Below are positions 1-64,000 of a stretch of DNA of 64,000 bases, piece by piece. How positions within the stretch are numbered: the stretch's first letter is position 1; every line of letters starts with the position of its first letter. Source of the stretch: Methylocystis rosea SV97 (GTDB lineage Bacteria > Pseudomonadota > Alphaproteobacteria > Rhizobiales > Beijerinckiaceae). A model generated the notes under the pieces. It searched no databases, had not been told where the DNA came from, and was given only the letters and a program-made list of their open reading frames with translations. Position numbers and translations under genes: made by a program. The DNA is taken from contig NZ_KB889963.1 in NCBI RefSeq assembly GCF_000372845.1, positions 620,001 through 684,000 of the forward strand. The letters run 5' to 3'.

Positions 1-558
1 GACCGCCATGGCGTTGACGAGAATATTGCCGTCGTAGGAGGCGTCGAATTCCGTCGAGCCGCCAACCGTCGGCACGCCGAAACTGTTGCCATAGCCGCCG
101 ACGCCGGCGACGACCCCGGCGACGAGCCGCCGCGTCTTGGGATGCGACGGGCGACCGAAGCGCAGCAGGTTCAAGCAGGCGATCGGCCGCGCCCCCATCG
201 TGAACACATCGCGAAGGATGCCGCCGACGCCCGTCGCCGCGCCTTGATAGGGTTCGATAAAGGACGGATGGTTGTGACTCTCCATCTTGAAGACGCAGGC
301 GTCGCCATCGCCGATGTCGATGACGCCGGCGTTCTCGCCCGGACCGCGAATCACCCAGGGCGCTTTGGTCGGAAGCTTGCGCAGATGCACGCGCGACGAT
401 TTGTAGGAACAGTGTTCGTTCCACATCGCCGAAAATATGCCGAGTTCGGTGAAGCTCGGCGTGCGGCCGATGAGAGTCAGGATGCGCGCATATTCATCGG
501 GCTTGAGGCCATGAGCGGCGGCGAGCTCCGGCGTAACGGCGGGTTCGGTCGCGCTCAC
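1..558 (-). CDS. purL: Phosphoribosylformylglycinamidine synthase subunit PurL (5' part only)
   Basis: Catalyses the ATP- and glutamine-dependent step from FGAR to FGAM in purine synthesis, with PurQ and PurS as partners. About 186 N-terminal residues are visible and the gene runs off the left edge; full proteins have roughly 740. Minus-strand translation gives [20 protein letters not shown] near residue 30, then [20 protein letters not shown] and [15 protein letters not shown], all hallmark PurL stretches around the ATP/FGAR site. The start chosen is GTG at 558, because the nearby ATG at about 572 runs into a stop after three codons. An AGGTTAA stretch just upstream is a weak, close ribosome-binding site. 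Nothing looks damaged in the visible part. Confidence 0.93.
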
Positions 559-904
559 TTAACCTCGCATTGACGTGAAAATCTCGGCGGCTCTTCGCGC
601 GTCTTCGCCGCGCTGCGGCGGCGCAAGGAATACTGTGCGCCGTCTGGCGCGGCAAGCCGCGCACACGCCTAAAATCGCATCTAAGACGCTGTGCATGGCA
701 GCGCCTGCAGCAAAGCTATGTTCGCTATCCCACATGAATCTCAGGGGATTGTTGCCTGATAGCCACAGCGGCCAAGAATGAGCATGCCACAGCCTAATTT
801 TGCATCAGAGTTAGTTGCATTACCAAAAATTTATAGCAACGTGAACGGGACTTCGGCGCCTTCGTCGTCGACCGTCTACCGCAGAATTTAATCCGGGGGT
901 TCCG
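559..904. other. Intergenic region between purL and the porin
   Basis: Divergent spacer that must hold the promoters of purL and the porin. The first 200 bases are GC-rich and carry only unconvincing short frames. From about 795 the sequence becomes AT-rich, with a GTTGC/GCAAC inverted pair at 814-840 around TACCAAAAATTTATA, which may be part of the porin promoter or an operator. A GGGGG tract at 894-898 is the likely porin ribosome-binding site. No gene or RNA was recognised. Confidence 0.4.
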
Positions 905-2608
905 ATGAAGAATTTTGTTCGCGGCGCGTTAGCCGCACTTTTGGTCGGGAGCGTGGGCGCCGCCGCCCAGGCCGCCGACCTGCCCAGGTATAAAGCGCCG
1001 CCGCCGCCGCTGCCGCCGGCCTTCACCTGGACGGGCCTCTACGGGGGCGTCAACATCGGTTACGCCTTCGGCGACACCACTCGGGAAACGGGCGGCCTGG
1101 GCTATCTCTCCGGCATTCCGGTCGTTGGGGCGGCTCCGCTAGCGCCCCTTGGCTCCACCTGGAGCGTCGGGCAAGATCTGCACGGCATCGCCGGCGGCGC
1201 ACAGCTCGGCTACAATTATCAGTTCAACCCATGGCTCGTCCTCGGCGCCGAGGCCGACATCCAAGCCACCGATGCGGTCTCCCACAGCCGGTCGACCCTC
1301 GGGCGGTCCGACGCCGCCGGAGGCCACCTGCAGAGCATGAATTCGACGAAGAACGTCGACTGGTTCGGCACTGTGCGCGGACGGGTCGGCTTCACTCCGA
1401 TTTCGATACCGAATCTGATGATCTATGGCACGGGCGGTTTCGCCTATGGCCAAGTCGTCAACAATGTGGGGTTCGCCGATAATTTTCTCAATCTGGGAAT
1501 AAGCGGCATCGGCAACGGCTATTACGACAACACCAAAACCGGCTGGACCGCGGGCGGCGGCGTCGAATGGTCGCCGTCCATGTTCCCGTCATGGTCGCTC
1601 AAGGCCGAATATCTCTATGTCGATCTCGGCTCGACGTCCGCCAATTCCGTGCCGCTCAACGGCGGCGTCCCGGCCCTGATCGGCCCCACATCTCCTGTTT
1701 TCGCCGCGACGCATAGCTCGCCGACGCGCTTTCAAGTCGTTCGCGCGGGCATCAACTGGCACTTCGATCCCTTCGCGGTCGCAGCGCCTTTGAGCGCGGG
1801 CGGCGCTCTACCCTCCATCAAGGGACCGCCGCCGGCCTTCGTCGACAGCTACCAGCCGTTTCAGGTGCGCCTGAAGGTTGCCGGCGTCATTCCGCTCAAC
1901 GGCCATGGCACGGTCTACGACTCGGGCTCCGGATATCCCGGCTTGGGCTCCATTGGTCGGCTCTCGGGGCTGACCGGCTATAATGGCGTCATTGCCGGCG
2001 CGAGCACCAATACCTCGTCGGCCATCATCCCAATGCTCGACGTGGCCTATTACCTCACTAAGAACTGGGCGATCGAAGCGATTTGCTGCGTCGCGCCCCA
2101 TCATATCCAGGGCACCGGCACAATCTCCAGCGACTTCGCCCGCGCCTGGCTGTTCCCGCCGTCCATCATGGCGCAATATCACGTCACCAATTTCGGCGCT
2201 TTCCAGCCCTACATCGGCGTCGGCGTGAACTTCACCACCTTCTGGAACACCCGCGTCAACAACGACACCTGGTCGATTCCTTTCGCCCCTGGCTCGGCGC
2301 TTAGCACCCTGGGTCTGGGCGGAGTCCGCAGCACCTTCCAATACGCCACGGTCGCGCCCTCGTGGGGCCCGGTGGGACAGATCGGCTTCGACTATATGCT
2401 GAACGATCATTGGGGCGTGAACGTCGACTTCAAATATATCGGGCTGCACCCGATGGTTCACTCCACCGTCGTCGCTTTTCTGCCGCAAGCGCCGGCGCTG
2501 GGAGCGGTCTACATCCCGGTCAAGGTGTCTCTGCCGATCAATCCGGTGGTCATCTCGGCGGGCCTCACCTATCGCTTCGGCGGCAGCCTCCTGTCGCCGC
2601 TGTTCTAA
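905..2608 (+). CDS. Outer-membrane protein: Omp25-like barrel fused to an OmpW-like barrel
   Basis: A 567-residue exported protein. Residues 1-23 form a signal peptide ending AAQA-ADL. A proline-rich stretch follows (PRYKAPPPPLPP), then FTWTGLYGGVNIGYAFG, the usual opening of Omp25/Omp31-type small porins. This first barrel ends near residue 285 with FQVVRAGINWHF. A linker leads to a second half, from about residue 317 (FQVRLKVAGVIPLNG) to the end, that resembles the OmpW family, including NVDFKYIGLHP and a C-terminal SAGLTYRFGG. Either half alone would be a normal small outer-membrane protein, so this looks like a tandem double barrel. The start has a GGGGG ribosome-binding site 6 bases upstream, and a strong terminator follows. 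The N-terminal half is paralogous to the gene at 56111-57055. Substrate unknown. Confidence 0.85.
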   Translation: MKNFVRGALAALLVGSVGAAAQAADLPRYKAPPPPLPPAFTWTGLYGGVNIGYAFGDTTRETGGLGYLSGIPVVGAAPLAPLGSTWSVGQDLHGIAGGAQLGYNYQFNPWLVLGAEADIQATDAVSHSRSTLGRSDAAGGHLQSMNSTKNVDWFGTVRGRVGFTPISIPNLMIYGTGGFAYGQVVNNVGFADNFLNLGISGIGNGYYDNTKTGWTAGGGVEWSPSMFPSWSLKAEYLYVDLGSTSANSVPLNGGVPALIGPTSPVFAATHSSPTRFQVVRAGINWHFDPFAVAAPLSAGGALPSIKGPPPAFVDSYQPFQVRLKVAGVIPLNGHGTVYDSGSGYPGLGSIGRLSGLTGYNGVIAGASTNTSSAIIPMLDVAYYLTKNWAIEAICCVAPHHIQGTGTISSDFARAWLFPPSIMAQYHVTNFGAFQPYIGVGVNFTTFWNTRVNNDTWSIPFAPGSALSTLGLGGVRSTFQYATVAPSWGPVGQIGFDYMLNDHWGVNVDFKYIGLHPMVHSTVVAFLPQAPALGAVYIPVKVSLPINPVVISAGLTYRFGGSLLSPLF

Positions 2609-2623
2609 GGTTAGCAATCACGT

Positions 2624-2649
2624 GAAACCGGCCCTTGCGGGTCGGTTTC
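2624..2649 (+). terminator. Stem-loop just after the porin stop codon
   Basis: GAAACCGGCCC and its complement GGGTCGGTTTC enclose a TTGC loop (11 pairs including one G-T). It lacks a U-tract, so alone it is more likely an mRNA 3' stabiliser or attenuating hairpin. The true terminator follows directly. Confidence 0.5.
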
Positions 2650-2655
2650 AGATAC

Positions 2656-2686
2656 AAAAACCCCCGGCTCACGCCGGGGGTTTTTT
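2656..2686. terminator. Bidirectional rho-independent terminator between the porin and parB
   Basis: A run of A, then CCCCCGGC-TCAC-GCCGGGGG, then TTTTTT. Read on either strand, the GC-rich 8-bp stem is followed by a U-tract, so it can end both the porin transcript and the minus-strand par operon. Confidence 0.9.
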
Positions 2687-2825
2687 GTTCACGTGGCATC
2701 GCTGAGAAGGCGCGCCAACAGCGATCGAGGAAAGCCGCGCTGCGCATGGCGGAGCGCCATTGGCGCAGAAAAAGACGGCGCCATCTATTCTGACCACGCC
2801 GTCGACGTTGTGACCAAGAGGAAAG

Positions 2826-3701
<876 letters not shown>

Positions 3702-3765
3702 GAAGCTCCTTCTTGGTTCTAGGACCGCTTGGCTCTCGGGCTGCTTGATCTCGGCTGCTTGACTC

Positions 3766-4578
3766 TTAGGCCGCGCGCAACCGCTTCTCGCGCTGGATCA
3801 CTTCCGAGGCGAGCTTCAGATAGGCCTGACTGCCCGCGCATTTGAGGTCATAGAGCAGCACCGGCTTGCCATGTGAAGGCGCCTCCGAGACCCTGACGTT
3901 GCGCGGGATCATCGTTTGATAGACCTTCTCGCCCATGAAACGCCGCACGTCGGCGACGACCTGATTGGCGAGATTGTTGCGGGGGTCATACATCGTCAGG
4001 ACGACGCCGTGGATGGACAACTTGTGGTTGAGTGTCTGCCGAACCTGTTCGACAGTCGAGAGGAGCTGAGACAGGCCTTCCAGCGCGAAGAATTCGCACT
4101 GCAGCGGCACAACGACGGCGTCGCTGCTCGCTAACGCATTGATAGTCAAGAGATTAAGCGACGGCGGGCAATCGATCAGAATGTAGCTGTAGCGCCGCTC
4201 AACATCGTGGTCGGCCGCCAGCTCGGCGAAGGCGCGCTTCAACCTGTAGGCGCGATCCTTGTCATTGGCGATTTCAAGCTCGACCCCGAGCAAATCGAGA
4301 GTCGACGGCGCGATCGAGAGGCGCGGCACGGCCGTGGCGATGATCGCGTCGGCGAGGCTCGATTCGCCGAGCAGCACGTCATAGGTGGAAATCGTTCGTT
4401 GGTGACGGTCGACGCCAAGGCCGGTCGACGCATTGCCTTGCGGATCGAGGTCGATGACGAGAACTTCCTCGCCGACCGCCGCCAGCGCCGTGCCGAGATT
4501 GATGGCGGTGGTCGTCTTGCCCACGCCGCCCTTTTGATTGGCCAGCACAAAAATGCGCGGCGAAGAGGAAGCGGTCAC
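3766..4578 (-). CDS. parA: Chromosome partitioning ATPase ParA (Soj)
   Basis: Deviant Walker-A ATPase that forms the DNA-bound gradient moving ParB-parS complexes. With the start chosen here it has 270 residues: Walker A KGGVGKTT at 16-23 and DLDPQGN at 43-49, followed by a typical Soj C-terminus. I chose GTG at 4578 because it overlaps the rsmG stop as GTGA and starts just before the conserved SSPRIFVLANQKGG segment. A longer frame from 4650 would only add a basic stretch antisense to nothing conserved. The 64-base gap to parB shows no terminator, so the two are probably co-transcribed. Confidence 0.96.
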   Translation of the reverse strand: MTASSSPRIFVLANQKGGVGKTTTAINLGTALAAVGEEVLVIDLDPQGNASTGLGVDRHQRTISTYDVLLGESSLADAIIATAVPRLSIAPSTLDLLGVELEIANDKDRAYRLKRAFAELAADHDVERRYSYILIDCPPSLNLLTINALASSDAVVVPLQCEFFALEGLSQLLSTVEQVRQTLNHKLSIHGVVLTMYDPRNNLANQVVADVRRFMGEKVYQTMIPRNVRVSEAPSHGKPVLLYDLKCAGSQAYLKLASEVIQREKRLRAA

Positions 4579-5210
4579 AATGGGGAAACCTTGTGCTTGA
4601 CGACGACGACGCGCGCGCCCTTGCGGGTGCGGCTGTCCACCGATTCGCAACTCAAGCTACCGAGCGCCTTAACCGCGGTCAATTCGTCTCGCCACTCTTC
4701 CCCCTTTAAAAACACCCCAACGGCGCCTTTTTCTAACGGCGCCTCGGCAAGCTGCACGAGACGGGAGAGCGGCGCGAGGGCGCGTGCGCTGACGCCGCCA
4801 ATTTCGGCCAGATTGGGCAGAACGCTTTCGATTCGCCCCGCATGAATGACCACCGGCGCTCCTGTTTCACGTGAAACAGCGCGGAGGAATCCAGCCTTAC
4901 GCTGGTCGCTTTCAATCAGGTGAACCACGGCATCGGGCGTGGACTTCAACAAGAGCGCGGTCATCAGCCCGGGAAAGCCTGCGCCTGACCCCAGGTCCGC
5001 CCAACGCCTGACGTGAGGCGCGGCGGCGTGAACCTGCGCCGAATCGGCGAAATGCCTCGACCACGTATCGTCGAGCGTCGCCGCGGAGACGAGATTGATC
5101 TTCGCCTGCCAGCGACGCAGCAGGGCTTCGTAGATCTCAAGCTCCGCTTGGATAGGTTTGAGTTCCGGGAAGAGCCCGAGCGCCTCTTCACGGCAAGATC
5201 TATCTCTCAC
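4575..5210 (-). CDS. rsmG: 16S rRNA (guanine-527-N7)-methyltransferase RsmG (GidB)
   Basis: SAM-dependent methyltransferase that modifies G527 of 16S rRNA in the small-subunit decoding region; loss is known to give low-level streptomycin resistance. It has 211 residues, normal for the family. The [11 protein letters not shown] motif is near residue 36 and the SAM-binding [10 protein letters not shown] at 72-81. It overlaps the mnmG stop at its start (ATGA) and parA at its end (GTGA). A perfect parS site is embedded in its coding sequence and encodes Val-Ser-Arg-Glu-Thr, so the protein tolerates a centromere sequence. Confidence 0.96.
4863..4878. other. parS centromere site 1 (inside rsmG)
   Basis: TGTTTCACGTGAAACA, an exact 16-bp palindrome identical to the canonical bacterial parS consensus bound by ParB. 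It lies within rsmG, 1.2 kb from parB. Confidence 0.94.
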
Positions 5211-7060
5211 GCGCGGCGCGCCCGAGCCGCCAGCAGCGTCAACGCCGAAGGCGTCATGCCGTCGATCCGCTGCGCCTGGCCGATCGTGCGCGGCCGCAGA
5301 TAGCTCAATTTTCCGCGCAATTCCGCAGAGAGCCCGGCGATTGCCGCATAGTCCAGCCCATCCGGCAGCGCCAGGCGCTCGTCGCGTCGATACGCGTCGA
5401 TATCGGCCTGCTGGCGGTCGAGATAAACGGCGTAGCGGGCCTCCGTCTCCAAGCGTTCGGCAGTATCGGCGTCAATTCCGCTCAACTCTGGCCAGATCGG
5501 CGCCAAGCGCGCCAGTGTGATGTCCGGAAAGGACAGCAGCGCATAGGCGCTGCGGCGCAGCCCGTCCTGATTGACCGGCAGGCCGTGCCGGCGCGCCGCC
5601 GCCGAGGTCAATTCGCGCGTTTGCAGCATGTTGCGCGCAGCTTCGAGGCTGGCCGCGCGAATCGCGTGATGCGACGCCCGGTCAGCGCCGACGCAGCCGA
5701 TTTCGATCCCGCGCGGCGTTAGGCGCTCATCGGCGTTGTCGGCGCGCAGCGACAGGCGATATTCGGCGCGCGAGGTGAACATGCGATATGGCTCGCTGAT
5801 CCCCCGCGTGACGAGATCGTCGACCATCACCCCGAGATAGGCTTCGGCGCGATCGAGGACGATCGCAGCCGTTCCGGCGGCGTAGCGCGCCGCATTGATC
5901 CCGGCCAGAATCCCTTGCGCCGCAGCCTCTTCATAGCCGGTGGTGCCGTTGAGCTGCCCCGCGAAGAAAAGACCGCGAAAACGCTTGGTTTCGAGGGTCG
6001 CCGAGAGTTCGCGCGGATCGACATAGTCATATTCAATCGCATAGCCCGGCCGCAGAATGCGGGTCTTCTCGAGCCCAGGAATGGCGTTGATGAAGGCCTG
6101 CTGGGTCGCGAGCGGCAGCGAGGTCGAAATGCCGTTCGGATAGACCGTGTCGTCGTCGAGCCCTTCGGGTTCGAGAAAGATCTGGTGGGCGTCGCGGTCG
6201 GCAAAACGCGTCACCTTGTCCTCGATCGAGGGGCAATAGCGCGGTCCCGGTCCGGAGATGGCCCCCGTGCGCATGGGCGAGCGATGCAGATCGTCGAGAA
6301 TGATCCGATGCGCGGCCGGCGTCGTGCGGGTGACGCCGCAGGAGATTTGACGGTTCGCGATCACCGTCGTCAGATAGGAGAAGGGCTCGGGCGTCGGGTC
6401 GCCCCATTGGACCTCGAGAGCCTCCCAGCGGATCGTGCGCCCGTCGAGCCGCGGCGGCGTGCCGGTCTTGAGCCGCGCGACCGCAAAGCCGGCCGCCCGC
6501 AATCGTCGACTCAGTCCGTTGGACGGCGCGTCGCCCATCCGTCCAGCGGGCGTGCGCTCATCGCCGATATGAATCACGCCGCCGAGAAAGGTGCCGGTGG
6601 CGACGACGACGGACCCGGCCCTGATCTCGCCCTCGGCGGTGACGACGCCACGAACGGCTTCGCCCTCCATCACCAGATCTTCGACCGAAGCTTCGACGAT
6701 GGCCAGATTTGCGGTTTCGTCGAGCGCGGCCTGCATCGCCGTGCGATAGAGCTTGCGGTCGGCCTGGGCGCGTGGACCGCGCACCGCCGGGCCTTTGGAG
6801 CGATTCAGCACGCGGAACTGGATGCCGGCGGCGTCAGCGACCCGCCCCATCAGTCCATCGAGCGCGTCAATCTCCCGCACCAGCTGGCCCTTGCCGAGCC
6901 CGCCAATTGCGGGATTGCAGGACATTTCGCCGATTTTCGCGCGGTTCTGAGTCACCAGCGCCGTTCGGGCGCCCAGACGCGCCGCTGCCGCCGCAGCCTC
7001 GCAGCCGGCGTGGCCGCCGCCGATCACAATGACGTCGAATTGCTTCATACCGGAAGTCAT
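5207..7060 (-). CDS. mnmG: tRNA uridine-5-carboxymethylaminomethyl modification enzyme MnmG (GidA)
   Basis: FAD protein that, with MnmE, makes the (carboxymethyl)aminomethyl group on wobble U34 of several tRNAs. It has 617 residues, full length. The FAD-binding [10 protein letters not shown] motif is at about 14-23 and the [11 protein letters not shown] signature (family Cys) at about 48-58. The C-terminal region has the helical domain that contacts MnmE. The start is [10 protein letters not shown], and Met5 is an alternative. It sits directly downstream of its partner mnmE, with parS site 2 in the 27-base gap, and overlaps rsmG by 4 bases. Confidence 0.97.
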
Positions 7061-7069
7061 GGCCTGGCC

Positions 7070-7085
7070 TGTTTCACGTGAAACA
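7070..7085. other. parS centromere site 2 (mnmG-mnmE gap)
   Basis: A second exact TGTTTCACGTGAAACA, in the short gap between the mnmE stop and the mnmG start. Together with site 1 it gives a two-site parS cluster about 2.2 kb apart and 7-10 kb from the proposed origin. Confidence 0.94.
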
Positions 7086-7087
7086 TA

Positions 7088-8383
7088 TCACTTGCCAATG
7101 CAAAAACGCGAGAAAACCGCGTCGAGAATTTCTTCGACATCGACGGCGCCGACAATCCGCCCGAGCGCGGCGCCGGCGCGGCGTAACTCCTCGGCCTGAA
7201 GCTCGAGCGCTTCTCCGCCAGCCAGGATAGCCTCAATGCTTTCAACGGCTTGCTCCAAGGCGCGACGATGCCTTTCGCGCACGATCAGCGACGTCGCGCC
7301 GTCGCCCAATCGCGCCCGGGCGCGCGCTTCAATCGCTGCAGCCAGCGTCTCGAACCCCTCTCCGCTCAAGGCGCAGACGCCGATCGCGCCTTGATGCGCC
7401 GGCGTCAGATCAGTTTTGGTCGCGACGCGGATTGTCTCGACGTCGTGCGCCGGCGGCGCCTCCCCAGAATCCGAGAGCCACAGCGCCAAATCGGCTGTTT
7501 CGACCCGCGCCAGCGTCCGATCGACGCCGATCCGTTCGATCGCGTCCGCCGCCTCGCGGAGTCCCGCCGTGTCGATCAGCGTGACCGGCAATCCGCCAAT
7601 ATCGAGATGCGCCTCGATCATATCCCTTGTCGTGCCGGGGATCGGCGAGACGATCGCCAGGTCGCGCCGGGTCAGCGCGTTGATCAGGGTCGATTTGCCG
7701 ACGTTCGGCCGCCCGAGAATCATGACGAGAAAGCCGTCGCGCATGCGCTCCGAGGCTGGCGCGAGCTGCAACGCCGCGCGCATGTCCTCGGCAAGCGGCG
7801 AAAGCAGCGCGCCGAGCCGCGCCGGCGAAAACACCCCGACATCCGCCTCGTCGCTGAAGTCGAGCTCGGCCTCGACAAGCGCCAGCGACTCCACCAGCGA
7901 CGCCCGCCAGTCCTCGACCTTCCGGCGCAAAGCGCCGCCCGCCACGCGCAGCGCCTGACGTCGCTGCGCCTCGGTCTGCGCATCGACGAGATCGGCAAGC
8001 GCTTCCGCTTGAGAGAGATCAAGCTTGCCATTGGCGAAGCTGCGGCGCGCGAATTCACCCGGTTCGGCCGGCCGCAGGCCGGAGAGCCGATGCAAAGCGG
8101 CGAGCGCGCCCTCGACGACCGCGCGGCCGCCATGGAGCTGCAGCTCGGCGTAATCCTCCCCCGTTGACGACGCGGGACCGGGAAAGAACAGCGCAATCCC
8201 CCGATCAAGCATTTCCCTAGTTTCTGGATCACGCAGAACCGCAAAGCTCGCCTGCCGCGGCGCCGGGAGCTTGCCGGCGAGCACCTTGACCGCCTCCCCG
8301 GCCCCCGGCCCCGAAATCCGGATGACGGCGATGGCGGCGCGTCCGGGCCCCGTGCCCAGCGCAAAGATTGTATCACGCGACAT
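7088..8383 (-). CDS. mnmE: tRNA uridine-5-carboxymethylaminomethyl modification GTPase MnmE (TrmE)
   Basis: GTPase partner of MnmG that binds 5-formyl-THF and the modified C1 unit. It has 431 residues from the ATG chosen. An N-terminal folate-binding domain starts DTIFALGTGPGRAAIAVIR. The G domain begins near residue 224 with GRPNVGKS (P loop) and has DTAG near 272. The protein ends with the family Cys-Ile-Gly-Lys tail. ATG at 8383 shares one base with the upstream TGA (TGATG), indicating coupling to the Rieske gene; a GTG one codon earlier is also possible. Confidence 0.96.
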   Translation of the reverse strand: MSRDTIFALGTGPGRAAIAVIRISGPGAGEAVKVLAGKLPAPRQASFAVLRDPETREMLDRGIALFFPGPASSTGEDYAELQLHGGRAVVEGALAALHRLSGLRPAEPGEFARRSFANGKLDLSQAEALADLVDAQTEAQRRQALRVAGGALRRKVEDWRASLVESLALVEAELDFSDEADVGVFSPARLGALLSPLAEDMRAALQLAPASERMRDGFLVMILGRPNVGKSTLINALTRRDLAIVSPIPGTTRDMIEAHLDIGGLPVTLIDTAGLREAADAIERIGVDRTLARVETADLALWLSDSGEAPPAHDVETIRVATKTDLTPAHQGAIGVCALSGEGFETLAAAIEARARARLGDGATSLIVRERHRRALEQAVESIEAILAGGEALELQAEELRRAGAALGRIVGAVDVEEILDAVFSRFCIGK

Positions 8384-9360
8384 CACGGCGCGACGGACTC
8401 GCGGCGTGGCGGCGGGGAAACGGAACTTCCCAGCAGCCGCTCGCGATAAATCTTGCGAAACGCCAAAGTCGGCGCATCGGTGCGCACGGACGCCTCCTCG
8501 CCGGCCGGCGGAACCACGGGCGGCAGAGAGGATTCAACAATCGCCTGATCCTCGCGGGCGATTCTGCGGTTCATCCAGCGGAAGCCGAAATCAAACAGCG
8601 GCGCACGCGCGAAACTGCGCACAGTTAGGAGCCAAAGGCGGGTCGTCTGCGCGTCTTCGGGGATGCAGGCGACCATGAGCCGAAAAATCTTCCCCGGCGG
8701 GTCGATGAAAAGCTCCATCACATTGGGGAAACGATAATCCATATTGCCAGCGCGGGGCGCGCCGTCGACGCTCGCGCAAATGCGTCCGCCGTAGGGCCTC
8801 TCCTCGAATGTCATCTCCAACTTGCCGGCGCCGACATGTTTGGAAAGATCGCGCCCGATCGTGCTGCGGTGCACAAAAGGCAGATGCGGACTGTCGAGCA
8901 TGTTTTCCATGACTCGCGTCCAATGCGCCTTCCAGACCACCGATTGGGCGCACAGCGCAAGGCCCTGAGGCGCCGTAAGCGTTTGAGACGGCGAAGGTTC
9001 TTCGATGGGATCGACGCCCGTGTAGAGCCACAGCAGACCGCCGGACTCGCGGCACGGCAAGGCCACGGCGCTCAAGTTTTCGCGCTTGGCTTCGGGATTC
9101 CAGGGGACGTGGCAGTTACGGCCCGAGCCGTCGAAACGCCAGCCGTGGAAGGGACATTCGATGACGCCCGTCTCGACTCGCCCGAGCGAGAGCGCGACGC
9201 CGCGATGCGGACATCGATCGATGAGCGCGCAGGCCTTGCCGCCAGCGTCCCGGAAGAAGACCACGCGCTCGCCGGCGACGCGCATCGCCAGCGGCGTGTC
9301 ACGCTTCAGATCGCGCGCCAGGCCGACGATCGTCCACACATTGGCGAAATCCTTGAACAT
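8383..9360 (-). CDS. Rieske non-heme iron oxygenase (ring-hydroxylating dioxygenase alpha-subunit family)
   Basis: Oxygenase component that uses electrons from a reductase to hydroxylate or demethylate an aromatic or sterol-like substrate. It has 325 residues. The Rieske [2Fe-2S] ligands are visible as CPHRG (C50, H52) and CPFHGW (C69, H72). The mononuclear-iron motif is N153-xx-D156-xx-H159-xxxx-H164 (NMLDSPHLPFVH). The C-terminal third is short, as in single-subunit VanA/PobA-like enzymes. No ferredoxin or reductase gene adjoins it. It heads the mnmE-mnmG-rsmG-par run with a one-base overlap to mnmE, an unusual partner for tRNA-modification genes. Substrate not predictable. Confidence 0.88.
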   Translation of the reverse strand: MFKDFANVWTIVGLARDLKRDTPLAMRVAGERVVFFRDAGGKACALIDRCPHRGVALSLGRVETGVIECPFHGWRFDGSGRNCHVPWNPEAKRENLSAVALPCRESGGLLWLYTGVDPIEEPSPSQTLTAPQGLALCAQSVVWKAHWTRVMENMLDSPHLPFVHRSTIGRDLSKHVGAGKLEMTFEERPYGGRICASVDGAPRAGNMDYRFPNVMELFIDPPGKIFRLMVACIPEDAQTTRLWLLTVRSFARAPLFDFGFRWMNRRIAREDQAIVESSLPPVVPPAGEEASVRTDAPTLAFRKIYRERLLGSSVSPPPRRESVAP

Positions 9361-9419
9361 GCGCGCCGCTTATTTCCTTCGCCGCTGGAATTCGCAAGGA
9401 CTGTCCGGCACAAAGACAT

Positions 9420-9932
9420 ATGCGAACGCAAGCAATATGTCGCCGGCTCAACGGCTCGGACGCGGGGTGCTTTCAGGCATTGCGTCTCGAGAGCTTTACA
9501 TTGGAGCCCCGCGCCTTTCGCTTCGCGCCGGAAGATGAAGCCCATATCGCGGCAGACGCGGTCGCCGCACGCCTTCAGCGTGACTTTGTCATCGGCGCGT
9601 TCAACGCAGAAGACTCGCAAATGATTGGCGTTGGCGGATTGGCTTGGAGCGACGGCGTGAAAACACGCCACAAGGCGCTGCTCTACGGCATGTATGTGAA
9701 GGCCGCCGCGCGCGGATCGGGCGCCGCCGACGCGATCATGAAAAGACTGATCGACGAGGCGCGCGGCAGCGTCGAGATCGTCACGCTTACCGTCGTCTCG
9801 ACGAATTTTCGCGCGCTGCGCTTTTACGAGCGATGGGGGTTTCGCGCCTATGGCGTCGAAGAGCGCTCAGCGAAAAACGGCGACGGCGATTATCTCGACG
9901 AAACGCTGATGGCGCTTCGTTTCGATGAATAA
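9420..9932 (+). CDS. GNAT-family N-acetyltransferase
   Basis: Probable acetyl-CoA-dependent acetyltransferase of 170 residues. The GNAT core is visible: a beta strand LLYGMYVKAAARGSGAADAI, containing the acetyl-CoA pyrophosphate-binding R-G-x-G-x-A loop at about residues 98-104, and VVSTNFRALRFYERWGFRAYG near 126-146, the usual N-x-x-A-x-x-x-Y-x-x-x-G-F motif. It is divergent from the Rieske gene (59-base gap) and convergent with rho. The acceptor is unknown; it could be a ribosomal protein N-terminus, an antibiotic or a metabolite. Confidence 0.88.
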   Translation: MRTQAICRRLNGSDAGCFQALRLESFTLEPRAFRFAPEDEAHIAADAVAARLQRDFVIGAFNAEDSQMIGVGGLAWSDGVKTRHKALLYGMYVKAAARGSGAADAIMKRLIDEARGSVEIVTLTVVSTNFRALRFYERWGFRAYGVEERSAKNGDGDYLDETLMALRFDE

Positions 9933-9979
9933 AACAGGTGACAAGACCGGCCGATGACACGGCCGAAGTCTTATCGCCG

Positions 9980-11245
<1,266 letters not shown>

Positions 11246-11545
11246 TCAGGAGGAACCTTGGGTATTACTGGCGCGCAGATGGAAACGAGCCGGAGAGAAG
11301 AGGTGGGGCGGGGGAGACGGCCTTCGGGGAGCGCCGGCGAAAATCCGGCGATGCCGCTACAAGCAGACACGGGCCTCAGAGGGATAGGGTTCACTTAGAC
11401 AATTTCCAGACATGAATCAAGAGTTCCGTTAAAGCGGCCTTAACGCGCCGGCCGGGCTCGCGCCGCTGGCGCAGCCGGACTGGCGCAGCCGAACTTGGGC
11501 GCCGCATAATCTTTTCCCCTTTGCTCATCTCACCCCTCTTCGCTC
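11246..11545. other. Divergent intergenic region rho / helical-repeat gene
   Basis: About 300 bases that must carry the rho leader and the promoter of the downstream gene. It contains a perfect TTAA-N7-TTAA word (listed separately). The rho start has AGGAGG 6-11 bases upstream (CCTCCT read on the plus strand at about 11250-11256). No further RNA element recognised. Confidence 0.45.
11429..11443. promoter_or_regulatory. Candidate CtrA-binding box upstream of rho and the helical-repeat gene
   Basis: TTAA-AGCGGCC-TTAA, followed by C, matches exactly the TTAA-N7-TTAA consensus known for the alphaproteobacterial cell-cycle regulator CtrA. It lies 103 bases before the ATG at 11546 and 184 bases before the rho start. 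A match of this size can occur by chance, so binding is unproven. Confidence 0.5.
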
Positions 11546-12322
11546 ATGGGACTTCAGATGGCCGCCATCAATCTCGCTCGCTATCCGGTTCGATTGGACG
11601 GCGAAAGCGCCGACGTCGGCGACGCCGAGGAGCTTGTCGTCCTTCTCGACGTTCTCAACGGCCGCCGCGACCGGGACGTTCTCACGCAGCTGCGCCCGCA
11701 TTTGCCGCAAATCATTCGCAAGCCTTCGGACCTGCCGCTACTGATGCGCGGGCTCGATCGCGACGACCAGATCTTCCTCGTCGAGGCAATGGGCGATTCC
11801 TTGGCCGACGCTCTGCAGACGGCGCGTCACCTGCGCGAGTTGCTGGCGACGATCGCGGAGCCGCAAGTCAGGTTGAGCGTCATCGACACTCTCGGCGGAC
11901 CAGGATTGCGCAAACTTATCGTCACCGCGCGGGACCTTTCAGGCGCTCTCGAATGGACCTATGCGCAACGCAGCCGGCGGCTTCTTGAACTTCTCGGCGC
12001 CGATTATTTGCGTCGCCTCATCCGCCATGGCGACGATCTGGCGCTCGCGCTAAACGCACTTGCCGAAGACGCTCAAAGCGCGCTGTTCGACAGCATCGGA
12101 TTCGCGCGCGTCGCGGAGTTGACGCGCAACGCGCGCGATCTGGCGCTGCTGCTGCGCGCGCTCCCACCCACCATCAGCGCGACTCTGCTTGATCAATTCG
12201 ATCGCCAACAGCTTGTGGAGATCATCGGCGACCGTAGGGCGTGGATTTACCTCTACAATCGAATCAGGCCCGACGAGGCCGTCCAGTTGCTGGCCAAGCT
12301 CGGAGCAGACAATGCCCTATGA
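11546..12322 (+). CDS. Uncharacterised all-helical repeat protein
   Basis: No family recognised. It has 258 residues, with no signal peptide or membrane segment, so it is probably cytoplasmic. From about residue 61 it consists of five and a half degenerate repeats of 33-35 residues with the pattern [R/S/D]-DL-hh-x-x-hhx(10)hh-D-x-hG-x-x-x-L-x-x-hh-x-x-A. Examples start SDLPLLMRGL, RHLRELLATI, RDLSGALEWT, DDLALALNAL and RDLALLLRAL. The regular two-helix period suggests an alpha-solenoid scaffold. The start may be ATG 11546 or the in-frame ATG at 11558. The stop overlaps the amidohydrolase start by 11 bases, so the two are coupled and may act together. A CtrA-like box lies upstream. Confidence 0.8.
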   Translation: MGLQMAAINLARYPVRLDGESADVGDAEELVVLLDVLNGRRDRDVLTQLRPHLPQIIRKPSDLPLLMRGLDRDDQIFLVEAMGDSLADALQTARHLRELLATIAEPQVRLSVIDTLGGPGLRKLIVTARDLSGALEWTYAQRSRRLLELLGADYLRRLIRHGDDLALALNALAEDAQSALFDSIGFARVAELTRNARDLALLLRALPPTISATLLDQFDRQQLVEIIGDRRAWIYLYNRIRPDEAVQLLAKLGADNAL

Positions 12323-13367
12323 ACCGTCGCGTATTTCGCGCCGTAAATCGCAAGACGTCGGTTCGCTCGCCCGGCTTCGCGGCAGCAAACGCCGGATGAT
12401 TGACGCGCATCTTCACGTCGTCGATTTCGTCCAGGAGACGCCAGGAGGACCGGCGCTGATCGATCACATGGATCGCGCCAACGTCGATAAGGCGGTGATC
12501 TTCGGACTGCCCGTGCGCAAGCTATGGAACGAATACGACCGCGAGCCCCCGGACTATTATCTCGCCAATGACGCGCACTGCTATTATTACGCCTATACGG
12601 ACGTCATCGTCGCCGAGATGGTGCGCGCTCTCCCCGCAGAGCATCAGAGCCGACTCTATCCGTTGATCTGCGGCTTCAATCCAGTCGATCGCTACGCCAT
12701 TCGTCACGTCGAGCGGCTATATGCGCAATATCCCGACGTGTGGAGCGGCATTGGCGAAATGCTGTTGCGCCACGATGATCTTACCGCCTTCACATTTGGC
12801 GAAAATGCGCGGGCCAATCATCGCGCGCTCTACCCGATCTACGAATTTGCCGGCCACTACGACCTTCCGGTGCTGTTGCATCAAAACGTCACGGCCGTTT
12901 CGAAGGGCGATCATCCCGTCTATCTCTTCGAACTCGAAGAGGCGCTGCGCGAATTTCCGCGCACGCGCTTCATCTTCGCGCATTGCGGCATGTCGCGGCG
13001 GGTGAATGCGCCCTTCTATTATCAGATGGTCGAACGGCTGCTCGACCAATATCCTAACGTGTGCGTCGATTATTCATGGGTGATCTACGACGTCGCCATC
13101 TGCCCCGATTCCGCGCCTGACGAAAATTGGCTCGCGCTCACCGAACGTCATAGCGAGCGCATCTGTTTAGGCTCCGACCTCGTCGCCAAATTCGAACGCT
13201 TGGGACCAGAACTCCAACGCTACGACGTTTTTCTCGACGAGCTGAGCGACAAGGCCTGCGCAGATCTCTGCTGGCGAACCGCGGAGCGCATCTATGGCGC
13301 CAACAAGGGAAAGGTGAATGGCGTCGCACGGCCGATCGCGCCCGACTGGGAGAAGATCATCGCCTAG
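12312..13367 (+). CDS. Amidohydrolase-family metal-dependent hydrolase or decarboxylase
   Basis: A TIM-barrel enzyme of the amidohydrolase_2 group, which includes decarboxylases such as gamma-resorcylate and ACMS decarboxylase. From ATG 12312 it has 351 residues. The first metal-binding motif is DAHLH (H33, H35). LLHQNV, FAHCG and the late LGSDLV aspartate supply the remaining ligand or catalytic positions of the fold. ATG at 12396 (MIDAHLHVVDF) is a plausible shorter start that begins right at the first strand. It overlaps the helical-repeat gene by 11 bases and ends 2 bases from the convergent hemJ stop. Substrate unknown. Confidence 0.87.
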   Translation: MPYEPSRISRRKSQDVGSLARLRGSKRRMIDAHLHVVDFVQETPGGPALIDHMDRANVDKAVIFGLPVRKLWNEYDREPPDYYLANDAHCYYYAYTDVIVAEMVRALPAEHQSRLYPLICGFNPVDRYAIRHVERLYAQYPDVWSGIGEMLLRHDDLTAFTFGENARANHRALYPIYEFAGHYDLPVLLHQNVTAVSKGDHPVYLFELEEALREFPRTRFIFAHCGMSRRVNAPFYYQMVERLLDQYPNVCVDYSWVIYDVAICPDSAPDENWLALTERHSERICLGSDLVAKFERLGPELQRYDVFLDELSDKACADLCWRTAERIYGANKGKVNGVARPIAPDWEKIIA

Positions 13368-13369
13368 CG

Positions 13370-13789
13370 TCAGAACGGCTTGACGATCACCAGAATAACG
13401 ACGCCGATCATCAGCAGGGTCGGCAGTTCATTGAAGATGCGATAGTAGCGCGGCGAATGAACATTGGCGTCCGCCGCGAAACGGCGCATCAGCGCGCCGT
13501 CATGAATATGCGCGGCGGTCAGCAGCACGACGAGCGTCGCTTTCGCATGAAACCATCCTGACGACAGCGCGCCGCCCTCAACGGCCAGATAGATTCCGGT
13601 CATCCAGGCGACGAGCATCGCCGGCGTCATGATGTAGCGATAGAGCCGCCGCTCCATGATCTTGAACGTCTCAGAGAGCGTCCCCTCGCCCGCGCTCGCA
13701 TGGTAGACGAAGAGACGCGGCAGATAGAGAAGCCCCGCCATCCAAGAGATGATGGCGATGACATGCAGCGCCTTGATCCAGACGTACAT
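13370..13789 (-). CDS. hemJ: Protoporphyrinogen IX oxidase HemJ
   Basis: Membrane enzyme for the penultimate step of heme synthesis in bacteria lacking HemG/HemY-type oxidases. It has 139 residues from ATG 13789, starting MYVWIKALHVIAIISWMAGL, with about four membrane helices. The conserved His residues of the UPF0093 family are present (H9 and H30, with more in AHIHDG). The longer frame upstream overlaps hemE and has no homology. The start lies 2 bases after the hemE stop, so hemE-hemJ form an operon, as usual near alphaproteobacterial origins. Confidence 0.94.
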   Translation of the reverse strand: MYVWIKALHVIAIISWMAGLLYLPRLFVYHASAGEGTLSETFKIMERRLYRYIMTPAMLVAWMTGIYLAVEGGALSSGWFHAKATLVVLLTAAHIHDGALMRRFAADANVHSPRYYRIFNELPTLLMIGVVILVIVKPF

Positions 13790-13791
13790 CG

Positions 13792-14823
13792 TCACGCTCC
13801 CCGTCGTACGCGGGCGACAAGCCGCTCGACGTTTTCGATCGGCGTCTGTTGCAAGATGCCGTGACCCAGATTGAAAATATGCGGACGGCCTTCGAACGCG
13901 GCGAGAATTGAATCGACTTCGCGGTCGAGCGCTTCTCCGCCGGCGACAAGCACGAGAGGATCGAGATTGCCCTGCAGCGGCACATGCGATTCGGTTTGCG
14001 CAACGGCCCATGCGGGATCGAGCGCCGTATCGATGCCGTAAGCATCGGCGCCGATCATTTGCGTGAGCCTGGGCAAATGCGCGTCGGCGCCGCGTATGAA
14101 GGCGATCACAGGCGTTTGCGGATGGCGCGCTTTGACGCCTTCAACGATCCGCCGCACCGGCGCCGCCGACCAGCGCTGAAATTCATTTGCCGGCAAGACG
14201 CCGGCCCAGCTGTCGAAGATCTGCACGACCTCGACGCCAGCCTCGATCTGGCGCGCAAGATAGTCGATCGACGCGTCAACGACACGATCGATCAGCTGCG
14301 CGAAAGCGTCGGGATAACGATAGGCGAACAGACGCGCCGGCGCCTGATCGGGCGTGCCCTGCCCAGCGATCATATAACTCACGACCGTGAACGGCGCCCC
14401 GCAAAAGCCGATGAACGTCACGTCCGAAGGCAACGCGGTTTTTACAAGATCGATCGTCTCGAACACCGGCGAAAGATGCTCGATGTTGAATTCACCGAGC
14501 CGCTGCGCCTGCTCCGGGGTTTCAATCGGTTCAAGCCGCGGACCTGAGCCGCTCTCGAAGGAAACCCGTTGGCCCATGGCGTCGGGCACCACAAGAATGT
14601 CGGAGAACAAAATCGCGGCGTCGAAGTGAAAGCGCCGGATCGGCTGCAGCGTCACGTCGGCCGCCTTCTGCGGCGAATAACAAAAATCGAGGAAGCTCTT
14701 CGTCGTCGCCCGCACGTCGCGATATTCGGGAAGATAGCGGCCCGCCTGCCGCATCAGCCAGAGCGGCGGAACGCTTCGCACCTGTCTGCGCAGAACCGAA
14801 AGAAGCGCCTTCTCTTCCGCCAT
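13792..14823 (-). CDS. hemE: Uroporphyrinogen decarboxylase HemE
   Basis: Converts uroporphyrinogen III to coproporphyrinogen III in heme synthesis (cytosolic homodimer). It has 343 residues, full length. The signature PPLWLMRQAGRYLPEYR lies at residues 19-35 with the substrate-binding RQAGR, and GFCGAPFTVVSYMIAGQG is in the middle. In several alphaproteobacteria the chromosome origin lies directly upstream of hemE; the same is proposed here. Confidence 0.97.
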   Translation of the reverse strand: MAEEKALLSVLRRQVRSVPPLWLMRQAGRYLPEYRDVRATTKSFLDFCYSPQKAADVTLQPIRRFHFDAAILFSDILVVPDAMGQRVSFESGSGPRLEPIETPEQAQRLGEFNIEHLSPVFETIDLVKTALPSDVTFIGFCGAPFTVVSYMIAGQGTPDQAPARLFAYRYPDAFAQLIDRVVDASIDYLARQIEAGVEVVQIFDSWAGVLPANEFQRWSAAPVRRIVEGVKARHPQTPVIAFIRGADAHLPRLTQMIGADAYGIDTALDPAWAVAQTESHVPLQGNLDPLVLVAGGEALDREVDSILAAFEGRPHIFNLGHGILQQTPIENVERLVARVRRGA

Positions 14824-15223
14824 CGCGTTCGCTCCGTCTGTCGTCCTCGATAAGCGGGGTAGCGCGAAACGCCATTAAAAGAAAATTCATTTTAATAAGA
14901 ATTGATTCTTCAGTTGTATCGCGTAGCGGACAAAAGTTAATTTTCATTAACCAGTCGCCCACAGGCGAGCCGCGAAGACCCGGTCGCGGGGCCGTAGCGG
15001 GAAAAATTCAGACAGCGAATGGAATCATGGACGTATCGGTCATTCTCGGCGCGACGGATTGTGGATGGCCTGTGAATCCCTCCTGTACCGGCGCCGGCGG
15101 GAATCCGTTCGACAGGGCTTCTCCTGTTGAGCGTTTGGGGACTCTATGCCCGCTAACCGAAGCGGAGCATTTTTTGAGCGCGTTTTATCCCCGCTCTTCG
15201 GCTTACGCGGGAGGGCTGTGGAC
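14824..15223. other. Candidate chromosomal replication origin (oriC)
   Basis: A 400-base gene-free segment between hemE and maf, the position of the known origins of Caulobacter and Sinorhizobium. It has an AT-rich block at 14873-14912 (TTAAAAGAAAATTCATTTTA and following) and another at 14932-14952. DnaA-box-like words (consensus TTATCCACA) occur at 15060-15068 (TGTGGATGG, 7/9) and 15185-15193 (TTATCCCCG, 7/9); weaker 6/9 words lie at 14845-14853, 14955-14963, 15071-15079 and 15217-15225. TTAA-N6-TTAACC at 14937-14952 is one base off a CtrA box. parAB and two parS sites lie within 11 kb. No perfect DnaA box is present, so this is inferred mainly from synteny. Confidence 0.65.
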
Positions 15224-15844
15224 GTGACCGGCAAGTCAACATCGACCTTCTGGCGCGAATCGGCGCCGCTGATTCTCGCCTCCAAGAGCGCCGGCCGGCG
15301 GCAGGCGCTGCTGCATTCGGGCGTCCCTTTCGAGATAATTCCCGCGGATGTTGACGAACGGGCGATCGAATCGCGGCTTGACGGCGCCGACGCCGACGCG
15401 ATTGCTCTTGCGCTGGCGCGCGCCAAGGCGCTCGCCATTTCCGCTGACGGCCGGCTCGTGCTCGGCGCCGATCAGGTCGCAAGCTGCGAAGGCAGGATAT
15501 TCGGCAAGCCGGCGGACATGCGGGAAGCCGAGACGCTCCTGCGGTTCCTCTCCGGCCGCCGGCACCGCCTGCATTCGGCGATCGCTCTGGCGCGCGACGG
15601 CGCCGTCGTCTTTGCGACGGTGGGCGTCGCCGACCTCACCATGCGCGCGCTGAGCGAGGACTTCATCGCCGCTTATCTTGCGGCGGTCGGCGACGCTGCG
15701 CTGACTTCGGCCGGCGCCTATCAGATCGAAGGCCTGGGCGCGCAACTCTTCTCCAAGGTCGAAGGCGATTACTGGACCATCATGGGGCTTCCGCTGCTGG
15801 AGCTCCTCGAGGCGCTTCGGCGCGAGGGGGCGCTCCTTTCGTGA
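15224..15844 (+). CDS. maf: Maf-family nucleoside triphosphate pyrophosphatase
   Basis: House-cleaning NTP pyrophosphatase that hydrolyses modified or non-canonical nucleotides; the family is also linked to division arrest. It has 206 residues from GTG 15224, matching the usual 195-210. LILASKSAGRRQALL near residue 18 is the Maf signature, LGADQVASCEGRIFGKP is the catalytic segment, and SAGAYQIEGLGA is near the C-terminus. GTG 15224 was preferred over ATG 15146 because GGGAGGG ends 9 bases upstream and the extra 26 residues are not conserved. The stop overlaps coaE as GTGA. In Caulobacter a DUF299 gene and aroE accompany maf; both are missing here. Confidence 0.92.
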   Translation: MTGKSTSTFWRESAPLILASKSAGRRQALLHSGVPFEIIPADVDERAIESRLDGADADAIALALARAKALAISADGRLVLGADQVASCEGRIFGKPADMREAETLLRFLSGRRHRLHSAIALARDGAVVFATVGVADLTMRALSEDFIAAYLAAVGDAALTSAGAYQIEGLGAQLFSKVEGDYWTIMGLPLLELLEALRREGALLS

Positions 15845-16446
15845 CACAGCCAAAGTTGCTGCGCGTGGGGCTGACCGGCTCGATCGGCATGGGCAAGTCG
15901 ACGACGGCCGACATGTTTCGCGCCGAAGGCGCCGCGGTTCTCGATTCCGATCAGCTCGTGCATGACCTCTATAAAGGACCGGCGGCGGCCGAGATTGAGC
16001 GTGCGTTTCCCGGCGTCGTCGTGAATGGCGTCGTCGACCGTCCGCGGCTTTCCGCCCGCGTTCTTGACGATCCCGCGGCGCTCAAGCGTCTGGAAGCGAT
16101 CGTGCATCCGATGGTTTGGGCGGCGCGCGACGCTCTGATCGAAGAACGTAAAAATCAGGGCGATCGCATCGTCGTTTTCGATATCCCGCTGCTCTTCGAA
16201 ACCGGCGCCGAAAAGGACTTCGACGTCATTGTCGTGGTCACCGCGCCGGAAGATGTGCAAAAGGCGCGGGTTCTTGCCCGGGACGGCATGACGGCGGAGA
16301 AATTCGCGTCCATTCTGTCGAAGCAGACGCCTGATTCAGAAAAGCGCGCCCGCGCCGATTTCGTGGTCCACACAGACCGGGGTCTGGACGCAGCGCGCGA
16401 AGAGGTGCGAAACATCGTGAAAGCGCTTGACGCGCGGCTCGGGTGA
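15841..16446 (+). CDS. coaE: Dephospho-CoA kinase CoaE
   Basis: Last step of coenzyme A synthesis: phosphorylates the 3'-hydroxyl of dephospho-CoA. It has 201 residues. The P loop GLTGSIGMGKST lies at residues 10-21, DSDQLVH follows, and FDIPLLFETG is in the CoA-binding region. The GTG start overlaps the maf stop. It is part of the conserved maf-coaE-dnaQ cluster next to the origin. Confidence 0.96.
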   Translation: MTQPKLLRVGLTGSIGMGKSTTADMFRAEGAAVLDSDQLVHDLYKGPAAAEIERAFPGVVVNGVVDRPRLSARVLDDPAALKRLEAIVHPMVWAARDALIEERKNQGDRIVVFDIPLLFETGAEKDFDVIVVVTAPEDVQKARVLARDGMTAEKFASILSKQTPDSEKRARADFVVHTDRGLDAAREEVRNIVKALDARLG

Positions 16447-16449
16447 AAA

Positions 16450-17166
16450 ATGCGGGAGATCGTTCTCGATACTGAAACGACGGGGCTCGATCCCTCGAGC
16501 GGCCATCGCGTGGTCGAGATCGGCGCGGTCGAGATTTCCAATCTCATCCCGACAGGCAGGTATTTCCACCGCTATATCCATCCAGAGCGCGACATGCCGG
16601 ACGAGGCCTTTCGAGTGCATGGCCTCTCGCGCGAATTTCTCGCGCAGCACAAGATCTTCAAGGAAATCGCCGCCGAATTTCTTGACTTTATCGAGGATGC
16701 GCCGCTGGTTATTCACAACGCCGAATTTGATACGCGCTTCCTCAACGCCGAATTCGCGCTCATGAATTTGCCGCCGCTCGGCGGCGGCCGCATCATCGAC
16801 ACGCTCGCCATGGCGCGCCGCCGCCATCCTGGCGGCCCCAATTCTCTCGACGCCTTGTGTCAGCGCTACGCCATCGATCTCTCGCGGCGCGAGAAACACG
16901 GCGCCCTGCTCGACGCCAATCTCCTCGCCGAGGTCTACGCCGAGCTTTGCGGGGGAAGGCAGTCGGCGCTGTCGCTTCAGACGGTTCAGGCGGTGCGCAT
17001 CGCCGCCTTGAACGATCTGTTGCGCCGTCGCCCCGAGCCGCTCGCGCCGCGGTTAAGCGCGGCCGAAGAGACGGCCCACTCTGTCTTTGTCGCGACGATC
17101 AAATCCCCGATCTGGGACCGTTATCTCGCAAGCGACGAAAACGCGGCGCCGAGCGTCGCTGGTTAA
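16450..17166 (+). CDS. dnaQ: DNA polymerase III epsilon subunit (3'-5' proofreading exonuclease)
   Basis: Proofreading DEDDh exonuclease of the replicative polymerase. It has 238 residues, as usual. Exo I is VLDTETTGLDP with D7 and E9; Exo II is HNAEFDTRFLN; Exo III is HGALLDANLLAEVY with the catalytic His and Asp. The C-terminal tail, which normally binds the polymerase alpha subunit, is present. It starts 3 bases after coaE and its stop overlaps the convergent secB stop by 4 bases. Confidence 0.96.
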   Translation: MREIVLDTETTGLDPSSGHRVVEIGAVEISNLIPTGRYFHRYIHPERDMPDEAFRVHGLSREFLAQHKIFKEIAAEFLDFIEDAPLVIHNAEFDTRFLNAEFALMNLPPLGGGRIIDTLAMARRRHPGGPNSLDALCQRYAIDLSRREKHGALLDANLLAEVYAELCGGRQSALSLQTVQAVRIAALNDLLRRRPEPLAPRLSAAEETAHSVFVATIKSPIWDRYLASDENAAPSVAG

Positions 17167-17651
17167 TTGGCCTGAGCGCCGCTCTGGACGCCCGCTTCGG
17201 CGGCCTTTTGCTGATAGAGCGCGACGAAGTCGATCGGATCGATATAGAGCGGCGGATAACCGCCCTTGCTCGTCGCGTCGGCCACAAGCTGGCGCACGAA
17301 GGGAAACAGCATACGCGGGCATTCGATCATCACGATCGGATGCACCTGCTCTTCGGGAATGTTCAACAGTCGGAACACGCCGCCATATTCAAGGTCGAGC
17401 TTGAAGAGGAGTCCGTCTCCCTCGCCCGCCTTGCAGTCGAGCATCAGACTGACTTCGAAGTCGGTCGGCGCCAGCTGTTTGGCGTTGACGTTGACTTGAA
17501 TCGAAATGTTTGGCGCCTTTTCCTGCGCGCCGAGCGAACGCGGCGCATTGGGATTCTCGAAGGAGAAATCCTTCAGATATTGAGCAAGCGAATTGAGGGC
17601 CGGAGCGCCGCCCGGCGCTCCTTGCGCGCCGTTGCCATTGGTGTCGGTCAT
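17163..17651 (-). CDS. secB: Protein-export chaperone SecB
   Basis: Tetrameric cytosolic chaperone that keeps preproteins unfolded and hands them to SecA. It has 162 residues. The core runs from QYLKDFSFENPNAP to IECPRMLFPFVRQLVADATS, including the conserved C-terminal YPPLYIDPIDFVALY. The N-terminal 20 residues are a Gly/Ala-rich extension. Position beside dnaQ is conserved in alphaproteobacteria. Confidence 0.96.
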   Translation of the reverse strand: MTDTNGNGAQGAPGGAPALNSLAQYLKDFSFENPNAPRSLGAQEKAPNISIQVNVNAKQLAPTDFEVSLMLDCKAGEGDGLLFKLDLEYGGVFRLLNIPEEQVHPIVMIECPRMLFPFVRQLVADATSKGGYPPLYIDPIDFVALYQQKAAEAGVQSGAQAN

Positions 17652-17737
17652 GTAGGATCTCCAGCAAAGCCGTTGTCATGAGAATTCGCGCCCGCCTAAC
17701 ACGTCTGTCAGAAGCGAACAAGGCGCGCCCCCGGTCG

Positions 17738-18181
17738 CTACTTCGGAGCGGTTCGCCGCGGGCGACGCGCGTCGCGACGCCATTCGCGCGGGTCGAGGTC
17801 GATGAGTCGCGGGTCTGCATTGCCGGAGCGCGCCCGTAGCCGCCGCGCCAGGCTCTGCCGCACGGACGGGGACTTCAGCGCCAACCCGACAAAATCCGAG
17901 GCGAAGCCCGGAAGGATGAGCAGGATCGAGGCGAGCGCCTGCATCGCCCCGTCCAGCATGGGCCCGTCGAGCGTGGCGGAGCTTTCGCCTCTCGCTTTGG
18001 CGGCCAATCCGGCGCGGACAAAATCGAGGAGGCGCCGCACGTCGGAGAGGCCCAGCAGCGAAGCACCGAGGGCGAGGACGATCGCCGCGAGAAGCCCGAC
18101 GGCGCGGACGACAAGCGCGAAACACAGTATCTCGAGCACGATCCAGGTTGCGAGGACGGCGCCGACAAGCTTAGATTTCAC
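17738..18181 (-). CDS. fxsA: FxsA-family membrane protein
   Basis: Small cytoplasmic-membrane protein; in E. coli its overproduction relieves F exclusion of phage T7, and its normal role is unknown. It has 147 residues from GTG 18181 (VKSKLVGAVLATWIVLEI). About three to four membrane segments are visible (VLATWIVLEILCFALVV, VGLLAAIVLALGASLLGL, MQALASILLILPGFASDFVG), then a basic tail rich in Arg. The longer frame upstream (to 18607) is antisense to the Tim44-like gene and was rejected. Confidence 0.88.
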   Translation of the reverse strand: MKSKLVGAVLATWIVLEILCFALVVRAVGLLAAIVLALGASLLGLSDVRRLLDFVRAGLAAKARGESSATLDGPMLDGAMQALASILLILPGFASDFVGLALKSPSVRQSLARRLRARSGNADPRLIDLDPREWRRDARRPRRTAPK

Positions 18182-18296
18182 CGAATCATCCGATCTTTGC
18201 GGCCCTACGTCGCCCGCGGCGATACGCCCGCCCCTTGATTCGTGACATGTACGCAGCGACATGATAGCCGACGACAAATTTATTCGGGAGTTGCCA

Positions 18297-18998
18297 ATGC
18301 CGGCCTCCGGCGATCTGTTCGATCCCAGCCTTATCGTTTTCGCGGCGCTTGCGGTTTTCGTCATCTGGAAGCTGCGCTCGGTGCTCGGAATGCGGGTGGA
18401 TCGCGAAACGCCGCCCCCGGCGCGCTTCGCGGCGCGCGGTTCTGCCCCGGCGGCAGTCGCCGCGGCGCCTGGCGTCGCGCCGATCGCCGAAGCGCCGTCG
18501 CGCCCCAGTGGCGCCGATCGCTGGGAGGGCGTGGCCGAGAAAGGCGTCGCCTCCGCCTGGAGCGGCCTCGACGCCGTGGCGGCGTCTGACCCCAATTTTG
18601 ACGGCAAATCCTTCGTCAGCGGCGCGCGCCGCGCTTATGAACTCATCGTCACGGCCTTCGCCAAGGGCGACCGGGAAACTTTGAAGCCGCTGCTGGCGCA
18701 GGACGTGTTCGACGGGTTTTCGGCGGAGATCGCCCGGCGTGAGCAGCAGGGCGAAAGCATGGAGACCGCCGTCGTCGCGATCGACTCGGCGACGGTCGAC
18801 GCCGCCCGGGCCGTTGGCGGCCGCAATGAGGTGACCGTCCGTTTCGTCGTTCGACTGATGAGCGTGCGGCGTGACCAGGCCGGCGAAACCATCGACGGCG
18901 GGCAGACGCGCAAGGTCGTCGAGCGCTGGACCTTTGCGCGCGACGCCAAGGCGAGCGATCCCAACTGGAAGCTCGTCGCGACGCAAACCGAAGACTGA
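18297..18998 (+). CDS. timA: Tim44/TimA-like membrane-associated protein
   Basis: Alphaproteobacterial relative of the mitochondrial import-motor subunit Tim44; the bacterial role is uncertain, probably membrane-protein assembly. It has 233 residues from ATG 18297. An N-terminal membrane helix (DPSLIVFAALAVFVIWKLRSVLG), an Ala/Pro-rich linker, and the Tim44 lipid-binding domain from about residue 90 to the end are seen. GGGAG 6 bases upstream supports this start over ATG 18261. It is divergent from fxsA and 2 bases before mltA. Confidence 0.87.
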   Translation: MPASGDLFDPSLIVFAALAVFVIWKLRSVLGMRVDRETPPPARFAARGSAPAAVAAAPGVAPIAEAPSRPSGADRWEGVAEKGVASAWSGLDAVAASDPNFDGKSFVSGARRAYELIVTAFAKGDRETLKPLLAQDVFDGFSAEIARREQQGESMETAVVAIDSATVDAARAVGGRNEVTVRFVVRLMSVRRDQAGETIDGGQTRKVVERWTFARDAKASDPNWKLVATQTED

Positions 18999-19000
18999 GC

Positions 19001-20116
19001 ATGTCGCGGAAGGCGCCGCAGTTTTCCGCTTCCGATCTGCTGCAAAACATACAATTCGAAGAGATCGACGGCTTTGCGGCCGACGATCTCTTCGCCGCCT
19101 TTGCCGCCTTCCGACGTTCCGCCGAGATCATCGACGCCAAGGCGCAAGAGCAACGTGGCGCCGTCGCGCCTCCCCCCTCGCTCGTCGCCGTCGCGCGCGC
19201 GGCGCTTGGCGCCATCGATCATCCTGACCGCTTCTTTCAGGACTGGTTTCGCCCGCACGTCATCAAGACCAAGGGCTTCGTGACCGCCTATTACGAGGTG
19301 GAGGTCGACGCCAGATTGTCGCCCGAGCCGGGCTTCGCGACCCCCGTCCTGTCGCGTCCGCGCGATCTCGTCACTCTGAACGAATCGCCGCTCTCGCTGC
19401 CGACCGGCGAGACGCTGACCAGCGCGCGACGGCAGGCCGATGGCGCGCTCGTGCCCTATCCCGATCGCCGCGCGATCGAAGAGGAAGGCGCGGCGCCGAG
19501 CGCGCATCCTCTCGCCTATGTTCGCGATCCCGTCGAACTGTTCCTCATCCAGGTGCAGGGTTCGGCGCGGCTGCGACTGCCCGGCGGCGGCGTCATGACG
19601 CTGACCTATGCGGGGCGCAACGGCTGGCCCTATACATCCGTTGGCCGGCTGATGATTGAGCGCGGGCTGGTCGCGAAAGCCGAGATGTCGCTCGATCTGA
19701 TGAAGGAGACGTTGCGGCGGCTCGGAGTTGGTCCTGGCGACGCGGGTCGCCGGCTGATGCAGGAGAACCGTTCCTATGTTTTCTTCGAGATCGATGCGTC
19801 TGAGCGGCGCAGGATCGGACCGATCGGCGGGCAGGGCGCGCCGCTGACGCCGTTCCGGTCGATCGCCGTCGACCGCTCGATCTGGTGCTACGGCCTGCCC
19901 TTCTGGATTGCCGCGCAAATTCCATGGCAAGGAGAGGCGGAAACGCCATTTCGTCGACTGATGATCGCGCAGGACACCGGATCTGCCATAATTGGTCCTG
20001 CGCGCGCCGATTTTTTTTTCGGCGCGGGCGAAGCGGCGGGGAGGCGGGCTGGCGACATCCGGCACGCCGCCGAAATGATCGTGCTGCTGCCGAAGGATGT
20101 TGGGGACGATCCGTGA
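19001..20116 (+). CDS. mltA: Membrane-bound lytic murein transglycosylase A (MltA) family
   Basis: Cleaves peptidoglycan glycan strands to 1,6-anhydro products. It has 371 residues. The MltA domain starts near VTAYYEVEVDARLSPEPGF. A C-terminal 3D domain has AQDTGSAIIGPARADFFFG, containing the aspartate that corresponds to the catalytic one, and GEAAGRRAGDIRHAAEMIVLL. Odd: no signal peptide or lipobox is visible, although the family acts in the periplasm. Its stop overlaps the Smr gene (GTGA). Confidence 0.9.
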   Translation: MSRKAPQFSASDLLQNIQFEEIDGFAADDLFAAFAAFRRSAEIIDAKAQEQRGAVAPPPSLVAVARAALGAIDHPDRFFQDWFRPHVIKTKGFVTAYYEVEVDARLSPEPGFATPVLSRPRDLVTLNESPLSLPTGETLTSARRQADGALVPYPDRRAIEEEGAAPSAHPLAYVRDPVELFLIQVQGSARLRLPGGGVMTLTYAGRNGWPYTSVGRLMIERGLVAKAEMSLDLMKETLRRLGVGPGDAGRRLMQENRSYVFFEIDASERRRIGPIGGQGAPLTPFRSIAVDRSIWCYGLPFWIAAQIPWQGEAETPFRRLMIAQDTGSAIIGPARADFFFGAGEAAGRRAGDIRHAAEMIVLLPKDVGDDP

Positions 20117-20661
20117 GCGAGGAGAATTCCCGCCGATATGCGCGCCGGCTGTCTCAGGCCGAGGCCGAGCTCTGGACAATAGCGACGGCTGACGTTCGAC
20201 CTGCGCGGGCGCGTCCAAGAAAGCACGTGTCGCCCACGCCGGTGGCCGAAGTCCCCGCGCCCTTGTCGCCTTCGGAGCCTTCGGTCAACGGCCGCCCAGC
20301 GGCGCCGAAGCCGCCGCCGCGGCCGATCGACATCGACCCGCGCACTTTCGTGAAGATCAAGCGCGGACGAATCGACGTCGACGCCAAACTCGATCTTCAC
20401 GGGCTGCGGCAGGCGGAGGCGCAGCGCTCGCTAACGGCCTTCCTGCGCAGATGTCAGGTGAATGGCGCGCGAATCGCGATCATCGTGACGGGCAAGGGGC
20501 TGACGCGGGACGAAGGCGGCGTGCTGCGCCGCGTCGTGCCGATGTGGCTCGAAGCGCCGAATCTGCGCGACGTCGTCGTCGGCTTTGGCGAAGCCGCCCG
20601 CCACCACGGCGGCGAGGGCGCGCTCTATGTGCGCATCCGCCGGGCGGATCGGATGCGCTAA
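20113..20661 (+). CDS. Smr-domain protein
   Basis: It has 182 residues from GTG 20113. The N-terminal half is Pro-rich and low in complexity. The C-terminal Smr (small MutS-related) domain runs from about residue 93: LDLHGLRQAEAQRSLTAFL, then IVTGKGLTRDEGGVLRRVVP and FGEAARHHGGEGALYVRIRR. Smr domains are nucleases acting on branched DNA or on mRNA. No MutS part is present. It overlaps mltA by 4 bases and hemY (convergent) by 4 bases. This mltA-smr pairing is common in the order. Confidence 0.9.
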   Translation: MSEENSRRYARRLSQAEAELWTIATADVRPARARPRKHVSPTPVAEVPAPLSPSEPSVNGRPAAPKPPPRPIDIDPRTFVKIKRGRIDVDAKLDLHGLRQAEAQRSLTAFLRRCQVNGARIAIIVTGKGLTRDEGGVLRRVVPMWLEAPNLRDVVVGFGEAARHHGGEGALYVRIRRADRMR

Positions 20662-22061
20662 GCCTGCTGTCCGGCCGCGCCCGAGACCTCGGCGGCAGGC
20701 AGCGCCACGGGTTCGGCGGGGCGGGTCAAAAAGGCGGCCGGAATGTTCGGCTTGCCTTCCTCGGTCAGATGTTGCGCGGAATCCGGCGGCGGCTTCCATT
20801 CGAAGGCGTCGAGCCGGCCGGTGACCGGCGACATCGGCAGCCAGTTCTTGGAGACGACGCCATCGGCGATCCAGACAGGATCGCGCGGCGCGCGCGAGCC
20901 GCGGGCGAGCCATTCGCGCACCGGACCTGACGGTCCGTGTTCTCCGTCTTCGATCTCCGCCATCAGCAGACAGGTGTGCGCCGTCGGATGACGTTCGGCG
21001 GCGAGGAGCGGCGCGAGCGCGGCGCGCGCCTTGGCGAAATCGCGCGCCGACAGTGCGACCTCCGCGACGATATGCCGGCTTTCCGGCGCATTGGGGGCGG
21101 CGCGGGCGAGCCTTTCCACCCGCGCGAGCTTCGTCGTATTCGATTCGCCTGATAGCGCTTCGAGATAGGCGGCGGCGAGGTCAGGATGCGGTTTCGTCGC
21201 CCAGACCGTTTCGATTAGCTTCAGCGACTGCTTCTGGTCGCCATGGCGGGCAAGCACCCGCGCCGCGGCCACGGCGGCTGGCGCGAAGCCCGGCCGGCGC
21301 TTCAACGCCTGGCGTGCGAGATGAAGCGCGTCATGTGGATGATCGCGCTCCTTCTCCATCGCCATGGCGGTTTCGATCACGGCGCGGAGGTTCTGCGCTG
21401 TCGGCGCGTCAATCGCCTTGGCGGTAAGACTGGCCTCGATCGCCTCGCGCGCCTTCTGCCAGTCGCCCTGCGCGGCCAGATGTTCGAGCATCGCGGCGCC
21501 CGCCCAGGGCACGGGCGCGATGTCATGCGCCTCCTTGGCGAAATGATGCGCCGCGTCCGCGTCATCGCGTCGGCGCGCCTCGATATGCAGCCCGCGGAGC
21601 CCGAGCAGCTTGGTCTCCGGCTTCAAGGTCATTTTGTGGAAGGTCTCTTCCGCAACCCGCCGATCGCCGGCGAGCTGCGCGGCCTGGGCCTTCAGCACCT
21701 GTGTGAGCGGCTCGCTTGGCAGCAGCCGTTCGGCGACGTGCGCGGCCTTGCGGGCGCGGGCGGCGTCGCCGGAGCCGACGGCGATGAATCCCTGCGAAAG
21801 CGCATCGAATCCCTTATCCCGCCGCTTCGTTCGCGATCCGCCGCTCCAGCGGCCAGGCAGCCGCAGCACCGCCATGGCGATCGCCCAAAGGACGACCGTC
21901 GCGGCGATGATCAGCAGCAGACCTGCCACCGCCACCGGTATCGACGCTTCAAACTGGTAGCCGGCGAAATCCAGCGTCAGCGAACCGGGCTGTTCGATCA
22001 GCAATTCGAGGCCATAGGCGACCGCGGCAAGCGCGATGATGAAGAAGAACAGAAACAGCAT
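20658..22061 (-). CDS. hemY: HemY-like membrane TPR protein
   Basis: Inner-membrane protein of the HemY N-terminal family, genetically linked to heme synthesis but without a known enzymatic step. It has 467 residues. Two membrane helices occupy about 1-22 and 42-65, followed by a long helical tetratricopeptide-like region (residues about 80-400) and a Pro-rich tail. FLFFFIIALAAVAYGLELLI starts the protein. It lies 15 bases after mic60; the hemC/hemD genes that often head this operon are not here. Confidence 0.88.
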   Translation of the reverse strand: MLFLFFFIIALAAVAYGLELLIEQPGSLTLDFAGYQFEASIPVAVAGLLLIIAATVVLWAIAMAVLRLPGRWSGGSRTKRRDKGFDALSQGFIAVGSGDAARARKAAHVAERLLPSEPLTQVLKAQAAQLAGDRRVAEETFHKMTLKPETKLLGLRGLHIEARRRDDADAAHHFAKEAHDIAPVPWAGAAMLEHLAAQGDWQKAREAIEASLTAKAIDAPTAQNLRAVIETAMAMEKERDHPHDALHLARQALKRRPGFAPAAVAAARVLARHGDQKQSLKLIETVWATKPHPDLAAAYLEALSGESNTTKLARVERLARAAPNAPESRHIVAEVALSARDFAKARAALAPLLAAERHPTAHTCLLMAEIEDGEHGPSGPVREWLARGSRAPRDPVWIADGVVSKNWLPMSPVTGRLDAFEWKPPPDSAQHLTEEGKPNIPAAFLTRPAEPVALPAAEVSGAAGQQA

Positions 22062-22076
22062 GGCGATGGATCCCGC

Positions 22077-23432
22077 TTATTCCTTCGTTGCGCCAAGCGC
22101 GGCGATCGCGCCATGCAGCAGATCGTCGGCCGCCCGTCCGGCGTCGACGCGGGCGTGCAAGGTCGCGCCGAAATCTTTGGCTTCGTTCTGGGCCGCTTCG
22201 GGGAGCGCCGCGAAAACGGCGCTCGCCTGGGCAAAGTCGCCATGGGTCAGCGCCGCCTCGATGTGAGCGACTTTTTCTTCCACCGTCTGAGCCTCGGTCG
22301 TCGGCGCCTGACCAGAGGGACGAACGCGCACGAGTTTGCTGGCGCCCTTCATCAGATGCTCCGCAAGATCGCCGGAAGCGCCGGTCTCGAGCGCGCGGAT
22401 GCGCTTGGCGGCTGGCGTGAACTCCGTCTTCAATTGCGCGGCGGTCGGCGCGCCCTTTTCGGCCAATGGCGAGAGGGCCGCCAGCGCGGCGGGATCGGCC
22501 CCGAGCCGCGTTAGCGCCTTCGTCTCGAGCGCATAGGGCCGGCCCGCCTCCAGCTCGCGCTGAAGCGCAAAGGCGACGACCACGATCGCCGCGGGGCCGT
22601 CGGGAGTCTTTGCCGCCGTGGCTTCCGGCGCCGCGCGCGTCTCGCCCTTCGAAGACTCGAGGCGCTCGCGCAGCGCCTTGGTCTCATTCCCAAGTTCGTC
22701 GATGCGGCCTTCAAGCGCCGTCATCAGCTCGCTGGCGGTGAGCGCCCCGGGTTCGCCCTGTTCGGCGGCAGCGGCGGGAGCTGGGCTCGCTTTTGCCGCC
22801 GTTTCGGCGGTGGTCTTGGCGGCGTTGGCGGCCGCCTGGGCGGCTTCGGCGGCGCGCAAGGCGCGTTGCGCCAGCTCTTCGGCCGAATCGACGCGGCTCT
22901 GCAACGCTGCGACCGCTGCTTTTTGCGATTCGATCGCCGTCTTCTGCGATTCCATAGCGGCGTTAGGCGCCGGCGGCGTCGGTTCGATCGCCGGCTCGGC
23001 GGATTTCACGGGCGCGGAGGAGGGCGGGGGCGCCATGGAGGGCCGGGGCGCTTCCGCGTCGCTCGTGGCCGACTGTCCTGCTGCCGGCGTCTCGGGCGTC
23101 GTCGTCTGCGCCGGCTCGGTCTCGCCGACGAGCGAACGGACGCGATCCTTCAACTCGCCGAAGGCGCCGCTCGCCTGATCCACATAAGGCTCGGCATAGT
23201 CCGCGACGACCTTCAGCCGCTCGTCTCGATCCTTGAACGCGATCGCCGCATAAAGAGCCGCGCCTGCGACGAGAACGAGCAGCAGCAGCGTCGCCGCCAG
23301 CCGGCCGAAGAAGGAGCGCCGCTTGGGTCTGACCACCGGCGAAGGCGGCGGTTCAAACGGCGACTCTGCAAAATCGATGGGCGCTTCCGAAGGTTCGACG
23401 CGCTTCGGTTCTTCGTCGTTCGGCAAGACCAT
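22077..23432 (-). CDS. mic60: Mic60/mitofilin-like inner-membrane protein
   Basis: Alphaproteobacterial homologue of the mitochondrial crista-junction protein Mic60, implicated in shaping intracytoplasmic membranes. It has 451 residues. A cytosolic N-terminus is followed by a membrane helix (LAATLLLLVLVAGAALYAAIAF, about 47-68), an Ala/Pro-rich spacer, a coiled coil at about 155-260 (AVAALQSRVDSAEELAQRAL and similar) and a C-terminal helical mitofilin-like domain. Identification rests on architecture and on direct linkage to hemY, the reported context; sequence conservation in this family is low. Confidence 0.75.
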   Translation of the reverse strand: MVLPNDEEPKRVEPSEAPIDFAESPFEPPPSPVVRPKRRSFFGRLAATLLLLVLVAGAALYAAIAFKDRDERLKVVADYAEPYVDQASGAFGELKDRVRSLVGETEPAQTTTPETPAAGQSATSDAEAPRPSMAPPPSSAPVKSAEPAIEPTPPAPNAAMESQKTAIESQKAAVAALQSRVDSAEELAQRALRAAEAAQAAANAAKTTAETAAKASPAPAAAAEQGEPGALTASELMTALEGRIDELGNETKALRERLESSKGETRAAPEATAAKTPDGPAAIVVVAFALQRELEAGRPYALETKALTRLGADPAALAALSPLAEKGAPTAAQLKTEFTPAAKRIRALETGASGDLAEHLMKGASKLVRVRPSGQAPTTEAQTVEEKVAHIEAALTHGDFAQASAVFAALPEAAQNEAKDFGATLHARVDAGRAADDLLHGAIAALGATKE

Positions 23433-23498
23433 TGGCTAATCCTTGCTGTCCCGCATCCTTATAGTTGATGCGTTCGGCGCCCGCAAAACAGGCGGCCG

Positions 23499-24368
23499 TC
23501 AGCCTGAAGCCTCGACAAGCTGCAACGTGCGGCGCGCAATGTCGAGATGCAGACGTTCGACCATTTTCCCGTCGATCTGCACCACGCCCTTGTCGGCGTT
23601 TTCCGGTTCGTCGAACACGGCGATGATCCGGCGGGCGAAATCGACCTCCTCGGCGCTCGGCGCAAATATTTCATTCACCGGACCGATCTGGCCCGGATGA
23701 ATGAGCATTTTCCCGTCGAAGCCGAAGTCGCGGCCCTGCGCCGCTTCACGACGCAGGCCGTCGAGATCGTTGAAGTCGTTGTATATCCCGTCGATGATCT
23801 CGATGTTGTGAACTCGCGCCGCAAGCACGCCGGCCGAAAGCCAGGACAACAGCGCCGGCCGTCCGGGCGTGAGCCGCGCGCGCGTCGATTTGGCGATGTC
23901 GTTGGGACCAAGCACCAAAACCTCGAGCCGCGAAGCCCGATCGTCTGCGGCGCTGGCGATTTTTTCGATGTCAAAGACGGCGCGCGGCGTCTCGATCATC
24001 GCCCAGAGTCGCGTCTTATACGGCGCGCCGGCGGCGACGAGATCGGCGGCCGCCTTCAAAATCTCATCGCGCGAATTGACCTTGGGGATGACGATGCCGT
24101 CTGGGCCGAGCGGCGCGATGGCGGCGATGTCGGGCTTATACCACTCGGAGCCGCGGGCGTTGACGCGCACGACGAGTTGCCGCGCGCCATAGCCGCCGTC
24201 GGCCACCGCCGCCGCGACCTGCGCGCGCGCCGTCGCCTTGGCGGATTCCGCGACCCCGTCTTCAAGTTCGAACATCAGGACGTCGGCGGCGAGCGTCTTG
24301 CCTTTCTCCAGCGCTCGGGCGTTCGAGCCCGGCATCGCCAGCACGCTGCGCTTTAGTCGGGAAATCAT
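23499..24368 (-). CDS. CitE-like HpcH/HpaI aldolase/citrate lyase family protein
   Basis: TIM-barrel Mg-dependent enzyme that cleaves or forms C-C bonds of acyl-CoA substrates; relatives include CitE, malyl-CoA lyase and malyl-CoA thioesterase. It has 289 residues. The family motifs FELEDGVAESAK (metal/CoA segment), VVRVNARGS, IVIPKVNS, AMIETPRAV and LVLGPNDIAKS are seen, as is KMLIHPGQI before the C-terminal lid. It is shorter and different in motif detail from the serine-cycle malyl-CoA lyase (about 324 residues), so the exact reaction is open. Divergent from the carbonic anhydrase. Confidence 0.85.
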   Translation of the reverse strand: MISRLKRSVLAMPGSNARALEKGKTLAADVLMFELEDGVAESAKATARAQVAAAVADGGYGARQLVVRVNARGSEWYKPDIAAIAPLGPDGIVIPKVNSRDEILKAAADLVAAGAPYKTRLWAMIETPRAVFDIEKIASAADDRASRLEVLVLGPNDIAKSTRARLTPGRPALLSWLSAGVLAARVHNIEIIDGIYNDFNDLDGLRREAAQGRDFGFDGKMLIHPGQIGPVNEIFAPSAEEVDFARRIIAVFDEPENADKGVVQIDGKMVERLHLDIARRTLQLVEASG

Positions 24369-24525
24369 TCAAAACTCCAACATCGAAACGATTCGGCCTG
24401 CTCTTGACCCCGCCGCGTGATCTACACAATAACCCCCGGGTCCGCCATCCGCCCGGCCAAGGCGAACTGGGTTGAGCGAACTTGGCGAAGGCGGACCTGG
24501 CCAAGGGGCGAGAAGGGAACGGTAA

Positions 24526-25242
24526 ATGGCGGATCACGAGCAGTCGTGCGGCGCGGCCGGCTTGCCGGAAACGCTCATAGAGGGCTATGAGTCCTTCGTT
24601 CGGGGGCGTTTCCTGGCCGATCACGACCGATTCGAAGAATTAGCGGTCAGGGGCCAGACGCCCAAAACAATGATCATCAGCTGCTGCGATTCGCGCGTCG
24701 CGCCCGAGACCATCTTCAACGCTGGCCCCGGCGAGCTTTTCGTCTTGCGCAATGTCGCGGCGCTGGTGCCGCCCTACGAGCCCGACGATCATTATCACGG
24801 CGCTTCCGCGGCGCTCGAATACGCCGTCATGGCGCTAAAGGTTACGGACCTCGTGGTGCTCGGCCATGGGCAATGCGGCGGCGTGCGCGCCTATGCGGAG
24901 ATCGCCGCCGATCCCGACGCGCCGCGGCTGAGCCACAGCGACTTCATCGGCGACTGGATCAAAATGCTTGGTCCCGCGGCTGATCGCCTGGGCGTTCGGC
25001 CTAATCCCAAGGACGCGGACTATGTGGAGCGCCTGGAATTCGAGTCGGTGAAGCAGACGCTGCGCAACTTGCGTTCCTTTCCCATGATTCAGGTGCTCGA
25101 ACATCACCGGCATCTGCGGCTGCATGGCGCTCTGTTTCGAATCATGGACGGGCGATTGTTCGTGCTCGACGAATCGACGGGTGTCTTCAATCCCGTCTGC
25201 GAAGGAGCCTACGCCGCTGCGTTCGCCGAGGCGCGCTTTTGA
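24526..25242 (+). CDS. Beta-class carbonic anhydrase
   Basis: Zinc enzyme interconverting CO2 and bicarbonate, supplying carboxylases. It has 238 residues. Zinc ligands are C53 in the CxDSR motif (with D55 and R57), H114 and C117 in LGHGQCGG. No signal peptide, so cytosolic. A GGGAACGG stretch precedes the ATG. Its stop overlaps the TTG start of the HAD gene. Confidence 0.95.
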   Translation: MADHEQSCGAAGLPETLIEGYESFVRGRFLADHDRFEELAVRGQTPKTMIISCCDSRVAPETIFNAGPGELFVLRNVAALVPPYEPDDHYHGASAALEYAVMALKVTDLVVLGHGQCGGVRAYAEIAADPDAPRLSHSDFIGDWIKMLGPAADRLGVRPNPKDADYVERLEFESVKQTLRNLRSFPMIQVLEHHRHLRLHGALFRIMDGRLFVLDESTGVFNPVCEGAYAAAFAEARF

Positions 25243-26147
25243 CGGCAGGCCCCTCGCCAGACCGCGACCGCGTACCGTTCATCGCCGGCCTGCGCGACAT
25301 CGCCGACGGCTATGACGCGATTCTGTGCGATGGCTGGGGCGTGCTGATCGACGGCCGGCGGCATTTCCCGGAAGCCGCCGAGGCCCTGCGGCGCTTTCGC
25401 GCGCAAGGCGGAACCGTCGTGCTGATCACCAACGCCTCGCGTCCCGACGAAGAAGTGCGGCGCCAGCTCCTCGGTCTTGGCGTGCCGCAGGATTGTTTCG
25501 ACGATCTCCTCTCGGCGGGAGAGCTGGCGCTGCGCGAAATCGTCGCGCGCGACGGACAAGCGGTCTACCACCTCGGCCCCTCGCGCGACGACGGTCTGTT
25601 CCGCGCGGCCGCGCGGCGTCTCGGCGCGCCGGTTATGCGCGTCGGGCCGCAAGCCGCCGATTACATCGTCTGCACCGGCCTCTTTGACGACCGCAACGAA
25701 ACCCCCTCGGACTATGACGAGCAACTCGCAGAGCTAAAGGCGCGCGATCTGACGATGCTGTGCGCCAATCCCGATATTGTCGTCGCCATCGGCAATGATC
25801 TCGTCTACTGCGCCGGCGCCATCGCCGAACGTTATGCGGCGATCGGCGGCCGCGTTCTGACCTTGGGCAAGCCCCACGCCCCGATCTACGCCGCCGCCTT
25901 GGAGCGGCTCAAGAATTTGCGCGGCGGCGAAGTTGACAAGGCGCGCACGCTGGCGATCGGCGACGGCGCCTTCACCGACCTTGCCGGCGCGGGCCGCGCC
26001 GGGCTCGACTGCCTCTTCATCATCCATGGCGTGCATCGCGCCGAGCTGCATCCCGGCGGCGGCGCGCTTGACGAAGCGGCGCTCGATTCGCTCTTCGCGC
26101 GCGCCGGCGCTCGTCCTAAGGCTTTGGCTCGCGAGCTTTTCTGGTAA
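25239..26147 (+). CDS. HAD-superfamily class IIA hydrolase (TIGR01459-like)
   Basis: It has 302 residues. DAILCDGWGVLIDG contains the nucleophile region, although the second Asp of DxD is replaced (D-G-W). LITNASRP is motif II, the GKPHAPIY lysine segment is motif III and IGDGAFTDLAGA is motif IV, the arrangement of NagD-like phosphatases. The only plausible start is TTG 25239, overlapping the carbonic anhydrase stop (TTGA). A phosphatase on a small phosphorylated metabolite is likely; substrate unknown. Confidence 0.87.
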   Translation: MTAGPSPDRDRVPFIAGLRDIADGYDAILCDGWGVLIDGRRHFPEAAEALRRFRAQGGTVVLITNASRPDEEVRRQLLGLGVPQDCFDDLLSAGELALREIVARDGQAVYHLGPSRDDGLFRAAARRLGAPVMRVGPQAADYIVCTGLFDDRNETPSDYDEQLAELKARDLTMLCANPDIVVAIGNDLVYCAGAIAERYAAIGGRVLTLGKPHAPIYAAALERLKNLRGGEVDKARTLAIGDGAFTDLAGAGRAGLDCLFIIHGVHRAELHPGGGALDEAALDSLFARAGARPKALARELFW

Positions 26148-26208
26148 AAGGGGCTGCACAGGCCTCATCTGCGGTCACGATCCGCGACGCAACTTTCCGG
26201 TGGCTTCC

Positions 26209-26694
26209 ATGTCGACGCCGTTCAAAATCTACTATTTCGAGGATCTGAGCGTCGGCATGCGCGAGACGCTGATGAAGGCGGTGATGGACGACGACGTGAT
26301 CGCCTTCGCCGATCTTTCCGGCGACCGCAATCCGATTCATCTTTCCGATCACTTCGCCTCGAAGACGCGCTTTGGCGAGCGCATCGTGCATGGCCTTTAT
26401 ACGGCCTCGCTCATTTCGACGGTCATCGGCATGTATCTGCCTGGCCCCGGCGCCGTCTATCTGTCGCAGACGCTGAATTTCCGCGCGCCGGTGAAGATCG
26501 GCGACGTGATCACCGTCATTGTTGAAGTGGTGGAGCTGATCGAAAAAGGCCGGCGCGCCAAGCTCAAATGCGAATGTCTCGTCGACGGCAAGGTCGTGCT
26601 CGACGGCGAGGCCTTCGTCATGGTGCCGAGCCGCGAGCAGGTGATGCGCGTCGCGGCGCCAGCGCCAGCAGAGGCGAAGCCGGCCTCGGCTTAG
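26209..26694 (+). CDS. MaoC-like (R)-specific enoyl-CoA hydratase
   Basis: Hot-dog-fold dehydratase of 161 residues. YFEDLSVGM opens the domain; DLSGDRNPIHLSDHFA carries the catalytic Asp and His of the D-x5-H motif; PGPGAVYLSQTLNFRAPV follows. It resembles the PhaJ/CroR type, which interconverts (R)-3-hydroxybutyryl-CoA and crotonyl-CoA in PHB and ethylmalonyl-CoA metabolism. ATG 26209 is chosen; an in-frame GTG at 26200 is possible. Confidence 0.88.
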   Translation: MSTPFKIYYFEDLSVGMRETLMKAVMDDDVIAFADLSGDRNPIHLSDHFASKTRFGERIVHGLYTASLISTVIGMYLPGPGAVYLSQTLNFRAPVKIGDVITVIVEVVELIEKGRRAKLKCECLVDGKVVLDGEAFVMVPSREQVMRVAAPAPAEAKPASA

Positions 26695-26712
26695 ATCTTC
26701 CGGCCCCGAGCC

Positions 26713-27696
26713 GTGTCCGACTCCTTCATTGTCGCGCGCGACCCTCAAGCGCCGCCGCCTGGACTGGAGGGCGCGGTCGCGGCGGTCGGCAATTTCGACG
26801 GGCTGCACAGAGGCCACCGCGGCGTCATCGCTCGGGCTCGGGCGCTCGCCGCAAAACTCTCGCGTCCCTGCATTCTGCTGACTTTCGAGCCCCATCCGGC
26901 GGATTTTTTCGCCGGGCGAACGGTGATTTTTAGGCTCACGCCGCCAGACGCAAAGGCGGCGCAGGCCGCTCGGCTCGGGCTCGACGGCGTTATCGTGCTC
27001 ACCTTCGACAAGGACTTCGCGAAAAGCCCCGCGCGGATCTTCACGCAAGAGATTCTGCACGATCGCCTGCAGCTTTCTGCTGTTGTGGCGGGCTATGATT
27101 TTCGTTTCGGCGCCGGCCGCGAAGGCGGACCGGAGTTTTTGCGCGCCGAAGGCGAACGGCTCGGGATGATCGTGGAGATCGTCGATCGCATCACCCAGGA
27201 CGAAGAGGGCAGCTTAGAGGCCGTCTCCTCGACCGCGACGCGGGAAGCGCTGGAACGCGGCGACGCGGCGCTAGCGCGCCGGCTTCTCGGCCACCCCTAC
27301 TTCATTCGCGGCGTCGTGCGTCACGGCGACAAGCGCGGGCGCACGCTCGGCTTTCCCACCGCCAATATCGCGCTCGATCCCGCCAATCGGCTCAAGCACG
27401 GGATTTACGCCGTGACGATCGAGGTCGACGGGAAGGCGCATCAGGGCGTCGCCAGTTTCGGACGCCGGCCGACCTTTGACAATGGCGCGCCGCTCCTTGA
27501 AGTCTTCCTCTTCGATTTCGATGGCGACCTCTATGGCAAGGAGGTGGAAGTCGCCTTCTACGGCTTCATACGCGGCGAAGCGAAATTCGACAGCGTCGAT
27601 GCGCTCGTCGAGAGGATGCGCGTCGACGTCGAAGAGGCGCGAGGACTATTGGCCGAAAGCGGCGCTTTGAGCCGGGCGAATGATCTGTTGCCATAA
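26713..27696 (+). CDS. ribF: Bifunctional riboflavin kinase / FAD synthetase
   Basis: Phosphorylates riboflavin to FMN and adenylates it to FAD. It has 327 residues. The N-terminal nucleotidyltransferase has VGNFDGLHRGH (residues about 24-34), and FEPHPADFF and GYDFRFGAGR follow. The C-terminal riboflavin kinase starts at about 185 with GRTLGFPTANI. The GTG start lies 18 bases after the MaoC gene. Confidence 0.96.
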   Translation: MSDSFIVARDPQAPPPGLEGAVAAVGNFDGLHRGHRGVIARARALAAKLSRPCILLTFEPHPADFFAGRTVIFRLTPPDAKAAQAARLGLDGVIVLTFDKDFAKSPARIFTQEILHDRLQLSAVVAGYDFRFGAGREGGPEFLRAEGERLGMIVEIVDRITQDEEGSLEAVSSTATREALERGDAALARRLLGHPYFIRGVVRHGDKRGRTLGFPTANIALDPANRLKHGIYAVTIEVDGKAHQGVASFGRRPTFDNGAPLLEVFLFDFDGDLYGKEVEVAFYGFIRGEAKFDSVDALVERMRVDVEEARGLLAESGALSRANDLLP

Positions 27697-27747
27697 GTTG
27701 CGCGCGATCTAGCTTGGAGACAGCGTCCTCGACAGGAGGGAAACGTC

Positions 27748-28020
27748 ATGAACGAAGAGCCCAAGGGACGGGTCGAAATTATCTTGCCGGGCGAGGAGAC
27801 GGACGCCTCAAGGATCTGGGTCGCGACGGGCGCTGGTCGGGTCAAGGTCGTCAAACTCTCGCCATGGCAGAGCCTGTTCGTCACTGCGGCGCTGCTGTTG
27901 TTTCTGTTCCTCGGGTTCACGCTGCTGTCCGGCGCATTTCTGGTGTTGCTGGTTATCGCCGTTGTGGCGGGAGGCATCGCCTTTCTCGCCGGACTGCTCG
28001 GGCTGAGGCGGCCACGCTAG
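27748..28020 (+). CDS. Small membrane protein of unknown function
   Basis: It has 90 residues: a soluble N-terminus of about 40 residues, then two adjacent membrane helices (SLFVTAALLLFLFLGFTLL and AFLVLLVIAVVAGGIAFLA) and a short basic tail. No family recognised. A strong ribosome-binding site (AGGAGGG) 9 bases upstream supports a real gene. It lies 51 bases after ribF. Confidence 0.78.
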   Translation: MNEEPKGRVEIILPGEETDASRIWVATGAGRVKVVKLSPWQSLFVTAALLLFLFLGFTLLSGAFLVLLVIAVVAGGIAFLAGLLGLRRPR

Positions 28021-28116
28021 GGGCGCTGGCCGCTTTTCCCGGCTCGGTAGCGCTGCTATTAAGGACCAGATGCCTTTCCTGACCGCCATTCGAATTACCA
28101 AACCCGGCCTGCGCGA

Positions 28117-28226
28117 GATCACGCTGCATTTGGGCGTGATCGCCCAAATGCAGGTAACGTGATCGATCCAATAGTTTGAAGCGCGCACTATGCGAAAAAC
28201 CGGGTTCCACTTTTTCGCAGCGCGCT
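28117..28226. repeat. Dispersed palindromic intergenic repeat (two nested hairpins)
   Basis: First hairpin 28117-28164: outer arms GATCACG/CGTGATC and inner arms CTGCATTTGGGCG/CGCCCAAATGCAG around TGAT, almost perfectly paired. Second hairpin 28180-28226: AGCGCGC/GCGCGCT outside and TGCGAAAAA/TTTTTCGCA inside. I recognise this layout as one of the REP-like intergenic palindromes common in Hyphomicrobiales. It fills the ribF-side part of the spacer before ileS. Confidence 0.8.
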
Positions 28227-28352
28227 CCTGAGCTAAGGGCTCACGCAGGGTCGGGTGCGGCGCGATTGGCGCTCTTTCCACAAATCCTCTAATCAGCGCG
28301 GCAATAGCGGCGCTTATGGCGCCTGCGTCCGCCCCAGCCGGTTTTCACGACG

Positions 28353-31300
28353 ATGAACGACGACAGCCCGAAAGGGCCCGATTATTCGAAAAGCCTCTAT
28401 CTGCCGGTCACGGATTTTCCGATGCGCGCCGGCCTGCCGCAGCGCGAGCCGGAAATCCTCAAGCGCTGGGAGACCATCGGCCTGGAGCAAAAGATGCGCG
28501 AATCGGGCGAGGGTCGTCCGAAATTCACGCTCCACGACGGCCCGCCCTACGCCAACGGCAACATTCATATCGGCCATGCGCTCAATAAGATCCTCAAGGA
28601 TCTCGTGACGCGCAGCCAGCGCATGACCGGCAAGGACTGCGTCTATGTGCCCGGCTGGGACTGCCACGGCCTGCCGATCGAATGGAAGATCGAGGAGGAG
28701 AATTACCGCGCCAAGGGCAAGCAGAAGCCCGATTTCACCGATCCAGGCGCCATGATCGCCTTCCGGCGCGAATGCCGCGCCTATGCGGGACATTGGCTCG
28801 GCGTTCAGCGCGAGGAGTTCAAGCGCTTAGGGGTCGCCGGCGATTGGGGCCATCCCTATTCGACGATGGCTTTTCCGGCGGAAGCGACGATCGCGCGCGA
28901 GATCATGAAATTCGCCGCGAGCGGCCTGCTCTATCGCGGCTCGAAGCCGGTGATGTGGAGCGTCGTCGAAAAGACCGCGCTCGCCGAAGCGGAAGTCGAA
29001 TATGAGGATTATACGAGCGACCAGGTCTGGGTGGCGTTTCCGATCCCGCGCGGCGCCGCGGGCGGACTGAGCGACGCGCGCATCATCATCTGGACGACGA
29101 CGCCCTGGACGCTTCCCGGCAATCGCGCGATCTCCTTCTCCTCGAAGATCGACTACGGCCTCTATCACGTCACCCATGCGCCGGAGGGCAATTGGGCGCT
29201 TCCGGGCGCGACTTTCGTCATCGCCGACAAGCTTGCGAGCGAGGCGTTCAAGGCGGCGAAGGTCGAGGGCTACGAGCGTTTGCACGACGTGCCGGCCGCA
29301 ATGCTCGCCGAGCTGATCTGCGCGCATCCGCTTGCGCATCTTGGCTATGATTTCGACGTGCCGCTCTTCGACGGCGAACATGTCACCGACGACACGGGCA
29401 CGGGCTTCGTGCACACCGCGCCGGGCCACGGCCGCGAGGACTTCGACATCTGGATGGCGAACGCGCGCGAACTGCAGGCGCGCAACATCGAGACGCGCAT
29501 TCCCTATACGGTCGACGAGGACGGATTCTATACGAAGGACGCGCCGGGCTTTGAAGGCAAGCGCGTCATCACCGACAAGGGCGACAAGGGCGACGCCAAT
29601 GAGGCGGTCATCGCCGCGCTGGTTCAGGCCGGCAATCTCGTCGCGCGCGGAAAGCTGAAGCATCAATATCCGCATTCATGGCGCTCGAAGAAGCCGGTGA
29701 TCTTCCGCAATACGCCGCAATGGTTCATCGCGATGGATAAGCCGTTTGGCGCGGCGCCTTACCTCCCCCTAGCGGGGAGGTCGGCCGCCGAAGGCGGCCG
29801 GGTGGGGGTTCAAGACGACTCACCCCGCCCCGCATCGCTTCGCGATGCGACCCTCCCCGTCGAGGGGAGGGATAGCGCGAGCATTGAAAGTGTGCGCGCT
29901 AACGCCCCGACGCTTCGCGAGATCGCGCTTGAGGAAATCGCCCGCACGCAATGGACGCCGGCGGCGGGCGAGAACCGCATTCGCGGCATGATCGCCAATC
30001 GTCCCGATTGGGTCGTGTCGCGCCAGCGCGCCTGGGGCGTGCCGATCGCGGTCTTCGTCAAGAAGGGCACGCATGAGCCGCTTGACGACGCGCGCGTCAA
30101 CGCCCGCATCATCGGGGCCTTTGAGAAGGAAGGCGCCGACGCCTGGTACGAAGCAAACGCTTCAGAGCGATTTCTTTCGCCCGATTACAAGGCTGAAGAC
30201 TACGAGAAGATCTCCGACGTTCTCGACGTCTGGTTCGATTCAGGCTCGACCCACGCCTTCACGCTCGAAGATCCGCAGCATTTTCCGATGCTCGCCGGCA
30301 TTCGTCGCAAGCGCGACGGCGGCGAAGACGAGATCATGTATCTTGAAGGCTCCGATCAGCATCGCGGTTGGTTCCATTCCTCGCTTCTCGAAAGCTGCGG
30401 CACGCGCGGCCGCGCGCCGTATGACGCCGTGCTGACGCATGGCTTCGTGCTCGATGAGCGGGGACGCAAAATGTCGAAGTCGCTCGGCAATGTCGTCGCG
30501 CCGCAAAAAATCATCGCCGATTCCGGCGCCGACATCATGCGGCTGTGGGTCGCCGCGTCCGACTATGCCGATGATCTGCGCGTCGGACCCGAAATCCTCA
30601 AAACCTTCGTCGAGCTTTATCGCAAGCTGCGCAACACGAGCCGCTGGATGATCGGCGCGTTGGCGCATTATCAGCCAAATGACGATGCGGCGATGCGCGA
30701 GGCGGGAGAACTCGAGCGCCTTATGCTGCATCGTCTGCATCAGCTCGACAAGTCGATCCGCGCGTCTTATGCGGCCTACGACTACAAGCGCGTCGTCGCA
30801 CTGCTCACCCATTTCATGACGAGCGAGCTGTCGGCTTTTTACTTCGACGTGCGCAAGGACGCGCTCTATTGCGATCCGCCCTCGAGCGTGAAACGCAAGG
30901 CGGCGCTCGCGACCATCGATCGCATCTTCCGCAGCGTCACGACATGGCTCGCGCCGATTCTCGTCTTCACTGCGGAGGAGGCGTGGCTGTCCCGCTTTCC
31001 GAACGCGCAATCCGTGCATCTCGAGCATTTTCCGACCATTCCCGAGGCGTGGCGCGACGACGCGCTTGCAGCCAAATGGGACAAAATTCGCAAGATCCGC
31101 TCGGTCGTCACCGGCGCGCTTGAAATCGAGCGCGCGCAAAAACGCATCGGCTCTTCGCTGGAAACGGCGCCGACCGTTTATGTAGAAGATGAGTCGTTGC
31201 GCGCCGCGCTCGACGGCGTCGACTTCGCCGAAATCTGCATCGCCTCGGATATCCGCGTCTTGCCGGGAGAAGCGCCGATCGACGCCTTCCGCCTGCCGGA

Positions 31301-31475
31301 AGCGCCGGGCGTCGGCGTCGTTTCGCAACGCGCGGCCGGCGTCAAATGCGCCCGCTCGTGGAAATATTTCGATCCCGCAACGGCGGATCCTGATTATCCC
31401 GACGTGACGCCGCGCGACGCGCAGGCGTTGCGCGAGCTTGTCGCGCTCGGCCGCTGGAGCGGGGCAGGCTCGTAA
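28353..31475 (+). CDS. ileS: Isoleucyl-tRNA synthetase with an in-frame repeat insertion
   Basis: Charges tRNA-Ile and edits mis-activated valine. It has 1040 residues, roughly 50 longer than close alphaproteobacterial homologues are expected to be. [14 protein letters not shown] carries the class I HIGH motif, the CP1 editing domain follows, and [10 protein letters not shown] is the KMSKS loop near residue 707. Residues about 467-519, between the end of the editing region (FIAMDKPFG) and [15 protein letters not shown], are encoded by a GC-rich palindromic repeat and look foreign to the family. The reading frame stays open through it. The flippase start follows the stop with no gap. Confidence 0.96.
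29757..29905 (+). repeat. Palindromic repeat inserted in frame within ileS
   Basis: A bipartite palindrome inside coding sequence. Part one (29759-29810) has ACCTCCCC-CTAG-CGGGGAGGT, then CGGCCGCC-GAA-GGCGGCCG, then GGTGGGGGT. Part two (29821-29871) has CACCCCGCCCC, then GCATCGC-TTC-GCGATGC, then ACCCTCCCC...GGGGAGGG. TAGCGCG/CGCGCTA arms flank the tail at 29873-29901. Both parts match the intergenic element at 41754-41877 in inverse order. Confidence 0.85.
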
Positions 31476-32903
31476 GTGAACGTCCTTCTCGCATTTCTGG
31501 CCAATACGATCGTCAATTTCGTCATCGGCCTCACGGTGGCGAAATTTCTCGGCCCCGAGGAATACGGCCGCTTCGCGCTTGCCTTCTCCATCGCGGTGGT
31601 CGTGCAGACGGCGCTCTATGATTGGCTGCGTCTCTCGGCGACGCGCTTTTATTCAAAGCGCACGCGCGACAAAGAGCCGGTGGTGCGCTCGACGCTCGAC
31701 GCGTCCTTCATCGCCGTCACGCTCTTCCTCGCATTGGCGACAGGCATTTATGCGCTTGCGGGGCCGCCGCTCGATTTCGAAACCAATCTCATCCTGCTTG
31801 CGCTGCTGACGTCGGTGGCCAACGGGCTCTTCGACTATTGCACCGCGCTTGTGCGCGCGCGCTTTCATGACCACGCCTATGTGCGCCTCATGCTTGCCAA
31901 GAACGCGCTGTCGCTTGTCCTCATCGGCGGCGGCGCCTTTATTTTTCACTCGGCTGCGGTGGCGCTCGCCGGCGGCGTCGCGAGCCTGTTCGGCACGGTC
32001 GTTCTCGGACGTCGCGCGCTGCTCGATCCTGGCGCCGATATTCGCGCCGCCTCGAGTCAGAATGCGCGTGCGCTTGCGGCCTATAGCGCGCCGATCGTGA
32101 CCGCGCATCTTCTCTATCAGGCGATGCCGCTCGCGGCGCGCTCCATCGTCGCAAGCGTCTTCGGTTTTGCGGAAACCGGCCAGTTCGCGCTGGCGTATGA
32201 TCTCGGCGTGCGTGCGGTGCAGGCGCTCGGTTCGGCGCTCGACGTGCTCTTGTTTCAGATCGCCGTCGCGGCGCATGAACTCCATGGCGTCGATCGCGCC
32301 AAGCAGCAGGTCGCGCGCAACATGGGCATCGTCGTCGCCTTTTTACTGCCGGCGTGCGCCGGCCTCTGGTTCGTCATGCCGTCGATCGAAGCGCTCATCG
32401 TGCCGGCGCAATATCGCGGTCCCTTCGGCCACTACCTCGGCCTGCTGCTTCCGGGACTTTTCGCGATGGGCGTCATTCTGTTCGGCGTCAATCCCGTCTT
32501 TCAGATTGAGAAGAAGACGGCGCCATTGATGGTCGCGGCGCTTGCGGCGGTCGCCTTCGGCCTTGCGCTGCTGCTTTTTCTGCCCTGGGGCGAGGACGCT
32601 TCCAATCTCGCGATCGCGCAAGCCGGCGCCTACATCGCGGCGCTCGTGGCCACGGTCTATTTCGCGCTGCGCACGCAGCCGGTCTGGCCCTCGTTCTGGG
32701 ACATGTTCGCTGCGCTTGTGGCGACGGGGGCGATGTCGCTCGCGCTCACCCCTTTGCGCGAGATGAGTCCGGGCATTTCCACGCTGATTGCTCAGATCCT
32801 GGCCGGAGCGGTCGTCTACGGACTGCTGACCGTCGCCTTCGACATCGCCGGGCTGGGCGATCTCACGACGACGTGGCTCCATCGACGCCTTGCCCGGTCG
32901 TGA
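31476..32903 (+). CDS. Oligosaccharide flippase-family (Wzx/MATE-like) membrane protein
   Basis: It has 475 residues with about 12-14 membrane helices, starting with FLANTIVNFVIGLTVAKFLGPEEYGRFALA, the usual opening of polysaccharide exporters. It probably flips lipid-linked sugars across the inner membrane. The GTG start directly abuts the ileS stop, so it is probably co-transcribed. No glycosyltransferase or polymerase genes adjoin, so the cargo is unknown. Confidence 0.87.
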   Translation: MNVLLAFLANTIVNFVIGLTVAKFLGPEEYGRFALAFSIAVVVQTALYDWLRLSATRFYSKRTRDKEPVVRSTLDASFIAVTLFLALATGIYALAGPPLDFETNLILLALLTSVANGLFDYCTALVRARFHDHAYVRLMLAKNALSLVLIGGGAFIFHSAAVALAGGVASLFGTVVLGRRALLDPGADIRAASSQNARALAAYSAPIVTAHLLYQAMPLAARSIVASVFGFAETGQFALAYDLGVRAVQALGSALDVLLFQIAVAAHELHGVDRAKQQVARNMGIVVAFLLPACAGLWFVMPSIEALIVPAQYRGPFGHYLGLLLPGLFAMGVILFGVNPVFQIEKKTAPLMVAALAAVAFGLALLLFLPWGEDASNLAIAQAGAYIAALVATVYFALRTQPVWPSFWDMFAALVATGAMSLALTPLREMSPGISTLIAQILAGAVVYGLLTVAFDIAGLGDLTTTWLHRRLARS

Positions 32904-32958
32904 CGCGGCCAGTCGGCGTCGCCATATGCTAGGCTAGCGGTCGATAAGGAGCGCGCCA

Positions 32959-33777
32959 ATGGTGATGCCGATCTATGACGACGCGCCGCTGCGCTATTTG
33001 CGGCGGCCGATCGTGAATTGGACGCTGATCGCGCTCAACGTCATCGTATTCCTCGTCGTGCAGAGCGAGATTTTCGGCGATCCGCTGACCGTCGTCCGCG
33101 GCTTCGCGATCATTCCACGCGTGCTCTTCGGCGAGGCCCAGCTCGCCGACTGGATCGTTGGACCGCCGGCTGCGCTGACGCTAGTCACCGCGCTGTTCTT
33201 TCATTCGTCGGTGGTGCACCTCGGCTCGAACATGCTGTTCCTTTACGTTTTTGGCGACAATGTCGAAGACGCCATGGGTTCGCTGCACTATCTGCTGTTT
33301 TATCTTTCCTGCGGCGTCGCCTCCGGCGTGTTCTACATCTACGCCACGCCGCATTCGATCTTGCCGCTCGTCGGTGCGTCGGGCGCGATCTCCGGCGTCT
33401 GCGCGGCCTTTCTGCTGCTCCATCCACGCGCCACGGTCGCGGGAATTTTTCCGCCGCTCTCGCTGGCGCTCGCGCCGATCTATCTTGGCGCCTGGCTCTC
33501 TGGGGCGCGGCCGAGAGCGATTCTGGGGCTGCGGGCGCCGCTGTTTTCTTTTGTCGCCTCCGGCTGGCTATTCGTCGGCGCCTGGATTGTGATGCAGCTG
33601 ATCAACGCCTCCATGGGCGAGGGCGGCGCCGTCGCCTGGATGGCGCATGTCGGCGGCATCGCCGCGGGTCTGGTGCTGACGCCCATCTTCAAGCGCCGTC
33701 GGCACCGGCTTTTCGATAGGAGCGGCCCGCTCACCCCCGCGCCGCGCGCGCAGGACGCCGGCGACGACGCTCCCTGA
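32959..33777 (+). CDS. Rhomboid-family intramembrane serine protease
   Basis: It has 272 residues with about 6-7 membrane helices. GASGAISG at 139-146 holds the nucleophile (Ser141), HLGSNMLFL around 88 is the oxyanion/loop segment, and His230 in MAHVGGIAAG completes the dyad. Cleaves substrates within the membrane; the target is unknown. AAGGAGCG precedes the start at 32946-32953. Confidence 0.92.
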   Translation: MVMPIYDDAPLRYLRRPIVNWTLIALNVIVFLVVQSEIFGDPLTVVRGFAIIPRVLFGEAQLADWIVGPPAALTLVTALFFHSSVVHLGSNMLFLYVFGDNVEDAMGSLHYLLFYLSCGVASGVFYIYATPHSILPLVGASGAISGVCAAFLLLHPRATVAGIFPPLSLALAPIYLGAWLSGARPRAILGLRAPLFSFVASGWLFVGAWIVMQLINASMGEGGAVAWMAHVGGIAAGLVLTPIFKRRRHRLFDRSGPLTPAPRAQDAGDDAP

Positions 33778-33925
33778 TCAATTCGTTCGGCGCGGGCGCT
33801 TTGTTTGACTTGCGCGCGCGCCCCCGCTACCAGACCGCGCGACGGCTTTAGCCAGAGTGGAGCGCGCGCAGGCGGCGTTCCGACACCGTCTCGCCAAAGG
33901 GTCAGAAGGACCAAGGGGTCGCGCG

Positions 33926-34672
33926 ATGAAGATTCTCGTGCCCGTCAAACGGGTCGTCGATTACAACGTCAAGATCAGGGTCAAGGCGGACGGTTCGGGC
34001 GTCGATCTCGCCAATGTGAAAATGTCGATGAACCCCTTCGACGAAATCGCCGTCGAAGAGGCGCTGCGGCTCAAGGAGGCCGGCAAGGCGACGGAAGTCA
34101 TCGTCGTCACGATCGGACCGGCCAAGGCCGACGAGACCTTGCGCACCGGCCTCGCCATGGGCGCCGACCGGGGCATTCTGGTCAAAACCGACGAGACCGT
34201 CGAGCCGCTCGCCGTCGCCAAAATCCTGGCCAAGATCGTCGCCGAGGAACAGCCGCAGCTCGTCATCATGGGCAAGCAGGCGATCGACGACGATTGCAAT
34301 CAGACGGGCCAGATGCTCGCGGCGCTGCTCGGCTGGGGCCAGGGCGCCTTCGCCTCGAAAGTCGAGATGACTGAGGGCGCCGTCGACGTGACGCGCGAGA
34401 TCGACGGCGGGCTGCAGACCGTCAGCTTAAAGCTGCCAGCCGTCGTCACCACGGATTTGCGCCTCAACGAGCCGCGCTACGCCTCGCTGCCCAACATCAT
34501 CAAGGCCAAGAAGAAAGAAGTCGCCGTGAAGTCGCCCGCCGATTACGGCGTCGACATTTCGCCGCGCCTTGAAGTGTTGAAAACCACCGAGCCTGCGAAA
34601 CGCAAGGCGGGCGTCAAGGTCGGCTCGGTCGTCGAGCTCGTTGGCAAGCTCAAGGAAGCGGGAGTGCTTTGA
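33926..34672 (+). CDS. etfB: Electron transfer flavoprotein beta subunit
   Basis: Half of the FAD/AMP heterodimer that passes electrons from acyl-CoA and other dehydrogenases to ETF:quinone oxidoreductase. It has 248 residues from ATG 33926 ([20 protein letters not shown]). The AMP-binding and signature segment ([20 protein letters not shown] to [17 protein letters not shown]) is present. The longer frame lacks conservation upstream. Adjacent to etfA. Confidence 0.97.
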
Positions 34673-34674
34673 AG

Positions 34675-35619
34675 ATGACGATTCTGCTTCTTGCCGAAAC
34701 CGCCGGCGACGCGATCGCCCCGGCGACCGCCAAGGCGCTCACCGCGGCGAAGGAGATCGGCGGCCCCATTCATGTCCTCATCGTCGGGCCCGGCCTCAAG
34801 GGCGCGGCCGAGCAGGCGGCGAAACTCGCCGGCGTCGAGAAGGTCCTCGTCGCAGAAGACGCGTCGCTCGATCATGTTCTGGCCGAGACCGTCGCCGCGC
34901 TGATCGTCTCGCTCGCCGGCGCTTATGACGTCATCATCGCGCCGTCGACCTCGGCGACGAAGAACGTGCTGCCGCGCGTCGCGGCGCTGCTCGATGTGAT
35001 GCAGGTCTCCGACATCATCAAGGTCGTGTCGGCCGACACTTTCGAGCGGCCGATCTACGCCGGCAATGCGATCCAGACCGTGCGCGCGAAGGACGCCAAG
35101 AAAGTGATCACCGTGCGCACCACCGCCTTCGCGGCGGCCCCCGAAGGCGAGGCAGCGCCCATCGAGGCGATTTCGGCGCCCGCCGATCCCGGCGTTTCCG
35201 CCTTCAAGAGCGAAGAGCTGGCGAAGTCCGAGCGCCCGGAGCTCACCTCAGCGCGGATCATTCTTTCCGGCGGGCGCGCGCTCGGGTCGGCGGAGAATTT
35301 CCAGAAGGTGCTGGATCCGGTCGCGACGCGGCTTAATGCCGCGATCGGGGCGTCTCGCGCCGCCGTCGACGCCGGCTATGCGCCAAACGACTTGCAGGTC
35401 GGCCAGACCGGAAAGGCCGTGGCGCCCGATCTCTACATCGCCGCGGGGATTTCAGGGGCGATCCAGCATCTCGCCGGCATGAAGGATTCGAAGGTGATCG
35501 TGGCGATCAACAAGGATGAGGAGGCGCCCATTTTCCAGGTCGCCGACTTTGGCCTCGTCGCCGACCTCTTCACGGCGCTGCCCGAGCTTGAAGCCGAGCT
35601 GGTGAAGATCGGCCGCTGA
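34675..35619 (+). CDS. etfA: Electron transfer flavoprotein alpha subunit
   Basis: FAD-binding partner of EtfB. It has 314 residues from ATG 34675; TTG 34669 overlapping the etfB stop is possible. The C-terminal FAD domain shows [46 protein letters not shown] and [18 protein letters not shown]. It is 2 bases after etfB and 200 bases before the dehydrogenase gene, a common Hyphomicrobiales trio. Confidence 0.97.
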
Positions 35620-35820
35620 CCACAAAAACCGCCGTCGCTTCGGTCCGAAATGGTCCGGCGCGGCGGCTCGGAGCTGGCGGAGCGTCGGCGCTCGGCGCCC
35701 CGCAGGCTCTTTTCTTTGTTTTCTTTGCGAAGGAACGCAAGTTATATTGCACTGCGGCACGCACTCAGCGCGGGCGGGCCGCTTGCTATCCGGCGCGAGC
35801 TTGGCTGACGGTGGTAAAAA

Positions 35821-36702
35821 ATGGGCTTCGAAATTCGCAAGATCGGCGTCATCGGCGCGGGCCAGATGGGCAAGGGGATCGCCCATGTCTGCGCGCTTGC
35901 CGGCTATGACGTCGCCCTGAACGACATTTCGCAGGAACGCATCGACGCCGGCATCGCCGACGTCGCCGCGCAGATGCGACGCGCTGTGGAGCGCGGCCAG
36001 ATCGACGCCTCGGCGGTCGAACCGGCGCTCGAACGCATTTCCGGCGCGCCTAAAATGGCCGACTTCGCCGACGCCGACCTATTGATCGAGGCGGCGACCG
36101 AGGTCGAAGACCTCAAGCGAAAGATTCTGACGGAGCTCGCGCAGTTCGTGAAGCCCGGCGCGATCATCAGCTCCAATACATCATCGATTTCGATCACGCG
36201 CCTTGCCGCCGTCACCGGTCGGCCGGAGCGCTTCATCGGCATTCATTTCATGAATCCGGTGCCGCGCATGCAGCTTGTCGAACTCATTCGCGGCATTGCG
36301 ACCGATGACGTCACTTTCGAGGAGACGAAGGCGTTCGTCGTCAAGCTTGGCAAGACGATCAGCGTTTCTGAGGACTTCCCCGCCTTCATCGTCAACCGCA
36401 TTCTGCTGCCGATGATCAATGAGGCGATCTACACGCTCTACGAAGGCGTGGGCTCGGTCGACGCCATCGACACGGCGATGAAGCTCGGGGCCAACCACCC
36501 GATGGGTCCGCTGCAGCTCGCCGATTTCATCGGCCTCGACACCTGTCTTTCGGTCATGCAGGTGCTGCATGAGGGCCTGGCGGATTCGAAATACCGCCCC
36601 TGCCCTCTGCTCGTGAAATATGTCGAAGCGGGCTGGCTCGGCAAAAAGACGCAGCGCGGCTTCTACGATTATCGCAGCGGCACACCCGTTCCGACGCGCT
36701 AG
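35821..36702 (+). CDS. hbd: 3-hydroxybutyryl-CoA dehydrogenase
   Basis: NAD(P)-dependent (S)-3-hydroxyacyl-CoA dehydrogenase interconverting acetoacetyl-CoA and 3-hydroxybutyryl-CoA. It has 293 residues. The Rossmann motif GVIGAGQMGKGIA is at residues 9-21, SSNTSSISIT and IHFMNPVPRMQLVELI carry the catalytic Ser/His environment, and a helical C-terminal domain follows. Ethylmalonyl-CoA, butyrate-type or PHB-linked metabolism are possible contexts. Convergent with dps. Confidence 0.95.
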   Translation: MGFEIRKIGVIGAGQMGKGIAHVCALAGYDVALNDISQERIDAGIADVAAQMRRAVERGQIDASAVEPALERISGAPKMADFADADLLIEAATEVEDLKRKILTELAQFVKPGAIISSNTSSISITRLAAVTGRPERFIGIHFMNPVPRMQLVELIRGIATDDVTFEETKAFVVKLGKTISVSEDFPAFIVNRILLPMINEAIYTLYEGVGSVDAIDTAMKLGANHPMGPLQLADFIGLDTCLSVMQVLHEGLADSKYRPCPLLVKYVEAGWLGKKTQRGFYDYRSGTPVPTR

Positions 36703-36722
36703 CGTTCGAACGGCCGCCTTTG

Positions 36723-37262
36723 TCAGTGGCCGCCTGGGCCGGCGCCGCGCGCCGCCTCAAACAGGAACCAGGTTCGCTTCTCGGTCTCGTCAAGAAAAGT
36801 TTCGAGAAGGCTCGCCGTCGCGATGTCTTCGTTGTCGTCGCAGACCTTATGGGCGTTGCGCAGCGACTCGGCCATCCCCTTATTGTCGTCGAGCAATTCG
36901 CACAGCATGTCGTAAGGCGAAACAAATTCCTCGTCATTGTCCTTGATGCGGGACATTTGCGCCACCTGCCCGATCGAGCGCAGGGTCGGCTGACCGAGCT
37001 TGCGCACGCGCTCGGCAAGTGGGTCGACGGCGGCGTAGATCTGCGTCGCCTGCTCGTCGAGCAGCAGATGGTAGTCGCGGAAATGCGGGCCGCTCATGTG
37101 CCAGTGGAAATTCTTGGTCTTCATATAAAGCGCGAGGGCGTCGGCGACGAGCTTGTTGACCTCCGCGGCGACCTTCATCGTCGACTGTTTTTCAAGATCG
37201 GTCGGCGTATCCAGCGCCGAACGTTCGGTGTCGGGCTTCATCGGCGTCTTTGTTTTTTGCAT
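36723..37262 (-). CDS. dps: Dps-family DNA-binding ferritin-like protein
   Basis: Dodecameric mini-ferritin that oxidises Fe(II) with peroxide and shields DNA in starvation. It has 179 residues. The ferroxidase centre sits in NFHWHMSGPHFRDYHLLLDE, with His, Asp and Glu ligands in the normal spacing. The N-terminal tail is Lys-containing and could bind DNA. GGAGGCC lies 6 bases before the start (read on the minus strand). Confidence 0.94.
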   Translation of the reverse strand: MQKTKTPMKPDTERSALDTPTDLEKQSTMKVAAEVNKLVADALALYMKTKNFHWHMSGPHFRDYHLLLDEQATQIYAAVDPLAERVRKLGQPTLRSIGQVAQMSRIKDNDEEFVSPYDMLCELLDDNKGMAESLRNAHKVCDDNEDIATASLLETFLDETEKRTWFLFEAARGAGPGGH

Positions 37263-37374
37263 TTGGGTGGGCCTCCTTGCGCCCTGGCTCCAGGCTCAAG
37301 CTCGGGGTGCGCTGCTATTAGCTAGATCGCGCGCGCTGGCGGACCAGATGAAAAATAGAGCAGAGCGCGGAGAT

Positions 37375-38082
37375 TTAGCGGCGGCGGGAAGCGTCGCCTG
37401 TCTGGGGCGACAACAGGTCGGGGCGTCGCGCGCGGGTCAGCGCCAGCGCCTGTTCATGGCGCCATTTGGCGATCCTGGCGTGATCGCCGGAGAGCAGCAC
37501 CTCGGGGAGGGCGCGCCCCTCAAAGTCGCGTGGCCGCGTGTAATGCGGATATTCGAGGAGGCCGGCCTCAAAACTTTCCTCGACGCCGGAAGCTTCTTCG
37601 CCCATCACGCCGGGAATGAGCCGCACGCAGGCGTCGATCAGCGCCAGCGCCGCGATCTCGCCGCCCGAAAGCACGAAATCGCCAATCGACATTTCTTCGA
37701 GCCCGCGGGCGTCGATGATGCGCTCGTCGACCCCTTCGAACCGGGCGCAAAGAATGATCGCGCCGGGGCCTTGGGCGAGTTCGCGCGCGCGCGCCTGGGT
37801 CAGCGGCGCGCCGCGCGGACTCATCAGCAGGCGCGGGCGCGGATCGTCCTTGGGCGCGGCGGCGTCGATCGCCGCCGCCAGCACGTCGGCGCGCATCACC
37901 ATGCCGGGGCCGCCCCCGGCCGGCGTGTCGTCGACGGCGCGATGGCGGCCGAGGCCATGCTCGCGGATCTGCCGCGGCTCAAGCGTCCAGACGCCACGCG
38001 AAAGCGCGTCGCCGGCGAGCGACAGGCCTAAGGGACCTGGAAACATTTCGGGAAAGAGCGTCAGGACCGTCGCGCGGAACAT
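37375..38082 (-). CDS. trmD: tRNA (guanine-37-N1)-methyltransferase TrmD
   Basis: SPOUT-knot methyltransferase making m1G37, which prevents +1 frameshifting. It has 235 residues. [20 protein letters not shown] opens it; [24 protein letters not shown] and [15 protein letters not shown] form the trefoil knot and SAM site. Normally it follows rimM directly; here a plus-strand gene lies between them. Confidence 0.96.
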
Positions 38083-38186
38083 GGTGCGGTTATGGCATGG
38101 CGTTCGCGGAGGCGAGAAGCAGTTTCATTCTTGCTGAGATCAAGCCTCGGCCATAGTGTCGCAGACATTGCGACAGCTTGGGGCCA

Positions 38187-38801
38187 ATGATGAAATTCTT
38201 TCTTCGAATAGGCTTTCTATTGTGGGCTTTCGGCGGCCTCTTCGCGGCGCGCGCGACGCCAATTGACGCGCCGCCAACGCTCACGGTCGGGCAGATGCAC
38301 GGCAGTTGTCAGAAAACCTGTTGGGCCGTGCGCGAGGGCGCGAAGGGCTCCGAGTCGCTGCGCGATTCGCTGACTTTGACCTGCTTGAACGCGTGCTTCA
38401 AGTGCTTCCTGCAACTGCGAAGCTGCAGCCAATCCAGTGCGAACTCGGCGCCGTCAGAATGCGCCGCCGCCTTCCTTCAGTGTTACAAACAGAGCTTCGC
38501 CGAGAGGCTCAAATCAAAACCGCTCGTGAGTTTCGACGGCGGCGATGGCCACAGCCGCGAAATGGCTGTGAAGATCGTGGGCGCGGCCAATTCCCTTGAA
38601 GGGGTTCCGGCGGAGGATTTCTGGATCCAGCTGAAGCATCCCGCCTGGCGAAAAAAGGAGCGGCGCTTCGTCAAAGAGGGCGGAATTTATGACGTCATCG
38701 TTTACGACACGCCGAACGGGCCGCAGACGGTGTGGTTCGACGTCAAGGACTTTTACGTAAAGAATGGCGAGGAGAACTTGCGCCTTTTGGCGCCGAAATA
38801 A
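38187..38801 (+). CDS. Secreted Cys-rich protein of unknown function
   Basis: It has 204 residues from ATG 38187 (ATG 38190 equally likely). A signal peptide (FFLRIGFLLWAFGGLFAARA) is followed by a region with eight cysteines in helical C-x3-C spacing (CQKTC, CLNACFKC, CSQ, CAAAFLQC), then a soluble C-terminal part with alternating charged and hydrophobic residues (VYDTPNGPQTVWFDVKDFYV). I recognise no family. It is on the opposite strand between trmD and rimM, which are usually contiguous, so it is a likely insertion. Weak ribosome-binding site. Confidence 0.72.
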   Translation: MMKFFLRIGFLLWAFGGLFAARATPIDAPPTLTVGQMHGSCQKTCWAVREGAKGSESLRDSLTLTCLNACFKCFLQLRSCSQSSANSAPSECAAAFLQCYKQSFAERLKSKPLVSFDGGDGHSREMAVKIVGAANSLEGVPAEDFWIQLKHPAWRKKERRFVKEGGIYDVIVYDTPNGPQTVWFDVKDFYVKNGEENLRLLAPK

Positions 38802-38823
38802 GCCGAGCGGTGCGCGGCGGGGC

Positions 38824-39366
38824 CTAGTGTAAATCCGGCTCGGCAGAGACCTCCGCCGGCGGCGTGATCACCACGCGCCCTTGAGCGATGTCGACGACCG
38901 GAACGACGGCTCCGGTGAACGGGTAAAGCAGCGATTCGCCGCCGGCGGCTGGCGCAATTTCGAGAATGTCGCCCGCGCCGAAATTGCGCACCGCGACGAT
39001 CGTTCCGATTTCCACGCCATCCGCCGTTTCGGCGCGAAGGCCTATGAGATCGGCGATATAGAATTCGTCCTCTTCCGGCGCGGGGAGCTTGTCGCGCGCG
39101 ACATAGAGTTCGACGCGGTTTAGGGCCTCGGCGCCGGCGCGGTCGTCGACGCCCTCGACTTGCGCGACGAGCATGTCCTTGCCCTGCGGGCGCACGGCGC
39201 GCAGCCTGAACTTGCGCGTCCCGCTTTTATCGGTGAGGCCGTCATAGGCTGCGATCGCCAATGGATCGCTTGTGAAGCTCTGCAGTCGGATCTCGCCGCG
39301 CACGCCATGCGGCGCGCCGAAGCGGCCGAGAAGAACGAGGCTCTTTGTCCTGTCGCCCGCCGTCAT
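38824..39366 (-). CDS. rimM: 16S rRNA processing / ribosome maturation factor RimM
   Basis: Helps assemble the 30S head by binding S19. It has 180 residues. The N-terminal RimM domain begins LLGRFGAPHGVRGEIRLQSF; the C-terminal PRC-barrel has FYIADLIGLRAETADG. Located between rpsP (139 bases upstream, across a repeat) and the inserted secreted protein gene. Confidence 0.95.
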   Translation of the reverse strand: MTAGDRTKSLVLLGRFGAPHGVRGEIRLQSFTSDPLAIAAYDGLTDKSGTRKFRLRAVRPQGKDMLVAQVEGVDDRAGAEALNRVELYVARDKLPAPEEDEFYIADLIGLRAETADGVEIGTIVAVRNFGAGDILEIAPAAGGESLLYPFTGAVVPVVDIAQGRVVITPPAEVSAEPDLH

Positions 39367-39373
39367 TCGATTT

Positions 39374-39485
39374 CCTCATCCTGAGGAGCGAGCGAAGCTC
39401 GCGTCTCGAAGGACGAGGAAATCGCATAGGGCTCCGCCGCCCTCGCGCTTCGAGACGGCTCCTGCGGAGCCTCCTCAGCATGAGG
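39374..39485. repeat. Paired inverted copies of a dispersed palindrome between rpsP and rimM
   Basis: Copy A at 39374-39418 starts CCTCATCCTGAGGAGC and contains GAGC-GAA-GCTC, then GTCTCGAAGGACGAGG. Copy B at 39440-39485 is its inverted relative (CTCGCGCTTCGAGACGG ... CTCCTCAGCATGAGGG). This is a well-known type of intergenic palindrome in Hyphomicrobiales. Transcribed with the operon, the two could pair into a long stem. Confidence 0.8.
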
Positions 39486-39505
39486 GCGAATGCAAGCGCC
39501 CCGCA

Positions 39506-39865
39506 TTACGCCGCCGGCGCTTCCGCCGCGCCTGCTGCTTCAGCCGCCGCGGCGGCGCGCTCCTGCGCCTTCTTCTTGGGCTGCGCCTTCTGCGGATTGC
39601 TGCGCGCTTCGCGCTTCATCACGCCCAGACCATCGAGCAGTCGCGCGACGCGATCCGTCGGCTGCGCGCCTTTCTCCATCCAGGCCTTCGCCTTTTCCGT
39701 GTCGAGCACGAGGCGGTCGGCCGCGTCCTTCTCCTTCAAGGGATCGAAATAACCGATCTTCTCGATGTAGCGGCCGTCGCGCGGCGAGCGCGAGTCGGCG
39801 ACGACGACACGATAGAAGGGACGCTTCTTGGCGCCGCCGCGGGCGAGACGAATTTTAAGAGACAT
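39506..39865 (-). CDS. rpsP: 30S ribosomal protein S16
   Basis: Small-subunit protein needed for 30S assembly. It has 119 residues: the S16 core [26 protein letters not shown] to about residue 82, then an Ala/Lys-rich alphaproteobacterial tail. Lies 60 bases after ffh. Confidence 0.97.
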
Positions 39866-39925
39866 GTTTTCGTTCCTGTTGCGTTGAGGTGAGTGAGGGA
39901 ACCGGTGACGACAGTCGCCGGTTTG

Positions 39926-41464
39926 CTATTTCTTCTTCCCGAAGGGGTTCAGTCCGCTGAGCAAGCCGCCGCCGAGCCCCGGCAGGCTCGGCTTGGCGAG
40001 AAGATCGGGGGGCGGCGCCGCCGGAACGCCGCCGGGCTGGGCTTTCGGCTGTTGCACGCCAAGCTTCGCCTGCAGCTGCTGCAGCTCTTCCTGGGAGGGC
40101 ATTTGCATGCCGGGGCCGAGCCCCATCATTTGCGCCGCCTTGCCCATCATGCCGCCGCCGCGTTTTCCTGCGCCGAAGGACTTCATCAGATCGGCCATCT
40201 GCCGATGCTGCTTGAGGAGCTTGTTGACCTCCTCGACCTTGACGCCGGAACCTGCGGCGATGCGCTTCTTGCGCGAGGCTTTCATCAGATCGGGATTGCG
40301 CCGCTCCCTGGGCGTCATCGAAAGGATGATGGCGCGCTGGCGCCTGACCATCTTGTCGTCGAAACCGGACGCGGCGATCTGATCCTTCATCTTGGCGACG
40401 CCGGGCAGGAGACCCATGATGCCGCCCAATCCGCCGATCTTTTCCACCTGGGCGAGCTGATCGCAGAGGTCCTGCAGATCGAACTTGCCCTTGGCCATCC
40501 GCTCGGCGGCCTTGCGGGCCTGTTCGGCGTCGATCGCCTGGGCGGCTTTTTCGACCAGCGCGACGATGTCGCCCATGCCGAGAATGCGGTTGGCGATGCG
40601 CGTCGGCGAGAATTCGTCGAGCGCGTCCATCTTTTCGCCGACGCCGATGAGCTTGATCGGCTTGCCGGTGACATAGCGCATGGAGAGCGCCGCGCCGCCG
40701 CGGCCATCGCCGTCCATACGCGTCAATACAATGCCGGTCAGCCCGACCCGTTCGTCGAAATTCTGGGCGAGATTGACGGCGTCCTGGCCGGTTAGGGCGT
40801 CGGCGACGAGCAGGATTTCATGCGGCTTGGAGGATGTCTTGATCTCCGCCATCTCCGCCATCAGCGGCTCGTCGATATGCGTGCGGCCGGCGGTGTCGAG
40901 CAGCACGATGTCATAGCCCTGCAGCCGCGCCGCCTCCATCGCGCGCTTGGCGATCTGCACCGGCGTCTGGCCGGGCACGATCGGCAGCGTGTCGACCTCG
41001 ACCTGCCGGCCGAGCACGGCGAGCTGTTCCTGGGCCGCCGGGCGCTTAACGTCGAGCGACGCCATCAGCGTGCGCTTGCCGTGGCGCTCTTTGAGCCGTT
41101 TGGCGATCTTGGCGGTGGTCGTGGTTTTGCCGGCGCCTTGCAGGCCGACCATCATGATGGCGAGCGGCGGCGCGGCGACGAGATCGATCGGCTCCGCGTC
41201 CTGGCCGAGCGTCTCGATCAGCACGTCATTGACGATCTTGACGACCATCTGGCCGGGCGTCACCGATTTGATGACGCCGGCGCCGATCGCGCGGTCGCGG
41301 ACCTTGTCGGTGAAGGAGCGCACGACGTCGAGCGCGACGTCGGCCTCGAGCAGCGCGCGGCGGATTTCGCGCAGCGCCTCGTTGACGTCGGCCTCGGAGA
41401 GGGCGCCGCGCCGTGTGAGCTTGTCGAAAATGCCGGAGAGCTTGTCGGAAAGGCTCTCGAACAT
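39926..41464 (-). CDS. ffh: Signal recognition particle protein Ffh
   Basis: GTPase that binds 4.5S RNA and signal sequences and docks with FtsY. It has 512 residues from ATG 41464 (MFESLSDKLSGIFDKLTRRG), supported by GGGAG upstream. The N domain is at 1-100; the P loop is GLQGAGKTTTT; DTAGRTHID and the TRMDGDGRGG segment follow. The Met-rich M domain ends in a flexible Pro/Gly tail (GGGMMGKAAQMMGLGPGMQM). Heads the ffh-rpsP-rimM run. Confidence 0.97.
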   Translation of the reverse strand: MFESLSDKLSGIFDKLTRRGALSEADVNEALREIRRALLEADVALDVVRSFTDKVRDRAIGAGVIKSVTPGQMVVKIVNDVLIETLGQDAEPIDLVAAPPLAIMMVGLQGAGKTTTTAKIAKRLKERHGKRTLMASLDVKRPAAQEQLAVLGRQVEVDTLPIVPGQTPVQIAKRAMEAARLQGYDIVLLDTAGRTHIDEPLMAEMAEIKTSSKPHEILLVADALTGQDAVNLAQNFDERVGLTGIVLTRMDGDGRGGAALSMRYVTGKPIKLIGVGEKMDALDEFSPTRIANRILGMGDIVALVEKAAQAIDAEQARKAAERMAKGKFDLQDLCDQLAQVEKIGGLGGIMGLLPGVAKMKDQIAASGFDDKMVRRQRAIILSMTPRERRNPDLMKASRKKRIAAGSGVKVEEVNKLLKQHRQMADLMKSFGAGKRGGGMMGKAAQMMGLGPGMQMPSQEELQQLQAKLGVQQPKAQPGGVPAAPPPDLLAKPSLPGLGGGLLSGLNPFGKKK

Positions 41465-42001
41465 GCTGTTCTCCCGCGAGCGCGAAGGCTCCAAAGCAAA
41501 ACGCGCCCGGGGGCGCATCGCGCTGCCGGGCGTTGGCCTGCCGCCTCTCGGGTGGCTCGGCTGTGGTCGGTTTCTCTTTCGAGATTGGAGGAATGGATAC
41601 GCGGGATGGTTTCGCGCGTCAACATCTGGGGGTTATACTCTTACTTCAGAGCAGGAATCCGACGCGAATAGCTAAGCGCGAACTTCACGAATATCGGTCG
41701 CGTTGGTCGGCTTGGCGACTTTGGATCGAGTTGAAAGCTGGGGTTTGCGTATTCCCTACCCCCTGCGGGGAGGGTGGCCCCGCGAAGCGGGGTCGGGTGG
41801 GGGTCATCGCATGCTGGCGCGGTGAGACCCCCCACCCGGCGGTCTGCGACCGCCGACCTCCCCGCAAGGGGGAGGTATTTCCGCTAACTACCGAGCATAG
41901 TCATTCGCTCAATTGATTATGGTTGGCGCGGCGAATGCAGAATGAGCTGTTACGCTGCTACGCGCCGCCATGATGCTCTTCTTATGATTTGAGAGCAGGT
42001 C
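41465..42001. other. Divergent intergenic region ffh / conserved hypothetical
   Basis: 537 bases without a convincing gene; the short frames on both strands lack ribosome-binding sites and coding character. It holds the bipartite palindromic repeat at 41754-41877, and otherwise must carry promoters for ffh and for the gene pair starting at 42002. Confidence 0.5.
41754..41877. repeat. Bipartite palindromic repeat, relative of the one inside ileS
   Basis: First part 41754-41803: CCCTACCCCCTGCGGGGAGGG, then GGCCCCGC-GAA-GCGGGGTC, then GGGTGGGGG. Second part 41827-41877: ACCCCCCACCC, GGCGGTC-TGC-GACCGCC, then ACCTCCCCGCAAGGGGGAGGT. Reverse-complemented, the parts align with the ileS insert in the same order and similar length. 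The variable hairpin in the middle of each part differs in sequence but keeps pairing. Confidence 0.83.
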
Positions 42002-42298
42002 ATGACGCTCGACGCTTTTCTCGCATCGCTGTCCGCATCCGAGCCGCCGGCCCTCCCGCCGCCGGCGCGGGCGCTGTGGTTCGACGCCAAGGGCGACTGG
42101 AACGCGGCGCATAAAAGCGTCGACGACAAATCCGACCCCGACAGCATGTGGGTTCACGCTTTTCTCCATCGCAAGGAGGGCGATCTCTCCAACGCGGCCT
42201 ACTGGTATCGCCGCGCCGGGCGAGAGCCGCAAAAAGCCCCGCTCGAAGACGAATGGCGCGAGATCGCGCAAGCGCTGCTGTCGCAAACTACGCCATGA
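42002..42298 (+). CDS. Conserved hypothetical protein paired with recQ
   Basis: It has 98 residues: an N-terminal MTLDAFLASL, a Pro-rich stretch and a C-terminal half rich in aromatic residues (ALWFDAKGDWNAAHKSVDD, WVHAFLHRKEGDLSNAAYWY). I recall similar small proteins in other Hyphomicrobiales, with no known function. The WNAAH/WYRRAG pattern resembles a single TPR-like helix pair. It overlaps the recQ start by 4 bases (ATGA). Confidence 0.82.
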   Translation: MTLDAFLASLSASEPPALPPPARALWFDAKGDWNAAHKSVDDKSDPDSMWVHAFLHRKEGDLSNAAYWYRRAGREPQKAPLEDEWREIAQALLSQTTP

Positions 42299-43872
42299 CG
42301 GAGCTGTCCGCACGAGAATTGCTGCGCAGCAATTTCGGCTTTGCGGATTTTCTGCCGGGACAGGTGGAGGTCGTCGAGGCCGTGCTCACTGGCCGCGACG
42401 CCATCGCCATCATGCCGACGGGCTCCGGCAAATCGCTCCTCTATCAGCTGCCGGCCGCCGCTCCGGGGGGCGGACTCGTTCTCGTCTGCTCGCCGCTGAT
42501 CGCGCTGATGCGCGACCAGCTTCGAACCCTCGCCGACTCTGGGATTGGCGCCGTCGCGCTGCACTCCATGCAGGAGGACGACGAGGCGGCGGCCGCGATC
42601 GACGCCGTCGCGTCGGGCCGGGCGAAGCTGCTTTACGCCGCCCCCGAACGTCTCGCCCAGGACGGAACGCAGAATTTATTGCGCAGCATTCGCATCAAGC
42701 TGTTCGCGGTCGATGAGGCGCATTGCGTCTCGCATTGGGGCCACGAGTTTCGCCCCGACTATCGCGCGCTGGGCGACATTGCGCGAAAGCTCGGCGCGCC
42801 GCCGATGCTCGCCGTCACCGCGACGGCCGGTCCGCGCACCCGCGACGACATCGCCCGCACGCTGTTTGCGCGGCCGCCCGAGATTTTTCAGCGCTCCTTT
42901 GCGCGGCCCAATCTTGCGCTCGATTTCGCGCAGAAGCGCGCCGGCCTGCGGCAGATCGTCGAATTCGCGCGCAAAGGCGGCGGCGGCGCGAAGGAAAGCG
43001 GCATCATTTATTGCAACTCGCGCAACAAGACCGACGCGCTCGCCCGCGAGCTTTCGCGGCTCGGCTTCGATGCGCTGCCCTATCACGCCGGGCTCGACGC
43101 CCATACGCGTGCGGAGAGCCAGGACGCTTTCTTTACCCGTAAGGGCGCGGTGATGGTGGCGACCATCGCCTTCGGCATGGGCGTCGATAAGCCGGACGTG
43201 CGCTTTATCGTTCACGCCGATCTGCCGACCTCGGTCGAGGGCTATTATCAGGAGATCGGCCGCGCCGGCCGCGATGGCGCGCCGGCCCGCGCGCTGACGC
43301 TGTTCTCGCCCGCGGAGCTGGCGCTGCGCTGGCGCATTCCGGATGCGGCGAAAGACAATGACGCGGCCGCGGGCGACTACGCCAGACGCCAGGCGATGGC
43401 CCGGCTAGCGGCGGCGCCGAGCTGCCGTTTTCAGCGCCTCCTCGCCGAATTCGGCGAAGAGAGCGGGCGCTGCGGGAGATGCGACCATTGCCGCGGCGGA
43501 CCGCTCGCGTGGCCCCGGCGCCTCTCATCATTCGCCCTCGGCTGGCGCGCGGCGCTCTCAAGCGGCTTCGCAGCGCGCGCCGACCTTTCGGAGGGCGAGG
43601 CTGATCTCCCTGAACTCGCGCCCGCGCCGATCGACGCGCCGAGGCGCCAGGAGGAGCCGCCGCTGACGGTGGCCGAGGCGCGGCTGCTGCGCGCGCTCGA
43701 GGCCGAGCGGCTCGCCATCGCAAAACGGCGCGGCTTGGCGCCGCGAATTGTCGCCTCCGAACAGGCGCTGCGCGCCCTCGCGCGCGAAAGGCCGCTAAGC
43801 GCCGACGATCCGCTGCTGCGGGGGCTCGAAGAGCCGGCGGCGCTGCTGCGGGTGATCCGCGAAGCCCTCTAA
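42295..43872 (+). CDS. recQ: RecQ-family ATP-dependent DNA helicase
   Basis: 3'-5' DNA helicase in recombination and repair. It has 525 residues from ATG 42295. Walker A MPTGSGKS is at 40-47; the DEAH box is VDEAHCVSHWGHEFRPDY (aromatic loop); motif VI is QEIGRAGRDG. A Cys4 zinc segment (SCRFQ...GRCGRCDHC) follows. The C-terminal helical part (LTVAEARLLRALEAERLAIA to the end) resembles an HRDC domain. It is shorter than E. coli RecQ; the winged-helix part seems reduced. Confidence 0.92.
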   Translation: MTELSARELLRSNFGFADFLPGQVEVVEAVLTGRDAIAIMPTGSGKSLLYQLPAAAPGGGLVLVCSPLIALMRDQLRTLADSGIGAVALHSMQEDDEAAAAIDAVASGRAKLLYAAPERLAQDGTQNLLRSIRIKLFAVDEAHCVSHWGHEFRPDYRALGDIARKLGAPPMLAVTATAGPRTRDDIARTLFARPPEIFQRSFARPNLALDFAQKRAGLRQIVEFARKGGGGAKESGIIYCNSRNKTDALARELSRLGFDALPYHAGLDAHTRAESQDAFFTRKGAVMVATIAFGMGVDKPDVRFIVHADLPTSVEGYYQEIGRAGRDGAPARALTLFSPAELALRWRIPDAAKDNDAAAGDYARRQAMARLAAAPSCRFQRLLAEFGEESGRCGRCDHCRGGPLAWPRRLSSFALGWRAALSSGFAARADLSEGEADLPELAPAPIDAPRRQEEPPLTVAEARLLRALEAERLAIAKRRGLAPRIVASEQALRALARERPLSADDPLLRGLEEPAALLRVIREAL

Positions 43873-43943
43873 AGCCGGCGTGAGGGTTTCGTTCGGCGCC
43901 GCAACACTGTAGTTATGGCTCTCCGTGCTGTTCCCCCGAGCCC

Positions 43944-45380
43944 ATGTCCGCTAACCCGCCGCCAAACGCCGCCGAACTGCGACAGGTCATGTTCGGGCTC
44001 GGCCTCGCCATGCTGCTCTCGGCCCTCGACCAGACGATCGTGGTCACGGCCATGCCGACCATCGCGGCCGACCTCGGCGATCCTCAGGATCTGCCCTGGA
44101 TCGTGACGGCCTATCTCATCGCGGCGACGGTGGTGACGCCGCTCTACGGCAAATTCGCCGATGTCTACGGGCGGCGACGCGTCATTTTGATCGGGGTGGT
44201 CACTTTCGTGATCGGATCGGTCGCCTGCGCCTTGGCCCCGAGCATGGCGGCGCTCGCCGGCGCGAGGGTCATTCAGGGACTTGGCGGCGGCGGCCTGATC
44301 TCGCTCGCGCAGACGATCGTCGCCGATCTTGTCTCGCCGCGCGAGCGCGGCCGATATCAATCCTATTTCGCTGCGGTGTTCATCACCTCCAGCATCGCCG
44401 GTCCGGCGCTCGGCGGCGTTTTTGCGCAATATTGGCATTGGTCGCTGATTTTCTGGATCAATCTGCCGCTGGGCCTCGCGGCGCTCCTGATCGTCAATTC
44501 GCGGTTGAAGCGCGTGCCGGAGCGGCGCCATCCGCATCGCGTCGATTATCTGGGCGCGATGTTGCTGATCGCCGGCTCCGGTCTTCTCGTGCTGGCGCTC
44601 GGCTGGGGCGGCGTGCGCTATCCGTGGCGGTCGGCGCCGATCGTCGGCCTCCTTGCCGCCTCCGCCCTCGCCTGGGCGCTTTTTGCCTGGCGCACGGCGC
44701 GCGCCGAGGAGCCGCTCATTCCGCTGCGCATTCTCCGGCTACGGATCGTGCGCGACGCCATCCTGTCGAGTTCCTTTGGGCTCGGCGGGTTCGTCGGACT
44801 TTCGGTCGTGATGCCCATCTATTACGAAATCTGCGGCGGGATGAATGCGAGCGAATCGGGGCTGACGCTTATTCCCCTGATGGTCGGCACCGTCGCCGGC
44901 GCCACAGTCTCCGGACGATTGATGGGGCGTTTGACGCATTACAAGACGGTTCCGCTCCTCGGACTCGGCGCGGGCGCTCTCGCCGCGCTGGGCGCAGCCG
45001 CGATGATGGGTTCGGGCCGCTCGCTGCTTTGGCTCAACGCCCTGCTCACCGTCACGACGTTCGGCATCGGCGCGATGCTGCCTGTCGCCACCGTTTCGGT
45101 GCAGAATGCGGTCGATTCGCGCGATTTGGGGACGGCGACGGCCTCGATGCAATTCTTTCGGCAACTCGCGGCCGGGGCCGCCGTCGCGCTTTTCGCCGCC
45201 CTGGCGATCGGCGGCGGCCGCGCGCAATTGCTTGAGGAGATGAAGACGGACGTCGACGGCGCCGCTTTGTTTTCGAGCTTTCGCCTCGTTTTTCTGGCGC
45301 TTGCCGTTTGCGTGGGCCTGTCCCTGCTTTTCCTCGCGCGTATGGAGGAGCGGCCGCTGCGCGGCGAGCGGCGCAGCTGA
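43944..45380 (+). CDS. MFS DHA2-family multidrug efflux transporter
   Basis: It has 478 residues with about 14 membrane helices. LSALDQTIVVTAMPTIAADL is the family opening (motif D1), GKFADVYGRRRVIL is motif A, and SSIAGPALGGVFAQYWHW is antiporter motif C. Proton-driven export of drugs or small organics is expected. The start is ATG 43944. Confidence 0.91.
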   Translation: MSANPPPNAAELRQVMFGLGLAMLLSALDQTIVVTAMPTIAADLGDPQDLPWIVTAYLIAATVVTPLYGKFADVYGRRRVILIGVVTFVIGSVACALAPSMAALAGARVIQGLGGGGLISLAQTIVADLVSPRERGRYQSYFAAVFITSSIAGPALGGVFAQYWHWSLIFWINLPLGLAALLIVNSRLKRVPERRHPHRVDYLGAMLLIAGSGLLVLALGWGGVRYPWRSAPIVGLLAASALAWALFAWRTARAEEPLIPLRILRLRIVRDAILSSSFGLGGFVGLSVVMPIYYEICGGMNASESGLTLIPLMVGTVAGATVSGRLMGRLTHYKTVPLLGLGAGALAALGAAAMMGSGRSLLWLNALLTVTTFGIGAMLPVATVSVQNAVDSRDLGTATASMQFFRQLAAGAAVALFAALAIGGGRAQLLEEMKTDVDGAALFSSFRLVFLALAVCVGLSLLFLARMEERPLRGERRS

Positions 45381-45472
45381 CGGGTCGATTTTGCTCGCGT
45401 CTTTTCTATTTGCCCCCATGGCATGGAATTTTCTAGAAAGATTCCGCCTTCCCGCGCCGCAAGGACCCTTCC

Positions 45473-48184
<2,712 letters not shown>

Positions 48185-48336
48185 ATCTCGACAAAAAACC
48201 ATTGACTCAGTCGAAGTCCTCCGACAGCGTTGCTGTGCTTTGCGTTGGTTTCCAGCCGTTGCGGTTGCAATGTCTTCAACGCAGCGCTCTACAAAAACAA
48301 AAAAGCTCACGACGCGAAGAAGAGGAAAATCAGCAT

Positions 48337-48618
48337 ATGAATAAATACGCCCTTACGGCCGTCGCCGCCCTGTTCCTGGGGATGACCGCGCCGTCGTTCG
48401 CCTTCGACGCCGGTGTCGGTTTGCGCGCACCGAGCCAGGCGACGCGCATCAGCTGCGACACGCACGCCGAAGACGATCAGGCCGTTTGCGCCAGCAAGTG
48501 CGAGGACGCCTATCTTAAGGACCAGCAGGGCTGGACGGCGGACATGAGCAAGATCAAGTCCGCCAAGAAAGCGTGCGACGACAAGTGCGGTTGCCCGCAG
48601 AACTCGAAGGGCCTTTAA
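48337..48618 (+). CDS. Small secreted six-cysteine protein (copy 1)
   Basis: It has 93 residues. A signal peptide MNKYALTAVAALFLGMTAPSFA is followed by a mature part of about 70 with six Cys: SCDTH, VCASKCEDAYL, KKACDDKCGCPQN. Long frames upstream lack conservation. AGAGGAAA 10 bases upstream of ATG 48337 supports the start. It is paralogous to the gene at 48949 and shares the whole cysteine layout. Family not recognised; disulfide-stabilised or metal-binding periplasmic peptide is possible. Confidence 0.82.
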   Translation: MNKYALTAVAALFLGMTAPSFAFDAGVGLRAPSQATRISCDTHAEDDQAVCASKCEDAYLKDQQGWTADMSKIKSAKKACDDKCGCPQNSKGL

Positions 48619-48646
48619 CAGTCCCATTGGTTCGAACAGCGACATA

Positions 48647-48674
48647 AGGGCGCGCGAGGGATCGCGCGCGCCCT
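48647..48674 (+). terminator. Possible terminator after copy 1
   Basis: A GC-rich hairpin AGGGCGCGCGA-GGGA-TCGCGCGCGCCCT lies 28 bases after the stop. There is no U-tract, so termination may be weak or need Rho. Confidence 0.5.
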
Positions 48675-48948
48675 ATTCACGTTGGCCAATCAAACGTCGG
48701 ACAGCCGTCACGCCGCGTCTTCGTGTTCATCAAGGACATGGAAACAACAGGCTTTTAGCGAACCGCGCCGAAGACCGACGAAGCGGCTCGAAATATGGCC
48801 CCAGTGATGCGCAATTGACATGAGCGGCCACATACGACATCGTCCGGCCGCTTATTGCGTTATGTGACGCCGTTGCTGTTCCATGGCGGGAGGGGTCGAG
48901 CGCAAGCGCAGTCTAGACGCCCAACGGGCAAGTGAAGGAAACGACCAA

Positions 48949-49191
48949 ATGAACAAATACGCCATTATGACGGCGGCTCTCCTTGTCGCCGGCATGATCA
49001 GCCCGGCATTCGCGGATTGCGACGTCCACAAAGCGGACGAAGACAAGCAGGCTAAATGCGCTGAGAAATGCGACGACGAGTACCTCGCCCGCAAGATGAA
49101 TTATGCCTCCAACAAAAGTGAAGTCCTCGCCAATAAGAAGGCCTGTGACGCCGCCTGCGGCTGCCCGCAGAACACCAAGGACAAAGAGTAA
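48949..49191 (+). CDS. Small secreted six-cysteine protein (copy 2)
   Basis: It has 80 residues. A signal peptide MNKYAIMTAALLVAGMISPA-FA is followed by CDVH, KCAEKCDDEYL and KKACDAACGCPQN, the same six-cysteine pattern as copy 1. The mature part is rich in Asp, Lys and Glu. AAGGAA 7 bases upstream of ATG 48949. It is separated from copy 1 by 330 bases and has its own terminator, so the pair is a tandem duplication with independent control. Confidence 0.83.
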   Translation: MNKYAIMTAALLVAGMISPAFADCDVHKADEDKQAKCAEKCDDEYLARKMNYASNKSEVLANKKACDAACGCPQNTKDKE

Positions 49192-49224
49192 AAAGGCCGA
49201 GCCTCGCGAGCGAGGTCGGTTGAG

Positions 49225-49258
49225 ACGGGGCGCGCATTCAATGCGCGCCCGTTTTTTT
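49225..49258 (+). terminator. Rho-independent terminator after copy 2
   Basis: ACGGGGCGCGCATT-C-AATGCGCGCCCGT with one bulged G, followed by TTTTTTT. Strong stem plus U-tract on the plus strand. Confidence 0.9.
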
Positions 49259-49259
49259 A

Positions 49260-49739
49260 TCAGTCAACCGTATAGACCTTGCCGTCTGGGCCTTTCCAAC
49301 CGCTGCCCGCTTCATAAAAGCGATATTCCTCGTCGAACAGAACTGTTGAACCGGGCGCGATATATTGCTTGCCCGGGGGATCGGAACTGCGCGGCGCCGT
49401 CACATAATGATTGCTCGGCGAACAGCCTTCGGGAAATTTTCCAGCCTCGTCAGGTTTGCATTCGAGATTTGCGCCTTCTGGAAACTCGACCCGCGCATTG
49501 AAGAAGATCTCGTAGCCCTTTTCTCCGGTGGCGTGCATCTCGAGGCGCTCGGCCATCGTCTGTTTGAACTCGACGATCTTGAACGGCTTGTCGGCGCGCT
49601 GCTTCAGCAAGTTCTCGAAAATCTGCCGCGCATGCGCTTCAGTTGGATTGCAGCCGAACATGCAAAAAGCATTGGCCGGGATCGCCGGTAGCAACGCCAG
49701 CAGCATCGCAACGGCGAATGTGATGAAAGCGCCTCGCAT
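49260..49739 (-). CDS. Exported protein of unknown function
   Basis: It has 159 residues from ATG 49739, with a clear signal peptide (MRGAFITFAVAMLLALLPAI, then PANA-FC). The mature part carries four Cys (FCMFGC near the new N-terminus, LECKPDE, EGCSPSN) and a soluble C-terminal region rich in Gly and aromatic residues (YEAGSGWKGPDGKVYTVD). GGGAGAGGA precedes the start. No family recognised. It faces the small Cys proteins convergently. Confidence 0.78.
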   Translation of the reverse strand: MRGAFITFAVAMLLALLPAIPANAFCMFGCNPTEAHARQIFENLLKQRADKPFKIVEFKQTMAERLEMHATGEKGYEIFFNARVEFPEGANLECKPDEAGKFPEGCSPSNHYVTAPRSSDPPGKQYIAPGSTVLFDEEYRFYEAGSGWKGPDGKVYTVD

Positions 49740-49844
49740 GATGTCCTCTCCCTCAGCCTTTATGATTTCGTCGCCCGGCGGCGCGTCTTTTTTAGACTCT
49801 AGCATCTTATCGCAGCATTCGCGGCGCGTCTTAAGTCCTAGAGC

Positions 49845-49940
49845 GCTTCCCGATCACAGGGCATTACGCGGTCGATAAGAAATCGCTCACATTAAAATAG
49901 CGGAGCCGCTTCTTATCGAAAAAACCCGTCAACTTTCTCA
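49845..49940. repeat. Dispersed palindromic element between the exported protein and the TolC gene
   Basis: CGATAAGAA at 49873-49881 and its complement TTCTTATCG at 49910-49918 flank a 28-base centre in which CGCT pairs with AGCG. An AGAGCGCTTCCCGATCA stretch at 49849-49865, a word typical of Hyphomicrobiales intergenic palindromes, precedes it. No gene is present here. Confidence 0.55.
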
Positions 49941-49949
49941 AAACCTGTT

Positions 49950-51356
49950 CTAACGGTCGGGCGTCGTCGGATCGCCCCAGAGATCCTTAACCTGATCGAA
50001 GTGGATGGCAGGATCATAACCGCCGGGCGTAAGACCGAGCCAGCCCGAAGAAAGCCGCCCGAGCGAAGAGAGCATGGCATAGGAAGCGACGACGCGGTCC
50101 CGCTGCGCGAGGACGAGTCCGATGCGCGCGTTGAGCAGCTCCTGCTGCGCATTCAGGATTTCGAGCGTCGTTCGCTGACCGGCCTTGGCTTCTTCGCGCA
50201 CGCCGTAGAGCGCGCGCTCCGCGGCGGCGATCTGAGTTTGCGCCGCGGCGATCTGCGTTTTGGCCGCTTGCAGGGCGCCCCAATAGGCGCGTACCAGCGA
50301 CAGAACTTCGGCGCGCGCGACGTCGGCGTCGAGTCGGCGCTTTCCGGCGGTTTCCTTGGCTTGCCGCACGCGAGAGGACGTCAGGCCGCCCTCGTAAATC
50401 GGCACGCTGAGACGTCCGCCGACGCTGGCCCCGATGTTGCGGTTGCCGACGCCGACCGTGTCGGTCTGCGTGAAGACATCGCCGACGATCGACAATTTGG
50501 GCATGAAGTCCGCCTCGAGCGCCTTGATGTCGAGGTCGGCGGTGTCGGCGTCGTGCAGAGCGGCAAGAACGAAGGGATGTTCGCTCTGGGCGATGCGTTC
50601 CGCCTCTTCGCGCGACTTCGGCAGCAATCGGTCGATCGGCGCGCCCGGCGCGAGCTTCGTCGGCTCGACGCCGACCGTCTTGCGATAGACGCCGATGCTG
50701 GCGTCGAGCGCGGCGCGCGCGGCGCCGATGAGAGATTTGCCGCCCGCGAGCCGCGCTTCGGCCTGCGCGATGTCGGTCAGCGTGATCTGTCCATATGCGT
50801 AACGCTCGCGCGTCTGGCGCAATTGTTCCCTCAGGACGGCGACATTGCTTTCTTGGAGTTTGAGCGCCGCCGTGTCGCGCAAGACGTTCATATAAGCGGC
50901 GACCGCGTCAAATAAGACCTGTTGCTCGGTCAGGCGCAGTCGCTCGCGCCCGGCGAAGACGCCAGACTCCGCCGCGCGCGTTTCGTTTCGCGCCTTGAAG
51001 CCGTCGAAGATCGGCTGCTCGAACGTCAATTGGGCGGAGCGAGGAACGCTGCCGCCGTTTTGGATGCTCTTCGTGCGGGCTGTGTAGGTGGGGTCGTTGA
51101 GATCGACGTCGCGCTGTTGCGTGATGTAGCGGTTGCGCTGCACGCCGAGATAGCCGTCGGCGGAAACGCGCGGCCGCATGCCGGCTTGCGCCTGCGGCAC
51201 ATTCTCATCAATCGCGCGCAGCTCCGCCCTGCCGGCGTTAAGCTGCGGATTGGCGTCATAGGCGCGACGCATCGCGCCCATCAAGGTTTCGGCGTGGGAC
51301 GCGCCGCCGCTCAGAATGAAGCAGATCAGGACCGAGGCGACGCCGCGCACGCTCAC
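49950..51356 (-). CDS. TolC-family outer-membrane efflux protein
   Basis: Forms the outer-membrane duct of a tripartite pump. It has 468 residues from GTG 51356 (signal peptide VSVRGVASVLICFILSGGAS, then HA-ETL). Paired coiled-coil and beta repeats, e.g. AEARLAGGKSLIGAARAALDASI and AQTQIAAAERALYGVREEA, are typical of the TolC/OEP family. It closely follows the RND gene (2-base gap), with GCGGGGGC upstream. A longer start at 51404 would overlap the RND gene by 46 bases. More TolC-like than CzcC-like in length. Confidence 0.92.
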   Translation of the reverse strand: MSVRGVASVLICFILSGGASHAETLMGAMRRAYDANPQLNAGRAELRAIDENVPQAQAGMRPRVSADGYLGVQRNRYITQQRDVDLNDPTYTARTKSIQNGGSVPRSAQLTFEQPIFDGFKARNETRAAESGVFAGRERLRLTEQQVLFDAVAAYMNVLRDTAALKLQESNVAVLREQLRQTRERYAYGQITLTDIAQAEARLAGGKSLIGAARAALDASIGVYRKTVGVEPTKLAPGAPIDRLLPKSREEAERIAQSEHPFVLAALHDADTADLDIKALEADFMPKLSIVGDVFTQTDTVGVGNRNIGASVGGRLSVPIYEGGLTSSRVRQAKETAGKRRLDADVARAEVLSLVRAYWGALQAAKTQIAAAQTQIAAAERALYGVREEAKAGQRTTLEILNAQQELLNARIGLVLAQRDRVVASYAMLSSLGRLSSGWLGLTPGGYDPAIHFDQVKDLWGDPTTPDR

Positions 51357-51358
51357 GG

Positions 51359-54300
51359 TCAGCCCCCGCTTTGTTGCGCGGAAGCTGACTCTGGCGAGCG
51401 ACAAAAGAACGCGTAAAGGGCCGGCAGAACGACAAGAGTGAGAAGCGTGGCGCTGATCAGGCCGCCGATGACGACCGTCGCGATCGGCTTTTGCACTTCG
51501 GCGCCGGTGCTCGTGGCAAGCGCCATCGGCAGAAATCCGAGCGAGGCGACAAGGGCCGTCATCACGACAGGGCGCAGCCGCGTCATCGCGCCTTTGAAGA
51601 TCGCCTGGCGTTCAGCCATGCCGCCTGCGATCAACTGCGAAATATAGGTGCGCATGACGAGGCCGTTCAGCACAGCGACGCCCGAAAGGGCGATGAAGCC
51701 GACCGCGGCCGAGACCGACATCGGCATGCCGCGCAGCCACAGCGCGGCGACGCCGCCGGAAAGCGCCAGCGGCACCGCGGTGAACACCAGCAGCGCGTCG
51801 CGCGCCGAGCCGAGCGAGGAGTAGAGCAGCAGAAGAATGAGGAAAAAGCAGATCGGCACGACGAACATCAAACGCGCGCGCGCCGCCGCGAGATTCTCGA
51901 ACTGGCCGCCCCATGCAATCCAGTAGCCGGGCGGCAGGATAACTTTTGACTCGATTCTCGCCCGCGCCTCATCGACGACGGACGCGATGTCGCGGCCGCG
52001 CACATTGGCGGTGACCACGACGCGGCGATGGCCGTTCTCCCGCGAAATTTGGTTCTGCCCGTCCACAATTGAAAATTTCGCGACCTGCTTCAGCAGCACG
52101 ACCGGCGCGTTGTCGTTCGCCGATCCGGGAAGCGCGACGGGAATGGACTCCAACGCCTGCGCGTCCTCGCGCAAATTGTCCTGCAGCCGGACGACAATAG
52201 GGAAGCGGCGATCGCCCTCGAACACCACTCCAGCCCTTTGTCCGCCGATCGCCGCGCCGATCACGTCCTGCACGGCGGCGACGCTGAGGCCAAGCCGCGC
52301 GATCGCGCCCTTGTTGACGGCGACATCGAGAATCGGCAATCCGGCCACTTGTTCGACCTTGACGTCGCTCGCGCCCTTGATCGAATTGAGAATGCCGGCG
52401 ATTTGGTTGGCCGCCTTCAACATGACGTTAAAGTCTTCGCCAAACACTTTTACGGCGATGTCGCCGCGCACGCCGGCGAGCAATTCGTTGAAGCGCAATT
52501 GAATGGGCTGCGAGAACTCATAGGCGTTGCCCGGCAGTTGCGCGAGCCGCGCCTCCAATTTTTGAATCAGCGCCGCCTTGTCGAGGCCTGGGTTGGGCCA
52601 TTTGTCGCGCGGCTTCAACATGATGAACGTGTCGGTCAGGTTCGGCGGCATGGGATCGGTGGCGATCTCGGCCGTGCCGGTCTTGGAGAAGACATAGTCG
52701 ACTTCGGGAAAACTGCGTAGCGTGCTCTCGATCTCGAACTGCATCGCCTGCGACTGCGTCAGCGACGCGCTGGGAATTCGATTCGCCTGCATCGCGAGGT
52801 TCTTTTCGTCGAGCGTCGGCACGAACTCTTCGCCCAGCGTCAAGTAGAGAAGCGCCGCGAGGACGAAGGCGCCCGCGCCCAGCGCGATCGGCTTCAAAGG
52901 CGCAGCCATCGCCCATTTCAGAATGGGTTCATATGCGCGCTTGAGGGCGCTCACGACGACGTTTTCGGATTCGCGCACGCGACCTGAAAGCGCAATGGCG
53001 ATCATCGCCGGAAAGAACGTCAGCGACAGGACGAATTCAGAGGCGAGCGCCATGATGACGGTCATCGCCATCGGATGGAACATTTTGCCTTCGACCCCTG
53101 AAAAGGTCAGGATCGGCACATAGACGAGGATGATGATCGCCTGGCCGTAGACGGTCGGCCGCCGCATCTCGACCGCCGAGTCGATCACGGTCGTCAGCCG
53201 TTCTTCCAGCGTGAGCGCGCGGCCCAAGGCGCTCTGACGCTGCGAAAGACGGCGCAGGCAGTTCTCGGTGACAATGATGGCCCCGTCGGCGATCAAGCCG
53301 AAATCGAGCGCGCCGAGACTCATCAGATTGGCGCTGATCTTTCCGACATGCATGCCGATGCCCAGCAGCAGCATCGTCAGCGGTATGACCATCGCCGTCA
53401 CGAGCGCCGCGCGAAAATTGTCGAGCATGACAAAGAGCACGAGGATGACGAGCGCGGCGCCCTCAACAAGATTCAGGGCGACCGTTTTGATCGTGGCGTT
53501 GACGAGCACGGTGCGGTTCAAGATCGTGCGCACTTCGACGCCGGGCGGTAGCAGCCGCCGGATTTCGTTCATCTTCGCATTGACGGCGCTCGACACTTCA
53601 CGACTGTTTGCGCCGATCAGCATCAGCGCCGTGCCGATCACCACCTCTTCGCCGTTCATGCTGGCGCTGCCCACGCGCAGCTCGCGTCCGACGCCCACCT
53701 CCGCGATATCCTCGACGCGCACGGGGGTGCCGCCTCTCGTCGACACGACGACCTTGGCGATGTCGTCCATGGACTCGAGCCGCCCCGGACTGCGCACGAC
53801 GAGGCCCTCGCCATTGCGCTCGACGTAGCCTGCGCCGCGGCTGATGTTATTGCGCTCGATAATGCCCGCGAGATCGGCGAAGGACAGTCCGAGAGCGAAG
53901 ATTTTCGCGGGGTCGGGCTGAACGTGATATTCCTTGACGTAGCCGCCAAGCGAGTCGACGCCGGCGACTCCGGGCACGGTGCGCAACAACGGCCTGATGA
54001 TCCAATCTTGCACCGTTCGCAGATAGGCGGTCATTTCGACCAAGTTGCGAAGTCTCTGCCCCTCCGGCGTCAGATAATCGCCATTGCTCTGCCAGCCTGG
54101 CTTTCCGTCCGGCGCCGGTTCGTCCCCGCCTCGCGGCGCGTAGGCGACGGACCACATGTAGATCTCTGACAGCCCGGTGGCGACCGGGCCCATATGCGAC
54201 TCTACGGCGGGTGGAAAATACTCCTTGGCGAGCGTGAGGCGTTCACCGACCTGTTGGCGGGCGAAATAAATATCGACGCTGTCGCCGAAGACGGCGGTCA

Positions 54301-54577
54301 CCTGGGCGAAGCCGTTGCGGGAAAGCGAGCGGGTATATTCGAGCCCAGGTATTCCCGCGATGGCGTTCTCGATCGGATAGGTGACCTGTTTTTCGATCTC
54401 GAAGGCGGAAAGCGCCGGTCCGAAGGCGTTGATCTGAACCTGGTTATTCGTGATGTCCGGCACCGCGTCGATCGGCAATCGCATCAGCGACCAGACGCCA
54501 AGCGGCACGGCGAACGCCGTCAGCAACACCACGAGCCACCGGCTTCGGACCGATAAGGCGATGAGATTTTTGATCAT
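51359..54577 (-). CDS. CzcA-like heavy-metal efflux RND transporter
   Basis: Proton-driven inner-membrane RND pump of the HME type. It has 1072 residues from ATG 54577; a TTG start 3 codons earlier is possible. RLPIDAVPDITNNQVQINAF is the family N-terminus. ALDFGLIADGAIIVTENCLR in TM4 carries the DxxxxD-like acidic residues. The usual two periplasmic loops and 12 helices are present. Substrate ion (Zn, Co, Cd, Cu or Ni) cannot be read. Middle gene of the minus-strand trio. Confidence 0.93.
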   Translation of the reverse strand: MIKNLIALSVRSRWLVVLLTAFAVPLGVWSLMRLPIDAVPDITNNQVQINAFGPALSAFEIEKQVTYPIENAIAGIPGLEYTRSLSRNGFAQVTAVFGDSVDIYFARQQVGERLTLAKEYFPPAVESHMGPVATGLSEIYMWSVAYAPRGGDEPAPDGKPGWQSNGDYLTPEGQRLRNLVEMTAYLRTVQDWIIRPLLRTVPGVAGVDSLGGYVKEYHVQPDPAKIFALGLSFADLAGIIERNNISRGAGYVERNGEGLVVRSPGRLESMDDIAKVVVSTRGGTPVRVEDIAEVGVGRELRVGSASMNGEEVVIGTALMLIGANSREVSSAVNAKMNEIRRLLPPGVEVRTILNRTVLVNATIKTVALNLVEGAALVILVLFVMLDNFRAALVTAMVIPLTMLLLGIGMHVGKISANLMSLGALDFGLIADGAIIVTENCLRRLSQRQSALGRALTLEERLTTVIDSAVEMRRPTVYGQAIIILVYVPILTFSGVEGKMFHPMAMTVIMALASEFVLSLTFFPAMIAIALSGRVRESENVVVSALKRAYEPILKWAMAAPLKPIALGAGAFVLAALLYLTLGEEFVPTLDEKNLAMQANRIPSASLTQSQAMQFEIESTLRSFPEVDYVFSKTGTAEIATDPMPPNLTDTFIMLKPRDKWPNPGLDKAALIQKLEARLAQLPGNAYEFSQPIQLRFNELLAGVRGDIAVKVFGEDFNVMLKAANQIAGILNSIKGASDVKVEQVAGLPILDVAVNKGAIARLGLSVAAVQDVIGAAIGGQRAGVVFEGDRRFPIVVRLQDNLREDAQALESIPVALPGSANDNAPVVLLKQVAKFSIVDGQNQISRENGHRRVVVTANVRGRDIASVVDEARARIESKVILPPGYWIAWGGQFENLAAARARLMFVVPICFFLILLLLYSSLGSARDALLVFTAVPLALSGGVAALWLRGMPMSVSAAVGFIALSGVAVLNGLVMRTYISQLIAGGMAERQAIFKGAMTRLRPVVMTALVASLGFLPMALATSTGAEVQKPIATVVIGGLISATLLTLVVLPALYAFFCRSPESASAQQSGG

Positions 54578-54656
54578 CGACGGCAACTGGCGGTCGAAGG
54601 CGCTACTGCGGCGCCCAGTCGCAGCGTCGTGGAGAAAAACAGGCCGCCGGCGCGCA

Positions 54657-55856
54657 TCATTCCTCCGGAATGCTTTGCTTGCCGAGCTCCGCCTTCAGCA
54701 GAAAGGCATTGGAGACGGCGATCTCCTCTCCCGCGCTCAGGCCGGAAACGACTTCGACCGAGTCATCATCGCCACGTCCCAACTCGATTTCGCGCTTGAT
54801 AAAGCCAGCGGAAGTCCGAACGAAGACATTGGGTTTGCCGTCGACGATCATCACCGCGGAGCGTGGAATCTCGAGTTTCACCTGGGTCTCCTTGAGCGAG
54901 ATATCCGCTTCCAGCAGGCTGCCCGGCCGCAGCGCGAAATCGGGGTTCGCAAAGCGCGCCAGGACTTGGCCTGAACGCGTCTCGCGCGTGATCAGCGCGT
55001 TGACATAAGTGATCTTGCCTTCGAACCCGCGACCTTCCGCGTTTTGCAGCCGAACCTCCTGGCCCTCGCGCAACAGGCCGAGATCGGCGGCGGGCACCGC
55101 AAGTTCGACCTCTACGACAGAGAGATCCGCGATGACGTAGAGTTCCTTCGCCTGACCTTCCCCGCCGACGGGCTGGCCGACGCTGACCAGACGCTCGATG
55201 ACGCGCCCGGAGATCGGCGCGTGGATCTCCTTGCGGCGAAGGTCCGCAATCGCCTGGGAGGGCAGGGCGGAGATCTCCTGCTCGCTCATGTCCAGCGCAG
55301 CGAGTTTCTGCCGTGCAAGATCGAGCTTCACTTTGGCTTCCATGAAGACCGCTTTTGCCTTCAGAAACAGCTGCTCCGCAGTGATTTTCTTCTCGAACAG
55401 TCCTTTTTCGCGTTGAAAAAGCACGTTCTGCAGATCGAAATTCGCCGTTGCGGCGAGATACTCGCTTTTTGCTTCGGCCACTTCGCGGGAGTCGATAATC
55501 GCGATGGTTTCGCCGCGCGCGACCTGGTCTCCAAGACGCTTGCGCATCTCTTCGACGACGCCTGAGACCTTTGCCGCGACGCGCGCGATTCTGTCCGGAT
55601 CGGGCTTGACGGCGGCAGGCGCCGTGATCCGCCGCGTAATCACGCCAGGGCCGACCGTCGCCATCGCGATCTTGGACGTTTCGATCTGAGCGGCGGAAAG
55701 CCGGACTTCGCCGTCGGCGGACTCGGGCGGAATCGTCTCGCTTTGGCGGTCAGGCGCAACGCGGCTGCGCATGGCGCCAAAGAGCGACGGCAGCGCGGCG
55801 CCAATCGCCAGGCTCGCGAGAACGGCAAGAACCAGAACGGACCTATAACGGGTCAT
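54657..55856 (-). CDS. CzcB-like periplasmic adaptor (membrane-fusion protein)
   Basis: Links the RND pump to the outer-membrane duct. It has 399 residues from ATG 55856 (MTRYRSVLVLAVLASLAIGA signal anchor). A lipoyl half (VAAKVSGVVEEMRKRLGDQV), a helical hairpin (about 130-190) and a beta-barrel plus membrane-proximal domain follow. No His-rich metal-binding tail is visible, unlike canonical CzcB. The longer frame upstream lacks conservation. First gene of the operon; about 80 bases to the RND gene. Confidence 0.9.
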   Translation of the reverse strand: MTRYRSVLVLAVLASLAIGAALPSLFGAMRSRVAPDRQSETIPPESADGEVRLSAAQIETSKIAMATVGPGVITRRITAPAAVKPDPDRIARVAAKVSGVVEEMRKRLGDQVARGETIAIIDSREVAEAKSEYLAATANFDLQNVLFQREKGLFEKKITAEQLFLKAKAVFMEAKVKLDLARQKLAALDMSEQEISALPSQAIADLRRKEIHAPISGRVIERLVSVGQPVGGEGQAKELYVIADLSVVEVELAVPAADLGLLREGQEVRLQNAEGRGFEGKITYVNALITRETRSGQVLARFANPDFALRPGSLLEADISLKETQVKLEIPRSAVMIVDGKPNVFVRTSAGFIKREIELGRGDDDSVEVVSGLSAGEEIAVSNAFLLKAELGKQSIPEE

Positions 55857-56045
55857 AATCGCGAAGTCAGCTCCGTCACGAGCGGTCTGCAGGGCGTAGC
55901 ATTGGCGCGCCGCTCGAGCCATGGGCCGCCGCGGCGCGAGAGGGGGATATCGCGCGTTCGGCGTTGATTCATTTTTCTTTAAAGGAGTTGGCTGGCCCGG
56001 TCCATGCGGCGGCTCGCGGCTGTTTCGCACATGCCGCAGTTTTCA

Positions 56046-56076
56046 AAAAGAAAAGCCCGGCCAAAAGGCCGGGCTT
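56046..56076 (-). terminator. Rho-independent terminator of the second porin
   Basis: Read on the minus strand: AAGCCCGGCC-TTTT-GGCCGGGCTT followed by TTCTTTTT. Perfect 10-bp stem with a U-rich tail, 34 bases after the porin stop. Confidence 0.92.
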
Positions 56077-56110
56077 CTATTTTCGTGGAGTTTGCCGCTT
56101 TGCCGTTGGC

Positions 56111-57055
56111 TCAGTATTTGGCGAGCACCGGGGCCGACGGCGCGCTGAACCAGTTCAGCCGATAGTTGAGGCCGACGCGCGCCACATGGAAGCGTGTCTG
56201 AACGCTCGTCGTCGCGCTGTTGAAGAACGGCGCAGATGCCGAGCCGAAAATCGTCGAAAACGTCGTCGTGCCCAGACCGAAGGTCGTCAAGGTCGTGCGG
56301 CCGAGGTCGACATAGTCATATTCCAGCTTGAACGACCAGTTTGGGAACATCAGCGGCGCATATTCGAAACCGCCGCCGACGGTCCAGCCGGTCTTGACGT
56401 TGTTGTACGACGCGCGGCCGAAGGCGCCGGAGCTGATGCTGTTGGGCGCAAAGAAGAAGCCCTGAACCCCCCTTACCGAGCCATAGTCAAAGTTGGTTCC
56501 GGCTTGGCCGTAAGCGAAGCCGCCGGTGGCGTAGAACATCAGGTTCGGCATCAGCGGCGCGACGCCGACGCGCCCGCGAACCGTGCCCCACCAATCGACA
56601 TGGCTGTTGAAGGAGCCAGCGCCTGCATAAGCACTCGACAGCACGACTCCGACTGGAGCGGCTGGCGTCGTCACGCCCGGACCCCAGCCGCTGTTGGTGG
56701 TCTGAATTCCGGCGCCTTGGAAGTCCGTCTCCACTCCGACGATCAACCAGGGATTGAACTGATAATTGTAGCCAATCTGGCCGCCGCCGATCACGCCGCT
56801 GAGGTTGGTCTGCCGCTGCCAAGCCACGCCGCCGAAGATTGGAGTTCCCAGCGCAGAGTGAATGTTCTCGCGGGTCCACTGCTTGTCGGCGTTGCCGAAT
56901 GCGCCGCCGATGTTGACGCCGCCGTAGATGCCCGTCCAAGTGAACGGCGGCGGCATGAATGGCGGGGGACCCTTATAATGCGGAAGGTCGGCAGCGAGCG
57001 CGGATCCGGCGGCGAGCGCTAGCGCGAGGCCGGCGGCGACAGGCAATTTGGTCAT
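56111..57055 (-). CDS. Omp25/Omp31-like outer-membrane porin
   Basis: It has 314 residues. A signal peptide ends SALA-ADL, then PHYKGPPPFMPPPFTWTGIY and GGVNIGGAFG, the family opening. DWWGTVRGRVG, ATGGFAYG and WTVGGGFEYA are conserved strands. It ends with the usual short strand before the C-terminus (LNYRLNW...LAKY). Closely related to the first half of the fusion porin at 905-2608 (matching GYNYQFNPWL and TVRGRVG motifs). Probably an abundant surface protein. Confidence 0.92.
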   Translation of the reverse strand: MTKLPVAAGLALALAAGSALAADLPHYKGPPPFMPPPFTWTGIYGGVNIGGAFGNADKQWTRENIHSALGTPIFGGVAWQRQTNLSGVIGGGQIGYNYQFNPWLIVGVETDFQGAGIQTTNSGWGPGVTTPAAPVGVVLSSAYAGAGSFNSHVDWWGTVRGRVGVAPLMPNLMFYATGGFAYGQAGTNFDYGSVRGVQGFFFAPNSISSGAFGRASYNNVKTGWTVGGGFEYAPLMFPNWSFKLEYDYVDLGRTTLTTFGLGTTTFSTIFGSASAPFFNSATTSVQTRFHVARVGLNYRLNWFSAPSAPVLAKY

Positions 57056-57270
57056 GAGTGACCCCCTCTACAGTAAATTTCAGTTCCTGCGGCCCCTAAG
57101 ATCGCCGCTTCTGCGACAATGCGCCGATACGTTCAGGATTACGTTGGAACCATTTCAAAGGTCAATCAAAACGCTGCGGTTTTAGACGTTCACAGGCGCG
57201 TTTCCTAAAGGACGTGACCAATATGCAACAGCGAAAGATTCGATTTCGCCACGTCTTCACGCGCGCATTT

Positions 57271-58581
57271 TTATGAATCGCCGCGCTCTCTGCGCAATCG
57301 ATCCCAGTAGTCGATGCGTTTGGCGATCTCGCGCTCGAATCCGCGCTCGACCGGTCTGTAGAACTTCTGCCGCGAGAGCGAGTCTGGCCAGTAGTTCTGG
57401 CCCGAGAAGGCCTCAGGCGAATCATGGTCATATTCGTAGTTCGCGCCATAGCCCTCTTCGCGCATCATTTTCGTCGGCGCGTTGAGGATGACCTTCGGCG
57501 GCATCAGGGAGCCCTTCTCCTCCGCGATGCGCTGCGCGCGCTTGAAGGCGACATAGGCGGCGTTGGATTTGGGCGCGGTCGCCACATAGATCACCGCCTG
57601 CGCCAGCGCGAGTTCACCCTCGGGGCTGCCGAGGAAATCATAGGCGTCCTTGGCGGCGTTGGCGACGACGAGCGCTTGCGGATCGGCCAAGCCGATGTCT
57701 TCGACCGCCATGCGCACGATGCGGCGTGCGAGAAACAGCGGATCCTCGCCGGCGGCGAGCATGCGCGCGAGATAGTAGAGCGCGGCGTCGGGATCCGAAC
57801 CGCGGACGCATTTGTGCAATGCGCTGATGAGATTGTAGTGGCCTTCCTGCGCCTTGTCGTAGATCGGCGCGCGGCGCTGCACGATGTCGACGAGCCCCGT
57901 CCGATCGAAGATCTCGCCGGGCTTTGCGGCGCGCCAGATTTCCTCGGCGAGCGTCAAGGCCGCGCGGCCATCGCCGTCGGCCATGCCGACAAGCGCTTCG
58001 CGCGCGTCGGGTTCGAGCGGCAATGGTTTGGCTTCGGCGTTTTCGGCGCGTTTGAGCAGCTGTTCGATCGCCGCTTCATCGAGCGCCTTGAAGGTCATCA
58101 CGCGGGCGCGCGAGAGCAGCGCGGCGTTGAGTTCAAAGGAGGGGTTTTCGGTCGTCGCGCCGATGAGCGTGATCGTGCCGTCTTCCATCACCGGCAGGAA
58201 GGAATCCTGTTGCGCGCGATTGAAGCGGTGAATCTCGTCGACGAAGAGCAGGGTCCCCTGGCCGGCCGCGCGTCTGGCGCGCGCCGCCTCGAATGTCTTC
58301 TTCAGATCGGCGACGCCGGAAAAGATCGCCGAAATCTGCACGAAGGCGAGCTTGGTTTCATGCGCGAGAAGCCGCGCGACCGTGGTTTTGCCGGTGCCCG
58401 GCGGCCCCCAGAAGATGAGCGAACCGAGCGCGCCGGCGCGGGTGAGCCGCGTCAGCGCGCCTTCGGATCCAAGCAGATGATCCTGTCCCGCCACCTCATC
58501 GAGACGCGTCGGCCGCAGCCTGTCGGCGAGCGGACGCGGCGCGTCGTCTTCAAGCTTCGCGGCTTGGAACAGATCGGACAT
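57271..58581 (-). CDS. rarA: Replication-associated recombination protein RarA (MgsA)
   Basis: AAA+ ATPase related to clamp loaders, acting at stalled forks. It has 436 residues from ATG 58581. Walker A WGPPGTGKTT, Walker B LFVDEIHRFNR, the sensor GATTENPSF and the C-terminal oligomerisation part (PSCD-type, GYGANYEYDHD) are present. Full length. A GTG two codons upstream is possible. Confidence 0.95.
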   Translation of the reverse strand: MSDLFQAAKLEDDAPRPLADRLRPTRLDEVAGQDHLLGSEGALTRLTRAGALGSLIFWGPPGTGKTTVARLLAHETKLAFVQISAIFSGVADLKKTFEAARARRAAGQGTLLFVDEIHRFNRAQQDSFLPVMEDGTITLIGATTENPSFELNAALLSRARVMTFKALDEAAIEQLLKRAENAEAKPLPLEPDAREALVGMADGDGRAALTLAEEIWRAAKPGEIFDRTGLVDIVQRRAPIYDKAQEGHYNLISALHKCVRGSDPDAALYYLARMLAAGEDPLFLARRIVRMAVEDIGLADPQALVVANAAKDAYDFLGSPEGELALAQAVIYVATAPKSNAAYVAFKRAQRIAEEKGSLMPPKVILNAPTKMMREEGYGANYEYDHDSPEAFSGQNYWPDSLSRQKFYRPVERGFEREIAKRIDYWDRLRRERGDS

Positions 58582-58752
58582 GGTCACTGATTAACATAGC
58601 GGGGCGGCTCGCTTGCGAGAATCTCTGGCGCCGAAGAAAAGGGCGCGCGTCGCAAACGTGGAGGAACGCGCGCCGTGGCGGCCGGGACGCTCCCAGCCCC
58701 GAGTTTGATGAAGACTGTCCTGATCAGATTCTCGACTACTGAAGCGGAGCCG

Positions 58753-58767
58753 TTAACCCTCGATTAA
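58753..58767. promoter_or_regulatory. Candidate CtrA-binding box upstream of the orphan ParA gene
   Basis: TTAACCCTCGATTAA, followed by CC: a perfect TTAA-N7-TTAA that is also a direct TTAACC repeat, 108 bases before the ParA-like start and 172 bases before rarA. Matches the known CtrA consensus; binding is inference. Confidence 0.55.
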
Positions 58768-58874
58768 CCTTGCCGCAAGTATTACGATTCAGTGAATGAA
58801 TTTCGGGCCGGGATCTCATTCGTTAAGCTTCGCGTGCACAGCGTCGATATCAACCAAAAACTGGACCGTCGCAC

Positions 58875-59558
58875 ATGCGCAAAATCGCTTTCGTCACCCA
58901 GAAGGGCGGCGCCGGCAAGAGCACGCTCGCCAGCAGCGTCGCCGTCGCCGCGCGCCAGGCTGGGGAACGCGTATTCATCATTGATCTCGACCCGCTGCAA
59001 ACACTGGTCAAATGGTCGCGCGCGCGCAGGGCCGCCGACATTCCGGTCGAACATGTGCCGCCGGCGAAGCTGAGCAAGGCGCTTGCCGCGCTCGCGGCAA
59101 AGGGCGTGACGCTCGCCATTATCGATGCGCCAGGCCAGGAGGGCGACTATCTTTCGGCGGCCGTGCGCGTCGCGGATCTTTGCGTCATTCCGGCGCGCCC
59201 CAACGCCTTCGATCTGTGGGCGTCGGAAGCAACTCGCATGCGCGTGAAGGAGAAAGGCAAGGATTACGCCTTTCTGCTCAACCAATGTCCGCCCGCGCAA
59301 CAGAGCGCGCGCGTCGAACTCGGGGCCAAGGCGCTGCAGGAGATGGGGGGCCTTCTCGCGCCGCTCGTTTCATCGCGCGTCGATTATCAGGAAGCGGCGA
59401 GGCTCGGGCGAGGGGTCGGCGAATATAACCCCGACGGCGTCGCGGCCGAGGAGATGCGGGAGCTCTGGGCCTCGATCAAGCGCAGATTGAAAAAGCCCGC
59501 GAACGCGTCCAAGACGGCGTCAGCGAAGCCGACGAAGGCGATCAGGAACGCCGCCTGA
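58875..59558 (+). CDS. Orphan ParA/MinD-type ATPase
   Basis: Deviant Walker-A ATPase of 227 residues: KIAFVTQKGGAGKSTLASSV (P loop at about 9-17), IIDLDPLQTLVKWS and APGQEG are the second and third motifs. It lacks a neighbouring ParB or chemotaxis gene, so its cargo is unknown. The C-terminal 25 residues are a Lys/Ala-rich tail that could bind DNA or membrane. Similar orphan ParAs position plasmids, chemoreceptors or carboxysome-like cargo. A CtrA-like box upstream hints at cell-cycle timing. Confidence 0.9.
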   Translation: MRKIAFVTQKGGAGKSTLASSVAVAARQAGERVFIIDLDPLQTLVKWSRARRAADIPVEHVPPAKLSKALAALAAKGVTLAIIDAPGQEGDYLSAAVRVADLCVIPARPNAFDLWASEATRMRVKEKGKDYAFLLNQCPPAQQSARVELGAKALQEMGGLLAPLVSSRVDYQEAARLGRGVGEYNPDGVAAEEMRELWASIKRRLKKPANASKTASAKPTKAIRNAA

Positions 59559-59616
59559 TCGTCATCGAAGAGAAGCGCGCGAGAGAACCGCGCCGCGCAT
59601 GATCGGGGCGCTTGCG

Positions 59617-60084
59617 CTACCCGATCTCCACGATTCGCGCGCTGTGGTGGATGACCTCCGCCTTGTCTCCGACGGACTTGCCCATCAGCGCCTTTGCGAG
59701 CGGCGCGACATAGGGAATGAGCCCCTTGGTCGGATCGGCTTCGTCTTCGCCGACGAGCCGGAAGCTGCGGCGTTCGCCGTCCTCGAGTTCGACGACGACG
59801 CGATGGCCGAACCGCACATGCGAATGATCGGCGATCGCCCGGATGACTTCGGCGCTGGCGCGACGCGCCGACCAATAGCGCAGATCGCGCTGCGCCAGCG
59901 CGAGCGCGTGATTGTCTTCGCTCGCCGTCGCGCGTTCGATTTCCTTCTGCAGGCGCGTAAGCTCGGCTTCAATCTGTTCGAGGCCCTCGGGCGTGACCAG
60001 ATTGCGGTGCGGACTGACCGGCCGGTCAGGCATGTCCTCGCGCGGATTGTCGTCGTCCTGTTCTTTCGTAAAAGCCGAACTCAT
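59617..60084 (-). CDS. GreA/GreB-family transcription elongation factor
   Basis: Stimulates RNA polymerase to cleave backtracked RNA, or acts as a secondary-channel regulator. It has 155 residues. An extended, acidic N-terminus is followed by a coiled-coil hairpin from about residue 29 (LVTPEGLEQIEAELTRLQKE), and the FKBP-like C-terminal domain spans about 90-155 (RVVVELEDGERRSFRLVGED, GKSVGDKAEV). Whether it is GreB proper or a Rnk/GreA-like paralogue cannot be decided. Convergent with the ParA gene. Confidence 0.88.
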   Translation of the reverse strand: MSSAFTKEQDDDNPREDMPDRPVSPHRNLVTPEGLEQIEAELTRLQKEIERATASEDNHALALAQRDLRYWSARRASAEVIRAIADHSHVRFGHRVVVELEDGERRSFRLVGEDEADPTKGLIPYVAPLAKALMGKSVGDKAEVIHHSARIVEIG

Positions 60085-60241
60085 GCGCTTTTGACCTTTC
60101 GTTCGCCGCGCCGATGCGGCGAGCGTCCCTTAACAAAAATAATCGGCCCAAGCGGGCCGTCACGGGCATTAGAGCCGAGACGGGCGCGCTTGTCGAGAAA
60201 TTGACGTCGCAATGCGACGATTCGCGCGCGCTTCCGAAGGC

Positions 60242-60399
60242 TTAGCTTGGCGGCTCAAAGCCCGAGATCGCGCGATTTCGCCAGCGGCTGTCGACCGTAT
60301 AGGAAAGCGACACGCGCTCAGGGTCGCGCGTATTCCAGGCGTCCTCGGCCATGCGCACTTTCTGCGTGGCGTGAAGGGCGGCAGGGGCGGTCGCGACAC
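60242..60399 (-). pseudogene. DUF1348 (NTF2-like) gene remnant
   Basis: The minus strand starts GTG with [11 protein letters not shown], the usual opening of DUF1348 proteins; a frameshift near 60365 then moves reading to [20 protein letters not shown] and [11 protein letters not shown], which continues the family. It stops at 60242 after about 50 residues, whereas intact proteins have about 150. So the gene has both a frameshift and a missing C-terminal two thirds. Match made from memory of the family. Confidence 0.7.
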
Positions 60400-60436
60400 G
60401 GGCGGTCCTCGTCTTTTGAACGACGATCTTACCACC

Positions 60437-61438
60437 TTAGAGCGGAAGATGCCGGCCCATGTCGATGACGACGCGTCCGCGAATCGCTCCTCCAACGATC
60501 GAGCGGGCCCGATCCAGCGCCGCATCGAAGGGGATGATCTCGCTCATGGCGTCGATTGTGGAGGGATCGAGATCCTGCGCGATTCGGGTCCACGCCGCCC
60601 GCCGCAAGCCGATGCGCGGGCGCACGCTTTCGACGCCGAGCAGCGAGACGCCGCGCAGAATGAAAGGCGCGACATTCGCCGGAAGCTCCATGCCGCCGAC
60701 ATTGCCGCAGGCGGCGACGGCCCCATCGAAGCGAGTCTGCGCAAGAAGATTGGCGAGAGTGACGCCGCCGACAGTGTCGACGCCGACGGCGAAGCGCTGC
60801 TTTTGCAGCGGCTTTCCGAGAGCGGACAATTCGTCGCGGCCGATGATTTCTGACGCGCCCAGGCGTTTGAGATAGGCGTCTTGGCTCGCCTGTCCGGTGA
60901 CGGCGACGACGCGCCAGCCAGCCTTGGCGAGCAATGCGACGGCGAAAGAGCCGACGCCCCCCGTCGCGCCGGTCACCACCGCGAGCCCGTCCTCGGGCCG
61001 GGCGCCATGGCGCTCCAGCGCAAGCACGCAGAACAGAGCGGTCAGTCCCGCGGTGCCAACCGCCATTGCGCGCGCCGGCGTTAGCGGCGGCGGCAGTTTC
61101 GCGAGCCAATCGCCCGCTAGCCGCGCCTTTTCCGCAAAGCCTCCATAATGCGCTTCGCCCAGGCCGCACGCCGTCGCAACGACGATGTCGCCTGACGCAA
61201 AATCCGGATGCGCGGAGCGCGTGACGCGGCCCGCGAGATCGACGCCGGGGATCATTGGGAAGCGACGCACCACCGGTCCCTTGCCGGTGACCGCGAGACC
61301 GTCCTTGTAGTTGATCGCCGAGAAAGCGACGTCAACATCGACATCGCCCTCCATCAGATCGCGCTCACGCATCACGACGTAATTGGCGTGTTGGCCGTGT
61401 TCGTCTTTGTCGATGCGAATGGCCCTGAAGTCAGTCAT
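60437..61438 (-). CDS. acuI: Acrylyl-CoA reductase-type MDR oxidoreductase (AcuI/YhdH)
   Basis: NADPH-dependent zinc-free medium-chain reductase converting acryloyl-CoA to propionyl-CoA and detoxifying acryloyl compounds. It has 333 residues. TDFRAIRIDKDEHGQ opens it; FSAINYKDGLAVTGKGPVVR and IPGVDLAGRV are family motifs; VVTGATGGVGSFAVALLAKA is the NADPH Rossmann loop (about 155-175). The CLA/GLG alcohol-dehydrogenase zinc ligands are absent, as expected. Confidence 0.92.
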   Translation of the reverse strand: MTDFRAIRIDKDEHGQHANYVVMRERDLMEGDVDVDVAFSAINYKDGLAVTGKGPVVRRFPMIPGVDLAGRVTRSAHPDFASGDIVVATACGLGEAHYGGFAEKARLAGDWLAKLPPPLTPARAMAVGTAGLTALFCVLALERHGARPEDGLAVVTGATGGVGSFAVALLAKAGWRVVAVTGQASQDAYLKRLGASEIIGRDELSALGKPLQKQRFAVGVDTVGGVTLANLLAQTRFDGAVAACGNVGGMELPANVAPFILRGVSLLGVESVRPRIGLRRAAWTRIAQDLDPSTIDAMSEIIPFDAALDRARSIVGGAIRGRVVIDMGRHLPL

Positions 61439-61654
61439 GTGGCTGCGCCTCCGCCGTTGGCGACAAACCAGCGCTTTTTAGCGGAGAAAAGAAGACAAAA
61501 AAAAAGAAAACATGAGGCGCTCTCGGCGGTAAAGTCCGAAATTCTGATTGATCAACTATGCAGAATTGGGCAGCGCCAATAGTGCATAATATTACTTGAT
61601 GCAGTCGCACTATTCTGTTACGCAGTCAACAAGTAACGGCAGGGCGACGGTTCT
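61439..61654. promoter_or_regulatory. AT-rich divergent promoter region acuI / mucR
   Basis: 216 bases, strongly AT-rich from about 61490 (AAAAAAAAAGAAAA tract), with a GTGC...GCAC inverted pair at 61582-61609 around ATAATATTACTTGATGCAGT. MucR regulators are known to bind AT-rich DNA and repress their own promoters, so an autoregulatory site here is likely. Confidence 0.45.
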
Positions 61655-62131
61655 ATGCAACAAAGCATTGACCAAGGGCGGCGGGGGCGGCGTCCGTCTC
61701 AACAGGAAGTGGTGAGCAATCCGATGAATCAAGCCAACAACATTGAACTCGCGGCTGACATCGTCTCCGCCTATGTGAGCAACAACTCCGTTCCCGCCGG
61801 AGAGTTGCCCGGGCTTATCAATGAAGTCTACAGCGCCCTGTTGCGCGTTGGCGCGGGCTCCGCGGCCGCGCCCGCCGAGCCGCCGAAACCGGCGATTCCC
61901 GTCAAGCGTTCGGTGACCAATGATTACATCATCTGCCTTGAGGACGGGAAGAAGTTCAAGTCGCTGAAGCGTCATCTGCGCACGCAATATGGTCTGTCGC
62001 CCGAAGACTATCGTGAGAAGTGGGGCCTCCCGGCCGACTATCCGATGGTTGCGCCCAACTACGCCAAGGCGCGGTCTAATCTCGCCAAGCAGATGGGGCT
62101 CGGCCAGCAGCGCCGGCGTCGGGGCAAATAA
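61655..62131 (+). CDS. mucR: MucR/Ros-family zinc-finger transcriptional regulator
   Basis: Regulates exopolysaccharide, motility and cell-cycle genes in Hyphomicrobiales by binding AT-rich DNA as H-NS-like oligomers. It has 158 residues. The N-terminal oligomerisation part is [19 protein letters not shown]. The single zinc finger is [20 protein letters not shown] (Cys-x2-Asp then His-x4-Tyr region with His-Arg-His), the Cys-Asp variant typical of MucR. The start is uncertain: GTG 61712 has AGGAAG just upstream and ATG 61724 begins the conserved part. Confidence 0.93.
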
Positions 62132-62159
62132 AAAGACGGCCAAAACGGCCGCCTTTTCT
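62132..62159 (+). terminator. Terminator after mucR
   Basis: AAAGACGGCC-AAAAC-GGCCGCCTTTTC: 10-bp stem with one mismatch, then TTTT. Confidence 0.75.
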
Positions 62160-62218
62160 CCAATTGACCTGAAAACTGCGGCGCGCGCTGTCGCGCCAGG
62201 TCAGCGACGCCCCGCGGT

Positions 62219-62587
62219 TCAGGTCTCTTCGTCAGTTTCGATATCGCCGTCGATCAATCCGGCGACATCGTCGTCGGATTCTTCTTCCTCGAGGAAGGTG
62301 TCGTCTTCGGCGTCGTCTGCTTCGATCTCCACATCATCTTCGACATCGATCGATTCCGCCACCGTCTCCGTCTCCTCGACTTCTTCGAGCGACACGGTTT
62401 CGGGGCTCTCCTTTTCGAGTTCGCTCTCTTCTTCTTCTTGTTGCGCGCGCGCCGCCGCGCGCGTCAGCGCCACAACCTGATAAATCGCGCCGCATTTCGG
62501 ACAGGCGATCGGGTCCTTGTTAAAGTCGTAAAACTTCGTCCCGCAGGACTGACATTGGCGTTTGGCGCCGAGTTCGGGTTTGGCCAC
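62219..62587 (-). CDS. FYDLN-acid zinc-ribbon protein (TIGR02300 family)
   Basis: It has 122 residues from GTG 62587 (VAKPELGAKRQCQSCG). A zinc ribbon with CQSCG...CPKCG holds four Cys; TKFYDFNKDP is the FYDLN motif. The rest is very acidic (poly-Glu/Asp), ending DGDIETDEET. Widely conserved in alphaproteobacteria, function unknown. The longer frame upstream has no conserved residues. Confidence 0.9.
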   Translation of the reverse strand: MAKPELGAKRQCQSCGTKFYDFNKDPIACPKCGAIYQVVALTRAAARAQQEEEESELEKESPETVSLEEVEETETVAESIDVEDDVEIEADDAEDDTFLEEEESDDDVAGLIDGDIETDEET

Positions 62588-62750
62588 GGTCGATTGGTCC
62601 TCGAGAAGCAGCGTGGGAACGCCCCGCCTGTATTGAGAGACTGTTTGGGCGCTCCGGTTAGTGGCGTCCCGCCTCGCTGTCAAATGGGAAATGCATTGTC
62701 TGCGCGCCCATTGCCAAGCGCCGCACAGATTGGCATAGAATCACGGTCAC

Positions 62751-62824
62751 GCGGGTGTAGCTCAATGGTAGAGCAGCAGCCTTCCAAGCTGAATACGAGG
62801 GTTCGATTCCCTTCACCCGCTCCA
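62751..62824 (+). tRNA. tRNA-Gly(TCC)
   Basis: Cloverleaf: acceptor GCGGGTG/CACCCGC, D stem GCTC/GAGC, anticodon loop CTTCCAA with anticodon TCC at 62783-62785, T arm GAGGG-TTCGATT-CCCTT, discriminator T and encoded CCA. Reads GGA/GGG. Confidence 0.97.
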
Positions 62825-63521
62825 AAATCCCTTCCGGTGAATTTTTCCCAGCGTGAGCGATTACGGCCCGCCATTCTTTTGCGTTCGGCCGCGCCTTGCC
62901 CGCTGCGACAGCCTCTACGGCCTCCTGTTCAGAGTCTCGCCAATGCGCGAATCGACCTTGCCGTTTACCAATGACGCGCAAAGGCGCGCCGTGCAAAGCT
63001 GCCGCAACGTTAAGACGCCGCGCGCGCGAACGCCGCCCCGCCTCGTCCAAGCGTCCCAGAGAAGGACATGGCGTTAAGCGTTCTTGTATGTCTGCGCCGC
63101 GTTCCTCGTGTCGACGCTGCCGATGAGGCGCTGGAAGGTCGCGGAAACTCGCCGGAACGCAACGCCAACTGAGATCGACCACCGATTCGTGCCTGCTGCG
63201 TTCCCGGTTGATCCCAAAGCTTAACCGCAAGACGCCAAACCGCCTAATCTTGGCCGTTGACAGAAGGGCCGAAACGAGTCCGCCGGCGACTCTTTCGCCA
63301 AAAGCGCGTGCGACGCCATCGACGGGCCGTTCTCGCAAGTTCTGGCGTTTCGTTTCGCCCGCGCGTCCATATATTGTTGGAACAGAGCATGACTCGGCGA
63401 GAGTCAGCGATTCGGGCGCGATTCGTTCGCAGGCTGTTCAGAAGGTAAAGTCGCGCCCTGCTCTAAGTTTCGATATGAAACGAAGGCGCGCTGCGGAGCG
63501 CGTCAGGCAGCAAAGAACAAA
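62825..63521. other. Long spacer after tRNA-Gly, no gene recognised
   Basis: About 700 bases. Frames on both strands are open but lack a family signature, a good ribosome-binding site or a natural start, so they are probably non-coding. A decayed gene cannot be excluded. It ends with the leader of the SUV3-like helicase. Confidence 0.4.
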
Positions 63522-64000
63522 ATGACAGTCGCGCCGTCTTATCCGACGAGCCGCGCCGCCCCCCGCGCAAGGCCGTTCGACAGGGGCGTGGCGGCGGTGC
63601 TCGGCCCCACCAACACCGGCAAGACGCATCACGCCATCGAGCGTATGTTGTCCTTTCCCTCCGGCGTCATTGGGTTGCCGCTGCGCCTGCTCGCTCGTGA
63701 GGTCTATAATCGCGTCGCCGAACGTGTCGGCGTGGACAGTGTCGCGCTCATCACCGGCGAGGAAAAAATTAAGCCCCGTGCGCCGGCCTATTGGGTCGCG
63801 ACGGTTGAAGCGATGCCGCGCGACGTCCCGGCGGATTTCGTCGCGATCGACGAAATCCAGCTCGCCGCCGATCTCGACCGCGGCCACATTTTCACCGACC
63901 GGCTGCTCCACTGGCGCGGACGCCAGGAGACTCTCCTGATCGGCGCGGCCACGATGGCGCCGCTCGTTACGGAGCTCTTTCCTGGCGCACCGATCTTTAC
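63522..64000 (+). CDS. SUV3-like RNA helicase (5' part only)
   Basis: DExH helicase related to the mitochondrial degradasome subunit SUV3; acts in RNA turnover. About 159 residues are visible before the window edge. Walker A is GPTNTGKTHHAIERML (about residues 28-43), then LPLRLLAREVY, Walker B VAIDEIQLAAD, and GAATMAPL (motif III). ATG 63522 is chosen; no alternative is nearby. Confidence 0.92.
   Translation, partial: MTVAPSYPTSRAAPRARPFDRGVAAVLGPTNTGKTHHAIERMLSFPSGVIGLPLRLLAREVYNRVAERVGVDSVALITGEEKIKPRAPAYWVATVEAMPRDVPADFVAIDEIQLAADLDRGHIFTDRLLHWRGRQETLLIGAATMAPLVTELFPGAPIF

Follow-up and report, generated by a model that had tools for sequence, protein, structure and literature searches.

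In-frame palindromic repeats of several classes recurrently occupy one loop of isoleucyl-tRNA synthetase in Methylocystis

Palindromic repeats within open reading frames are best known from Rickettsia, as Rickettsia palindromic elements (RPEs). RPE-7 (144 bp) is listed in the isoleucyl-tRNA synthetase of R. japonica and is indicated for R. conorii, R. africae and R. felis as well (PMC3767692). That paper favors a single origin for RPE-4/6/7, yet hotspots for unrelated elements are allowed. The GTAG/CGTC REPs are palindromes, often head-to-head dimers, and they also occur in open reading frames, including those of tRNA synthetases in X. oryzae, E. lithoralis and S. alaskensis. In alphaproteobacteria the CGTC type is the prevailing one, apparently without a dedicated transposase, and neither "hotspots" nor "hot spots" is used in the main text of that paper (PMC3733652). 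MITEs such as ERIC/RU-1, YPAL/RU-2 and Correia are read as parts of host open reading frames in two further reports (PMC2229807, PMC10969869). For Methylocystis, the available text of the SC2 genome paper mentions palindromic repeats as CRISPRs and at oriC only (PMC3794950). A literature search that left most subscription papers outside, and is weak for that reason, returned nothing on palindromic inserts in Methylocystis ileS.

The window analyzed here is a stretch of 64,000 nucleotides from Methylocystis rosea SV97, whose genome (G000) has 3.91 Mb. It contains ileS, in which an insert is read in frame as residues 467–519 (Table 1). The other IleS matches in G000 are paralogues with 26–33% identity, among the four of six matches listed. 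The insert sits in a loop between the QWF strand and the next core helix. The loop has 57 residues in this protein and only 7 in the short-loop relative L064, with a range of 7–17 across the short-loop relatives. In the alignment to the solved IleRS structure 8c9e, query residue 461 falls on chain residue 415 and query residue 520 on chain residue 417, so that the aligned blocks are one residue apart. In an AlphaFold model from an alignment of 34 sequences, pLDDT is below 50 at residues 469–514 and about 27 over the insert, while the model mean is 82.6; the insert is thus predicted to be a disordered loop. Assembly or sequencing error was considered as a source and rejected, because an insert or a short loop occurs at the same place in 38 separately assembled genomes. 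One stop was flagged in seven ileS matches; all seven have an uninterrupted frame across the loop and reach the usual C-terminus.

Most of the insert is made of a bipartite palindromic element with two inverted half-elements. The order is outer hairpin, inner variable-stem hairpin and long-range pairing, and then the same parts in reverse. The palindrome has 27-nt arms that are 74% complementary. Folding of positions 29740–29925 gave z = -5.7, and none of 200 shuffles was as good. An Rfam scan of positions 28300–42200 gave no match to the ileS element.

Table 1. Features of the ileS locus and of the related intergenic element (positions in the window)
Feature	Positions	Strand	Basis or remark
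ileS, isoleucyl-tRNA synthetase, 1040 aa	28353–31475	+	above TIGR00392 cut-off
Insert within ileS reading frame, residues 467–519	29751–29909	+	ORF translation, alignment with relatives
Class-A bipartite palindromic element, two inverted half-elements, about 118 bp	29757–29874	+	
Outer hairpin, left half (CCTCCCC/GGGGAGG)	29761–29781	.	fold
Inner variable-stem hairpin, left half (CGGCCGCC gaa GGCGGCCG)	29782–29800	.	fold, class-A alignment
Long-range pairing, GGTGGGG with complementary C-rich stretch, joining the two halves	29801–29829	.	fold
Inner variable-stem hairpin, right half (around CATCGC ttc GCGATG)	29831–29849	.	fold, class-A alignment
Outer hairpin, right half (CCTCCCC/GGGGAGG)	29851–29871	.	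fold
Intergenic element of the same family	41754–41877	.	half-elements 41767–41802 and 41830–41863

The element belongs to a dispersed family. The half-element pattern GGGGAGGN{8,30}GGGTGGGG has 34 matches at 22 places in G000, while the same pattern read backwards, used as control, has none. One match is in ileS, two are at 41767–41863 and 31 are elsewhere. At 12 of the 22 places two half-element matches stand in opposite orientation; the ileS copy consists of one match, in its left half, and a diverged second half that is too altered to match. The intergenic element has the same architecture as that of ileS, and folding of positions 41740–41890 gave z = -7.1, with 0 of 200 shuffles as good. 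The first-pass annotation had described residues 467–519 as encoded by a bipartite hairpin repeat with an intergenic relative at 41754–41877. Both of its edges, 29751 and 29909, are right, and the relative and the dispersed family that it proposed are borne out by these matches and folds. It also called for further copies in open reading frames, and a genome search located them in cobN, which the element crosses in frame, and in glyS-beta. Long open frames were checked at 19 of the 22 places and, apart from ileS, cobN and glyS-beta, the copies are intergenic or read-through by eye.

The 521 bases around the intergenic element have a whole or nearly whole match in G024 and G025 only, among the 38 other genomes of the genus at E ≤ 1e-30. 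A sub-threshold Rfam match to whalefall-1 covers 41828–41878 with E 0.89. The intergenic element adjoins an ffh sRNA (Rfam RF01793) at 41496–41547 on the minus strand, which scores 49.4 bits (gathering score 35). The core of the class B repeat described below also occurs in the window, at 39375–39388.

IleS was matched in 39 genomes of the genus. One of these, G023 (66% complete), has paralogue-like matches only, and the loop was read in 38. An in-frame insert is present in 29 of the 38 genomes, with loops of 23–87 aa when host residues and a tandem duplication are counted, and the other nine have short loops of 7–17 aa. Class labels, junctions and stem fingerprints were assigned by eye from DNA. 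The 29 inserts fall into class A (nine, of which L036 and L041 are A-B composites), class B (seven), class C (five, one of them a half-element), class D (two), class E (one), class F (two) and class G (three). From their sequences, the unrelated families would number about four, plus one nested, rather than seven, because A, C and F have a common plan and D and E have common stems. In an alignment of 46 IleS proteins, 38 of the genus and 8 others, at least 8 extra residues follow reference position 454 in 36 rows, and the next most affected position has them in 4 rows.

The classes are scattered over the tree of the host proteins. On a tree without the loop columns, made by a quick method and with 13 of its 43 inner branches drawn open, the minimum number of class changes is 18 for the 38 genus rows and 21 for all 46, and the starred branches alone force changes for B (6), A (3), C (3) and D (2). 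L031 carries a class A insert and L035 a class B insert; their flanks are 95.3% identical and their inserts are unrelated by eye. The class is the same as that of the nearest relative by flank identity in 18 of the 38 genomes, which fits turnover and fits exchange as well. The first-pass annotation had read the insert as a repeat inserted in frame in a tolerated loop. The repeat and the frame stand, but not a lone insertion, since the site has been recurrently colonized with turnover of classes. That the loop would be tolerant agrees with the short-loop relatives, with the alignment and with the disorder in the model. The same annotation named homologues with this segment as conserved, non-repeat sequence as evidence against it; these were sought and not found, as the relatives carry either palindromic repeats or a short loop.

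Several other features were observed at ileS. Upstream of the palindromes, L032–L035, L038, L039, L042, L043, L049, L054, L055 and L063 carry a tandem duplication of 33 nt of host sequence (about KSIASGFIAMD), which is double in L063. It accompanies inserts of classes A, B, C, D and G and is tied to no single class. In L063 (genome G026) a second, different palindromic pair of 60 bases is nested in the class B element, also in frame. L054 (genome G025) has about 30 extra residues in the CP1 region near query residue 235, not obviously a repeat.

Compared with equal-length windows of their own gene (32–134 windows each), 27 of the 29 genus inserts fold better than every window sampled; the exceptions are L048, with 18 of 67 windows as good, and L062, with 61 of 126. 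The IleS frame is open in 20 of 20 representatives, while 41 of 100 other frames are open. For ten intergenic or other copies in G000, the cobN copy included, 19 of 60 frames are open over 170 bases. The earlier suggestion that the repeat is compatible with coding is thus consistent with the open frames, and the insert would be translated.

Host genomes contain the same repeats elsewhere. The class B core is dispersed in 29 of 39 genus genomes, with no match to the reversed control, and the class D/E stem is found in 33 of 39, with the reversed control at one site in each of two genomes. B and D/E repeats together number 0–16 per genome with a short loop and 1–77 per genome with an insert (Mann-Whitney p = 4e-5, kinship not corrected). 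B repeats (11–55) are present in every one of the nine genomes whose loop is of class B or A-B.

Loops outside the genus were drawn from the 80 top loci listed by a scan, which is not a designed sample, and 75 were counted. Of these, 54 are shorter than 15 aa. The remaining 21 were folded; L139 and L150, which have no loop, as well as L148 and the duplicates L056, L071, L073 and L115 were omitted from the test. Four of the 21 beat every sampled window of the same gene, namely Rhodoplanes Cfx2-03 (L083) and the Mesorhizobium loops L133, L138 and L141. In its own genome the Rhodoplanes insert has 80 matches over both strands; they come from the 40 places scored among 390 candidates. L109 (3 of 134 windows as good) and L135 (2 of 136) also fold fairly well, and Pseudolabrys L101 is marginal (5 of 134). 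L072 was taken by eye for a palindromic insert and has its own state in the tree; this was rejected, as 44 of 120 windows fold as well.

CobN and GlyS-beta behave like IleS, with recurrent inserts at fixed positions. In G000 the cobN gene (L019, above the TIGR02257 cut-off) is crossed by the element in frame, and in the glyS-beta gene (L021, above the TIGR00211 cut-off) palindromic repeats flank a run of 100 N. Loops were read at 30 loci for each protein, from 38 genomes with a CobN match and 37 with a GlyS match. CobN has at least 8 extra residues at position 413 in 18 of 30 rows, in several repeat classes, and the shortest of these extras (e.g. L204) do not look like repeats. GlyS-beta has inserts at position 295 in 8 of 27 rows (L152, L174 and L178 dropped); one is class B-like, one is class C-like and six are of another kind.

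Further observations concern these two genes. The cobN element carries a nested palindrome, in frame, that looks similar to the nested one in L063. The 100 N in glyS-beta, near 1931740–1931940 of G000:C1, are probably an assembly gap, and the gene parts are in different frames across it. Downstream of position 295, between LENELRL and LLEFFIDRL of GlyS-beta (L152–L181), a stretch is replaced wholesale between species. It is a repeat-like segment (GLVPAIH...SGHD) in 12 of the 28 rows where the stretch was found, and other rows have unrelated segments of very different length.

Among the described systems, the resemblance to RPEs proposed in the first-pass annotation is upheld by analogy. RPEs are dispersed palindromes of about 100–150 bp that lie in frame in conserved genes, in exposed places (PMC3767692), and the element in ileS, of about 118 bp, likewise belongs to a dispersed multi-copy palindromic family with copies in frame in conserved genes. 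In-frame copies in conserved genes occur in ileS and cobN of G000 and in glyS-beta of relatives. Unlike the hosts of RPEs, Methylocystis is a free-living methanotroph, and several classes occupy one site with turnover between close relatives. The ileS element may accordingly be called RPE-like, set beside RPEs by its behavior and not filed as one. The Rhodoplanes insert resembles a CGTC REP dimer with the tag present by eye, whereas no GTAG or CGTC tag is seen by eye before the class A stem. Two hairpins in inverted arrangement are reminiscent of REPINs; unlike REPIN/RAYT systems, however, G000 has no detected Y1 transposase domain. PF01797 (Y1, RAYT-type) has no match in G000 and none in 30 of the 39 genus genomes; it matches in the other 9 and in 5 of 14 control genomes. 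Mobilization by RAYT was rejected, as G000 lacks the domain and G037, the genome with most Y1 matches (4), has no counted B or D/E repeats. Like MITEs, the element would be a small non-autonomous repeat within a host open reading frame, but neither a target-site duplication nor a parent transposon was recognized at the Methylocystis inserts.

We consider it highly probable that the ileS insert is a non-autonomous palindromic repeat read in frame as a disordered loop, and that this loop is a hotspot for several classes with turnover. A short repeat would have landed in frame in a permissive loop and would be translated there as disordered, nearly neutral polypeptide. Several palindromic classes would then have entered the same loop, some taking the place of others or inserting into them, and some decaying or disappearing, with the IleS frame always open. 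The supply would be the dispersed repeats of the host genome itself, and the filter would be purifying selection on IleS.

Another possibility, which we hold as tentative, is that the scatter of classes comes mainly from recombination that passed ileS alleles from one species to another, after few original insertions. Each of the classes A, B, C and D is found again in non-sister species within one clade of 18 species, with inner stems the same or nearly the same by eye, and the A-B composites L036 and L041 also point to exchange. Copies of class B differ at 0–3 of 97 bases, not counting the nested 60 bases of L063 and 3 bases of L045, and copies of class C at 0–7 of 131 bases, where flanking third positions differ by 9.5–27.5%. 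Among the listed copies, with at most 22–23 candidates scored per genome, those at least 95% identical are at ileS only, in four genomes for each class, and copies away from ileS reach no more than 86% (B) or 82% (C) identity. A master copy that inserted recently was therefore rejected as the source of the near-identity, as no copy of at least 95% identity is listed outside ileS. However, the flanks do not clearly hitch-hike with the inserts. Flanks of the same class are not clearly more alike than flanks of different classes, even at 0–15 or 15–30 bases from the insert, and no exchange tracts reaching into the flanks were seen, as divergence near the insert is not clearly lower. Trees of the near flanks need 19, 19 and 19 class changes at minimum, as many as the distant stretch with 17. 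Because like copies are listed at ileS only and the flanks have no clear sign of exchange, the near-identical B and C copies appear to go back to shared insertions at ileS with hardly changed sequence. Classes E, F and G, further versions of A, B and C, and the Rhodoplanes and Mesorhizobium inserts, all outside the clade, would still need separate acquisitions.

A less probable reading, which we regard as unlikely, is that the IleS loop keeps a hairpin for function at the mRNA or DNA level, for example a translational pause during folding, so that any palindrome would serve. The variation within inserts bears both on this and on the preferred reading. Class A has no indel over 116 columns in eight species. 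Its variable columns number 7, 4 and 8 at codon positions 1, 2 and 3, compared with 21, 12 and 92 in the flanks; the third-position share is 8/19 in the insert and 92/125 in the flanks (Fisher p = 0.014). Because this codon-position bias is weaker in the insert, amino-acid constraint on it looks relaxed. The paired bases behave differently. Among hand-marked stem columns of class A, 2 of 64 vary. The corresponding counts are 17/52 for the remaining columns of the insert (p = 2e-5) and 92/200 for third positions in the flanks (p = 5e-12); with pairs taken from the predicted fold, the counts are 6/78 paired and 13/38 unpaired. Five groups pooled with predicted-fold pairs give 29/388 paired, 25/118 unpaired and 302/1000 flanking third positions. 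Paired bases are more conserved than the neutral expectation, which speaks against the preferred reading in that plain tolerance does not explain it. The near-constancy of the B and C copies would agree with selection on the hairpin, as would a stem that differs between L049 and L057 of class G by a compensating swap from C-G to G-C. Against it, pairs are less conserved in class G (7/44 variable) and class D (11/92), and 17 of 111 bases separate the two copies of class D. Moreover, no hairpin is required, because many IleS loops are short both inside and outside the genus. Stem conservation may also be general to these repeats, since the stems of the intergenic orthologues L212 and L213 are likewise unchanged by eye (one pair compared of three loci, L214 being in the other orientation). 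Correction of one arm by the other, hairpin selection, or exchange limited to the insert may each account for the hardly changed sequence of the B and C copies. If the hairpin were selected, repeat families would be interchangeable spare parts for it, and selfish repeats would have been recruited repeatedly to the same job.

A single ancient insertion that diverged beyond recognition, as PMC3767692 favors for RPE-4/6/7, is very improbable here. The site is common to the genus, and class B junctions look similar by eye in distant members, which speaks for such an origin. But the A and B inserts that are unrelated within 95% identical flanks led us to reject one old insertion for these two classes, the host genomes contain the B and D/E cores as dispersed repeats, and repeat-poor members tend to have short loops.

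Hairpin inserts in open reading frames are bypassed in some mitochondria, and this general precedent is what speaks for removal of the insert by RNA splicing, by ribosome bypassing or by cutting from the protein, which we find scarcely credible because removal would not need an open frame and the frame is kept across many different inserts in 38 loops.

What is added here to the described systems is the recurrent colonization of one loop of an essential gene by several classes of repeats, with turnover, across a free-living genus. The question of hotspot or one old insertion, as PMC3767692 leaves it, becomes testable with different elements at one loop between close relatives. Within an essential enzyme, the genus provides a natural series of insertions, replacements and nestings, all in frame, from which one can learn how repeats become protein. 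It is also a warning for annotation and phylogeny, as such loops look like variable protein and yet are repeat DNA.
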